Shown in pieces: positions 1 through 43,922 of a DNA stretch of 43,922 bases. The notes under the pieces were generated by a model, which saw nothing but the letters and a program-made list of their open reading frames with translations, was not told where the DNA came from and searched no databases. A program made the translations under genes and the position numbers. Origin of the DNA: Synechococcales cyanobacterium M55_K2018_004 (GTDB lineage: Bacteria > Cyanobacteriota > Cyanobacteriia > Elainellales > Elainellaceae); NCBI GenBank assembly GCA_015295905.1, contig DVEB01000163.1:1-43922 (forward strand). The letters are read 5' to 3'. Within the stretch, counting starts at the first letter, position 1, and each line of letters starts with the position of its first letter.

Positions 1-1
1 A

Positions 2-60
2 GGTTTTGGGGCACTGCGCCCGGCGCAGTGCCCCAAAACCGTTAAAACCCGAACCGACAT
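2..60 (+). repeat. F1 palindromic element, right part
   Basis: A near-perfect palindrome (2-40, 19-bp arms around a single central base) is followed by the F1 right end, related to CTTAACCCGAACTGACGT, ending at 60. The flank after it begins TA, as at nearly all F1 right ends here. The left end lies outside the window or is lost. Confidence 0.75.
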
Positions 61-62
61 TA

Positions 63-108
63 ACGTAAAGTCGGGATAAGCCGAACCTCTCTTAGTCCGA
101 ACTGATGC
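63..108 (+). repeat. Core-less F1 element
   Basis: An F1-type left end (63-85, related to ACGTGAATTCGGGATAAG) is followed after about five bases by a degenerate F1 right end (91-108). No hairpin core lies between them. It looks like an F1 element reduced to its two ends, next to another copy. Both ends have diverged, so this reading is tentative. Confidence 0.5.
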
Positions 109-353
109 TTGAATAGTTGCGGGGAACGCAAATATTCAAAATTACAAAATCTTGTTATAGTCAGAATTTTGACGATCGCTCTCACGTCTTGGACTAAATT
201 TGGACTAAAAATATGCTGCTAGTTTCACTAGATTTTTGGCTAGGTTTTGGCTAATTGCACTGAATGCCCTGCGAAGCATTCTCGACCAAGAGTGTTTCGT
301 GCTGTTGATTGGTTTCAGTGCCCACACTCCAAACAGACAATATCTTACTGAGA

Positions 354-474
354 GCATGAAGTCCGGATACATTGCAGCCTGTGATGGTCTGTGTGCGTCG
401 TGCACAGACCATCCGCGTTTTGGGGCACTGCGCCCGGTGCAGTGCCCCAAAACCTGCTGAATCAGAACTGACGT
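354..474 (+). repeat. F1 element, nearly full length
   Basis: About 121 bp, against 122 bp for the best copies. It has a diverged left end (354-368), a first hairpin (10-bp arms 384-393 and 403-412), a second hairpin (14-bp arms 417-430 and 440-453) and a right end finishing ACGT at 474, then TA. The first hairpin differs in sequence from that of the 37 kb and 39 kb copies, although the layout is the same. No target duplication is visible. Confidence 0.7.
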
Positions 475-649
475 TAATGGAAGTCTCTGCCTGTCTAAAG
501 AATAGACTCTCCATCCAAAAATTAGTCTTAACTTAAGAAAGGCTATTTTTTCTGAGATGCCCTTCGTGAAGTCAGGGCCAAATGCGATCGCCCCGCTCAC
601 CCCTGCCACAAAAAACGCAGCACATCCGACCAATCAAAAGCGTGTGCAG

Positions 650-712
650 CAACGATTTTGGGGCACCGCGCCCGGCGCAGTGCCCCAAAACCCTCTTCAC
701 CAGAACCGACGT
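650..712 (+). repeat. F1 element, right part, overlapping a stop codon
   Basis: The GC-rich hairpin (about 656-691) and the right end (695-712) are present, but no left end is found upstream. The final base of the element is the last base of the reverse-strand stop codon of the P-type ATPase (TAA, 714-712). Confidence 0.7.
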
Positions 713-3564
713 TAACGTACTAGCCGCGACTTTTTCAGCCAGCGGATGAATAGTTTCTCCACTTCAATCCAGACAAAGATGATGGCACTGAAACCAATGC
801 AAATCAGCAATTCCTGGACGCTGATGACGTGAGTCCCAAAGAAATTACGCAGCGGTTCAACGTAAATCAACAACAATTGCAGAATTGAAGTCAAAACCAC
901 AGACACCAAAATGAAGGGATTTGAGAAGGGATTGATTTCAAAAAACAAGCGTGTGTTAGAGCGAATTGCCAACGCATGACCCATTTGGGCCAGACAGAGG
1001 GTGGTAAAGACCATCGTTTTCCAACGGTCGGGCGCTAGATCCGCCGCCAGATCCGCCGTTGCCTGGGTGTAGTCGTAGGCCCAGGCCATCATCGCAATGG
1101 TGACGATCGCCAGCACCAGACCAATCCGGATCATATAGCTGCCCAGGCCCCGAGCAAAGATACTCTCTTGGGGATTTTTAGGGGGTTGTTGCATCACAAT
1201 TGGGCGACCCGGTTCCACAGCGAGGGCCAGTGCCGGTACCCCATCCGTCACTAGGTTCATCCAAAGAATTTGCAGCGGCGACAGGGGAACACCCCCCAGC
1301 CCAATCAGGGGAGCGGCAGCAATCGTCAATACTTCTCCGATGTTGCTGCCCAGGATGTAGCGAATGAAGCGGCGGATATTGATATAGACCACTCGGCCTT
1401 CCTCCACCGCAGACACAATCGTGGCAAAGTTATCATCTAGCAACACCATGTCACTGGCTTCCTTGCTCACATCTGTGCCCGTGATGCCCATTGCCACGCC
1501 AATATCGGCTTGCTTTAGAGCTGGTGCATCATTCACACCATCGCCTGTCATGGCGACCACATGACCCTTATGTTGCAGCGCCTGCACAATCTTCAGCTTG
1601 TGTTCGGGTGAGACCCGCGCATAGACGCTGACGCGATCGACGTGCTGCTCCAACTCTTCCATGCTGAGTTGTTCGAGTTCGCGTCCCGTTAGAGTCTCAT
1701 CGTCAGGATTAGCAATTCCTAAATCTTCGGCGATCGCCTTTGCCGTCAACTGGTGATCCCCTGTGATCATCACTGGCCGAATGCCCGCCGCCCGACAACG
1801 GGCCACTGCATCGCGCACCTCAGCCCGGGGAGCATCCATCATCCCCACCAAGCCCAACCACGTCAAATCGGTCTCAGAGGTCTCTTCCGACCCTTCAGGA
1901 GGAAGTTCGCTCAACCGCTTGTTAGCAAACCCCAGTACTCGCAACCCCTTGCTTGCCATCTGGTTGTTCTGCTCCAGAATGCGCGATCGCTGCTCGCTAG
2001 TAATCGGCTGAATTGTGTTGTCCACCTGAATGTGGGTACAACGCTCTAGCGTCAGTTCTGGTGAACCCTTGGTGACCATCAAATAACTGCACGGGTGCAG
2101 ATGGTAAGCACTCAATCCGGCTCCGGCTCCCTCGACTTCCACCATGACACTCATGCGCTTACGCTCAGAGGAGAAGGGAAACTCCGCGACACGGGGGAAG
2201 CGATTGTCCACATCATCCTTGCGAAATCCTGCTTTGCCAGCCAAAGAGAGGAGTGCGCCTTCCGTCGGGTCACCTAAAATCACCCAGTCACCGTTTTCTT
2301 TTTGGAGGACGGCATCGTTACACAGCACACAGGCCAGCAACAGGGCTTGCTGTTCTGGGTAGACATGGGAAAGGTTGCTAGCTTTGCTCCACCGGAACTC
2401 ACCAATAGGACTGTAGCCGTCACCCGTCACCTGGGCATCGCCCCCATCCGTACAAATCACCTGCACCACCATTTTGTTCTGGGTCAAGGTGCCCGTCTTA
2501 TCAGAACAGATAGTAGTGACAGAACCCAGGGTTTCAACCGCAGGCAATTTCCGAATCAGGGCGTTGCGTCTGACCATGCGCTGAGTCCCCAGCGCCAAGG
2601 TAACAGTGATCACTGCCGGCAAACCTTCTGGCACCACGGCGACGGCCATGCTGAGGGAGACTTTCACCAGTTCCTCAAACAAGCTGGGGTTAACAATTGT
2701 TCCGCCGACGATCACCAGCGCCACTAAAACCAGTGCTCCCGTCACCAGAGCATTGCCCAGTTGGGTCATGCGTTTTTGCAGCGGAGTTGGTTCGGTCTCA
2801 ACGTTTTGTAGTGCCGAGGCAATTTTCCCCAGCTCCGTGTTCATGCCCGTGCTGGTCACCAGCACCGTGCCTCGTCCTTGCACAACTTCTGTGCCGGAGA
2901 ACACCAGATTGATGCGATCGCCCAAGGACACCTCTTCTGGCAATTCCACATCGGCCTGCTTGCTCACCGCGTGGGCTTCCCCGGTCAGGGCAGCCTCCCG
3001 CACTTGCAGGTTCACAGCCTCCAATAGGCGACCATCCGCAGCAATCTTGACACCCGCCTCCAACAGCATCACATCGCCCGGCACCAGTTCGTGCGACTCC
3101 ACTTCCTGCAAATGGCCATTGCGGATGACACGTACCTTAGAAGTCGCCAAATTCTTTAGTGCTGCTAGGGCTTTTTCAGCACCACTTTCTTGGATATAGC
3201 CCAGAATGCCGTTCAGCAGGACGACGACAAAAATAGCAACCGCATCCTTGGGAAAGACAAACTGCCCACTCATCATCGACTCCCGCACATCAAGCACCGC
3301 AGAGATGATGGCAACAGCGATCAGCATCAGCAGCATGATGTTCTTGAACTGATCCCATAGAATCTCTAGGGGAGTGCGGGTGCCTGTTTCGACTAGTTCG
3401 TTAGGGCCATAGTGCCGCAAGTTTTCCTGCACCTGGGCTGTGGTTAAGCCCTGAGTGCGATCGCTATGCAGCAGAGCAATAGCCTTGTCTGATGCCAGAG
3501 TGTGCCACGCAGGGGCAGGGTCAGACTGAGATTTGGAAAAGTCTGACGCAGGAGTGGATGCCAT
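712..3564 (-). CDS. P-type Ca2+-type cation-transporting ATPase
   Basis: A P2A-type ATPase of the inner membrane that would pump Ca2+ or a related cation out using ATP. In the 950-residue product I see the actuator motif TGEA near residue 194, the phosphorylated Asp in DKTGTLT near 355, TGDGVNDAP in the P domain, PEGLP in membrane helix 4, GSNIGEV in helix 5 and NLVTDG in helix 6. The helix 4-6 ligand pattern matches SERCA/PMR1-like Ca2+ pumps rather than Na+/K+ or heavy-metal pumps. The start at 3564 is preferred because family members begin close to this point; the frame stays open for 27 more codons to 3645. The stop codon sits at the edge of an F1 repeat, so the last residues may have been altered by that insertion. 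It diverges from the ATPase at 3936. Confidence 0.93.
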
Positions 3565-3935
3565 AGAGTTCTGCAAGGATGGAGGTAGAGTTCTACAAGG
3601 ATGGACAAGCGGAAGACGAGACCAGCGAACCAAGTGACAACCCAATTTAAGGGGCCTAAACGGTAATCAGTCAGTAACTACCGGTGATTCTTTTGATAAG
3701 GCGGTCAGTTTGACAAGACAGATCGAGTTCCCATCAATTTGCAACTGAACGAAAAATTAGAGTGGAGGGTGGGCGATCGCCACTCTCCAAAAATCTTGCA
3801 AATTCCCCAAGACTCAAATACTTTCACGGTTATACCATTAGAGAATAGTATCTTACCAGACCTTTGAGCACTATTTTATAGTGTTATCTATTAACACAAG
3901 TTTTAATCAATGGGGCAACCCTGCGAGTCGCCCAG
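3565..3935. other. Divergent intergenic region
   Basis: This 371-bp spacer separates the divergently transcribed P-type ATPase and P-loop protein. It must hold both promoters, but I cannot assign boxes with confidence. A small AT-rich hairpin (6-bp arms around TTT, 3869-3883) lies near the rightward gene. No dispersed repeat is present. Confidence 0.5.
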
Positions 3936-5072
3936 ATGCCTCTTTCCTCCCAGCCCTCCCCACCCATGCTCGGTCATTCGTTTCATCCCCCCCATCTCGT
4001 CGGCAGATCCGTAGAGTTGCAGCACATCAGCCAAATTCTGGCGGCAGATGGTGATTTGCTACTAGCGGGCATCCCCGGTAGTGGTCGTCATAGTCTGATT
4101 CGGGCTGCTGCTGATCAAGTCGGCGCCAGAGTTTTAGAAATCGACTGCTTACGGGCCACCAATGGCTCCCGCTTCCTAGAACTGCTGGCAGAAGGCTTGG
4201 TGGAGACCTTTTCAACGGCCTCAGAATTGCAACTGATTCAGCGCTGGAGCGCCAATCAACCCGTTGTGCTGGAACACTCCCTGACCCGGCGGGCACGGCT
4301 AGTCTGGCACGCTAGCCCCAGTCGCGACTGGGAGTTACTGCAAGCGTTGCTAGAACTGCCCCAGGTGATGGCGGAATGGTTAGATTGTCGCGTAGTTATC
4401 GTGTTTCAAAACTTTCCCCATCTTCGCTCTTGGGACCGGGGCAGTCGCTGGGAGGACTACCTACAAAAAAAGATCCAGCAGCACAGCCGGGTCAGCTATG
4501 TGCTGATCACAACGATCGTTGAAGAGTGGGCGTCTGAGATCCCGCTGCAAACCATCGCCTTGGGGCCAATTCCTAATCACGAGTTGCAACCATGGATCCA
4601 GACCGAGGCAGCATCCCACGGATTGCACTTTGAGCCTGGAAGCCACGCCCTTGATCTGTTTTGTAGCTACGTGCAGGGACATCCTGGTGGGGCGATCGCC
4701 CTCAACCGCCGCATCTGGCTAGACCACTGCACCTTTGAGCAAAACACCAACAGCCCTGCTGCCACCCTCATCCAACCCCACCATGTCCATCGCAGCACCC
4801 TGTCACTCGTGGAAGACTTGTCAATGACATTTGAGTCGTTGCTGCTGCTGTTACCTTCCACCCAAGTGCGCGTGCTAGAAAGTCTGGCGCTCGACCCAAC
4901 CGATAGCCCCCATGCCCGCGACTACATCCAAAAACACCAACTCTCACGCGGAGGGGGACTCCAAGGCGCACTAGCAGCATTAGAACAAAAGGGACTGCTG
5001 TATGGGCCTCAATACGGCTATCAGATTGCCCTGCCATTTTTAGCATTCTGGCTGAAGCATCGTCTCGCCTAA
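3936..5072 (+). CDS. AAA/STAND-like ATP-binding protein with degenerate P-loop
   Basis: 378 residues. The start of the nucleotide-binding domain is recognisable: LVGRSVEL near residue 21, as in many AAA/ORC-like and NB-ARC ATPases, then a P-loop GIPGSGRHS at 45-53. The P-loop is abnormal: the invariant Lys is Arg and the following Ser/Thr is His. In the expected Walker B strand (VVIVFQNF, near 155-162) Gln and Asn replace the acidic pair. The C-terminal 70 residues look like a winged helix. It may bind nucleotide poorly or not at all and act as a scaffold or DNA-binding protein. A second in-frame ATG at 3966 is an alternative start. It stands alone as a rightward gene, and its substrate or partner is unknown. 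Confidence 0.75.
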   Translation: MPLSSQPSPPMLGHSFHPPHLVGRSVELQHISQILAADGDLLLAGIPGSGRHSLIRAAADQVGARVLEIDCLRATNGSRFLELLAEGLVETFSTASELQLIQRWSANQPVVLEHSLTRRARLVWHASPSRDWELLQALLELPQVMAEWLDCRVVIVFQNFPHLRSWDRGSRWEDYLQKKIQQHSRVSYVLITTIVEEWASEIPLQTIALGPIPNHELQPWIQTEAASHGLHFEPGSHALDLFCSYVQGHPGGAIALNRRIWLDHCTFEQNTNSPAATLIQPHHVHRSTLSLVEDLSMTFESLLLLLPSTQVRVLESLALDPTDSPHARDYIQKHQLSRGGGLQGALAALEQKGLLYGPQYGYQIALPFLAFWLKHRLA

Positions 5073-5159
5073 TTGTGACGTTGCCTTCCGAGCCTCACTC
5101 AGGTCTTGTATCGTTGCGAGGAGTGTGCAGCGCTCCTCGCAACGCCAATTCCAGCAATG

Positions 5160-5258
5160 GTGTAGTGCTACACGCATAGGTTAGGACAACACATTTTGTG
5201 GGCAACCCCGCCCAGCAGGATTGCCCACAAAACATTGCTTACATCATGGGCGCGTAGA
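5160..5258 (+). repeat. F2 palindromic element
   Basis: The left end carries the F2 signature (GCATAGGTTAGGACAAC) and the right end reads CATCATGGGCGCGTAG. The core is a hairpin with 12-bp arms, TTTTGTGGGCAA at 5194-5205 and its complement at 5221-5232. It lies in the spacer between convergent genes. Confidence 0.75.
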
Positions 5259-5263
5259 ACGAT

Positions 5264-5287
5264 AAGAGTTACAGAAAGAGTTACAGA
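5264..5287 (+). repeat. 12-bp tandem duplication
   Basis: Two perfect head-to-tail copies of AAGAGTTACAGA (5264-5275 and 5276-5287), between the F2 element and an F1 right end. Probably a slippage product. Confidence 0.8.
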
Positions 5288-5289
5288 AG

Positions 5290-5340
5290 AGCTGCAGTGG
5301 TGTTTCGCGTCACTGCAACCCCCTTAACCCGAACTGACGT
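5290..5340 (+). repeat. F1 right end with an unrelated core
   Basis: A short imperfect hairpin around GCAGTG...CACTGC leads into an exact F1 right end, CTTAACCCGAACTGACGT, ending at 5340 and followed by TA. The core is not the usual TTTTGGGGCAC type, showing that F1 ends can flank other cores. No clear left end is visible. Confidence 0.6.
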
Positions 5341-5379
5341 TAAGCCGCTCAGGTCAACTCAACAACCGCACAAGCGAAG

Positions 5380-6081
5380 CTAAACCGAGCAGACCAAGTG
5401 GTTCTGCAAAGCAGGCCACATGATAACCTCATCCAACAAGGTCTCATAGCCCAGCGTATTAGGATGCAAGCCATCCTCACTCAGTCTGGCTCGATACCAT
5501 TCATCTCCGTGAGAGAGCCAACGAGAGAAAATATCAAGGTAAGGAACTTGGTGTTGTTCACAAGCCAGTCGGGTTGCTTCCTTATAACGGTATTGGTCCG
5601 TATGGTTGAAGTAGAAATAATTCAAAAACGGCATTTTTGCTTCATCAACTGGCACCATCCCAATAAACAAGACAGGACAGAGCCGTTTTGCGCACTCCAG
5701 CAAATTGACCAACTCGGCCTGAAACTCTTCAAAGGGCGTAAAATTTTTGCCATTGGGCCGTGCCAAGCGAGTTGAGTCGTTCACGCCTACTGACAGAATG
5801 ATCAGATCAGGAACTTGATTTCTCAACTCCCCGCGCAAGCGAAACTCGTGAGTCAATCGACGAGAAACCTGTTTCACACAATCCCCTCGAATGCCCAAGT
5901 TATACAGCACAGGGCCAGGAGACTCGGGGTTCATCCAACTGCGGCGCAGGCGCTCTACCCATCCGCCCCCAATTGGATCCCCAAATCCGTAGACAAGACT
6001 ATCTCCAAACGCAACGACTTTTAAGGGTGGGCGTTCTGCCCCTTGCACCAGATGGGGCTGAGAAATGACAAGAGTTTGCAT
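5380..6081 (-). CDS. SGNH/GDSL-family hydrolase
   Basis: 233 residues with all SGNH blocks: the nucleophile Ser in FGDSLVYG (near residue 28), the oxyanion Gly in LGIRGD (near 65), the Asn of GVND (near 101) and the Asp/His pair of DGLHPN (near 203-206). It is predicted to hydrolyse an ester, thioester or acetyl group; the substrate is unknown. No signal peptide is obvious, so it probably acts in the cytoplasm. ATG at 6081 is preferred over an in-frame GTG at 6087. It is followed on the same strand by no close gene, and the upstream glycosyltransferase ends about 200 bases away. Confidence 0.88.
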   Translation of the reverse strand: MQTLVISQPHLVQGAERPPLKVVAFGDSLVYGFGDPIGGGWVERLRRSWMNPESPGPVLYNLGIRGDCVKQVSRRLTHEFRLRGELRNQVPDLIILSVGVNDSTRLARPNGKNFTPFEEFQAELVNLLECAKRLCPVLFIGMVPVDEAKMPFLNYFYFNHTDQYRYKEATRLACEQHQVPYLDIFSRWLSHGDEWYRARLSEDGLHPNTLGYETLLDEVIMWPALQNHLVCSV

Positions 6082-6284
6082 GAGCACAACCTGAAAGATA
6101 GGTGTCGCTGATTGACAATATTAAAAAGTTAAATAGCTGCTCCCTACACCTGAAGCAAAGTTTATCAAGTCTATCATTAAATTTGTTGTTTAAATCGATA
6201 CAAAGAGAGCAGTCTATGCATTGCCAAATGACTGCTCACGGGTAGCCGAGGGGGACTCGTTTGTAGGGGGCGTGTTCTGTCAAA

Positions 6285-7373
6285 TTAGGACGCCTGAAAT
6301 AAGTTGGCATTGAGATGAAGGCGTGTTGCTAGCCCCAACCGGACTAAAATCGCCTTTTCTTGCTCTGTCAAAAAGTACTGCTGCTTATAGAGTTCAATCA
6401 ATTTTTCCATATCCCCTTGTTCATAGGCGGCTGAAAATTCCTGCAACTGCAAACGGCGAACAGGGCGCATATTGGCTGCAATAATCAACCCCTGATGTCG
6501 CCTTAACCACTTGAGCTTCCATCCCTCAAAACCGCAGGCATCGAAGTGAAGCACTCTCACGTCGCGGGCCACCATAGCTCGCAGGATGTCTCCCTCGTGG
6601 GGAATGGGTCGATGGCGCTCCACTTCTTTCACGTTTATGCCTACTCGTAGGATCGATTTGCCGATCAGGTGTCCATTAAAGTACTCCTTCCGAAAGGCAC
6701 GGGCTGCTCCTAAACGACAGGCGATCGCCTGTTTTGCCTGAAACAAGTATTCCTCCAGCGTTAGCCTCAAGACATCTCCCCAGCCGACCTCGTACCGTCT
6801 GACGGGCTGCGCTTCAGGATCGCTGTTCGATACTTTTTGCCGCAGAAACGCGGAGCGCAGCCGCTTCAACTCCTTGGCCACACTTGTATAAGCCACTACC
6901 TTCATGCCGCCTCGCTGCTTAAATAGCGTCATTTCCTGAAATACGCAGTCGTAATCGAGGGCTTCTGGCACCGCCTCAAGCGGAGGCATGTGCACCACAT
7001 CCACTGCCGCCGGGATTTGCCTGAGAAATGTCTTGAGTGGCCGGGTAGAGTATAGAAGCTCATCACTATCGATATGAGACAACCAAGTATAGCCCGCTGC
7101 CTCTGCCAGCTTCAGCGCGAGTTTAGAGTTCAGCAGTTGGCGTTGCCCAATACTGCCGTCTAAGCTAGGGGTTAGTTGCGCCCAATGGTCAGGAGTACAG
7201 GGAATACAAGTCACTTGGGCATTGCCTTGCAACGCTTCAATCGCAGGGTCGTTGGGGTCATCAAAAAAGAGATACATATGATCCACCCCAACATTGAGAT
7301 GGTAGTTGACGAACATCAATGTTTCTTTCAGAGATGTTCTCAGCGTCGTGCAGGTGCAAAGGGTAGGAACCAT
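6285..7373 (-). CDS. Glycosyltransferase family 2-like protein
   Basis: 362 residues. The N-terminal half resembles the Glyco_tranf_2_4/GT92-like group: an opening strand with KETLMFVNYHL, then VDHMYLFFDDPND, then the metal-binding DxD motif as SHIDSDELL (near residue 100). This group transfers sugars from nucleotide donors, usually onto cell-surface glycans. The acceptor cannot be predicted. It has no membrane helix and is probably cytosolic or peripheral. ATG at 7373 is chosen over GTG at 7397 because the conserved fold begins right after it. The HAD gene upstream on the same strand is about 105 bases away, so co-transcription is possible but unproven. Confidence 0.8.
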   Translation of the reverse strand: MVPTLCTCTTLRTSLKETLMFVNYHLNVGVDHMYLFFDDPNDPAIEALQGNAQVTCIPCTPDHWAQLTPSLDGSIGQRQLLNSKLALKLAEAAGYTWLSHIDSDELLYSTRPLKTFLRQIPAAVDVVHMPPLEAVPEALDYDCVFQEMTLFKQRGGMKVVAYTSVAKELKRLRSAFLRQKVSNSDPEAQPVRRYEVGWGDVLRLTLEEYLFQAKQAIACRLGAARAFRKEYFNGHLIGKSILRVGINVKEVERHRPIPHEGDILRAMVARDVRVLHFDACGFEGWKLKWLRRHQGLIIAANMRPVRRLQLQEFSAAYEQGDMEKLIELYKQQYFLTEQEKAILVRLGLATRLHLNANLFQAS

Positions 7374-7478
7374 GCCATTCAAGCGTGCCAAAACCACGAT
7401 TATGATATCAGCTCATCTCCATGCGGCCTGCTAGTTTGGAGATGTTGACAGTAGGTTTCAGGACTGCTGCCTTCCAGC

Positions 7479-8210
7479 CTAGGACGGGGTAGTTCCTGCG
7501 GGGGACTCCTTGCCTGCGGCGAAGACGGCTCTCACACGGGCTAGATCCAGATCATGTAAATAATCCACAGCCCAGTTTGAGCAGCGTTGCATCATGTGGA
7601 AGGGGTAGGTGTTGGCCACGCCGACGACCTGCATTCCGGCTCGCTTACCCGCTTGCAGACCGGCAAATGTATCTTCAATCACCAGGCAGTTAGCGGCCTC
7701 CAGACCGAGATCGGGGTAGACTTGGTTGAGTTTTTCGACAGCGAGCAGGTAGCCATCGGGTTCTGGCTTACTAGCCTTGATGTCATCTCCAGCCACAATG
7801 ACCGAGAAATAGGGAGTGAGTTGCAGTCTTTCCAGGACCAGTTCGATCTCCCGACGCACGGCTCCACTGACGATGCCCATTTTGAGTTGAGCCGCTCGAA
7901 TTTGAAAAATGAGGTCTTGCAGCCCTGGATACGTGGGCAGTTTTTCAATCTCTTGTAGTTGTTGCTGGTAGTACCGGGATTTACGCGCCACCAGTTCATC
8001 CAACTGGGCATCGGTGAGAATTCGCCCCCGACGTTCAAACAGTTCTTTCAGACAGGCGCGATCGCTCCTTCCTACACACACCTCCCAATACTCGCCCGGC
8101 TTGGGACGCAGGTTCTCTTCCACCAAAATTTCGTCAATCAATTTTTGGTGGAGCGGTTCATCATTGATGATGACCCCATTGAAATCAAACAAAACAGCTT
8201 TCAAAACCAT
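7479..8210 (-). CDS. HAD-superfamily hydrolase (phosphoglucomutase-like subfamily)
   Basis: 243 residues with a HAD Rossmann fold and a helical cap: motif I LFDFNGV with nucleophile Asp9, motif II SGA near residue 128, motif III Lys in SKPEPDGYLLA, motif IV IEDTFAGLQAG. The overall shape matches beta-phosphoglucomutase/phosphatase-like enzymes acting on small phosphorylated metabolites. The second Asp of the usual DxD, the acid/base, is Asn11, which would be expected to slow or alter phosphatase chemistry. ATG 8210 sits directly at the start of motif I, leaving little choice of start. It diverges from the transglutaminase gene. Confidence 0.85.
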   Translation of the reverse strand: MVLKAVLFDFNGVIINDEPLHQKLIDEILVEENLRPKPGEYWEVCVGRSDRACLKELFERRGRILTDAQLDELVARKSRYYQQQLQEIEKLPTYPGLQDLIFQIRAAQLKMGIVSGAVRREIELVLERLQLTPYFSVIVAGDDIKASKPEPDGYLLAVEKLNQVYPDLGLEAANCLVIEDTFAGLQAGKRAGMQVVGVANTYPFHMMQRCSNWAVDYLHDLDLARVRAVFAAGKESPAGTTPS

Positions 8211-8569
8211 AGATAGACAGAACGATGAAGGAGGGCGATCGCATCAAAAAAAGACTCAGTTTTGACCTTCCACAACCCACAAGCATGAATCATTCCCCTG
8301 TCAATGGTATAGCGTTTCCCACGCCAGTAATGGCTCAGGATGAAAATCAGCAGTTGGAGGCTTGCACCCGTAGAGTACAAACCTCCGACTGCTGATGTGG
8401 TTTTATACCAATGCTTCCAGCCCTCACAACAGAACGTATGAAGGGGGGGAGCAGACTTCCTCCCTCTCAAGGGGCAACGTCCTCTTGCCCCCATTTGCCG
8501 CCCTAGTTGGTTGCCCCCCAGAATTTGCAATCATGGGAACTGTCACACGTTATTGGGAATTGAGTTGCC
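8211..8569. other. Divergent intergenic region with a palindromic element
   Basis: This spacer of about 359 bases lies between the leftward HAD gene and the rightward transglutaminase gene. Its middle is occupied by a palindromic element (8306-8409). The rest shows no gene. Promoters for both neighbours should be on either side of the element. Confidence 0.5.
8306..8409. repeat. Palindromic element bounded by GGTATA/TATACC
   Basis: A strong hairpin, with 15-bp arms at 8346-8360 and 8382-8396 and one G-T pair, lies inside short inverted ends GGTATA (8306) and TATACC (8404-8409). It has the architecture of the F1-F4 elements, but neither its ends nor its core match them, so it may be a single member of another family. 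Confidence 0.5.
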
Positions 8570-9463
8570 ATGTCCGTTATCTACGAGATTGAGCACGTCA
8601 CAACCTACAAGTACGCCAATCCCGTCACCTTGGGAGAACACCGAGCCATGTTTCTGCCCAAAATTGGGCGCATCTTTAGCTACTCGATCAAAACGAACGT
8701 GCCTTCGAAGATGCACTGGATCAGCGACACTCTTTCCAATAATGTGGCCGTGTTTGAATTTCATGAACCGACACAGGAGTTGACGTTTACCAGTCGTTTT
8801 CGGGGGGAACACATCGGCAAAGAAGGGATTGAAGCGTTTCCCTTGGAACCTCGAGCGGAAGAAGTGCCTGTGCAATACACCCCAGATGAGTGGATTGACC
8901 TTTCGGTTTATCTGCGCCCCCATGCAGAAGACCCGGACGGTAGCGTAGCCGCTTGGTCAAAACGCTTTGTGGCAGGCGATCAGGATGCCACCAGTGATGT
9001 GCTAAAGCGGATGATGGATACAATTCGCGACACCTTCACCTACGAGGCTCGCGACGAAGAGGGCACCCAGCCTCCTGGCCAAACCTTGCAGACAAGATCA
9101 GGCACCTGTCGCGACTATGCCTGGTTGATGATTGAGGCATTGCGGCGGCTCGGTTTTGCCTGTCGCTTTGTCAGTGGTTACATCTACGACTCAGCGCTAG
9201 ATGGGGGCGATGTTGGCATGACTGGTTCGGGAGCAACCCATGCATGGCTCCAGGTCTACCTGCCCGGAGCAGGTTGGTTGCCCTACGATCCCACCAATCG
9301 GATTACCGCTGGGTTTGACTTGATTCCCGTGGCGATCGCCCGTCATCCTGGTCAGGCGGTTCCCTTGGCGGGGTCCTGGTTTGGCAATCCAGGCGACTAC
9401 CTGGGCATGAAGGTAGATGTCTCAGTCCGCAAACTTGGTTTTATTCCTGCATTTGAGCCTTAA
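8570..9463 (+). CDS. Transglutaminase-like cysteine protease family protein
   Basis: 297 residues. The N-terminal 100 residues match the bacterial transglutaminase N-terminal beta-sandwich (opens YEIEHVTTYKY). The core domain follows with the Cys-His-Asp triad: Cys180 in SGTCRDYAW, His224 in GATHAWLQVY and Asp240 in LPYDPTN. These bacterial proteins are usually thought to be peptidases or amidases acting on protein or peptide bonds. No signal peptide is seen. The start ATG 8570 opens directly on the conserved domain. An F4 hairpin begins a few bases after the stop and could end the transcript. Confidence 0.88.
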   Translation: MSVIYEIEHVTTYKYANPVTLGEHRAMFLPKIGRIFSYSIKTNVPSKMHWISDTLSNNVAVFEFHEPTQELTFTSRFRGEHIGKEGIEAFPLEPRAEEVPVQYTPDEWIDLSVYLRPHAEDPDGSVAAWSKRFVAGDQDATSDVLKRMMDTIRDTFTYEARDEEGTQPPGQTLQTRSGTCRDYAWLMIEALRRLGFACRFVSGYIYDSALDGGDVGMTGSGATHAWLQVYLPGAGWLPYDPTNRITAGFDLIPVAIARHPGQAVPLAGSWFGNPGDYLGMKVDVSVRKLGFIPAFEP

Positions 9464-9470
9464 ATGCCGT

Positions 9471-9545
9471 AAGGCTCCTAACAAAACTACTGAACCAACT
9501 TTTGTGTGAGTGGGCGGCAAAGCCGCCCACTCACACAAAAGTCAA
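9471..9545 (+). repeat. F4 palindromic element with 21-bp hairpin
   Basis: The left end TAAGGCTCCTAACAAAA resembles the left end of the F4 copy near 40623. The core is a perfect hairpin with 21-bp arms (9498-9518 and 9522-9542) and a 3-base loop. It begins 8 bases after the transglutaminase stop codon. Confidence 0.7.
9498..9542 (+). terminator. Possible transcript 3' end hairpin
   Basis: This perfect 21-bp stem lies 35 bases after the transglutaminase stop. It has no T-run immediately downstream, so it is not a classical intrinsic terminator. It could still block exonucleases and define the mRNA end. Function is inferred from position only. Confidence 0.35.
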
Positions 9546-9635
9546 TATAGCGGCATGCAGTCGTGTGGTCTGTGACTACACCACTTAACCCCCTAACCAG
9601 CCGGATCGGGTGCTACCTGACTGTCTCTCATCTGG

Positions 9636-9714
9636 TGCTCCGCGCTCATGATGTAAACCGCGTTTTGTGGGCAACCCCGCGCCGGGGGGTTGCCCACAAA
9701 ACGCATTGTCCTAC
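9636..9714 (-). repeat. F2 palindromic element
   Basis: This is in reverse orientation to the 5.2 kb copy: CGCGCTCATGATGTAAA at the left, a hairpin with 19-bp arms (9660-9678 and 9686-9704), then a worn version of the TTGTCCTAACCTATGC end. It lies between an F4 left end and a possible F4 right end, suggesting a nested insertion. Confidence 0.65.
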
Positions 9715-9908
9715 CCTAAGTTTGGTAAGAATCCTAAATTGCCCCCCTCTCAAACCATAGCCTCAAGCCTCAAACAATTGTTTTTCATGGCAACCGACGA
9801 AGCCCTTTGCCGCGAAAAACCACTTGCCGGATTTGCGTTCGCTAAAATATCAGAGTAGCGGCAAGTTTGGTTCACCCTTAATTTGAATTTGATCCGGCAG
9901 GTAGAGAC

Positions 9909-10781
9909 ATGGGATCACTATACACAGCACTTTTTGTCGCCCTGCTCATCCTTGGCAGTATGGGATTAAAGCTCGACCGAGAATATCAGCGGGGGGTCAT
10001 TTTTCGACTAGGGCGATTAAAAGGAGTGCGGGGGCCAGGAATGTATTGGATCGTGCCCTTTGTGGATCAAAAAATCCAGGTGGACGTGCGGACTAAGACC
10101 GTCAACATTGAACCTCAGGAAACCGTCACCGCTGATAGCGTGACTATTCGAGTCAATGCAGTGCTGTACTATCGCATTCTTGACCCAGATAAAGCAATTA
10201 ATCGCGTTGAGAACTATCAGATGGCAGTTTATCAAATTGCCTTAACCACCCTCCGCAACGTGGTTGGACAAAATAATTTAGATGATGTTCTACAAAATCG
10301 AGATAAGATCAATCACAAAGTACAAGAAATTGTAGATGAAATTACTGAACCTTGGGGAATTGTAATTGAACGAGTTGAAATGAAAGATGTGGAGATTCCC
10401 CCTGGAATGCAACGAGCCATGGCTAAGGAGGCAGAAGCATTACGCGAAAAACGTGCCCGGTTGATCAAAGCCTCTGCTGAACAGGAGTCTTCCATCAAGC
10501 TTTCGGAGGCATCGAAAAATATTATGCAAAACCCTGCTGCGCTGGAACTGCGACGGTTGCAAATGTTGACCGAGATTGGTGCAGAAAATAACACCACCAC
10601 CCTAGTGATGATGCCTTCCGATTTCATCATGATGGCCAAAAACTGGTCTGATGCCCTCCAAAATGCCAGTCAGCATCGCTCCGATGGATCACAGCCCCCG
10701 CAGGCTAGCAACGATGCAGCCCCACTCCCCTTTCAACCCGAGTTTTCACTCACAGAACATCCAAACCAGGAAGAGCGATAA
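9909..10781 (+). CDS. Slipin/stomatin-like SPFH-domain membrane protein
   Basis: 290 residues. One N-terminal membrane helix (about 3-20) is followed by a band-7/SPFH domain beginning REYQRGVIFRLGR and continuing through a conserved GPGMYWIVPF stretch, then a charged coiled-coil region (about 165-200). This matches bacterial slipins, which form oligomers at membrane microdomains and often work with an NfeD protease partner. No NfeD gene is next to it here. ATG 9909 is preceded by a purine-rich site (AGGTAGAG). The last 50 residues are Pro/Gln/Ser-rich and probably disordered. Confidence 0.92.
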   Translation: MGSLYTALFVALLILGSMGLKLDREYQRGVIFRLGRLKGVRGPGMYWIVPFVDQKIQVDVRTKTVNIEPQETVTADSVTIRVNAVLYYRILDPDKAINRVENYQMAVYQIALTTLRNVVGQNNLDDVLQNRDKINHKVQEIVDEITEPWGIVIERVEMKDVEIPPGMQRAMAKEAEALREKRARLIKASAEQESSIKLSEASKNIMQNPAALELRRLQMLTEIGAENNTTTLVMMPSDFIMMAKNWSDALQNASQHRSDGSQPPQASNDAAPLPFQPEFSLTEHPNQEER

Positions 10782-10932
10782 TGAGGGCGCGCAAGTCTTC
10801 ATGCCAGCCGCGCTACAACCTGTACGCTCCCAATCTATCCCATGTTCGATCGACTGCAACTAGAAGAGAAGCAGAGGCGATCCCTTATCATGGCAGAGGA
10901 GCAGTTGCATTCCCCCGCTATTTTCTTCTGCC

Positions 10933-12690
10933 ATGAAATCGACGCTGACAACCCTCAAGACCCGCTTTAATCAGGCGCTGGTGGCGGCCTTCGGAGCCGA
11001 GCTAGAGGGCACTGACCCCATGCTGGTGCCCGCTAGCAACCCCAAGTTTGCCGACTATCAGTCAAACGTGGCGATGTCGTTGTCGAAGCGGTTGGGGCAA
11101 AACCCACGAGCGATCGCTGACCAGATTGTCGCGCATCTAGAGGTGGCAGACCTGTGCGAACCCCCGACCGTGGCAGGGCCAGGGTTTATCAACCTGTTTG
11201 TCCAGCCCAGCTATCTGGCTGCCCAACTGCGGGCCATGCAGACGAGCGATCGCCTCGGCCTGCCCCAGGCAAAGCATCCCCAGAAGATAATTGTGGATTT
11301 CTCCAGCCCCAACATTGCCAAGGAAATGCACGTTGGGCACCTGCGCTCCACCATTATTGGAGATTCCATTGCACGAGTCCTAGAATTTCAAGGCCATGAC
11401 GTGCTGCGGCTCAACCATGTGGGCGACTGGGGAACGCAGTTTGGGATGCTGATCACCTACCTGCGTGAAGCCTACCCCGAAGCTCTGACCACTGCGAATG
11501 CGCTGGCGCTGGGCGACCTTACCACCTTCTACAAACAGGCCAAAGCGCGGTTCGATGAGGATGAAGATTTCCGGGAGCGATCGCGCCTCGAAGTGGTGGC
11601 CTTGCAATCGGGCAATGAAGACACCCTGAAAGCCTGGAGCCTACTCTGCGAGCAGTCGCGCATTGCCTTTCAAGAAATTTATGACCTGCTGGACATTCGC
11701 ATCACAGAGCGGGGGGAATCCTTCTACAATCCCCTGTTGCCAAGCGTGGTGACCGACCTGGAAGCGGCAGGTCTGCTGGTGGAAGATAACGGGGCTAAGG
11801 TTGTCTTCCTGGAGGGCTTTACCAACAAAGAAGGCAACCCCCTGCCGCTCATCGTCCAGAAGTCAGACGGCGGCTATAACTACGCCACCACTGACCTAGC
11901 GGCGGTGCGTTACCGGATCCAGCAAGACCACTGCGATCGCATCATCTACGTCACCGATGCAGGACAGGCTAACCACTTCGCCCAAGTGTGGCAGGTGGCG
12001 CGGCGGGCTGGGTGGGTTCCCGATCACGTTGAACTCGTCCATGTCCCCTTTGGGGTGGTGCAGGGAGAGGACGGCAAAAAATTCAAAACGCGCTCAGGCG
12101 ACACCGTGCGGCTGCGAGATTTGTTGGATGAGGCAATCGCCCGTGCTCGTGCCGATCTGGAAGCCCGTTTAAAGGAAGAAGGTCGGACGGAATCGGAGGA
12201 GTTTATTCAGCAGGTCTCTCGGGTTGTGGGGCTAGCTGCTGTGAAGTATGCTGACCTCAGCCAGAACCGCACCAGCAACTACATCTTCAGCTATGACAAG
12301 ATGCTGGCCTTGCAGGGCAACACCGCCCCCTACATGCTCTATGCCTACGTGCGGGTGCAGGGCATCAGCCGCAAGGGGGGAATTGATTTTGAACACCTTG
12401 GTGCGGACAGTCCTCTGGTGTTGGAGGATGAAACTGAGTTAACTCTGGCAAAATCGCTACTGCAATTCGATGAAATTCTTGCCGCTGTAGAGGCTGATCT
12501 CTTTCCCAACCGCCTCTGCCAATACCTGTTTGAACTCAGCCAGAAATTTAACCAGTTCTACGATCGCTGTCCCGTCCTGCAAGCCGAAGAACCACTCCGT
12601 ACCAGTCGCCTCGTCCTCGCCGATCTGACGGCCCGTACCCTCAAGCTTGGCCTCTCGCTGTTGGGCATCCCAGTGCTAGAGCGAATGTAA
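10933..12690 (+). CDS. argS: Arginyl-tRNA synthetase
   Basis: 585 residues, the normal length for bacterial ArgRS. It charges tRNA-Arg with arginine in the cytoplasm. The N-terminal Add-1 domain (about 1-85) is followed by the class I catalytic domain with the HIGH-type motif HVGH in the [16 protein letters not shown] segment (residues about 123-138), the KMSK-equivalent region [10 protein letters not shown] and the C-terminal DALR anticodon-binding domain. ATG 10933 aligns with the usual N-terminus. The stop is followed after 4 bases by an F1-type palindrome shared with the convergent neighbour. Confidence 0.97.
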
Positions 12691-12694
12691 TCAA

Positions 12695-12773
12695 ACGTCA
12701 GTTCGGGTTAAGCAGGTTGTGGAGCACTGAGCAGTGCGTGGTCCCCCACAACCTGCTTAACCCGAACTGACAT
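12695..12773. repeat. F1 element, symmetric form, between convergent genes
   Basis: 79 bp with two F1 right-type ends facing outward. The arms are perfect over 25 bp (12698-12722 and 12746-12770), and the centre is unrelated to the usual F1 core. It fits almost exactly between the stop codons of argS (12690) and the PLP enzyme (12779-12781) and could serve as a two-way transcription end. The flanks show no target duplication. Confidence 0.8.
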
Positions 12774-12778
12774 TAGTT

Positions 12779-13909
12779 TTACCCGTCAAGCGCCCTGGCC
12801 AAATCAGCAATCAAATCCTCTGGATGCTCCAGCCCGACAGAAACACGCAACAAGTTTTCTGGAGTCAATGTCCCTGCACCTTCAATCGAAGCACGGTGTT
12901 CGATCAGGCTTTCAACCCCACCCAAGCTAGTAGCTCGATGAAAAAGCTGGACGGCTGCTGCGACTGTAAAGGCAGCGGCTTGCCCCCCCTTCACCTGGAA
13001 AGAGAGCATACCGCCAAATTGACTCATCTGCCGTTGCGCGATCGCATAGCCGGGATGCTCTGCCAGTCCTGGATAGTGGACGGCCTCAACCTGCGGATGT
13101 TGGTTGAGCCACTGTGCAATTTTTAAGGCATTCTCGGAGTGGGCACGCATCCGATAAGGCAGGGTTTGAATGCCCCGCATCACTAGCCAGCAATCGAAGG
13201 GAGCTGCAACGCCACCGCCCGTTTTTTGGATGTGGCGGACTCGCTGGAAAAACTCACAGTCTGCACGGGCAATCGCCGCTCCTCCCAACACATCACTATG
13301 GCCCCCCAGATATTTGGTGGTTGAGTGAACAATGATATCCGCACCCAGTTGAAACGGTCGTTGCAGCATTGGGGTGGCCCAAGTGTTATCCACCACACAC
13401 AATGCCCCTGCACTATGGGCAAGTTCTGCCACCTTCACAATATCGGTCACTTTCAACATGGGATTAGACGGCGTTTCTAACCACACCAAGCGGGTATTGG
13501 GTTGGAGCGATCGCTCCACTGCCGCCACATCCGTCATATCGACAAAACTGACCACCAATCCCCAGGGAACCAGTACCGTCTTCAGCAGCGTTGTTGTGCC
13601 CGCATAGGCATCTTGTGGAGCCAACACATGGTCCCCTGGTCGTAGTGCTTGCAAGACGGCCAGAGTTGCAGCCGAACCGGAGGCAAACGCCGCCGCTGCC
13701 GTTCCACCTTCGAGCGTTGCTAAACAGGTTTCCAGGGCTTCCCGGTTGGGGTTGTCTGTGCGGCTATAGAGGTAGCCATGGGGATAGCTGCCGTCTGGAG
13801 CGCGTTCAAACGTAGTAGAGAGATGAATGGGCAGGGCGATCGCACCCGTTGTCGGATCAATGCGTCGTCCTGCGTGAATGGCCAAGGTTTCAGGGCGGAG
13901 GGAAGACAT
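12779..13909 (-). CDS. Cystathionine gamma-synthase/lyase-type PLP enzyme
   Basis: 376 residues of the Cys/Met-metabolism PLP family. The PLP lysine is Lys199 in HSTTKYLGGHSDV, Asp174 (VVDNTWATP) should contact the pyridine nitrogen, and YSRTDNPN near 48-55 is the neighbouring-subunit phosphate-binding loop. Family members make or break cystathionine, or use O-acyl-homoserine plus a sulfur donor, in methionine and cysteine synthesis. Exact activity (synthase, lyase or sulfhydrylase) cannot be told from motifs alone. ATG 13909 opens on RPETLAIHAG, the standard start. It stands alone, convergent with argS. Confidence 0.9.
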   Translation of the reverse strand: MSSLRPETLAIHAGRRIDPTTGAIALPIHLSTTFERAPDGSYPHGYLYSRTDNPNREALETCLATLEGGTAAAAFASGSAATLAVLQALRPGDHVLAPQDAYAGTTTLLKTVLVPWGLVVSFVDMTDVAAVERSLQPNTRLVWLETPSNPMLKVTDIVKVAELAHSAGALCVVDNTWATPMLQRPFQLGADIIVHSTTKYLGGHSDVLGGAAIARADCEFFQRVRHIQKTGGGVAAPFDCWLVMRGIQTLPYRMRAHSENALKIAQWLNQHPQVEAVHYPGLAEHPGYAIAQRQMSQFGGMLSFQVKGGQAAAFTVAAAVQLFHRATSLGGVESLIEHRASIEGAGTLTPENLLRVSVGLEHPEDLIADLARALDG

Positions 13910-13970
13910 AGGAAGTAGCCGCAGGCGTTGGTGATTAAACTGACTGACCTAAGCTTAATGATGGTTTAGG

Positions 13971-14061
13971 GGCGTTGCTGAATCCAACTATGATGTTTTG
14001 ATGGGGAGGCTTGCAGAGCACGCCTCCCCATCAAAACATCATTGGCCAAATCAGCAATGCC
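13971..14061 (+). repeat. F3 palindromic element ending at a start codon
   Basis: Ends are GGCGTTGCTGAATCC at the left and AAATCAGCAATGCC at the right. The core hairpin is TGATGTTTTGATGGGGAGGC and its complement around GTGCTCTGC-type loop sequence. The last base (14061) directly precedes the ATG of the YdcF-type gene, so the element forms that gene's whole immediate 5' leader. The ends resemble IS-type terminal inverted repeats; the parent element is not in the window. Confidence 0.75.
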
Positions 14062-14853
14062 ATGTTTCTTTTTCTTTCCAAACTCCTCCCCCTGTTTATC
14101 TACCCACTTGGGTTGGCCTGCTTACTCCTAATCCTCGCGTTCATAAGTGTGTGGAAGTGGCCCAGAAGGGCGGCATTGAGCCTCTTTCTGGCCTTTGCAA
14201 TACTAGTTGCTGCTAGTAATGGCTGGGTCGCGAATGCGTTAGTGAAGTCCTTGGAATGGCAGCACTTACCGCCAGACCCAATGCCCACAGCTCAGGCGAT
14301 TGTTGTTTTAGGAGGGGGGATGCGACCGCAGGTGCCACCGCGCCCTTGGGTCGAGGTGGCGGAGGGGGGCGATCGCGTCCTCTACGGAGCAAAGCTGTTC
14401 CGCGAGGGCAAAGCACCCCTACTCATCTTCAGCGGCGGGCGGATTGACTGGAAAGGCGGTGGCCCACCGGAGTCGGAAGCCATGGCCACACTGGCACAGG
14501 CGCTGGGGGTGCCAGAGACGGCAATTTTGCAGGATCGCACCTCACTGAACACCTACGAAAATGCAGTGAATGTTAAAGAGATCCTGCAAGCACGCAACCT
14601 GCAGCGAGTTCTGCTAGTGACCTCAGCCATGCACATGCCGCGATCGCTCGCCATCTTTCAGAAGCAAGGCATTGACGCAATTCCCGCTCCCACCGATTTC
14701 CTGGTGACAGAGTTGGACTTGCAGGAACCGAACAGTTCCACCCAAGCAAGGATGCTCAACGCCATCCCTGATGCAGAGCGGCTTCAGCAAACCACCCGCG
14801 CCCTCAAGGAATATATTGGGCTAATGGTCTATCGACTACGGGGCTGGCTGTAG
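14062..14853 (+). CDS. YdcF/ElyC-type (DUF218) membrane protein
   Basis: 263 residues. Two hydrophobic helices (about 4-28 and 37-55) precede a soluble DUF218 domain opening AQAIVVLGGGM, with LLIFSGGR and a SEA-containing loop further on and LLVTSAMHMPRS near 190-201. E. coli relatives (ElyC, SanA, YdcF) are linked to envelope integrity, but their chemistry is not settled. ATG 14062 is chosen because the first 17 upstream codons, from TTG 14011, lie wholly inside the F3 element. No Shine-Dalgarno is visible before 14062. The insertion may have replaced the native leader. Confidence 0.85.
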   Translation: MFLFLSKLLPLFIYPLGLACLLLILAFISVWKWPRRAALSLFLAFAILVAASNGWVANALVKSLEWQHLPPDPMPTAQAIVVLGGGMRPQVPPRPWVEVAEGGDRVLYGAKLFREGKAPLLIFSGGRIDWKGGGPPESEAMATLAQALGVPETAILQDRTSLNTYENAVNVKEILQARNLQRVLLVTSAMHMPRSLAIFQKQGIDAIPAPTDFLVTELDLQEPNSSTQARMLNAIPDAERLQQTTRALKEYIGLMVYRLRGWL

Positions 14854-14883
14854 GATGGAGGAAAGCACCCCTCCCCCCAGCCC

Positions 14884-15120
14884 ATGTCTGACCCAATATT
14901 CCACAGACAGATTGTTCCCCTGCCGCAGCCCACGGTTGACGAACTGCTGATGACCTACGTGGTGACGTTTGAGTTTCACCAGGAAGTGCGATATCGCCAA
15001 GCATTTGAGGAGTATTGCCAGTGGTGCTATCGTATGGCCGAGCAGCACCAACAGGAAGTTGAGGCAATGCGGTCAGATATTAATCTGTTGGCGTGGTTTA
15101 ACCGTACGGCACAAAAATAG
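14884..15120 (+). CDS. Small protein of unknown function
   Basis: 78 residues, 30 bases after the YdcF-type gene on the same strand, so probably co-transcribed. The middle (about 26-65) is predicted helical and rich in aromatic and charged residues (FHQEVRYRQAFEEYCQWCYR). There is no membrane helix or signal peptide. I do not recognise a family. The overlapping reverse-strand frames look worse in composition. No good ribosome binding site is seen close to ATG 14884. Confidence 0.55.
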   Translation: MSDPIFHRQIVPLPQPTVDELLMTYVVTFEFHQEVRYRQAFEEYCQWCYRMAEQHQQEVEAMRSDINLLAWFNRTAQK

Positions 15121-15312
15121 AAGCATTGGCGCTCTGGTGTAGCACCATAATCTCCAAAATAGATATCCTGCAGTACGCTTCTCTCGACTAGAAGTAGACG
15201 GTTCTTTCACCCTTCTACCCCAGCATTTTTGTCACAATAAAACTATTGCCAGTGAAAGACGACGACGTTTTGAACACTGCTGCTTCCTAAATGAGCTGAT
15301 GAGGACACGAGA

Positions 15313-15618
15313 ATGAGCTTTTCCCTTGAAGAAATTTACAACTGGTATCGTTCCACAATTCGTAACCCCAAGTATCGCTGGTGGATCATCCTGGGTACCC
15401 TCGCTTACCTAATCTCGCCAATTGATATTGCACCTGATTTCATTCCCCTAATCGGTCAACTTGATGATGCTTTGATGATCACCATTCTGTTTACCGAGCT
15501 GTCACAAATGTTGATTGAGCGGGTGAAATCGAAGAAGGTCAGAACGGCTCAGGTAAATCGCGTGTCTTCGCCAGAGGCTAACACCGACGTTGATGTCAAA
15601 GCAGTGCCGATTGAGTAG
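15313..15618 (+). CDS. YkvA-like (DUF1232) small membrane protein
   Basis: 101 residues. The DUF1232 core is clear: a Trp-rich stretch KYRWWIILGTLAYLISPIDIAPDFIPLIGQLDDA (positions about 19-52, quoted here only by its landmarks SPIDIAPDFIP and GQLDDA), followed by a second hydrophobic helix. Function is not established for the family; proteins are short and membrane-associated. A purine-rich site GAGGA lies about 8 bases before ATG 15313. An F3 element starts 8 bases after the stop. Confidence 0.85.
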   Translation: MSFSLEEIYNWYRSTIRNPKYRWWIILGTLAYLISPIDIAPDFIPLIGQLDDALMITILFTELSQMLIERVKSKKVRTAQVNRVSSPEANTDVDVKAVPIE

Positions 15619-15626
15619 TGCGATCG

Positions 15627-15728
15627 GGCATTGCCTAATCTCAAAAATGTGATTTTGTGATCTTTTGGGTGAGAGACGCCCTTCATGCGTTTCTCACCCA
15701 AAAAATTATGCGTTCAATCAGCAACGCC
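15627..15728 (+). repeat. F3 element with a different core
   Basis: The outer ends (GGCATTGCCTAATC and TCAATCAGCAACGCC) match F3, but the hairpin core is TTTTGGGTGAGA (15663-15674) with its complement at 15692-15703, unrelated to the cores at 14.0 and 30.3 kb. This is direct evidence that F3 ends travel with exchangeable cores. Confidence 0.7.
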
Positions 15729-15829
15729 AACCATTCAATTTACCCGGATTTGCCTTTCGACGACGGGAATCAGTGATTAGTCATGCAGTCCCACAATGTT
15801 CTTCTGGAGCCTCCTCTCGTCTGAAACCG

Positions 15830-16639
15830 ATGGCAAATCACGATATGTTGGCAGTGCTGCAACAGGGTGTAGACACCTGGAACGAGTGGCGGCAGACCCA
15901 CCTGATTAAATCGGGAGTCAGACCTGATTTTCAGGAGGTTGACTTATCTGCGATGCGTCTTGACGGTGTTGTTTTGCATCGAGCCATTTTGACACAAGCC
16001 AATTTACACAATGCAAGCTTGACACAGGCTGATTTAGGACAAGCAGATCTGCGTCGAGCAGTTTTGACCCGAGCCCAACTTAAAGCCGCCAATCTTGAAG
16101 CGGCTGACCTGACCGCTGCCAGCCTGCAGGAAGCAGATCTGGCGTCAGCGAATTTAGCAACTGCCATCCTTCAACAGGCAGACTTGGCTAGAGTACGCTT
16201 GCAACAGGCTACATTAACTGGTGCCTCCCTTCAGGCGGCCAACTTGCAACAGGCCAACCTGTTTCGAGCCGACCTCAGTCATAGTGATTTAAGTGGAGCC
16301 GACCTACGCGGGGCTGATCTACGCGGGGCCGACCTGAGCGGGGCGATCCTGCAGGGAGCCAATCTTTACCTGGCGGACTTGAACCAGTCTACCCTCACCC
16401 GCGCAAATTTGACGGGAGCCAACCTCTGTGGTGCGGATCTAAACCATGCCCAGGCTGACTTTGCTGACCTGCACGGGGCTAACCTGACTCACGCTTACCT
16501 AGCCAGTGCAACGCTTCGCAATGCGGATTTGCAGTGGGCAGTTTTGCACCACGCGGAACTTTGGCAGGTTGACCTGAAAGATGCCAAGCTTGGCGATGCA
16601 GACTTTCGTGGCGCAAACCTGGAAAGGATTCGACGTTAA
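15830..16639 (+). CDS. Pentapeptide-repeat protein
   Basis: 269 residues. A short helical N-terminus (MLAVLQQGVDTWNEWRQ) is followed by roughly 40 tandem A(D/N)LxX pentapeptides from about residue 40 to the end, which fold as a right-handed square beta-helix. Such proteins are abundant in cyanobacteria; most have no known role. ATG 15830 is preferred: the frame is open back to 15665, but that part lies in an F3 element and has no family character. The stop codon TAA (16637-16639) overlaps a 13-bp F1-end match (TTAACGTCAGTTC, from 16637). Confidence 0.9.
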   Translation: MANHDMLAVLQQGVDTWNEWRQTHLIKSGVRPDFQEVDLSAMRLDGVVLHRAILTQANLHNASLTQADLGQADLRRAVLTRAQLKAANLEAADLTAASLQEADLASANLATAILQQADLARVRLQQATLTGASLQAANLQQANLFRADLSHSDLSGADLRGADLRGADLSGAILQGANLYLADLNQSTLTRANLTGANLCGADLNHAQADFADLHGANLTHAYLASATLRNADLQWAVLHHAELWQVDLKDAKLGDADFRGANLERIRR

Positions 16640-16646
16640 CGTCAGT

Positions 16647-17366
16647 TCAACTGGGCACGAGGGTCATTTGTCCGAGGTTAGTCGGCGCTAGGTGATCATG
16701 AATTACCTGGCCATCGCGGAACCAAACAATCCGTTTAGTTTGACGGGCCACTTCAGGTTCGTGGGTCACCATGACTACGGTGATGCCACTGGCATTTAGT
16801 TCCCTAAAAATATCCAGGACTTCTTGAGTCGTATGGGAGTCTAACGCTCCCGTTGGTTCGTCGGCCAGCAGCAACACAGGACGGTTGACAATGGCACGGG
16901 CGATCGCCACCCGTTGTTGTTGGCCGCCCGAAAGTTGGTTGGGGCGGTTGTTGAGGCGGTTTGCCAGTCCCACCCGTGTGAGCGCTTCGGCAGCCCGTTC
17001 CTGACGCTCTTTGTGAGGGATGCCAGCATAGATCATGGGTAGCATGACATTTTCGATAGCCGAAAGTTGGGGGAGCAAATGAAATTGTTGAAACACAAAC
17101 CCAATTTTGCGGTTGCGAATTTGGGCCAGTTCATTGTCCCCTAGGCGGGCCACATCCATACCATCCAGGTAGTAGCTGCCCTCAGTGGGGCGATCGAGAC
17201 AGCCGATGATATTCATCGCGGTAGATTTACCAGAACCGGATGGCCCCATGATGGCGCAGTACTCACCTGCGTTGACGGTGAGACTGACATCATGAAGCGC
17301 CCACACTTCCGTATTCCCGGAGCCGTAGACTTTAGAAATATGTTCGAGGCGAATGATGGTCTGCAT
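16647..17366 (-). CDS. ABC transporter ATP-binding protein, MacB/LolD type
   Basis: 239 residues and a complete ABC ATPase: Walker [10 protein letters not shown] near 40-48, Q-loop in [10 protein letters not shown], signature LSGGQQQR, Walker [14 protein letters not shown] and switch His in VTHEP. Its closest relatives pair with FtsX-like permeases in MacAB/DevBCA-type exporters. It is the third gene of a leftward operon (adaptor, permease, ATPase), 57 bases after the permease. ATG 17366 is chosen over TTG 17372. It powers export or mechanical pulling on a periplasmic adaptor and outer-membrane channel; the substrate is unknown. Confidence 0.95.
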
Positions 17367-17423
17367 GAACAAGAAACCTCAATAAAACCGACTGCTGTGG
17401 TTCTGAGTCATAACCACCGATCG

Positions 17424-18641
17424 CTATGCACTGCGGAGGGCCACGATCGGATCCAGTTTGGCGGCCTGACGAGCGGGCACAACGCCGAAGAACAGACCAA
17501 TCCCACCAGAAACGCAGACTGCCAGCGCAACCGCCGTAGGAGAAACTCCCGCCTTGAGCGGCGTGACCGCAGAGACCAGAGTGACTCCACCGATCCCGAT
17601 CGCAGTCCCAACAATGCCGCCGATCGCCGCTAGGATGACCGCCTCGATCATGAACTGCACCAGGATGTCTTGCTGGGAAGCGCCAATCGCCTTACGCAGA
17701 CCAATTTCCTGAGTCCGCTCGCGCACCGACACCAGCATGATGTTCATGATGCCGATGCCCCCAACGAATAGCGAGATCCCGGCGATCGCAGCCAGCATCA
17801 GTGTCAGGGCGTTCGTCACATTGCCGACAATCTCCAGCGCATCTTTCTGACTGCGGACAGCGAAGTCATCTACATCGGTGACCTTATGGCGTAGCCGCAG
17901 CAGGTTGCGGATTTGGAACTGGGCGGCGTTGATGGACGCTTCATCGCGGGCCATGACAGAGATAAAGCTGACCTCTGTGCCATAGGGAGAAGTGTTGCCC
18001 GTAATGCGGCTCGACATCGTGGTGATGGGAATATAGGCCACATCGTCCTGGTTGTTACCCAGAAACGCTCCCTTCGGCTCCATCACCCCGATCACCTGAA
18101 AGGAAATGTTTTTGATGCGGATCTCCTGTCCTAGTGGGTCTTGTGAGCCAAACAGGGACTTAGCCAGGTCGGAACCCAGCGCCACCACGCGGTTAGCCCG
18201 TTGCACATCCAGCGCGCTAAAAAAGCGTCCCCGTTCCACTGCAAAATCGCGCACCACCGTAAATTCCGGTGTTGTCCCCAGCACCAGCGCATTGGTGTTG
18301 CGGTTGCGATAAACAATCCGCTGCTGGGTTTGCAGTTGCGGTGCAACCCCCGTCACCGTAGGAACTTGAGACGCAATCGCCTGGGCATCCTCCAGAGTGA
18401 GTGTGCGAGGCAAGTCAATCGTGCGATTGCGGGCTTCCTCACTACCAGGGATGATAAACAAAACATTGGGGCCAAGCGACTCAAACTGTTCCGATGCGTA
18501 GCGTTGTGCCCCCTGGCCGACCCCCACCATCGTGATTACAGAGGCATTTCCAATAATGATGCCCAGCATGGTGAGGGCACTGCGGAGCTTATTCGCGGTC
18601 AGGGTTTTGACCGCCATATTCAAACTTTCACCAAGATTCAT
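17424..18641 (-). CDS. ABC transporter permease, MacB/FtsX-like
   Basis: 405 residues. It has one N-terminal membrane helix (about 20-42), a large periplasmic domain (MacB_PCD, about 45-270) and three C-terminal helices with the FtsX domain, including the conserved VRERTQEIGLRKAIGA motif near 307-322. It forms the membrane channel of the tripartite pump with the neighbouring adaptor and ATPase. A strong Shine-Dalgarno (AAGGAGA) precedes ATG 18641. It starts 18 bases after the adaptor stop, so the two are translated from one mRNA. Confidence 0.95.
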   Translation of the reverse strand: MNLGESLNMAVKTLTANKLRSALTMLGIIIGNASVITMVGVGQGAQRYASEQFESLGPNVLFIIPGSEEARNRTIDLPRTLTLEDAQAIASQVPTVTGVAPQLQTQQRIVYRNRNTNALVLGTTPEFTVVRDFAVERGRFFSALDVQRANRVVALGSDLAKSLFGSQDPLGQEIRIKNISFQVIGVMEPKGAFLGNNQDDVAYIPITTMSSRITGNTSPYGTEVSFISVMARDEASINAAQFQIRNLLRLRHKVTDVDDFAVRSQKDALEIVGNVTNALTLMLAAIAGISLFVGGIGIMNIMLVSVRERTQEIGLRKAIGASQQDILVQFMIEAVILAAIGGIVGTAIGIGGVTLVSAVTPLKAGVSPTAVALAVCVSGGIGLFFGVVPARQAAKLDPIVALRSA

Positions 18642-18659
18642 GCGCCGTCTCCTTCATGG

Positions 18660-20003
18660 CTATTCCTCATTGGCCCGCATCCATCGGTTGCGTTCCTCGG
18701 CAGGGAGGTCAATGAAAACGCGATCGCCCGCCTTCAGTCCTTCCAACACCTGGGTCTGGTCTCCCAGTCCTGTGCCCAGGGTAATTGGGCGAAATTCTGG
18801 ACGGTTCCTAGCATCGGGCACCAGCACACCGGGCTGTCCGTCCTGCGTCACGATCGCCACTGTTGGTACAACCAGTGCTTGGGGGAGGCGATCGCCCAAA
18901 AAGGTGAGGTTGACGTTCATCCCCGACAACAGTTTGTCTTGACCGCTGATTAGCTCTACCCGTACCTGAAAGGTGGTGACATTCTGACGCACCACTGCTT
19001 CCGGGGCAACCACTTTGACCCGCCCCTGAAAGATCTGCTCTGGCAGGGCATCGGCACGGATCTCGACCATCTGACCGACTTGGATCTGGCCAATATCCAC
19101 TTCCGGAACCTCCGCCAGCACCTCTAGCCCCTGGGCTAAGGCAACGATTGCGGTTGAAGTGGCCGATGTTGCTTCTGAAGCCGAAGTGGTAGGCGTGACA
19201 AAGGCTCCCTCCGTCGCATACTTTTGGGTGATGATGCCACTGAAGGGTGCCCGGATAAAGGTCTCGTCCTCTCGCACCTGGACTGACTCTAGGTTTGCGA
19301 TCGCTTCGGCCAGTTGTGCCTCTGCTTCGCGGATGTCCTCAGTCCGGCTGCCGCTCTGGGAGAGTTCAAGCCGCTGCTGGGCTTCCCGCAGGCTGGCCTG
19401 GGCCTGCTCAAAGTTAGCCTGGGCAGTGCGAGCCTCGTTCAACACTTCATCCAGGCGATCGCGCGAGATTGCCCCTTCATTTGCCAGCAACTGGTTGCGC
19501 TCAACCCGCTCATTGGCCAGCATCAAGCGCGATCGCGCCTGTTCCACCGTTGCCCGCGCCTGCTCCACATTGGCTCTAGCCTGAGCAATTTCCTGGGGGC
19601 GGTTGCCGCTTCTCAGCCGCTCCAGCCTGGCCCGTGCTTGCGCCACGCGGGCGCGGGCCTGGTTCAACTGAGGGGAAATATCGTTCGACCGCATCCGGGC
19701 AATCACCTGCCCCGCTTCGACGCGATCGCCCTGTTCCACAAATAACTCTTCTAGAATGCCTGCCGCTTGAGGACTCAGGTTAACCGTCTGCACAGGCTGC
19801 ACCTTACCACTGGCAGTAATTCGCACCGTCAAGTCTTGCGCCTCAACCGTCACCGTCATCCCGGCAATATCAGGCACCCGAGACTGAGAGCGCAGGTACA
19901 AGGCTCCCGCTGTCCCAGTACCCACCAGGCCAGCCGCCAGCAGACCAATGAGCCAGGGCGAAGATTTTTGAACGTTTCCAATCAAGGGGAGTTGCATAGT
20001 CAT
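18660..20003 (-). CDS. Periplasmic adaptor (MacA/HlyD-like membrane fusion protein)
   Basis: 447 residues. An N-terminal membrane anchor (about 17-37) is followed by a biotinyl-lipoyl half (VNLSPQAAGILEELFVEQGD), a long coiled-coil hairpin rich in Ala/Arg/Gln (about 105-215), the second lipoyl half (IRAPFSGIITQ) and a beta-barrel. The coiled coil would reach a TolC-like outer-membrane channel, not encoded here. It is the first structural gene of the efflux operon, 75 bases after the regulator. Confidence 0.93.
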   Translation of the reverse strand: MTMQLPLIGNVQKSSPWLIGLLAAGLVGTGTAGALYLRSQSRVPDIAGMTVTVEAQDLTVRITASGKVQPVQTVNLSPQAAGILEELFVEQGDRVEAGQVIARMRSNDISPQLNQARARVAQARARLERLRSGNRPQEIAQARANVEQARATVEQARSRLMLANERVERNQLLANEGAISRDRLDEVLNEARTAQANFEQAQASLREAQQRLELSQSGSRTEDIREAEAQLAEAIANLESVQVREDETFIRAPFSGIITQKYATEGAFVTPTTSASEATSATSTAIVALAQGLEVLAEVPEVDIGQIQVGQMVEIRADALPEQIFQGRVKVVAPEAVVRQNVTTFQVRVELISGQDKLLSGMNVNLTFLGDRLPQALVVPTVAIVTQDGQPGVLVPDARNRPEFRPITLGTGLGDQTQVLEGLKAGDRVFIDLPAEERNRWMRANEE

Positions 20004-20078
20004 GGTGGGGTGGGGTTAAGGAGTGGGTGGGGTGAGTCAATCTAAAATCTGCAATCGTGAATCCACAATTGCTGGAGA

Positions 20079-20603
20079 TCAGGAGTGTTCAGGGTGCATT
20101 GCTTTGGCCTGCTCTTGTTCCCAGCGTTGATTCAGTTGGGGCAGCTCGCGCTCCCAAAAGGCGTGGATGTCTCGCATTTCTCGGAGACGGCGCTGTAGGA
20201 AGGGAGGGTCGTCTTTGAGCAAATCCAGCCCCTTTTCCGCAAGTTGACGAAAGGCAGCGATTTGCGCCAGCCGTTGTTCGGTCATGTGGCTCCAGGCGTG
20301 CGGTTTGACCTGGAAATAGTCACGGCGATCGCCCGGAACACTAGTTCGCTCAATCAAACCAAGCTGAATCAGCAGGCGGGTCATCGAGCTAATAGACCCC
20401 TTGCTGGCCTGGAGGACTGCTGCAAGGTCGGCGCTGGACTGTTGAGCCGGGTCAGAGATCAGCAACCAGCCAAAGATGCGCCCGGCCATGCGGGGCAGCC
20501 CGACAGACTCAAACATCAGCCCCATCTCTTCGACGAAATGCGTCTTCTTGAAGGTCGGCTCCTGTGTCAATGCATCCCATTCCGTTGAAATAATTCTTAA
20601 CAT
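20079..20603 (-). CDS. GbsR/MarR-family transcriptional regulator
   Basis: 174 residues with a winged-helix DNA-binding domain: GRIFGWLLISDP (about 38-50), then the recognition helix region ASKGSISSMTRLLIQLGLIER and the wing VPGDRRDYF. The C-terminal third is a charged dimerisation helix. It heads the efflux operon and probably represses it together with itself. ATG 20603 is preferred, with in-frame GTG 20615 as the alternative. A perfect inverted repeat overlaps the leader just upstream. The inducer is unknown and may be the pump's substrate. Confidence 0.87.
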   Translation of the reverse strand: MLRIISTEWDALTQEPTFKKTHFVEEMGLMFESVGLPRMAGRIFGWLLISDPAQQSSADLAAVLQASKGSISSMTRLLIQLGLIERTSVPGDRRDYFQVKPHAWSHMTEQRLAQIAAFRQLAEKGLDLLKDDPPFLQRRLREMRDIHAFWERELPQLNQRWEQEQAKAMHPEHS

Positions 20604-20616
20604 CGATTCTAACACA

Positions 20617-20650
20617 TTCAGAAAGTTCAGTAAGCATTGAACTTTCTGAA
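20617..20650. promoter_or_regulatory. Likely operator: 13-bp perfect inverted repeat
   Basis: TTCAGAAAGTTCA (20617-20629) and its exact complement (20638-20650) flank an 8-base spacer, just upstream of the regulator start. Spacing of the arm centres is 21 bases, two helical turns, as expected for a dimeric winged-helix protein binding one face. Autoregulation of the efflux operon is inferred. Confidence 0.65.
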
Positions 20651-20745
20651 CAAAAAAGAACGCCTCTTTTAAGATAAATAGGCGGCCAGGAAATTACTTC
20701 ACCCAACTGGTTAGCTTTGTCCTCACCCATTAGGCAGGTGCCTTA

Positions 20746-20824
20746 ACCTCAGTTCCAGTAAAGCGGGCTTTGGGGCGCGTCGCGCCCGGAAAAGCAAGGG
20801 CTTCAGCTTATCCCAAATTCACGT
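20746..20824 (-). repeat. F1 element touching a stop codon
   Basis: A worn F1 right end (ACCTCAGTTCCAG, from 20746) lies at the left and a good left end (reverse of ACGTGAATTTGGGATAAG) at 20807-20824. The core is GC-rich and imperfectly paired. The DUF554 stop codon (20827-20825) directly abuts the element. Confidence 0.65.
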
Positions 20825-21571
20825 TTAACTGAGCCAGTCGGCGATCGCAAACAACAGAGGAGCCACTAGCAACGCCGGCAAAAATGAGGCGACCCGCACC
20901 TTGCCAATGTCCAACAGCATCAGGCCAATGCCCAAGATCATCAAGCCGCCTACTCCCGTGACCAGGAGAACCACCGGGGATGTGGCCGGATCGGGGATGG
21001 ACTGAGCCAGCAAGCCCGCTGCCAGGGAAATCGTCCCCTGATAGACCAGCACACTCAGGGCCGAAAACCCAACGCCAATGCCGTAGCTGCCAGTAAGGGC
21101 GATCGAGGCCAGCCCATCCATCACGGCCTTCAGGGTCAGCAGGGTATGGTCTCCCGTCAGGCCATTGTTAATGCTACCGATCAACGCCATCGGCCCAATG
21201 CAAAACAGCAGACTGGCAGCCACAAAACCCTCCGTAAAACGGCCTTTGCCCTTGAAACGATATTTCAGCCAATCCCCCAGCTTGGTCAGCCTGGGTTCAA
21301 TGCCCCACCATTCGCCTAGCAACCCACCGATGACAAGCGCCAGCAGTCCCAGGATCACCCCATCCACCTGCCCTGCTTGAGCGTTGGTTAAACTGCCTGC
21401 CAAGTGGAACCCAATGAAGAGGGTGATCAGTCCTAACCCTTGGGGAATAATGTGTTGCATCCGCTGTGGTAATCGGCCTGCAAACAGTAGCCCCAGAAGA
21501 GTCCCCAAAATCACTGTGGCAACATTGATCCAGGTGCCACTGGTGCGAATCAACAGGTCGAAAACCAGCAT
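20825..21571 (-). CDS. DUF554 integral membrane protein
   Basis: 248 residues, strongly hydrophobic, with about seven predicted membrane helices. The opening GTWINVATVILGTLLGLL and the central LLFCIGPMALIGSINNGLTGD are characteristic of DUF554 (YdfK/YqgA-like), a possible transporter family of unknown substrate. ATG 21571 begins with a short cytoplasmic tail before helix 1. The final codon LS is followed by a TAA whose next base is the end of an F1 element. Confidence 0.88.
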   Translation of the reverse strand: MLVFDLLIRTSGTWINVATVILGTLLGLLFAGRLPQRMQHIIPQGLGLITLFIGFHLAGSLTNAQAGQVDGVILGLLALVIGGLLGEWWGIEPRLTKLGDWLKYRFKGKGRFTEGFVAASLLFCIGPMALIGSINNGLTGDHTLLTLKAVMDGLASIALTGSYGIGVGFSALSVLVYQGTISLAAGLLAQSIPDPATSPVVLLVTGVGGLMILGIGLMLLDIGKVRVASFLPALLVAPLLFAIADWLS

Positions 21572-21750
21572 GAGTGAGAAGAAGAAATTGTCAGAACCGG
21601 CAAGCCAGCTACATCTTACGTTCTACCCGGTCAACCCTCTTCCCCCGATCAGGTCAAAACCTGCTGTGAAGCATCGGTCGCAGCAGCGATCCGCAACTTC
21701 CCCACGCCTTTCCACAAATGATTGGTATCACAAACGATTGGTATCAGGAG

Positions 21751-21854
21751 CATAGGGCGCTACGCGCTCATGATGTAAAACGCGTTTTGTAGGAAACCCT
21801 GCGCCGGGGGGGCCGACAAAACGCTTGGTTCTAACCTATGGGTGTAGCGCCATA
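21751..21854 (-). repeat. F2 element, full length
   Basis: Ends CATAGGGCGCTAC and GTAGCGCCATA are inverted repeats. The core hairpin CGTTTTGT...ACAAAACG is weakened by substitutions. The signature TTCTAACCTATGGGTGTAGC is at the right. It lies between divergent genes. Confidence 0.75.
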
Positions 21855-21956
21855 TCACACAGCTTCGTATCACAATAGAGAACGGACGCCACCCGGCAAA
21901 AGACAAAGACTGCGATTTTGAATTCACCCCCCTCACGTATCCCACTCCTTTCCCCC

Positions 21957-22937
21957 ATGCACTATCTCCACGTCAACTGCGACTGCCGCCCCGAACTCCC
22001 CGACACTCAGGTCAAACTCCGCCTGCTGTGGACTGCGCTGGTACTCATTGCTGCCTTTTCGCTTGTGGCCTGGGCAGTGGGGCACTATAGCCAGAGCCTG
22101 GCTCTGATGGCGGAGGCGGGGCACATGCTGTCGGACTGCGGGGCACTGGGGTTGGCACTACTGGCGACGTGGATCGGACGGTGGCCTGCTTCGCCCAAGG
22201 CTCCCTTTGGCTATCGGCGCGTCGAAATTTTGGCGGCCCTGGTGAATGGCTGGGGCTTGGTGGCGATCGCCCTTTGGGTTGGTCACGAAGCCATCGAACG
22301 GTTGCAGCACCCGGCGCGTGAAATTTTGGGAGTGCCCATGCTGGTGACGGCAGCGGTTGGGCTAGGGGTCAACCTGGTGAATGCCTCGTTATTGCATGAC
22401 CACAGCCACCACGACCTGAACCTGAAAGGAGCATTCCTACACGTTGTTGCCGATGCCCTGAGTTCGGTGGGGGTAATTCTGGCGGCGATTGCCATCTGGT
22501 GGTTGGGCTGGGACTGGATGGATGGCGTGGTTAGCCTAGGCGTGGCAGGGCTGGTGTTGGCGGGGGCAGTGCCGCTGATCCGTCAAAGCCTAGAAGTGCT
22601 GCTGGAGAAAACACCTGCCTATCTGGATGCCGCTGCCATCCAGACGCATCTAGAGCAATTTGAAGAAGTGTTGGAGGTTAACCAGTTGCGTCTGTGGGCG
22701 ATCGCTCCCGGCCAGGAGGCGCTGGCGGCGCATCTCACCGTGGCCCTTCAGGATGGAGCAGGGCGCGATCGACTGTTGCAACGGATGCAGCAGTCACTCC
22801 AGGCAACCTTTGGCCTACGAGACACTGTTTTGCAGATGTCTTCTCCCCGTCCGGCCCCCTCCTTCAATCTGTCCATTCCTGAACGGTTGGAGATGATTCA
22901 AACGCTCAGTTCAGAGCTACAGCAGCATTCAGCCTGA
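21957..22937 (+). CDS. Cation diffusion facilitator (zinc-type efflux)
   Basis: 326 residues with six membrane helices. Transport-site ligands are visible as HxxxD pairs in helix 2 (AEAGHMLSDCGA, near residue 53) and helix 5 (LHVVADALSSVG), the arrangement seen in Zn2+/Cd2+ exporters rather than Mn2+ ones. A short His-rich loop (HDHSHHD) precedes helix 5, and a cytoplasmic domain follows. It would export Zn2+ or a similar metal by proton antiport. ATG 21957 is chosen; the upstream in-frame TTG at 21918 adds only 13 non-conserved residues. Confidence 0.92.
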   Translation: MHYLHVNCDCRPELPDTQVKLRLLWTALVLIAAFSLVAWAVGHYSQSLALMAEAGHMLSDCGALGLALLATWIGRWPASPKAPFGYRRVEILAALVNGWGLVAIALWVGHEAIERLQHPAREILGVPMLVTAAVGLGVNLVNASLLHDHSHHDLNLKGAFLHVVADALSSVGVILAAIAIWWLGWDWMDGVVSLGVAGLVLAGAVPLIRQSLEVLLEKTPAYLDAAAIQTHLEQFEEVLEVNQLRLWAIAPGQEALAAHLTVALQDGAGRDRLLQRMQQSLQATFGLRDTVLQMSSPRPAPSFNLSIPERLEMIQTLSSELQQHSA

Positions 22938-23041
22938 CCGCAACTCAGCCTGCGAAACGAGAATTTGCTACAGCGCGGTTAAGCCGAAATTGGCCTTTTA
23001 CAATAAAGAGCGAATACCCCACGTAGGATGTTGAAAAGGTC

Positions 23042-24061
23042 ATGCCTCCCGCAGTTCTGATTGAGAAGCTCCAGAAGCGCTATGGCAACGTTGAGGCGGT
23101 TAAGAATGTCAGCCTCCAGATTGAACCAGCCGAAATTTTTGGGTTATTAGGCCCGAACGGCGCTGGAAAAACAACCACACTGCGCTGCTTGTGTACCCTG
23201 GCAATCCCCGATAGTGGGCGGATTGAAGTGTCCGGCGACTCAGTGTTGGCAAATCCTCGCTTAGCCCGTCAACGGCTCGGCTATGTGGCCCAGGAAGTCG
23301 CCCTCGACAAGGTTTTGACTGGACGGGAACTGCTGGAACTGCAAGCCGCGCTCTACCACATTCCCCGCGCTGCCATCAAACATCGAATTGAGCAGGTAAT
23401 TGACCTGCTGGGACTGGAGGAATGGGCCGACAAGAAGACCGGCACCTACTCCGGCGGGATTCGTAAACGGCTCGACTTGGCAGCGGGTCTGCTGCACCAA
23501 CCCGATGTGCTGGTGCTGGATGAACCCACGGTGGGTCTTGATATCGAGAGCCGGGTGGCCGTGTGGGACTTTTTGCGTCAGTTGCGGGCCAGCGGGACAA
23601 CAGTGCTAATCACTAGCCACTATTTAGAAGAGGTAGATGCTCTGGCAGATCGAGTGGCGATTATCGACAAGGGTGTGGTGATTGCAACGGGCACCCCTTC
23701 GGAACTGAAGGATGGGCTGGGGGGCGATCGCGTCACCCTCCGCATCCGCGAATTTACGCCGCTAGAAGAAGTCGAACGGGCAAAATCTCTGCTGGAACCC
23801 CTGCCTCACGTCCAAGAAATCATCGTTAACACCGCCCAGGGCAATTCCTTAAATCTGGTGGTCACCCCCCAGAGTGACGCCTTGTTGACTATCCAACAAG
23901 CGTTGAAAGATGCAGGTTTGCCTATCTTTGGCATTTCCCAGTCGCGCCCCAGCCTGGACGACGTATATCTGGCCGCAACGGGGCAAACCCTGCTCGATGC
24001 CGAACTTGCTGCCGTCGCGACCCGCGACCCCAAAAAAGAGAAAAAGCAAAATATGCGCTAG
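23042..24061 (+). CDS. ABC transporter ATP-binding protein, DrrA/ABC-2 type
   Basis: 339 residues: Walker A GPNGAGKTT near 38-46, Q-loop VAQEVALD, signature YSGGIRKRLDLA, Walker B VLVLDEPTVGLD and switch His in ITSHYLEEVD, then a C-terminal extension with the DrrA-type end DDVYLAATG. Such ATPases usually serve ABC-2 permeases encoded immediately downstream. Here the next gene is a PsiE-like protein, and an F1 element begins 3 bases after the stop. Its permease must be elsewhere, or was separated. A ribosome binding site (AAAAGG) precedes ATG 23042. Confidence 0.92.
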   Translation: MPPAVLIEKLQKRYGNVEAVKNVSLQIEPAEIFGLLGPNGAGKTTTLRCLCTLAIPDSGRIEVSGDSVLANPRLARQRLGYVAQEVALDKVLTGRELLELQAALYHIPRAAIKHRIEQVIDLLGLEEWADKKTGTYSGGIRKRLDLAAGLLHQPDVLVLDEPTVGLDIESRVAVWDFLRQLRASGTTVLITSHYLEEVDALADRVAIIDKGVVIATGTPSELKDGLGGDRVTLRIREFTPLEEVERAKSLLEPLPHVQEIIVNTAQGNSLNLVVTPQSDALLTIQQALKDAGLPIFGISQSRPSLDDVYLAATGQTLLDAELAAVATRDPKKEKKQNMR

Positions 24062-24063
24062 GA

Positions 24064-24185
24064 ACATCAGTTTCGATGAAGCGGGTTTTGGGGCATCGCG
24101 CACAGCGTGGTGCCCCAAAACTGTTGTGTCTCCGGATGCATCGCGCCCGAAAAAGCAACGGTTTCAGCCCATCCCGAAGTGACGT
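24064..24185 (-). repeat. F1 element, full length (122 bp)
   Basis: The reverse orientation copy has the right end at 24064 (ACATCAGTTTCGATGAAG) and the left end at 24168-24185 (reverse of ACGTCACTTCGGGATGG). The second hairpin (TTTTGGGGCA...TGCCCCAAAA) is clear and the first is degraded. It is exactly as long as the 37 kb and 39 kb copies, but its flanks show no duplication, consistent with an older insertion. Confidence 0.8.
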
Positions 24186-24304
24186 TTTCATACCATCGTG
24201 GAATGAAAGTTATTAGGTAAACAAATGAATCAAGTCTTCACATATAAGCTTGGCTGAAGTTAAGCTGGAACTCATCGCGCGAAGGACGCACTAAGGAGAG
24301 TGTT

Positions 24305-24853
24305 ATGCAAGATGCTGGGAAAAGTTCGCTGAGTGGGTGGGGGTTAAACCGCGATCGCCTGGTGCGGTCTTTGGAAACAATTCAGGACTTGATTGTAGTG
24401 TCGCTCTGCATTGGCCTGTTTTGCTTCATGGTGATCCAATTACGAGAGATGTTTATTTCTCTCTTGCCACCCTTGAATTTTCGAGTGGTGACCGCCGACA
24501 TCTTGTTTTTGTTGATTCTTGTTGAGCTATTTCGCCTGTTAATTATCTATCTCCAGGAACAGCGAGTTTCAATTGGTGTCGCTGTTGAGGTTTCTATTGT
24601 GTCTGTTCTGCGCGAAATCATTGTGCGGGGTGTACTCGAAGCATCTCCCAGCCAAGTCTTGTCTGCCTGTGCTTTTCTGTTGGTGATGGCAATTTTGCTG
24701 GTGGTGCGGGTATGGTTGCCCCCCACGTTTAACGGCATCGACCCCGAAAAGCAAATTTCACTGCGGGCCAGGGCGATCGCCCACGAACCCTTTGCCACCC
24801 CACTAACCGAACCCATGAATGGCAAAGCCACTACGCGCAAAGTCGAAGTTTAG
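24305..24853 (+). CDS. PsiE-like phosphate-starvation-inducible membrane protein
   Basis: 182 residues with four predicted membrane helices (about 28-48, 63-82, 92-112 weak, 119-139). The conserved LVELFRLLIIYL and VSIVSVLREIIVRG segments fit the PsiE family, named for phosphate-starvation induction in E. coli; molecular function is unknown. A strong Shine-Dalgarno AAGGAGAG (24293-24300) sets the start at 24305. No Pho box was identified. The C-terminus is a charged cytoplasmic tail. Confidence 0.85.
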   Translation: MQDAGKSSLSGWGLNRDRLVRSLETIQDLIVVSLCIGLFCFMVIQLREMFISLLPPLNFRVVTADILFLLILVELFRLLIIYLQEQRVSIGVAVEVSIVSVLREIIVRGVLEASPSQVLSACAFLLVMAILLVVRVWLPPTFNGIDPEKQISLRARAIAHEPFATPLTEPMNGKATTRKVEV

Positions 24854-24907
24854 CAACGAATCCCGATCTGGTCTTGGGTATACAGTCCATTGGAGCGTAA
24901 ACTAAAG

Positions 24908-26764
24908 ATGCATTCTCTCAAACCTGACTCCCAAACTAACCCTGTCCTCTCTGATTGGCTATCGCCAACTCTGGGCAGCCGTTTTCCTGAGAATGACCGA
25001 CCCGTCTTTACCCCCACCCCTGTCCCTGCTATGGCTGAAGTGAAACCCCGCGACGTTCAGGTTGCAGAAATTGCACCGCATACCCTAGTGTTGCGATCGC
25101 GCACGTTCGATCGACTTAAGTTTGAGATCGAATATGCCCGCCAGAAGGGAACCACCGCCAACTCCTACCTGATCCAAGCGGACAAGACAGCCTTGATAGA
25201 TCCACCAGGGGAGTCCTTCAGCCAAATTTTCATCGAACAACTTGCTGAGCACGTCTACCTGCAGCGCATCCACTACGTCATTCTAGGGCACGTCAACCCC
25301 AACCGTGTTGCCACGCTGCGAGCACTGCTCAACCTAGAGGTGGCTCCCCAAATTACCTTCGTCTGCACACGGGCAGCGGAGGTTGCCCTGAGAGCTGCTT
25401 TCCCTGACGAAAATCTGCGGATTATTGTCGCCAACCTAGAGGAAACCCTCGATTTGGGGCAAGGCCACGTCCTGCAACTGATACCCACCCCCACCCCCCG
25501 CCACCCTGACGCACTGTGTACCTACGACCCTGCTAGCCGGGCGCTGTATACCGATAAGTTGTTTGGTGCCCACATCTGTGGAGACACGGTGTTTGACGAG
25601 AAATGGCGAGACTTGGAGGAAGACCGCCGCTACTACTTCGACTGCATCCACGCAGCCCAGGCTCGCCAGGTAGAAGTCGCCCTCGATCGCCTCTCGCCCT
25701 ACGCCGACACCGCTCGCATAATTGCTCCTGGTCATGGGCCGCTGGTGCGCTACAGCACCAATCGCTTCTTCTTTGACTACCGCTACTGGTGCGAGCGGCA
25801 ACAATCGCAGGATTTTACTGTCGCATTGCTGTTCACGTCAGCCTACGGTAACACAGCCGCCATGGGAAATGCGATCGCTCGTGGGCTGACCCAGGCTGGA
25901 GTCACCGTGGACTCGATCAACTGCGAGTTCACAGACCCCGCAGACATTACCGCCGCAATTGAGAAGTGCGATGGCTTCATCATCGGTTCGCCTACCCTAG
26001 CAGGGCACGCCCCCACCCAGATCCAAACGGCATTGGGAATTGTCCTTTCAACCGCTCCCAAAACCAAGCTAGCAGGAGTGTTTGGCTCCTACGGTTGGAG
26101 TGGCGAGGCCGTGGATATCTTGGAAAGCAAACTCCAGGATGCTGGCTATCCCTTTGGGTTTGAAGCGTTGCGCTGTAAGTTTGCGCCCACGGAAGCAACC
26201 CTACAACGCTGCGAAGCCGCTGGCCTAGAGTTTGCCCAGGCGTTGAAGAAGGCTAAGAAAAACCGTGCCCCCCGACAACCCATCACCGATGCCCAGACCG
26301 ACCGCACCGAGCAGGCGGTAGGCCGGATCACCGGATCGCTCTGTGTAATAACCGCTAAACAGGGCAACGAGGATGTCGGTTTGCTGACCTCTTGGGTCTC
26401 GCAGGCGACCTTTAATCCCCCCGGTATCACGGTTGCCATCTCCAAAGATCGCGCCTCTGAACTGCTGGCCCACCAAGATGATGTGTTTGTCCTAAATATC
26501 CTGAAGGAAGGCCGCAACCTGCGTCGCCACTTCCTGAAGCCAATGGCCCCCGGCGAGAATCGATTCGCAGAAGTAGACCACCACCCCGCTGCTAACGGTT
26601 GCTTGGTGCTAGATGAAGCACTGGCCTACCTAGAGTGTCGTGTCCACGACCGCATGGAGTGCGGTGACCACTGGTTAATCTACGCCATAGTCGAAAGCGG
26701 TAAGGTGTTAGAAACCGTCGGAGTAACCGCTGTACAACACCGCAAATCGGGTAGCCATTATTAG
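24908..26764 (+). CDS. Diflavin flavodiiron protein with degenerate diiron site (Flv1/Flv2 type)
   Basis: 618 residues in three domains: metallo-beta-lactamase-like (about 55-290), flavodoxin-like with FTSAYGNTA (about 300-445), and a C-terminal flavin reductase (about 470-618), the fusion found in oxygenic phototrophs. These proteins pass photosynthetic electrons to O2. Diiron ligands are largely replaced: the HxExDH motif reads HVNPNR near 128, the next His position reads PTPRHP, and the Asp before FGAH is Lys. Among the known paralogues this pattern suits Flv1/Flv2 rather than Flv3/Flv4. The usual partner gene is not adjacent. ATG 24908 is used; TTG 24890 is in frame. The N-terminal 45 residues are Pro-rich and not conserved. 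Confidence 0.92.
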   Translation: MHSLKPDSQTNPVLSDWLSPTLGSRFPENDRPVFTPTPVPAMAEVKPRDVQVAEIAPHTLVLRSRTFDRLKFEIEYARQKGTTANSYLIQADKTALIDPPGESFSQIFIEQLAEHVYLQRIHYVILGHVNPNRVATLRALLNLEVAPQITFVCTRAAEVALRAAFPDENLRIIVANLEETLDLGQGHVLQLIPTPTPRHPDALCTYDPASRALYTDKLFGAHICGDTVFDEKWRDLEEDRRYYFDCIHAAQARQVEVALDRLSPYADTARIIAPGHGPLVRYSTNRFFFDYRYWCERQQSQDFTVALLFTSAYGNTAAMGNAIARGLTQAGVTVDSINCEFTDPADITAAIEKCDGFIIGSPTLAGHAPTQIQTALGIVLSTAPKTKLAGVFGSYGWSGEAVDILESKLQDAGYPFGFEALRCKFAPTEATLQRCEAAGLEFAQALKKAKKNRAPRQPITDAQTDRTEQAVGRITGSLCVITAKQGNEDVGLLTSWVSQATFNPPGITVAISKDRASELLAHQDDVFVLNILKEGRNLRRHFLKPMAPGENRFAEVDHHPAANGCLVLDEALAYLECRVHDRMECGDHWLIYAIVESGKVLETVGVTAVQHRKSGSHY

Positions 26765-26825
26765 CGTGAGTCGCTCATGGAGTGGCTAAGGGGGATGGCG
26801 TATCGTGCGACACCCCCTTACAGTA

Positions 26826-26910
26826 GCGTCAGTTCTAGTTAAGAGGGTTTTAGGGCACCACGCCGCGCGGTGCCCTAGAACCCTTGCTGTTCCATGCGCA
26901 ATGCAGCCCT
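26826..26910 (-). repeat. F1 element, left end lost
   Basis: Right end GCGTCAGTTCTAGTTAAG at 26826, then a hairpin TTTTAGGGCACC...GGTGCCCTAGAA, then CCCTTGCTGTTCC as in the first hairpin of the full copies. Its pairing arm and the left end are missing. Confidence 0.65.
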
Positions 26911-27018
26911 TCTGTGAAGAGTTTGTGTAGTTGAGCAGTTTCCGTAAGACTACGATGGTTCCCAGTATTTTGGGTTGAGTATCGTTTTTGTTGTCGGAAA
27001 GAAAGTGAATTTACTGTG

Positions 27019-27333
27019 ATGCAAGCCGTTGAACCCTCCAAACTCGCAGAAACTAAAACGATGTCTCCCTTTGCGTCGGTCACTTCTGCTGCTGCGGTTG
27101 GGTACGCTGCCCCTCTGAGTCTGCAACTCAATCAGTCTCGCTTTAGTAGCAACCCATCTTCAGAGAACCGCTTACCGCTAGCAAAGGCTGCTGCCCAGGT
27201 CTTGCGGGATCCTATCCTGCAACAACGCCTCATTGACCGCGTCTGCAACCTGCTGATGGAAGACGTGCGCATGCAAAGAGAGCGCAACTGCTTCAAACCT
27301 GAAGGCAACGCGCAAACGTTGGAAGTGGCATAG
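27019..27333 (+). CDS. Small conserved-looking protein, unknown function
   Basis: 104 residues. The N-terminal half is Ser/Ala-rich and low in complexity. The C-terminal part (about 57-95) is a charged amphipathic helix-rich segment with the landmarks LRDPILQQRLIDRV and LMEDVRMQRER. I do not recognise a named family. ATG 27019 is preferred to GTG 27016. It follows the flavodiiron gene by about 250 bases with an F1 element between, so it probably has its own promoter. Confidence 0.6.
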   Translation: MQAVEPSKLAETKTMSPFASVTSAAAVGYAAPLSLQLNQSRFSSNPSSENRLPLAKAAAQVLRDPILQQRLIDRVCNLLMEDVRMQRERNCFKPEGNAQTLEVA

Positions 27334-27730
27334 AATCACCATGGGGTAACCTGCTACCCCCAGAAGACAACTGCTTTATCGGTTGCTTGTGTGATTACTA
27401 TCGGCATTGGGCTGCTGTAGAGATCTGTTCACGCAAGTAATCTTAATGACCTGGGTCAGGTCGTCGATCAACTCCCGATTGGGCTGCTGTAGAGATCTGT
27501 TCACGCAAGTAATGCGTATACCAGTTCAGTGCCATCAATTGCAGCAAACGCTGTCTTGATGCAAGGGTTCACACAATTACAAAATTTACTGTTCTTGTTA
27601 TTCATCTCAGCGCCTTTATCCAGTTTCTAATGGATTGCAATCAACGTCACAGATGCGTTTCAAGTTGTGTAAATGTCATCATTGTGTTGTCTGATGATTA
27701 CTAACCACTGAAAGATGCAGGAGACTTGTC
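27334..27730. other. Non-coding region with a 36-36-36 direct repeat
   Basis: This 397-bp spacer lies between two small genes. It contains the direct-repeat unit at 27406-27513 and otherwise AT-rich unique DNA that probably holds the promoter of the 38-residue gene. No tRNA or known RNA was recognised. Confidence 0.5.
27406..27513. repeat. Perfect 36-bp direct repeat with 36-bp spacer
   Basis: Two identical 36-bp copies (27406-27441 and 27478-27513) begin ATTGGGCTGCTGTAG, have AGATCT exactly in the middle and end AAGTAAT. The spacer is also 36 bp. The bases just outside both copies differ, so the repeat is exactly 36 bp. The geometry is that of a one-spacer CRISPR, but no cas gene is in the window and the repeat does not resemble a repeat I know. 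Confidence 0.75.
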
Positions 27731-27847
27731 ATGAATCGTGTATTAACCGCGATCGCCTCTACCGCAGTTTGGAGTAGTCTGCTTGCTATGGCGGCCTTTG
27801 CGCTTCTCCCCTCTGGCGATTCAAACCCCAATGCAGTTCTCACTTAA
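27731..27847 (+). CDS. 38-residue small membrane or secreted peptide
   Basis: MNRVLTAIASTAVWSSLLAM starts a single hydrophobic helix (about 3-26) followed by a short polar tail. A good Shine-Dalgarno (AGGAGA) lies 7 bases before ATG 27731, and the codons include a HIP1 core, as in other genes here. It could be a small membrane protein or an uncleaved signal-like peptide. It converges on kdpD with 67 bases between stops. No family is recognised. Confidence 0.55.
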   Translation: MNRVLTAIASTAVWSSLLAMAAFALLPSGDSNPNAVLT

Positions 27848-27914
27848 AAAATCACATTTGCATCTGTGAGATACCCCAGGTCAAAGCGTCAGAACCATCG
27901 AGGTGGGCGGGCTA

Positions 27915-29045
27915 TTATTGAGCGTTTCTATCGGTAGAGATAATGTGGACATCAATATTCTTGAGCAATCGCAGTAGTTTATGCGTCAAAGACCCCTTGA
28001 GCAAAAGTTGCCAGCGCGATCGCTGACTTTCCCCAATCACAATTTCCGTGATGTGGTAATTTTTGGCGACTTCGGCGATCGCGCTCGCTTTGTCGTATCC
28101 TTTGACCCGTAAGAATTCCCCACCGAATTCTTTGCAGAGATGTTCACAGTTTTCAATATGCAGGCTTTCGGCTTTTGTCAGGAAGCGATCAGGGTCATCC
28201 ACAAACAAGCAATACAGCCGGGCGTGCATATATCCAGCAATTCGACTCCCTCGACGAATCAATTGAATTGCATTGGGGTAAGTCGAGACACAGACCAATA
28301 CCCGTTCATGGATATTACAGTAGGGGACGGTGCGCCTCGTTGGGCTAGCCTCTTCTGCCAAGGCGTCTTCTTCAATGTTGTCTGCCACCTCTCGCAGGGC
28401 TAATTCTCGCAAAGCCAAGAGATTTCGCCGCTGGAAAAAGTTTTGTAGGGACTGTTCTATTTTTTCGGGGGCATAAATCTTGCCTTCTCGCAACCGCTCC
28501 TCCAGGGTTTCGGGGGTAACATCCACCACCACCACCTCATCAGCCTCTTCTAGTAGCCGATCGGGCACCCGTTCTTGCACCACGACTCCAGTAATGCGGG
28601 CAACCAGATCATTCAAACTTTCGATGTGTTGAATATTCATCGTGGAATAAACATCAATGCCCGCCGCTAATAAAACCTCAACATCTTGATATCGTTTTTC
28701 GCGTTCAGAACCCGGCACATTGGTGTGGGCTAACTCATCTACCAGCACTAACTGAGGGCGGCGTGCCAGAATTGCTGACGTGTCCATCTCCGTCAGGGTC
28801 ACGCCGTGATAATTGACCTGTTGACGGGGGATAATTTCTAGTCCCTCGGCTCGCTCTGCGGTTTCTTTGCGTCCATGAGTTTCCAGCAAGCCAATCACGA
28901 CATCAACCCCCTCTTGTTTAAGTTGATGGGCTTCCTCTAGCATTCTGAAGGTTTTCCCGACCCCCGGAGCCATCCCAATAAAAATTTTGTGCTTGCCAGG
29001 TTGGGTAAGCTGCTCGTCGGTGCCGTCTAGCGAAGGATGGTACAT
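27915..29045 (-). CDS. kdpD: KdpD-like sensor protein lacking the histidine kinase
   Basis: 376 residues. The KdpD domain has a Walker A-like GMAPGVGKT near 26-34, a Walker B-like LVLVDELAHTN, and STMNIQHIESLND, followed by a UspA-like domain (about 245-372). The membrane helices, GAF and kinase domains of enteric KdpD are absent. Short KdpD proteins of this type are known in cyanobacteria. With no kdpE nearby, its output is unclear. ATG 29045 is preferred, having AAGGG upstream; ATG 29087 overlaps kdpC by 17 bases and is the alternative. Last gene of the kdp operon. Confidence 0.92.
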   Translation of the reverse strand: MYHPSLDGTDEQLTQPGKHKIFIGMAPGVGKTFRMLEEAHQLKQEGVDVVIGLLETHGRKETAERAEGLEIIPRQQVNYHGVTLTEMDTSAILARRPQLVLVDELAHTNVPGSEREKRYQDVEVLLAAGIDVYSTMNIQHIESLNDLVARITGVVVQERVPDRLLEEADEVVVVDVTPETLEERLREGKIYAPEKIEQSLQNFFQRRNLLALRELALREVADNIEEDALAEEASPTRRTVPYCNIHERVLVCVSTYPNAIQLIRRGSRIAGYMHARLYCLFVDDPDRFLTKAESLHIENCEHLCKEFGGEFLRVKGYDKASAIAEVAKNYHITEIVIGESQRSRWQLLLKGSLTHKLLRLLKNIDVHIISTDRNAQ

Positions 29046-29070
29046 CAGCGCCCTTAATTGTTGATTGCAT

Positions 29071-29673
29071 CTAGTGTTTAATGGCATCGAGTGCCAGATT
29101 GAGCCTCAAAACATTCACGCCAGGTTCTCCAAATATCCCTAAAAAACGTCCCTCAGTATTTTGTGCCATCAGAATCTCGACTTGATTGGCAGGTAGACCT
29201 CTCGCCGCTGCAACTCGCGCAATTTGTGCCCTAGCCGCCTCTGGTGTGATGTGGGGATCGAGGCTAGAACCAGAACGATAGAGCAAATCAGCCGTGGGCT
29301 GAATGCCGACCCGCTGTAGCTCAGCCGCCGTGTCTCGCACTCGCCGTCGCAGTTCGGGATTGGTAGGAGCCCAGTTGCTGGCACCTGAAACCCCCGTGTT
29401 GAGAATTCCTGCGGCATCGTGGCTGGGGTCAGCGGTGCTGTAGCGAGTGGTGCTGGGGCGGCTATGGAAGTAGCGATCGCTCGTAAACGGTTGTCCGATC
29501 AATGCAGAACCAACCACTTGCCCCTGGGCGTTGCTCAGCAAACTTCCATTGGCCTGGAAGGGAAATACAATTTGCCCGATGGCAACCATCACCAACGGAT
29601 AGACTAACGCCGTCAAAACCCACAAAACCAGAGTAAATCGAACGGCTCTACCAACCTCGCGTGCAAAACTCAT
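29071..29673 (-). CDS. kdpC: K+-transporting ATPase subunit C
   Basis: 200 residues with one N-terminal membrane helix (about 12-34) and a periplasmic domain. Family landmarks: GQPFTSDRYFHSRPS, SGSSLDPHITPEAA and the C-terminal GEPGVNVLRLNLALD. KdpC stabilises the KdpA-KdpB complex and raises its ATP affinity. ATG 29673 is preceded by GGAG and overlaps the stop of the KdpF gene in an ATGA, so translation is coupled. Confidence 0.95.
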   Translation of the reverse strand: MSFAREVGRAVRFTLVLWVLTALVYPLVMVAIGQIVFPFQANGSLLSNAQGQVVGSALIGQPFTSDRYFHSRPSTTRYSTADPSHDAAGILNTGVSGASNWAPTNPELRRRVRDTAAELQRVGIQPTADLLYRSGSSLDPHITPEAARAQIARVAAARGLPANQVEILMAQNTEGRFLGIFGEPGVNVLRLNLALDAIKH

Positions 29674-29954
29674 GAGAATTTCTCCGGTGCAACCATGACA
29701 ACAAAGAGATAGACCGAAAGAGCAACCGTCGCCAAGCCCAGCAGCCCCAGTGCCCACGCCTGACCGCGAGTGAGTTCGTGGGTGCTGGCAGCGTAGACGA
29801 TCGGCGCGAGGACGAGGTTAAAGCAGAGCGCCAAAAACAGGTACAGAGGCATTTTTCGCCTGTGCCAGACTGACTCAGGGGGAAGACGGCCAGGCCAAGG
29901 TGGGGTGGCACGTTTAGAGAGGCGATGATCAGAGGGTAAGCGATGGGATTTCAT
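29670..29954 (-). CDS. kdpF: KdpF-like subunit with KdpG-like N-terminal extension
   Basis: 94 residues against about 30 for enteric KdpF. The C-terminal 25 residues form a KdpF-like helix ending YLFVVMVAPEKF. A first helix (MPLYLFLALCFNLVLAPIVYA, near 35-55) and a basic N-terminus precede it. In Anabaena, kdpB is followed by separate kdpG and kdpF genes; here the two appear joined, which is an inference from helix count and position. ATG 29954 lies 25 bases from an F2 element. It stabilises the Kdp complex if it acts as KdpF does elsewhere. Confidence 0.75.
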   Translation of the reverse strand: MKSHRLPSDHRLSKRATPPWPGRLPPESVWHRRKMPLYLFLALCFNLVLAPIVYAASTHELTRGQAWALGLLGLATVALSVYLFVVMVAPEKFS

Positions 29955-29978
29955 ATCATTACGCTCGATTTTGCATGT

Positions 29979-30067
29979 TATGGCGCTACAAGCATAGGTT
30001 AGGACAAGGCGTTTTGTGCGGGGTTGCCCACAAAACGTGTTTGACAGCATGAGCGCGTAGTGTCATA
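29979..30067 (+). repeat. F2 element
   Basis: Ends are TATGGCGCTAC and GTAGTGTCATA. The signature GCATAGGTTAGGACAAGG is at the left. The core hairpin has lost part of its left arm (CGTTTTGTG, then GGGGTTGCCCACAAAACG). Confidence 0.75.
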
Positions 30068-30165
30068 TCGCAGTTTTCATGGTTATGAGAGACAGTCACG
30101 TCGCCCAAGATCCTGCTAGTTCAGGAGTTGAGTGGTATGGTCTGTGACCACAGCACTGCAAGCAG

Positions 30166-30280
30166 ATCTATAGCCCTAGCCACGCTGATTAGAACAGTGG
30201 CAGGGTGAGAGCGTCGCTCCCCGTGGGGCGATGACGCCCTTAACCCCCTTGCCCTAGGCGGTGCATCGAGCACTATAGAT
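30166..30280. repeat. Element bounded by ATCTATAG inverted ends
   Basis: ATCTATAG (30166-30173) and CTATAGAT (30273-30280) enclose an imperfect GC-rich hairpin (GCGTCGCTCCCC...GGGGCGATGACGC). It is built like the F1-F4 elements, but no second copy is in the window. Confidence 0.45.
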
Positions 30281-30290
30281 TGTGGCAGGA

Positions 30291-30381
30291 GGCGTTGCTT
30301 AATCCACATATGATTTTTTGATGGGGAGGCGTGTTCCGCACACCTCTCCATCAAAAAATCATTGGCTAAATCCGCAATGCC
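30291..30381 (+). repeat. F3 element
   Basis: Ends GGCGTTGCTTAATCC and AAATCCGCAATGCC flank a hairpin TGATTTTTTGATGGGGAGG with a near-complementary right arm, close in length and core to the 14 kb copy. It begins 10 bases after the kdpB stop codon. Confidence 0.75.
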
Positions 30382-30391
30382 TAGCAGGAGA

Positions 30392-32545
30392 TTACGGCAG
30401 GGGAAGGAGGATGTCAATGACTTTAATGGCAATGAAAGGAGTAATCATTCCACCCAGACCATAAATGAAGATATTCCGACGTAAGAGTTGATCAGCGGTT
30501 AACGGACGAAAGCGAACTCCCTTTAAGGCTAGAGGAATCAGCGCGGGAATAATCAAAGCATTGTAGATCAGTGCAGAGACGATAGCAGACTCCGCGCTCT
30601 TCAGGCCCATAATATTCAGGGAACCAATGCCCGCAGCAGCAAAGATTGTGGGAATAATCGCAAAATATTTGGCGATGTCATTGGCGACCGAAAACGTAGT
30701 CAGTGCGCCCCGCGTGATCAACAGTTGTTTGCCAATCGTCACCAAGTCAATCAGTTTGGTCGGGTCAGAATCGAGATCCACCATGTTGGCAGCCTCTTTC
30801 GCAGCTTGTGTCCCTGAATTCATGGCTAAGCCAACGTTGGCTTGGGCAAGGGCGGGGGCATCATTGGTGCCGTCTCCCGTCATGGCCACTAACTTGCCTT
30901 CCGCCTGTTCCCGTCGAATCACGTCAATTTTGTCTTCGGGGGTTGCCTCTGCAATAAAATCATCGACTCCCGCTTCCTGCGCGATGACGGATGCAGTAAT
31001 CCGGTTGTCACCTGTCAGCATGACTGTTTTCACACCCATGCGCCGCAGTTGGTCGAACCGTTCTCGCAGTCCTGGTTTAATGATGTCTTTGAGGTGAATA
31101 ATACCGTATACGTCACTGCCTTTACAGACAGCCAGGGGTGTTCCCCCGCGACGGGAGACGTGTTCATAGGCAGCGTCGAGGGTGTCTGGCACCGTCCCCC
31201 CACGGGAGCGGACAAATCCCTTAATCGAGTCCACTGCTCCTTTGCGATACTCTTGTCCTGCCACATCTGTCCCGCTCATGCGAGTCCGTGCGGAAAACTC
31301 GACTCCCTTTCCCATGGTGCGATCGAAGTCTAGCGTTGCCCCTAACTTTTCCGCCAGCGCCACAATCGATCGCCCTTCTGGGGTTTCATCAAACACGCTC
31401 GCCGCTAGACAGACATTTGCCATCTCCTCAACCGTATGACCATTCACCGGGATTAACTCATCTGCTAGGCGATTGCCTAAGGTAATGGTCCCAGTTTTAT
31501 CGAGGACGAGTGTATTCACATCGCCGCAGGCTTCCACGGCCCGGCCTGAGGTGGCAATGACATTAAATTGTGCGACTCGATCCATCCCTGCAATCCCGAT
31601 CGCACTCAACAATCCTCCAATAGTCGTTGGGATTAACGCTACGAGTAGCGAGATCAAGACGGCAACACTGACGCCAGCCCGAAATTCATTGGCAACCGTT
31701 GCACCACTCGTGTTTGCTAGGACATTAGCGATGTAGTTGGCGATCGGTGAGAGGGTTGCAATCACAATCAAAAACACTTGGGTTAACACGGCCAACAAAA
31801 CTGTCAGCGCAATTTCGTTGGGGGTCTTGGTGCGGGCAGCCCCTTCCACAAGAGCAATCATCCGATCGATAAAGCCTTGGCCGGGGTCGTGGGTGATTCT
31901 CAGCAGCAGTTCATCTGAAAGAATGCGTGTACCTGCCATCACAGAACTCATAATGTCTGTCCCGGGCTGTTTCAACACAGGAGCCGATTCCCCAGTAATC
32001 GCAGATTCATCTACGGAGGCAATCCCCTGAATCACCTCGCCATCGGCTGGGATCATGTCACCTGCAATCACTTTTACGTGGTCGCCGCGCCGCAGGTCAG
32101 TGGAGCTGACTTCCTGAATGCTGCCGTCAGCCATGACTTTGCGAGCCATTGTGTCTGAGCGTGTGGTTCGCAGCGAGTCTGCCTGGGCTTTGCCTCGTCC
32201 TTCTGCGATCGCTTCCGCAAAATTTGCAAACACAACTGTAAAAAATAAGACGAATGTAATTGTGCCGTTGAGTATTCTTTGCTGGCTGATATCTGCCTGA
32301 ATGGTGCCAAACAAGTTAGGGTTAATTGTAACGAGGAAGGTAATAATTGTACCCAACCACACGACAAACATGACGGGATGCTTAACTGCAACCCGAGGAT
32401 CGAGCTTAAGAAAGGCTGCTTTGATGGCTCGTGGATAGAGCCCCCTGAAATCGGTTTTGGGGGTGTGGCGACGGGTATCACGCGGTCCCTGAGGCACCCT
32501 ACGAGGGACTCTAAATGGAGGTTTTGAGGAAAGATCTACTGACAT
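30392..32545 (-). CDS. kdpB: K+-transporting ATPase subunit B (P-type ATPase)
   Basis: 717 residues. The P1-type ATPase of the Kdp system energises K+ uptake through KdpA. Visible motifs: TGES near residue 184, phosphorylated Asp in LVLDKTGTI near 349, TGDN in [11 protein letters not shown] and [12 protein letters not shown]-terminal helices begin after a basic, Pro-rich 60-residue cytoplasmic part. ATG 32545 is preferred; an in-frame start at 32593 adds 16 residues. It follows kdpA by about 115 bases. Confidence 0.96.
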
Positions 32546-32660
32546 AGGGGGGTGAAAGTTTGGGGAAAGCAGTCTAAGCGCCAGCACCGACACAATCTGG
32601 GAGAGCGATCGCCCTGCTGCGACCTTGAGTGATCAGCACAAATCAGCCAAACGATGAACA

Positions 32661-34355
32661 TTAGCCGCCTCCGGCAATTTGGAATGCCTCTGCGATTGGC
32701 CCCAAAGCTAACGCAGGGAAAAAGGTGAGTGCGCCGAGGATGAGGATGACCCCAGCAGTTACCCCTACGAATAGCCCGGTATCCGTTCGCAGCGTCCCCG
32801 CTGTTAGGGGGACAGGTTGTTTATGTGACAGGCTATCCGCCAGCAACAATAGCGCCACAATCGGGATGTAACGACCGGCCAGCAAACTGACTGATGTACT
32901 CAGGTTCCACCAGAGGGTGGTACTGTCCAGTCCTTCAAAGCCTGAGCCGTTGTTGGCAGCGGCAGAGGCGTATTCATAGATCACCTGAGACAGCCCGTGA
33001 AAGCCAGGATTGCTAATGCCTGCCAGTTGTGTGGAGAAGGCAAGCGTGATGCCAGCAGGAATCAGAATGGCGATCGGGTGAACCAGCAGAATCAGAAGGC
33101 TGGCCAGAACCACTTCTCGTTTTTCTATTTTGCGTCCCAAGAATTCAGGCGTGCGCCCAACCATCAACCCGGTCACAAAGACTGCCAGAATGAGGTAAGC
33201 AAACAGGTAGGCAGTCCCCGTTCCCTGGCCGCCGAACACAATTTGCAAAAACATGTTGAATAACATGGCAAACCCTCCAGAGGGTAGGAACGAATCATGC
33301 ATACTGTTCACTGCACCGCACATACTTGCTGTAGTAAACACTGCATAGAGAGCAGACTGTGCCCACCCAAATCGGACTTCTTTGCCTTCTAGATTGGGAG
33401 CCTGCCCCCCCAGCAAAGCGTTGACCTCAGGGTTGCCCTGATACTCGCCAGTCGCAGTAATCACCAGCAATCCGATCAGAATTGTGAGCGGAATCGTGTA
33501 GACTAACCAGGCTTGTCTCAGGTTATTTGCAAAGAACCCGTAGGTCATAATCAACGAGCTGGGAATAGAGAGAATGGCGACCAGTTGAATCAGATTTGTC
33601 CAGCCGTTGGGGTTTTCAAACGGATGAGCGGAGTTCGTGCTGAAGAAGCCGCCGCCGTTTTCGCCGAGTACTTTGATGATCTCAAAGTGGGCCACTGGCC
33701 CGCGGGCGATCGCCTGACTCAGGCTAGGGTCTTCCAAGCTGGGAAACACGACTGGCCCTGCCAGAGTTTCGGGAACTCCCGCTGCCATCAAGACGACCGC
33801 CCCCACCACACTCAGCGGCAGCAAGATGCGCGTGATCGCCTGCACCATATCGCTGTAGAAGTTCCCCAACGGCCTGCCCGTCAACCCTCGAATAAAAGCG
33901 ATCGCCACAGCAATGCCCGTTGCCGCTGAAGTAAACATGGTGAATCCCAGAGCAGCAAATTGGCTGAAATAACTGAACGTCGTTTCGCCTGCATAGTGTT
34001 GCTGATTCGTATTCGTCACAAACGAAATTGCGGTGTGCAACGCCAAATGCCAAGAGGGTGTCCCCCGCTCAGTCGGATTGAATGGCAGCACCCCCTGCAA
34101 CATCAAGATCAAGTAGACCACTATTAACATTGCGAAGTTGCTAGCCAACACTGCTCTGGCATATTGCCACCCGCTCATGGGCCCTGGTGTGTTCATCCCC
34201 CCCCACCGCAAAATGACCCGTTCTAAGGGATGAAGAACCGCGTCTAGAATCGTAGGACGTGCCAAGAACACATCCGCGATGTAGCTACCCAAAACAGGAG
34301 AGATCACTACGACGATGAGGAGTGTGAATGCAATTTGAATCCATCCTTGCAACAT
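32661..34355 (-). CDS. kdpA: K+-transporting ATPase subunit A (channel)
   Basis: 564 residues, about ten membrane helices and four channel-like repeats, the family's usual length. Typical stretches include [13 protein letters not shown] near 113-125, [17 protein letters not shown] near 225-241 and NNGSGFEGL. KdpA selects and conducts K+ and is related to Trk/Ktr and K+ channels. ATG 34355 opens the first helix. First gene of the operon; induction at low K+ would be expected, but no binding site was identified upstream. Confidence 0.97.
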
Positions 34356-34479
34356 AGTGTTCGTTGTTGTTGGTTGAAGCCTTTACCAATGGATTAAACC
34401 AATTTAGCGTCAACAGCAAGCAATCATGCCCTGCCTAAGCGCAACACACATTGGTCTATCGTATTTCTTCGTGATTGTT

Positions 34480-34562
34480 TATCGCGCTACCTGCATAGGT
34501 TAGGACAACGCGTTTTGTGGGAAACCCCGCTGCGTTTTACATCATGAGTGCGTAGCGCCATA
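34480..34562 (+). repeat. F2 element with half its core deleted
   Basis: Both ends (TATCGCGCTAC and GTAGCGCCATA) and the signature GCATAGGTTAGGACAACG are intact, but only the left hairpin arm (CGTTTTGTGGG) remains. It lies 125 bases upstream of kdpA, in the promoter region. Confidence 0.75.
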
Positions 34563-34638
34563 GTGACAAAAGGTGAGGCCGGCTAGACGTTATGCCCAAA
34601 CCGATGAGAGGCACACAGAGCGCCCCTCATGCTACCAT

Positions 34639-36429
34639 TCATCCTTCCCATCCACCATGCTTTATACCCATTTGCACACGCCACAGGCTAGCATAGACGC
34701 CGTTTTGTTCTAACAATTCTTCGTGTCGTCCGGCTTCGATCAACTCGCCAGCCTCCATCACGTAAATGTGGTCGGCATTACGGATGGTGGATAGGCGATG
34801 GGCGATCGCAATAGTGGTGCGATTTTGGGTGATGCGTTCCAGAGATCGCTGGATGGCTGCTTCCGTTTCATTGTCCACTGCGGAAGTTGCTTCATCGAGG
34901 ATGAGAATAGGGGGATTTTTAAGCACGGCACGGGCGATCGCCAACCGTTGCCGTTGTCCGCCAGAGAGTTTTTGGCCTCGTTCACCCACGATGGTGTCGT
35001 AGCCCTGGGGCAGTGCTTCAATAAATTCGTGCGCTTCAGCAATTTTGGCGGCTGCCACAACCTCTTGGAAAGTGGCCTCTGGCGTACCGTAGGTAATATT
35101 TTCCCAGACCGTTCCGTGGAACAGAAAGACATCCTGACTCACTAAACCGATGGCTCGGCGCAGGTCTCGCAGTTGAATGTCCTGTAGGTTGATGCCATCT
35201 AGAGTGATGCAGCCGGAGTCAATTTCGTAAAGTCGCAACAGCAGTTTGACCAGTGTGCTTTTGCCGGAACCCGTGGAACCAACAATGGCGATGGTCTTGC
35301 CAGCAGGGATAGTGAGGGAAAGATTTTTAACAACGGGCGATCGCCCCTGGTAGGCAAAGCTGACGTTTTGCAACACAATCTCGCCCTGAACGGTATGGAG
35401 GGGGAGGGGCGTGCGACCAGAGTGAATGGCGATCGGGGTGTCTAGCAGGTCCATGACTCGGTTGGTGGAGGCCATTGCCCGCTGATACTGATCCAGCGTT
35501 TCACCCAACCGCGTCAGCGGCCATAGCAACCGCTGGATCAGGTATACCAAAACGCTGTAATTGCCTACCGAAAGTGTGCCCCGAACAACGGCAATCCCGC
35601 CAAAAAAGAGGGTTGTGGTGAAGCCGATCAGGATCAAAATGCGGATTAGGGGAGTGAATGCAGAACTGAGGGCGATCGCCCGTTGATTGCTCTTGCGGTA
35701 GGCTTCACTTTCACGACGGATGCGTTCGATTTCGTAAGCTTCGGTGACAAAGCTTTTGATCGTCATGATGCCGCTGAAGTTATTAGAAAGACGGCTATTC
35801 AGCAGACTGGCCTGCTCACGCACATCAGCATAGCGAGGGGCCAACAGTTTTTGGAAGGCAATCGATCCCCACAGAATGAATGGCATGGGTAACATCGCTA
35901 TCCAAGCAACAGTTGGGGCTAAGTAGAAGAAAATGCCACCAATAATCACAACCGTTGCAGTGACTTGTAAGACTTCATTGGCACCATAGTCGAGAAAACG
36001 TTCCAGTTGATTAATATCATCATTCACAATTGACATTAATCGCCCGGTACTTCTGGTTTCAAAATACTCCATCTCTAGTTCCTGCACATGGGCATAGACA
36101 TCCAGCCGCAGATCATGTTGGATGCGCTGGGCCAAATTGCGCCACAGTCGTGCATAGGCATACTCAAACAAGGACTCCAGTCCCCAAATTATAAAACTCA
36201 GCAAGGTCAGCAGCCCCAACTGTCCCACCACTCCCGTCACCCCCAACCGGGCAATCCAAGAGTCCTGTTTTTGCACCACCACATCCACCGCAGCACCGAT
36301 CAGCAGGGGGGGAGCCAAGTCAAAAATTTTGTTGAGGATAGAACAGAGGGTGGCCTGCCAGACCTGGACGCGGTAGGCACGGCCGTAGTGGATCAGGCGT
36401 TGGAGCGGATGTCGGGAAGTGTGGGCCAT
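34639..36429 (-). CDS. ABC exporter, fused permease-ATPase
   Basis: 596 residues. Six N-terminal membrane helices (about 1-310) and an ATPase domain: Walker [10 protein letters not shown] near 388-396, signature LSGGQRQR, Walker [13 protein letters not shown] and switch His AHRLSTI. This is the homodimeric or heterodimeric MsbA/multidrug exporter type. Substrate may be a lipid, drug or peptide. ATG 36429 is used, because the 30 residues upstream to 36519 are not conserved in character. No partner gene is adjacent. Divergent from the DCC-family gene. Confidence 0.93.
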
Positions 36430-36547
36430 GATGATAGAGGGCGATCGCACGCTAACGGGAACAGACGACGCAGAAATTCGCGGTCTCAACATTTTCGCTT
36501 CACCACTGCCTCCTGACATCGCACAATCGGGGGGGATGCTTGATGTA

Positions 36548-36576
36548 CAGCGCTACACGCATAGGTTAGGACAAGG
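36548..36576 (+). repeat. F2 left end only
   Basis: AGCGCTACACGCATAGGTTAGGACAAGG matches the F2 left end, given here by its landmarks GCGCTAC and GGTTAGGACAA; the core and right end are absent. It is a truncated copy in the divergent promoter region. Confidence 0.65.
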
Positions 36577-36644
36577 AAAATTTGAGCACCTGCGGATTTT
36601 CTGAAGAAATGTTAACGTCTAAAGAGTACGTGTCCTTCATCGCA

Positions 36645-37151
36645 ATGGTCTCTACGAAGCCTGTCTCTCAACCCCTCTCCCCTTCAAAACCCCCTGCTTG
36701 GAAGATCAAACTGCTGTACGACGGCGACTGTCCGCTCTGCCTGCGAGAGGTCAATTTTTTGAAAAAACGGGATGCCGGTCGTGGCCTAGTCGCGTTTGTG
36801 GATATTGCTCAGGACGATTACAACGCGCAGGAAAACGGCGGTGTGGACTACGAGACTGCCATGGGGCGCATTCACGCTGTGCGTGCCGATGGCACAGTAG
36901 TCAAAAATGTAGAGGTGTTTCGCCAGGTCTACGAGGTGCTGGGCATGGGCTGGGTCTATGCCATCACACGCATTCCCCTGATCGGTGCCCTGGCAGACTG
37001 GCTGTATGGCATCTGGGCAGACTGGCGACTGCCCCTAACCGGACGCCCCAACCTAAAAACACTCGTGAGCGATCGCCAGCAACGCTTGGGTTGTGAGACG
37101 AGCGATCGCTGCCGCCTGAATTCGCCTGAAGCATCAACTATCGCCGATTGA
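36645..37151 (+). CDS. Thiol-disulfide oxidoreductase, DCC family (DUF393)
   Basis: 168 residues. The family-defining DxxCxxC motif is present as YDGDCPLC near residue 24-31, after the opening strand KIKLLYDG; GMGWVYAITRIPL later in the protein is also typical. These are thioredoxin-like proteins expected to exchange disulfides, with no known partner. The last 30 residues are Arg/Ser-rich and look unconserved. ATG 36645 is chosen; ATGs at 36582 and 36609 are in frame and possible. Confidence 0.85.
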   Translation: MVSTKPVSQPLSPSKPPAWKIKLLYDGDCPLCLREVNFLKKRDAGRGLVAFVDIAQDDYNAQENGGVDYETAMGRIHAVRADGTVVKNVEVFRQVYEVLGMGWVYAITRIPLIGALADWLYGIWADWRLPLTGRPNLKTLVSDRQQRLGCETSDRCRLNSPEASTIAD

Positions 37152-37317
37152 AGTGCCGATTATAGTTTGTCCTGATCCCAGCAGGCTATTGGGGGGACAG
37201 TGATGCCTTAGTTGTCGGAGGTTCAGCGTCTACTGCTCGCGCCTGTACTCACAGGGATCTGTCTGCTGCTGGCAACCATGCGGCCCAACCATCCTTCCGC
37301 TCGGTCTCACCTATCTA

Positions 37318-37439
37318 ACGTGAATTCGGGATAAGCTGAAATCCTTGCTGTTCCGTGCGCGACGCGCACGGAACAGCAAGGATTTTGGGGCACCGCGCCA
37401 GTCGCGGTGCCCCAAAATCCTCTTAACCCGAACTAACGT
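37318..37439 (+). repeat. F1 element, 122 bp, with 6-bp target duplication
   Basis: Left end ACGTGAATTCGGGATAAG, a 23-bp perfect stem with a 1-base loop (first hairpin), a 16-bp stem with a 5-base loop (second hairpin, sharing its first bases with the end of the first stem), and right end CTTAACCCGAACTAACGT. TATCTA occurs directly on both sides (37312-37317 and 37440-37445). Confidence 0.9.
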
Positions 37440-37991
37440 TATCTACCTCAAACCCTCATAAATTCAGGCCTTGAAGCTTAACGAAGGCTTCCTATTAGTT
37501 CTATATTTTCCCAAACTATAATCATCTACATTGGAAGCTCGACCCTCCAAAACTTTTCCACAACTTTGTAGGGCACACGCAGTGTATCCCTACAGACTCT
37601 AAGGTGTTAGACATCACTGGCATGGATTTTTACCCAAAGCCGCAATCACACAAGTCGTGATTACACAAGTCGTAATTATACTAAAGTCGCGGAGAGTCAA
37701 GCGCTTCATCGATCGAGTGTTGTTCAGGCTTGTAGCTGATCCCCGGAAAGTCACGGTCCGATTCCTAAAACTCTAGGTTTTATCGTTCAAAATTCACACC
37801 CTTCAGCAAGCGGCCCACCTAATTAACGTTGCCTGATTGATGGGGCACTTCTCGCGTCCCATCAACCAGATCAAGCCCTACTTACTCAAGATTTACATTG
37901 CCATCATTCAATCCATTGATTGAACTCAACTGATTGAACTGTCTCAGACTCTTGCTTGACAATGTCCGACTTGACGATGTCCGGGTGCATA

Positions 37992-38109
37992 TCACGTTTG
38001 CAGGCCCTCATCCCCCAGCCCCTTCTCCCAACGTGGGAGAAGGGGAGCCGAGCCTCTCAACGTCCCTCTTCCAGCTTGGGAGAGGGATTTAGGGTGAGGG
38101 CAAACGTGA
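37992..38109. repeat. Common cyanobacterial CCCTCA-type palindromic repeat
   Basis: Two hairpins (CCTTCTCCCAACGTGGGAGAAGG and CCCTCTTCCAGCTTGGGAGAGGG, landmarks only) lie between GCCCTCATCCC and GGGTGAGGGC. An outer inverted pair TCACGTTTGC (37992-38001) and GCAAACGTGA (38100-38109) frames it. Repeats of this kind are widespread between genes in cyanobacterial genomes. Confidence 0.75.
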
Positions 38110-38194
38110 CATTCACCCCCATGTCCTAAAGTCATCAGCCGATGTACCCTTTTGCTTCGTCAATAACTCTCACCGATTCTATTGGGATTTTTCT

Positions 38195-39283
38195 ATGAAA
38201 ACCAGAATTGCAATCGCTTGCCAGGGAGGCGGTAGCCATGCTGCATTTACGGCAGGGGCACTACAAGCCCTGTTTGCAAACGGCATTCAGGACAAGTTTG
38301 AAATTGTGGGACTCAGTGGAACGTCAGGTGGGGCGCTGGGGGCGGCACTCACTTGGTACGCCATGAAGAAGGGCGAAACTCCAGTCTCCCAGAGATTGGT
38401 TGATTTCTGGCAGGACAACACGGCCCAGACCTACCAGGAGCGCCTGTTCAACGATTTTGCGATTAAAACCCTGGAATATACCAGTAAAGGACTGCTGCCC
38501 CAGTTTAATATGGCGCCAACTTCGCCTGCCCTTAAAAATTGGATGTCCTTTGCGACACTGGGTCTGCGCAGTCGCTTCACCAACTTCCAGGAGCTACTGG
38601 AAGCCCACATCGATTTTGACGAAATAGCTGCTTGGGGGCCGCAACCCGAACCACCCATTCTGCTGTTGGGAGCCAGCAATATCCTGACTGGTAAGTTATG
38701 GATGTTTAATTCGGCGCGGGAAGCCATTCAGGTCGAACACATCTTGGCCTCCTGCGCGATCCCTAATCTTTTCCCTGCCGTTCAGATTGGTAAAGATGCC
38801 TACTGGGATGGCATCTTCTCTGACAATCCACCAATCACGGAGTTAATCGACCCCAACTACATGGGATCAGTCCCTCTGCCGCAAGAAATTTGGGTGATTA
38901 AACTCAATCCCACCCGTCGAGACTCTATCCCCGTCGAACCGGATGATATTCTTGACCGCCGCAATGAATTGGAGGGCAATATTTCGCTGTTTCAAAGTTT
39001 ACAGGTGATCGAAAAGCTCAATGACCTGCTGCTTAGGGGAGCCTACAAAGAAGAGTTTCTTCAGGAGATGGGCATCCATGAGCCGGTCAAAATTCCCCGG
39101 TCGTTTATTGACTTAGACGATAAACCCTATTACATCCCCTTCATTGAGATGTCGGAATACCTGCAAAAAAGCCTCAACTACGAAAGCAAGCTCGATCGCA
39201 GTCCAGAACGGATTCAACAACTGATGGAGGATGGACGGCAACAGGCCACATCGTTTTTGCAGGCAAGATTGGCTGCTGTGTAA
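38195..39283 (+). CDS. Patatin-like phospholipase
   Basis: 362 residues. The Ser-Asp dyad fold is clear: oxyanion Gly-rich loop CQGGGSHAAF near 9-18, nucleophile elbow GTSGG near 42-46 and Asp in WDGIFSDNPP near 206. Such enzymes hydrolyse acyl chains from lipids. No signal peptide is visible, so it should act on membrane lipids from the cytoplasm. ATG 38195 opens on KTRIAIACQGGG, immediately before the oxyanion loop, so the start is firm. Confidence 0.92.
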   Translation: MKTRIAIACQGGGSHAAFTAGALQALFANGIQDKFEIVGLSGTSGGALGAALTWYAMKKGETPVSQRLVDFWQDNTAQTYQERLFNDFAIKTLEYTSKGLLPQFNMAPTSPALKNWMSFATLGLRSRFTNFQELLEAHIDFDEIAAWGPQPEPPILLLGASNILTGKLWMFNSAREAIQVEHILASCAIPNLFPAVQIGKDAYWDGIFSDNPPITELIDPNYMGSVPLPQEIWVIKLNPTRRDSIPVEPDDILDRRNELEGNISLFQSLQVIEKLNDLLLRGAYKEEFLQEMGIHEPVKIPRSFIDLDDKPYYIPFIEMSEYLQKSLNYESKLDRSPERIQQLMEDGRQQATSFLQARLAAV

Positions 39284-39337
39284 AACGCTTGTGCGTTGAC
39301 AGCCTATGCTCGGATGAATCAGGTGACCTCCTATCCT

Positions 39338-39459
39338 ACGTGAATTCGGGATAGGTTGAAACCCTTGCTGTTCCGTGCGTGCCGCGCACGGAACAGCAAG
39401 GGTTTTGGGGCACCGCGCCAGTCGCGGTGCCCCAAAACCCTCTTAATCCGAACTGACGT
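39338..39459 (+). repeat. F1 element, 122 bp, with 6-bp target duplication
   Basis: Same length and layout as the 37 kb copy, differing at nine positions. TATCCT occurs directly on both sides (39332-39337 and 39460-39465). Three of the differences change together to keep both hairpins paired. Confidence 0.9.
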
Positions 39460-39487
39460 TATCCTCGACTCCGTTGCACGGTTACTG

Positions 39488-39523
39488 ATGGATCGATCCA
39501 TCATCTTCTACCCCGACCTGTAA
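39488..39523 (+). other. Duplicated 5' end of the HDAC-like gene (short upstream frame)
   Basis: ATG GAT... at 39488 reads MDRSIIFYPDL then TAA. Over the first ten codons it matches the true gene start (MDLPIVFHPD at 39579) at 25 of 30 bases, and the 7 bases before the ATG also match at 6. It is either a remnant of a local duplication or a short leader frame. No protein function is proposed. Confidence 0.6.
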
Positions 39524-39578
39524 GATGGTCTACAGATGCAATACGGATGCAACAGAGAGAGCAAAGAAATAGTTGCTG

Positions 39579-40496
39579 ATGGATCTGCCCATCGTCTTCC
39601 ACCCCGACTACGTTGCTCCCCTGCCACCGGGGCACCGCTTCCCGATGCAAAAATTTCGGCGATTGCAAGAGGTTCTAGTGGCAGATGGAGTTGCCCACCC
39701 CTGCCAGTTTCATCAGCCTGAACTCCCCCCCTTAGCCTGGCTTGAGGCAGTCCATACGCCGGAGTACGTCCGCGCCTATCGAGAGGGCACTCTTGATCCC
39801 CGCGCTCAGCGCCGCATTGGTCTTCCCTGGAGTGCGGCACTGGCAAACCGGACTCAAATTGCAGTCAGCGGTTCTGTATTAACCGCCCGCCTTGCCCTGC
39901 GGCATGGCCTTGCCTGCAACACGGCTGGGGGCACGCACCATGCCTTCCCTAGCTATGGGTCAGGCTTCTGTATCTTTAATGACTTGGCGATCGCCTCACG
40001 GGTGTTGCTTGCGGAAGGTCTGGTCAGCCGGATTTTGATTGTGGATCTGGATGTGCACCAAGGTGATGGAACCGCAGTCATCTTTCAGGACGATCCCAGG
40101 GTCTTTACCTTCTCGATGCACTGTGAGGTCAATTTCCCTGGCACTAAGCAGAAAAGCGACCTGGATGTGCCCCTGCGGGAAGGTATGGAAGATGACGAGT
40201 ACCTCCGCACGTTGGCTGCCTATCTGCCAGACTTGCTCTCGCAGGTGAAACCCGACTTGGTGCTGTATGACGCGGGGGTGGATGTGCATCTGGGCGATCG
40301 CCTCGGCAAACTTGCCCTCACCGATAGTGGTCTCTATCGCCGCGAAATGCAGGTCTTAACCACCTGTGTGCAGCACGGCTATCCTGTTGCCTGTGTGATT
40401 GGTGGTGGTTACTGCGAAGATATGGAATCGCTAGTCTATCGTCACTCTTTAGTGCATCGTGCAGCGAGCGAAGTCTTTCGGCACTATCAGGGCTAA
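39579..40496 (+). CDS. Histone deacetylase-family (HdaH/AcuC-like) hydrolase
   Basis: 305 residues of the zinc-dependent class II-like deacetylase fold. Active-site landmarks: GGTHHAFPSYGSGFCIFND near 116-134 (His-His pair), zinc ligands Asp and His in VDLDVHQGDGT near 157-167 and Asp in YDAGVDVH near 230. Bacterial members remove acetyl or acyl groups from proteins, polyamines or acetoin-related compounds. The substrate is unknown here. ATG 39579 is used; the upstream TTG 39573 is in frame. Confidence 0.9.
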   Translation: MDLPIVFHPDYVAPLPPGHRFPMQKFRRLQEVLVADGVAHPCQFHQPELPPLAWLEAVHTPEYVRAYREGTLDPRAQRRIGLPWSAALANRTQIAVSGSVLTARLALRHGLACNTAGGTHHAFPSYGSGFCIFNDLAIASRVLLAEGLVSRILIVDLDVHQGDGTAVIFQDDPRVFTFSMHCEVNFPGTKQKSDLDVPLREGMEDDEYLRTLAAYLPDLLSQVKPDLVLYDAGVDVHLGDRLGKLALTDSGLYRREMQVLTTCVQHGYPVACVIGGGYCEDMESLVYRHSLVHRAASEVFRHYQG

Positions 40497-40621
40497 TATC
40501 ACCATGATTTTTTTAACACCCTTAATTCCTGATTAAGTTTGGCTCTGGATGCCCCGGTAGAGGATTGAATTCTCTCAGGTAGACTTCTTTACTTAAGAAC
40601 AAAACAAATTTCTTGTCATGC

Positions 40622-40750
40622 CCTAAGGATCCTTACAAAAATACAAAAATAGCTTGACTCACTTTTTTGGGAGTGGGCATTTGTGAGTGGACAGCTCTGC
40701 TGCTCACTCACAAAAAAGTGAATAACGTTCATTTTGTAAGAATTCTCAAT
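40622..40750 (+). repeat. F4 element, full length
   Basis: Inverted ends TAAGGATCCTTACAAAA (from 40624) and TTTTGTAAGAATTCTCA (40732-40748) match at 14 of 17. The core pairs CACTTTTTTG (40660-40669) with CAAAAAAGTG (40711-40720) and contains a second inner hairpin of GTGAGTGG type. It fills much of the gap before cbiM. Confidence 0.7.
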
Positions 40751-40788
40751 TGTGAGGGAGTCCTATCTGTTCTGCCTTACCCCCAACT

Positions 40789-41541
40789 ATGTTGAATTTT
40801 TTTGCCACTCCTCTGTTTGCATTGGGTCTGTACGACGGGTTTCCCTTTGTCCTGGGAATGCACATTCCCGATGGGTTTCTCAGTCTTCCGGTCAGCCTCT
40901 TGACCTGGGTTGCATCGATTGTTCTAATTGTCCTAGCACTCGGTCAGGTCAAGGGTGAGTATCAGGAGCGCACCGTGCCTCTCATGGGGGTGTGTGCAGC
41001 GTTTATCTTTGCTGCTCAAATGATCAACTTCCCGATTCCGGGGGGCACTTCTGGCCACCTCCTGGGTGGAACGCTGGCTGGTGTACTCCTTGGCCCTTGG
41101 GCGGGTTCTCTCGTGATGGCAGTGGTTTTCATTGTGCAGGCTGTCCTGTTTCAAGATGGTGGACTGACCGTACTAGGAGCCAATATTTTCAATATGGGAT
41201 TGGTTGGAACATTTGGTGGTTACTACCTCTATCGCGTGGTGCGATCGGCGGTGGGGTTCAATCGCTGGCGGGGGATGGCGGCGGGGGTGGTCGTTGCGGC
41301 CTGGTCGAGTGTGGTGGTTGCTGCGATTCTAGTTGCGGTTCAGTTAGCACTGTCGGGCACCATTCCCCTCAACGTTGCTCTGCCGGCAATGGTGTTCTGG
41401 CACGTTGTGATTGGCATCGGCGAAGCTCTTATCACGCTGATTGCGATTCACTTTATTTGGCGCACCCGCCCCGACCTGCTGTTCGATCCGCCCAATCGCC
41501 GGTCAGCCGTCTCGGCACGATCGTCAGTGCTGCAGCGCTAA
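40789..41541 (+). CDS. cbiM: ECF transporter substrate-binding protein for Co2+/Ni2+ (CbiM)
   Basis: 250 residues, about seven membrane helices. The sequence MHIPDGFLS at residue 24 is the CbiM/NikM metal-binding N-terminus, where Met-His coordinates the metal. Later landmarks are PGGTSGHLLGG near 85-95 and GANIFNMG near 130-137. Either the first 23 residues are a signal sequence removed to expose Met24, as in some CbiM proteins, or translation starts at ATG 40858. The metal cannot be assigned from sequence. First gene of the transporter cluster. Confidence 0.93.
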   Translation: MLNFFATPLFALGLYDGFPFVLGMHIPDGFLSLPVSLLTWVASIVLIVLALGQVKGEYQERTVPLMGVCAAFIFAAQMINFPIPGGTSGHLLGGTLAGVLLGPWAGSLVMAVVFIVQAVLFQDGGLTVLGANIFNMGLVGTFGGYYLYRVVRSAVGFNRWRGMAAGVVVAAWSSVVVAAILVAVQLALSGTIPLNVALPAMVFWHVVIGIGEALITLIAIHFIWRTRPDLLFDPPNRRSAVSARSSVLQR

Positions 41542-41572
41542 CGGGTCAAACCGTCGTTAGGAAGTCCCTAGC

Positions 41573-41660
41573 TTAGAGAGTTGCCATCTCCATCATGTAC
41601 TTGCCGTAGGCTGTGTGAAGCGGTAGCCGCAACCCATTGTCGGAATGGTCTGTAGGAATC
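41573..41660 (-). pseudogene. Possible 3' remnant of a sugar nucleotidyltransferase gene
   Basis: On the reverse strand this reads LRLPLHTAYGKYMMEMATL and stops at 41573. The pattern PLxxxxYGxYL resembles the C-terminal end of RfbA-type glucose-1-phosphate thymidylyltransferases. Upstream of it no conserved sequence follows. It lies in the unusual 238-bp gap between cbiM and the PDGLE gene. The resemblance is short and may be chance. Confidence 0.2.
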
Positions 41661-41779
41661 GTCTTGTTACACAAGTCTCTTAGCGCCCTGCACAGTCGAA
41701 TTGCTGATGTTGCCTCGCGCTTGCTAGATATGTTTACGGTGCTCGTCCTCCCTGTTCTTATCTCCCACGCATTAGCTCT

Positions 41780-42145
41780 ATGTCTCGATCGTCTCAAGCA
41801 TCTCATCGCACGTTTTTGTGGTTTGCTCTAGGCATTTCTCTGTTTGTTGCTGCCCTGCTCTCACCCTTTGCAAGCCCCAACCCCGATGGTCTCGATCGCG
41901 TTGCTCAGGACCACAAATTTGATACCAAAGCAGTCGAGAATCCGCCTGCTCACCAACTGCCCTTCTACAACATTTTTGATGAATACGCTCTGCGCGGTGT
42001 CCCCGAACAAGTGGCGACGCCGCTGGCAGGTCTGGTTGGCACCTTGGTGACCTTTGGTTTAGCCTGGGGGGTGGGCAAGCTGGTGGTGCGCGGGAAGCAG
42101 CCAGAGCAAGCGTTGCCGTCTGACCCTCCCGACGCTTCCCGATAG
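41780..42145 (+). CDS. PDGLE-domain component of the Co2+/Ni2+ ECF transporter (CbiN/NikN-like)
   Basis: 121 residues. A first membrane helix (about 10-28) is followed by PNPDGLDRVAQDH, the PDGLE signature, a periplasmic loop and a second helix (about 82-102). In related systems this small protein is needed with CbiM for metal capture. It is 15 bases upstream of cbiQ. The region before it, after cbiM, is 238 bases, long for an operon. Confidence 0.88.
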   Translation: MSRSSQASHRTFLWFALGISLFVAALLSPFASPNPDGLDRVAQDHKFDTKAVENPPAHQLPFYNIFDEYALRGVPEQVATPLAGLVGTLVTFGLAWGVGKLVVRGKQPEQALPSDPPDASR

Positions 42146-42160
42146 GGCACGGGTTGCTTC

Positions 42161-42934
42161 ATGCTATTCCATATCGGCACGTTTCATCTGGATGTTGACA
42201 GCCAGAGGCAGAGTCCTTGGCATTGTCTCAATCCAGCCAGTCGAATTGTTTGCGCTGTATTACTTGCCTTTGCAACAGCGTTGACTCCCCACGGTCGCTG
42301 GTTGACCTGGGCAATCTATGCTGTGGCCCTGACGATCGCGCTTTTGATCAGCCGTGTTACCCTCACAACTTTGCTGCGTCGCGTATCAGTGGAGTTCCTC
42401 TTTGTGGGCGTGGTGTTGCTGGGAACCTTGTTCCATCCTGAAGGAGAAGTACTCTGGCAGTGGGGGTGGTTGCGGGTGACGACCCACGGGCTAGCGGTGC
42501 TGGGGAGTGTGATGCTGAAGGCACTCCTGTCTTTGCTGGTGCTGAATCTGCTGGTCATGACCACTGCCATTCCGGCTTTGCTCAACGGTCTCCTAGCATT
42601 GCGGGTGCCACCCCTGCTGGTGGCTATTCTAGCTGCCATGTCTCGCTACATCAGTGTGTTGGTCGAGGAGTCGAATGCGATGCGGCGGGCGGCCGCTGCT
42701 CGCAATCTGTTCATGGGCGATCGCCAAACTCGGTTGGTGACGGGAAACATCATCGGTTCCCTGTTTATCCGCACCGTTGACCGGGGGGAACGGATTCATC
42801 GAGCCATGCTCTCCCGTGGCTATGCGGGCCTGCCTAGACCAGTGGAGCAATTGACCTATCGCCGTTGTGATTTCGTGGCAGTCACCCTCACTGGGTTGGT
42901 CACCCTCCTAGGACAGGCCATCTACTTGTTCTGA
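42161..42934 (+). CDS. cbiQ: ECF transporter transmembrane T-component (CbiQ)
   Basis: 257 residues with five or six membrane helices. The cytoplasmic coupling motifs are recognisable: RRAAAARN near 178-185 and RGERIHRAMLSRGYAG near 205-220 (Ala-Arg-Gly type motifs that contact the ATPase). It links metal capture by CbiM to ATP hydrolysis by CbiO. ATG 42161 begins with a short polar segment, then the conserved FHLDVDSQRQSPWH region. Confidence 0.93.
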   Translation: MLFHIGTFHLDVDSQRQSPWHCLNPASRIVCAVLLAFATALTPHGRWLTWAIYAVALTIALLISRVTLTTLLRRVSVEFLFVGVVLLGTLFHPEGEVLWQWGWLRVTTHGLAVLGSVMLKALLSLLVLNLLVMTTAIPALLNGLLALRVPPLLVAILAAMSRYISVLVEESNAMRRAAAARNLFMGDRQTRLVTGNIIGSLFIRTVDRGERIHRAMLSRGYAGLPRPVEQLTYRRCDFVAVTLTGLVTLLGQAIYLF

Positions 42935-43014
42935 CGCCAACTTCCCCCGCAGACAATCGAGTCAGCAGTCGATTGCCTTTCCCCCCATCTCACACCCCCA
43001 CTCTCTGCGCTCGA

Positions 43015-43824
43015 ATGCACCACAACCCACTCTTTATCCGCGATCTCAGCTTTACCTACCCAGATGGCACCCATGCCCTGAAGGCGATCGCGTTATCGAT
43101 TGCAGCCAACGAACGGGTGGCATTGGTTGGGGCTAATGGGTCTGGCAAATCCACCCTGTTGCTCCACCTCAATGGGCTGTTGATGCCCCAGACGGGCGAG
43201 GTGATTGTGGGAGAATTGCCAGTCCGCCCGGAGAACCTCCGCCAGGTGCGAAATTTTGTAGGGGTGGTGTTTCAAAATCCCGACGACCAACTGTTTATGC
43301 CAACGGTGAAGGAGGATGTGTGTTTTGGCCCGCTCAACCAGGGGCTACGGGGAGAGGCGTTGGCCTGTCGGGTGCAGATGGCCATGGCCGCAGTGGGGCT
43401 GGACTGGGAGTACTACGCCCCGCGCAACACGGGCAATCTTTCTGGTGGTGAGAAAAAACGGGTGGCGATCGCCGGAGTTTTGGCGATGCAACCGCAAATT
43501 TTAGTGCTGGATGAACCGACGGCGCAGCTTGACCCCCGTGCGCGTCGCCAACTGCTACAACTGCTCCAAAGCCTACCCCTGACGCAGATCATCGCCACCC
43601 ATGACCTAGACTTGGCGGTTGAACTCTGTCCCCGGACGATTGTTTTGAGTCGTGGACGAGTGGTGTTTGATGGGGCGACGGAACAGGTGATGAATGAGCC
43701 AGCGTTTCTAGAACAGCATGCCCTCGAAAGCCCACTCTGCTACTCGCGTCCCTACTGCCGAATTGAGGACCGTCCCCTGCAGGCGACTCCCCCGGAACTG
43801 TTGTCCTATGATCTGGAGCGTTGA
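43015..43824 (+). CDS. cbiO: ECF transporter ATPase (CbiO)
   Basis: 269 residues: Walker A GANGSGKST near 39-47, Q-loop VVFQNPDDQLF, signature LSGGEKKRVAIA, Walker B ILVLDEPTAQLD and switch His ATHDLD. The QNPDDQ motif is typical of ECF ATPases. It follows cbiQ by 80 bases and completes the importer. ATG 43015 opens on the conserved first strand; the upstream TTG 42973 is in frame but adds unconserved residues. Confidence 0.95.
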   Translation: MHHNPLFIRDLSFTYPDGTHALKAIALSIAANERVALVGANGSGKSTLLLHLNGLLMPQTGEVIVGELPVRPENLRQVRNFVGVVFQNPDDQLFMPTVKEDVCFGPLNQGLRGEALACRVQMAMAAVGLDWEYYAPRNTGNLSGGEKKRVAIAGVLAMQPQILVLDEPTAQLDPRARRQLLQLLQSLPLTQIIATHDLDLAVELCPRTIVLSRGRVVFDGATEQVMNEPAFLEQHALESPLCYSRPYCRIEDRPLQATPPELLSYDLER

Positions 43825-43873
43825 GATGACGGGATGACTAGCGCAAATCTAGGCACCCTTTTCAAATGAAATA

Positions 43874-43922
43874 ACGTCAGTTCTGGTTAAGAGGGGTTTG
43901 GGTCACCGCGCCCGGCGCTGTG
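43874..43922 (-). repeat. F1 element cut by the window end
   Basis: Right end ACGTCAGTTCTGGTTAAG at 43874, preceded by TA, then the first arm of a GC-rich hairpin (GGTCACCGCGCCCGGCGC). The rest lies beyond the window. Confidence 0.7.

What the first reader, a model, noticed from the sequence alone, without database searches (positions are those of the whole stretch)
37312..39465. Two 122-bp F1 copies with 6-bp target duplications and pairing-preserving base changes
Copies at 37318-37439 and 39338-39459 are flanked by TATCTA and TATCCT direct repeats respectively, each immediately outside the ACGT...ACGT ends. They differ at nine positions. Three of these covary: a T in the first stem, the A that ends the first hairpin and begins the second, and a T in the second stem become C, G and C. 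One base thus pairs in both hairpins and both pairings are kept. This argues for selection on structure, possibly an RNA or DNA switch between two hairpins, in an element that has transposed recently. No transposase is nearby.
Basis: partly seen in the sequence, partly recalled or inferred. Interest (0 to 1): 0.65.

Follow-up and report, generated by a model that had tools for sequence, protein, structure and literature searches.

The report
IS982-type mini-transposon with self-copying hairpins
The two sequences are copies of a small transposon, without a gene of its own, that occurs about 700 times in this cyanobacterial genome; its matched base changes are real, but they look like one hairpin arm being copied onto the other during DNA replication rather than a selected RNA switch.

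Summary
The element is a MITE with about 700 copies in a 5.0-Mb cyanobacterial genome. It has 18-bp ACGTSARTTCGGGWTAAG ends and 6-8 bp TA...TA target duplications. The same ends flank IS982-family transposase genes in relatives and in an Acinetobacter plasmid. No IS982 transposase was found in the window's own genome, so the parent type is known but seems absent here.

The covariation holds genome-wide (20 three-way changes against 1.1 expected), but the inferred selected switch is not supported. The changed middle base more often matches only one partner (65 cases). G.T and A.C departures are equal (319:290), so no RNA strand is favoured. Double changes stay in near-constant proportion to single ones. 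Hairpin-1 centres flip to their complement (24 of 26 changes in close pairs). Unrelated hairpin repeats show the same excess. Arm homogenisation plus spacer inversion is the published footprint of template switching. Both hairpin cores fold together.

Verdict: a new member of a known kind, with an unusually rich natural record of template switching.

The parts
37312..37317 (+). left target-site duplication TATCTA of copy 1
   Evidence: genome-wide duplications mostly start with TA and end with A
37318..37439 (+). MITE copy 1 (122 bp), T/A/T at the covarying trio
37318..37335 (+). left terminal inverted repeat ACGTGAATTCGGGATAAG, same type as IS982-element ends
37339..37385 (+). hairpin 1, element positions 22-68
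37380..37385 (+). six-base arm shared by hairpins 1 and 2, element positions 63-68 (GGATTT here)
37380..37420 (+). hairpin 2, element positions 63-103
37422..37439 (-). right terminal inverted repeat (read on the minus strand ACGTTAGTTCGGGTTAAG)
37440..37445 (+). right target-site duplication TATCTA
39332..39337 (+). left target-site duplication TATCCT of copy 2
39338..39459 (+). MITE copy 2 (122 bp), C/G/C at the trio (the consensus state)
39460..39465 (+). right target-site duplication TATCCT
24064..24185 (-). older diverged full-length copy
357..474 (+). older diverged copy
647..712 (+). partial copy (hairpin 2 and right end)
26827..26905 (-). partial copy (right two thirds)
12695..12773 (.). 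79-bp single-hairpin derivative with two right-type ends
20746..20824 (-). 79-bp single-hairpin deletion derivative
43874..43921 (-). copy cut by the contig end; the other contig end (2-59) also lies in a copy

Best explanation
[quoted passage not shown] Shown: the ends, the duplications, one insertion into another repeat family, ends of the same type around IS982 genes elsewhere, and no detectable IS982 gene in this genome. Inferred: that such a transposase, now lost or missing from the draft, moved the copies. The matched base changes arise mainly because the near-perfect hairpins are hot spots of replication template switching. One arm serves as template for the other, which homogenises the arms and at times inverts the loop. 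Because the middle arm belongs to two palindromes, a change can pass from left to middle (hairpin 1) and from middle to right (hairpin 2), giving the three-way covariation without selection for a switch. The copying step itself is inferred from its footprints, not observed.
For: MITE and IS982: about 1,420 ends against 16 in the reversed-pattern control. TSDs of 6-9 bp at 37/169 own, 22/29 G015 and 32/40 G003 elements, against 0.4, 0.75 and 1.75 with shuffled flanks. TSDs begin TA in 77 of 89. An Acinetobacter piscicola plasmid IS982 gene is flanked by AACGTGAATTCGGGATAAG-type ends and a TAAACTA duplication. IS982 genes in relatives G048, G021, G046, G015 and G019 lie between two ends of this type about 0.97-1.0 kb apart, and G045 shows one end beside a broken gene. 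One insertion (L190) sits in another repeat family whose many other copies are uninterrupted. Template switching: in hairpin 1, 290 Watson-Crick double changes against about 28 expected; tool counts beat all 500 shuffles and all slid controls. The double:single ratio stays at 0.23-0.36 from 4.7 to 20 differences, and doubles are 14 against about 1 expected among the closest pairs. Patterns left+middle 32, middle+right 33, all three 20, left+right only 5, as expected if exchange runs within each hairpin. Loop centres: hairpin 1 A92/T66/G17/C9, hairpin 2 C80/G56/A18/T14; in G003, GCAAAGC 7 and its reverse complement 4 (hairpin 1), GCAACGC 6 and 6 (hairpin 2). In pairs differing at up to 8 other sites, hairpin 1 centre changes are complementary in 24 of 26. 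Flips also occur in copies with a palindromic core of at most 9 bp (51 A, 38 T), which an assembler can orient. G.T:A.C = 319:290. Unrelated repeats: 46 double changes against 5 expected, with both loop orientations seen. Arm homogenisation and spacer inversion are the published footprints (PMC8604942; PMC8794818).
Against: No event was observed between dated relatives: no second genome of the genus was available, and the one attempt to find orthologous sites (G003 flanks in G021) failed. Copies are not independent; some shared double changes mark subfamilies, and gene conversion between copies was not modelled. At the hairpin 2 centre only 13 of 23 changes in close pairs are complementary. 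Single changes are rarer in stems than at unpaired sites in the youngest pairs (from the counts), which fits correction but also weak selection. The G003 set alone shows more G.T than A.C (40:22, mostly hairpin 1).
Confidence: 0.72

Rival explanations
1. Selection for base pairing at the DNA level: hairpins or a cruciform help transposition (for example by bringing the ends together) or are needed for the element to be tolerated, so only well-paired source copies spread.
For: The two-hairpin layout and the 122-bp length recur in three genera with different stem sequences. Tool-counted pairing is 96.6%. Symmetric G.T/A.C departures fit a DNA structure.
Against: Does not predict complementary loop flips or the same coupling in unrelated hairpin repeats. 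Other MITEs with the same ends in plasmids and in G009, G021 and G026 have other interiors.
Confidence: 0.2
2. A functional RNA switch between two mutually exclusive hairpins, under selection in transcripts.
For: A six-base arm is shared by both hairpins, and three-way compensation exceeds chance. Folding is very stable (z about -11 to -14).
Against: No clear excess of G.U over A.C departures in the window's genome. One pairing is lost in 65 of 85 compensated middle-base changes. Both hairpin cores coexist in the fold. No Rfam family reaches its gathering score there.
Confidence: 0.04
3. Covariation reflects only a few inherited subfamilies plus gene conversion between copies, with no special process within a copy.
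For: Some double changes are common and shared (pair 31:59 in 65 copies, 33:57 in 44).
Against: Rare double and triple changes occur between copies that are otherwise almost identical, and loop orientation flips between such neighbours.
Confidence: 0.08

Closest known systems
IS982-family insertion sequences (review PMC7335449)
   Same: ends begin with AC, variable-length direct repeats, elements of about 1 kb around one transposase; relatives with this MITE's type of ends carry IS982 transposases
   Different: the MITE has no gene and shares only about 18 bp at each end with the IS; its interior is unrelated, so it is not a simple internal deletion
MITECca01, IS982-derived MITE of Cardinium (PMC9769881)
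   Same: non-autonomous, IS982-type ends, highest-copy mobile element of its genome (169 copies), mostly intergenic
   Different: about 240 bp and intact parental IS present; here 122 bp, two hairpins, about 700 copies and no parental transposase found
Template-switch evolution of inverted repeats (PMC8794818, PMC8604942)
   Same: arm homogenisation, multi-base compensatory changes and spacer inversion
   Different: described there in RNA genes and in yeast coding repeats; here in a multicopy mobile element with three interacting arms
REPINs (PMC3116915; only title and start of abstract seen here)
   Same: abundant short palindromic mobile DNA in one genome
   Different: REPIN anatomy and transposase are from my own knowledge (RAYT, Y1/HUH type); here there are target duplications and ends of an IS982 (DDE) element

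Membership tests
MITE | short non-coding element with terminal inverted repeats, many copies | tested here: met
   122 bp, 18-bp ends, about 1,420 ends in the genome
MITE | target-site duplications | tested here: met
   6-9 bp, far above shuffled flanks
MITE | interruption of sequence found intact elsewhere (empty site) | tested here: met
   one clear case, L190 in another repeat family; orthologous empty sites between G003 and G021 not found
IS982-mobilised element | ends of the same type as those of autonomous IS982 elements | tested here: met
IS982-mobilised element | ends start with AC and duplication length is variable within the known range | tested here: met
IS982-mobilised element | transposase present in the same genome (needed for present activity, not for descent) | tested here: not met
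   no IS982 transposase over cut-off and no tblastn match in G000; also none in G003 and G009
IS982-mobilised element | transposition by an IS982 transposase demonstrated | not testable with these tools
   needs a mating-out or excision assay
riboswitch or other structured RNA | strand-specific tolerance of G.U pairs | tested here: not met
   G.T 319 against A.C 290 in the window's genome
riboswitch or other structured RNA | match to a curated RNA family | tested here: not met
   no match over gathering score near the element
template-switching inverted repeat | spacer inversion | tested here: met
template-switching inverted repeat | arm homogenisation in single events | tested here: inconclusive
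   near-constant double:single ratio and excess in near-identical pairs, but no dated parent-child pair

The most novel reading that the evidence does not exclude
Hairpin inversion and arm copying in this family are faster than point mutation: loop orientation is nearly randomised even between near-identical copies. The palindromes would then maintain themselves by mutation, and a three-armed palindrome evolves in concert with no selection for structure. Compensatory change would not be proof of function for such repeats.
Probability: 0.35. Interest if true: 0.62.

Novelty: new member of a known kind. Interest (0 to 1): 0.45.

Why it matters
Covariation is usually taken as the best proof of a selected RNA structure. 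This family gives hundreds of copies in one genome in which strong, even three-way, covariation is better explained by a DNA replication process, and offers simple tests (G.T against A.C symmetry, loop inversion, unrelated hairpins as control) to tell the two apart. It also names the likely parent (IS982) of a large orphan MITE family in cyanobacteria.

Tried and rejected
The weak IS982-model hit in the own genome (C360, 26.5 bits, below cut-off) was read: no ends of this type and an apparently unrelated transposase, so rejected. Orthologous empty sites: joined flanks of part of the G003 copies found no spanning match in G021; patatin-gene neighbours in other genera share only the gene. Assembler artefact for loop flips: considered because perfect palindromes longer than the k-mer cannot be oriented; rejected because flips are as common where the palindromic core is at most 9 bp. 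Private-change counts by age were too sparse to decide selection against mutation. Rfam matches near the element are below gathering score. No paper on a cyanobacterial IS982 MITE was found in the searches made.

Full report
OBSERVATION. Element positions 25, 65 and 101 covary (T/A/T against C/G/C). The family consensus has C/G/C, so copy 1 is the changed one. Position 65 pairs with 25 in hairpin 1 (22-68) and with 101 in hairpin 2 (63-103); the hairpins share a six-base arm, 63-68.

WHAT IT IS. The ends ACGTSARTTCNGGWTANG occur about 1,420 times in the 5.01-Mb genome (control 16), so there are about 700 elements. A profile search of 1.63 Mb of it (with some overlap) gave 351 matches, 193 nearly full length. 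Target duplications of 6-9 bp were found at 37 of 169 own elements, 22 of 29 in relative G015 and 32 of 40 in relative G003, against 0.4, 0.75 and 1.75 with shuffled flanks. They favour TA...TA. Of 185 copies, 180 lie outside ORFs of at least 150 codons, although such ORFs cover 76% of the sequence. One copy (L190) interrupts another repeat family that is intact at many other places. This is a MITE.

THE PARENT. A short-end search against plasmids found an Acinetobacter piscicola plasmid element: AACGTGAATTCGGGATAAG-type ends, TAAACTA on both sides, and an annotated IS982-family transposase. IS982 genes in relatives G048, G021, G046, G015 and G019 lie between two ends of this type, about 0.97-1.0 kb apart; G045 has one such end beside a broken gene. 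IS982 elements are known for AC ends and variable direct repeats (PMC7335449). The own genome, G003 and G009 have no detectable IS982 transposase; several G015 copies hold stop codons. Only the ends are shared between IS and MITE. Other MITEs with the same ends but other interiors occur in Microcystis, Cyanobacterium and Nostoc plasmids and in G009, G021 and G026.

COVARIATION IS REAL. In 185 copies hairpin 1 has 290 Watson-Crick double changes, about 28 expected; hairpin 2 has 139, about 15 expected (copies are related, so these are not probabilities). On a 56-copy alignment the tool counts exceed all 500 shuffles and every slid control. Fully compensated triples: 20, against 1.1 with shuffled columns and 4.9 with only the third column shuffled.

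WHY NOT A SELECTED SWITCH. (1) When the middle base changes with a partner, it is with one partner only in 65 cases and with both in 20; a requirement to keep both pairings is not seen. (2) For an RNA, G.U is tolerated and A.C is not; here G.T and A.C departures are 319 and 290. (3) Double changes stay in proportion to single ones from close to distant pairs (14:39, 22:94, 50:179, 42:158), as if they arise as single events. (4) The bases at the hairpin centres alternate with their complement (A92/T66 and C80/G56), and longer asymmetric loops occur in both orientations. In pairs differing at no more than 8 other sites, 24 of 26 hairpin 1 centre changes are complementary (hairpin 2: 13 of 23). 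(5) This is not explained by assembly of perfect palindromes, since copies with a core of at most 9 bp show it too. (6) Two unrelated hairpin repeat families of the same genome show the same excess (46 against 5; 81 against 13). (7) Folding gives one three-way junction holding both hairpins.

MECHANISM. Template switching between inverted-repeat arms homogenises arms and inverts spacers (PMC8604942) and can make multi-base compensatory changes (PMC8794818). The one-sided states left+middle (32) and middle+right (33), with left+right alone rare (5), are what exchange within each hairpin predicts, since the two outer arms have the same sense and cannot pair. I hold the MITE identity at about 0.97, IS982 as mobiliser at about 0.9, and template switching as the main cause of the covariation at about 0.7. 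Selection on DNA structure may add to it: the 122-bp two-hairpin layout is kept in three genera with different stems.

LIMITS. About a third of the own genome was read; no second genome of the genus was available; orthologous empty sites were not found; copies are related and recombination between them was not modelled; nothing was tested experimentally. The G003 set alone shows more G.T than A.C (40:22).

Noticed in passing
window 13971-14061 and 30291-30381: Another hairpin repeat family (GGCGTTGCTNAATC...CAGCAATGCC, 91 bp, 21 copies in the sequence read) with compensated stem changes and loops in both orientations.
   Followed up: partly
window 5167-5275, 9621-9718, 21751-21811, 29985-30060: A third abundant hairpin repeat family (GCTACRCGCATAGGTTAGGACAA...GCGTAGCGCC; 62 copies in the sequence read), also with excess compensated changes and a target of MITE insertion.
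   Followed up: partly
window 1-67 and 43874-43922: Both contig ends lie inside copies of this MITE; many contigs of the draft seem to break within copies.
   Followed up: no
window 38195-39283: A patatin-like gene (362 aa, by my reading of its sequence) lies between the two copies; in a Hydrococcus MAG (L206) an end of the same type lies just downstream of its relative.
   Followed up: partly
L034, L035, L061, L062, L063, L033, L038: MITEs with the same IS982-type ends but unrelated interiors in other cyanobacteria, some with multi-hairpin interiors of about 165 bp.
   Followed up: no
L222, L225, L227 (G015): Several IS982 transposase copies in G015 share a similar pattern of stop codons, so a dead IS seems to have been spread in copies.
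   Followed up: no
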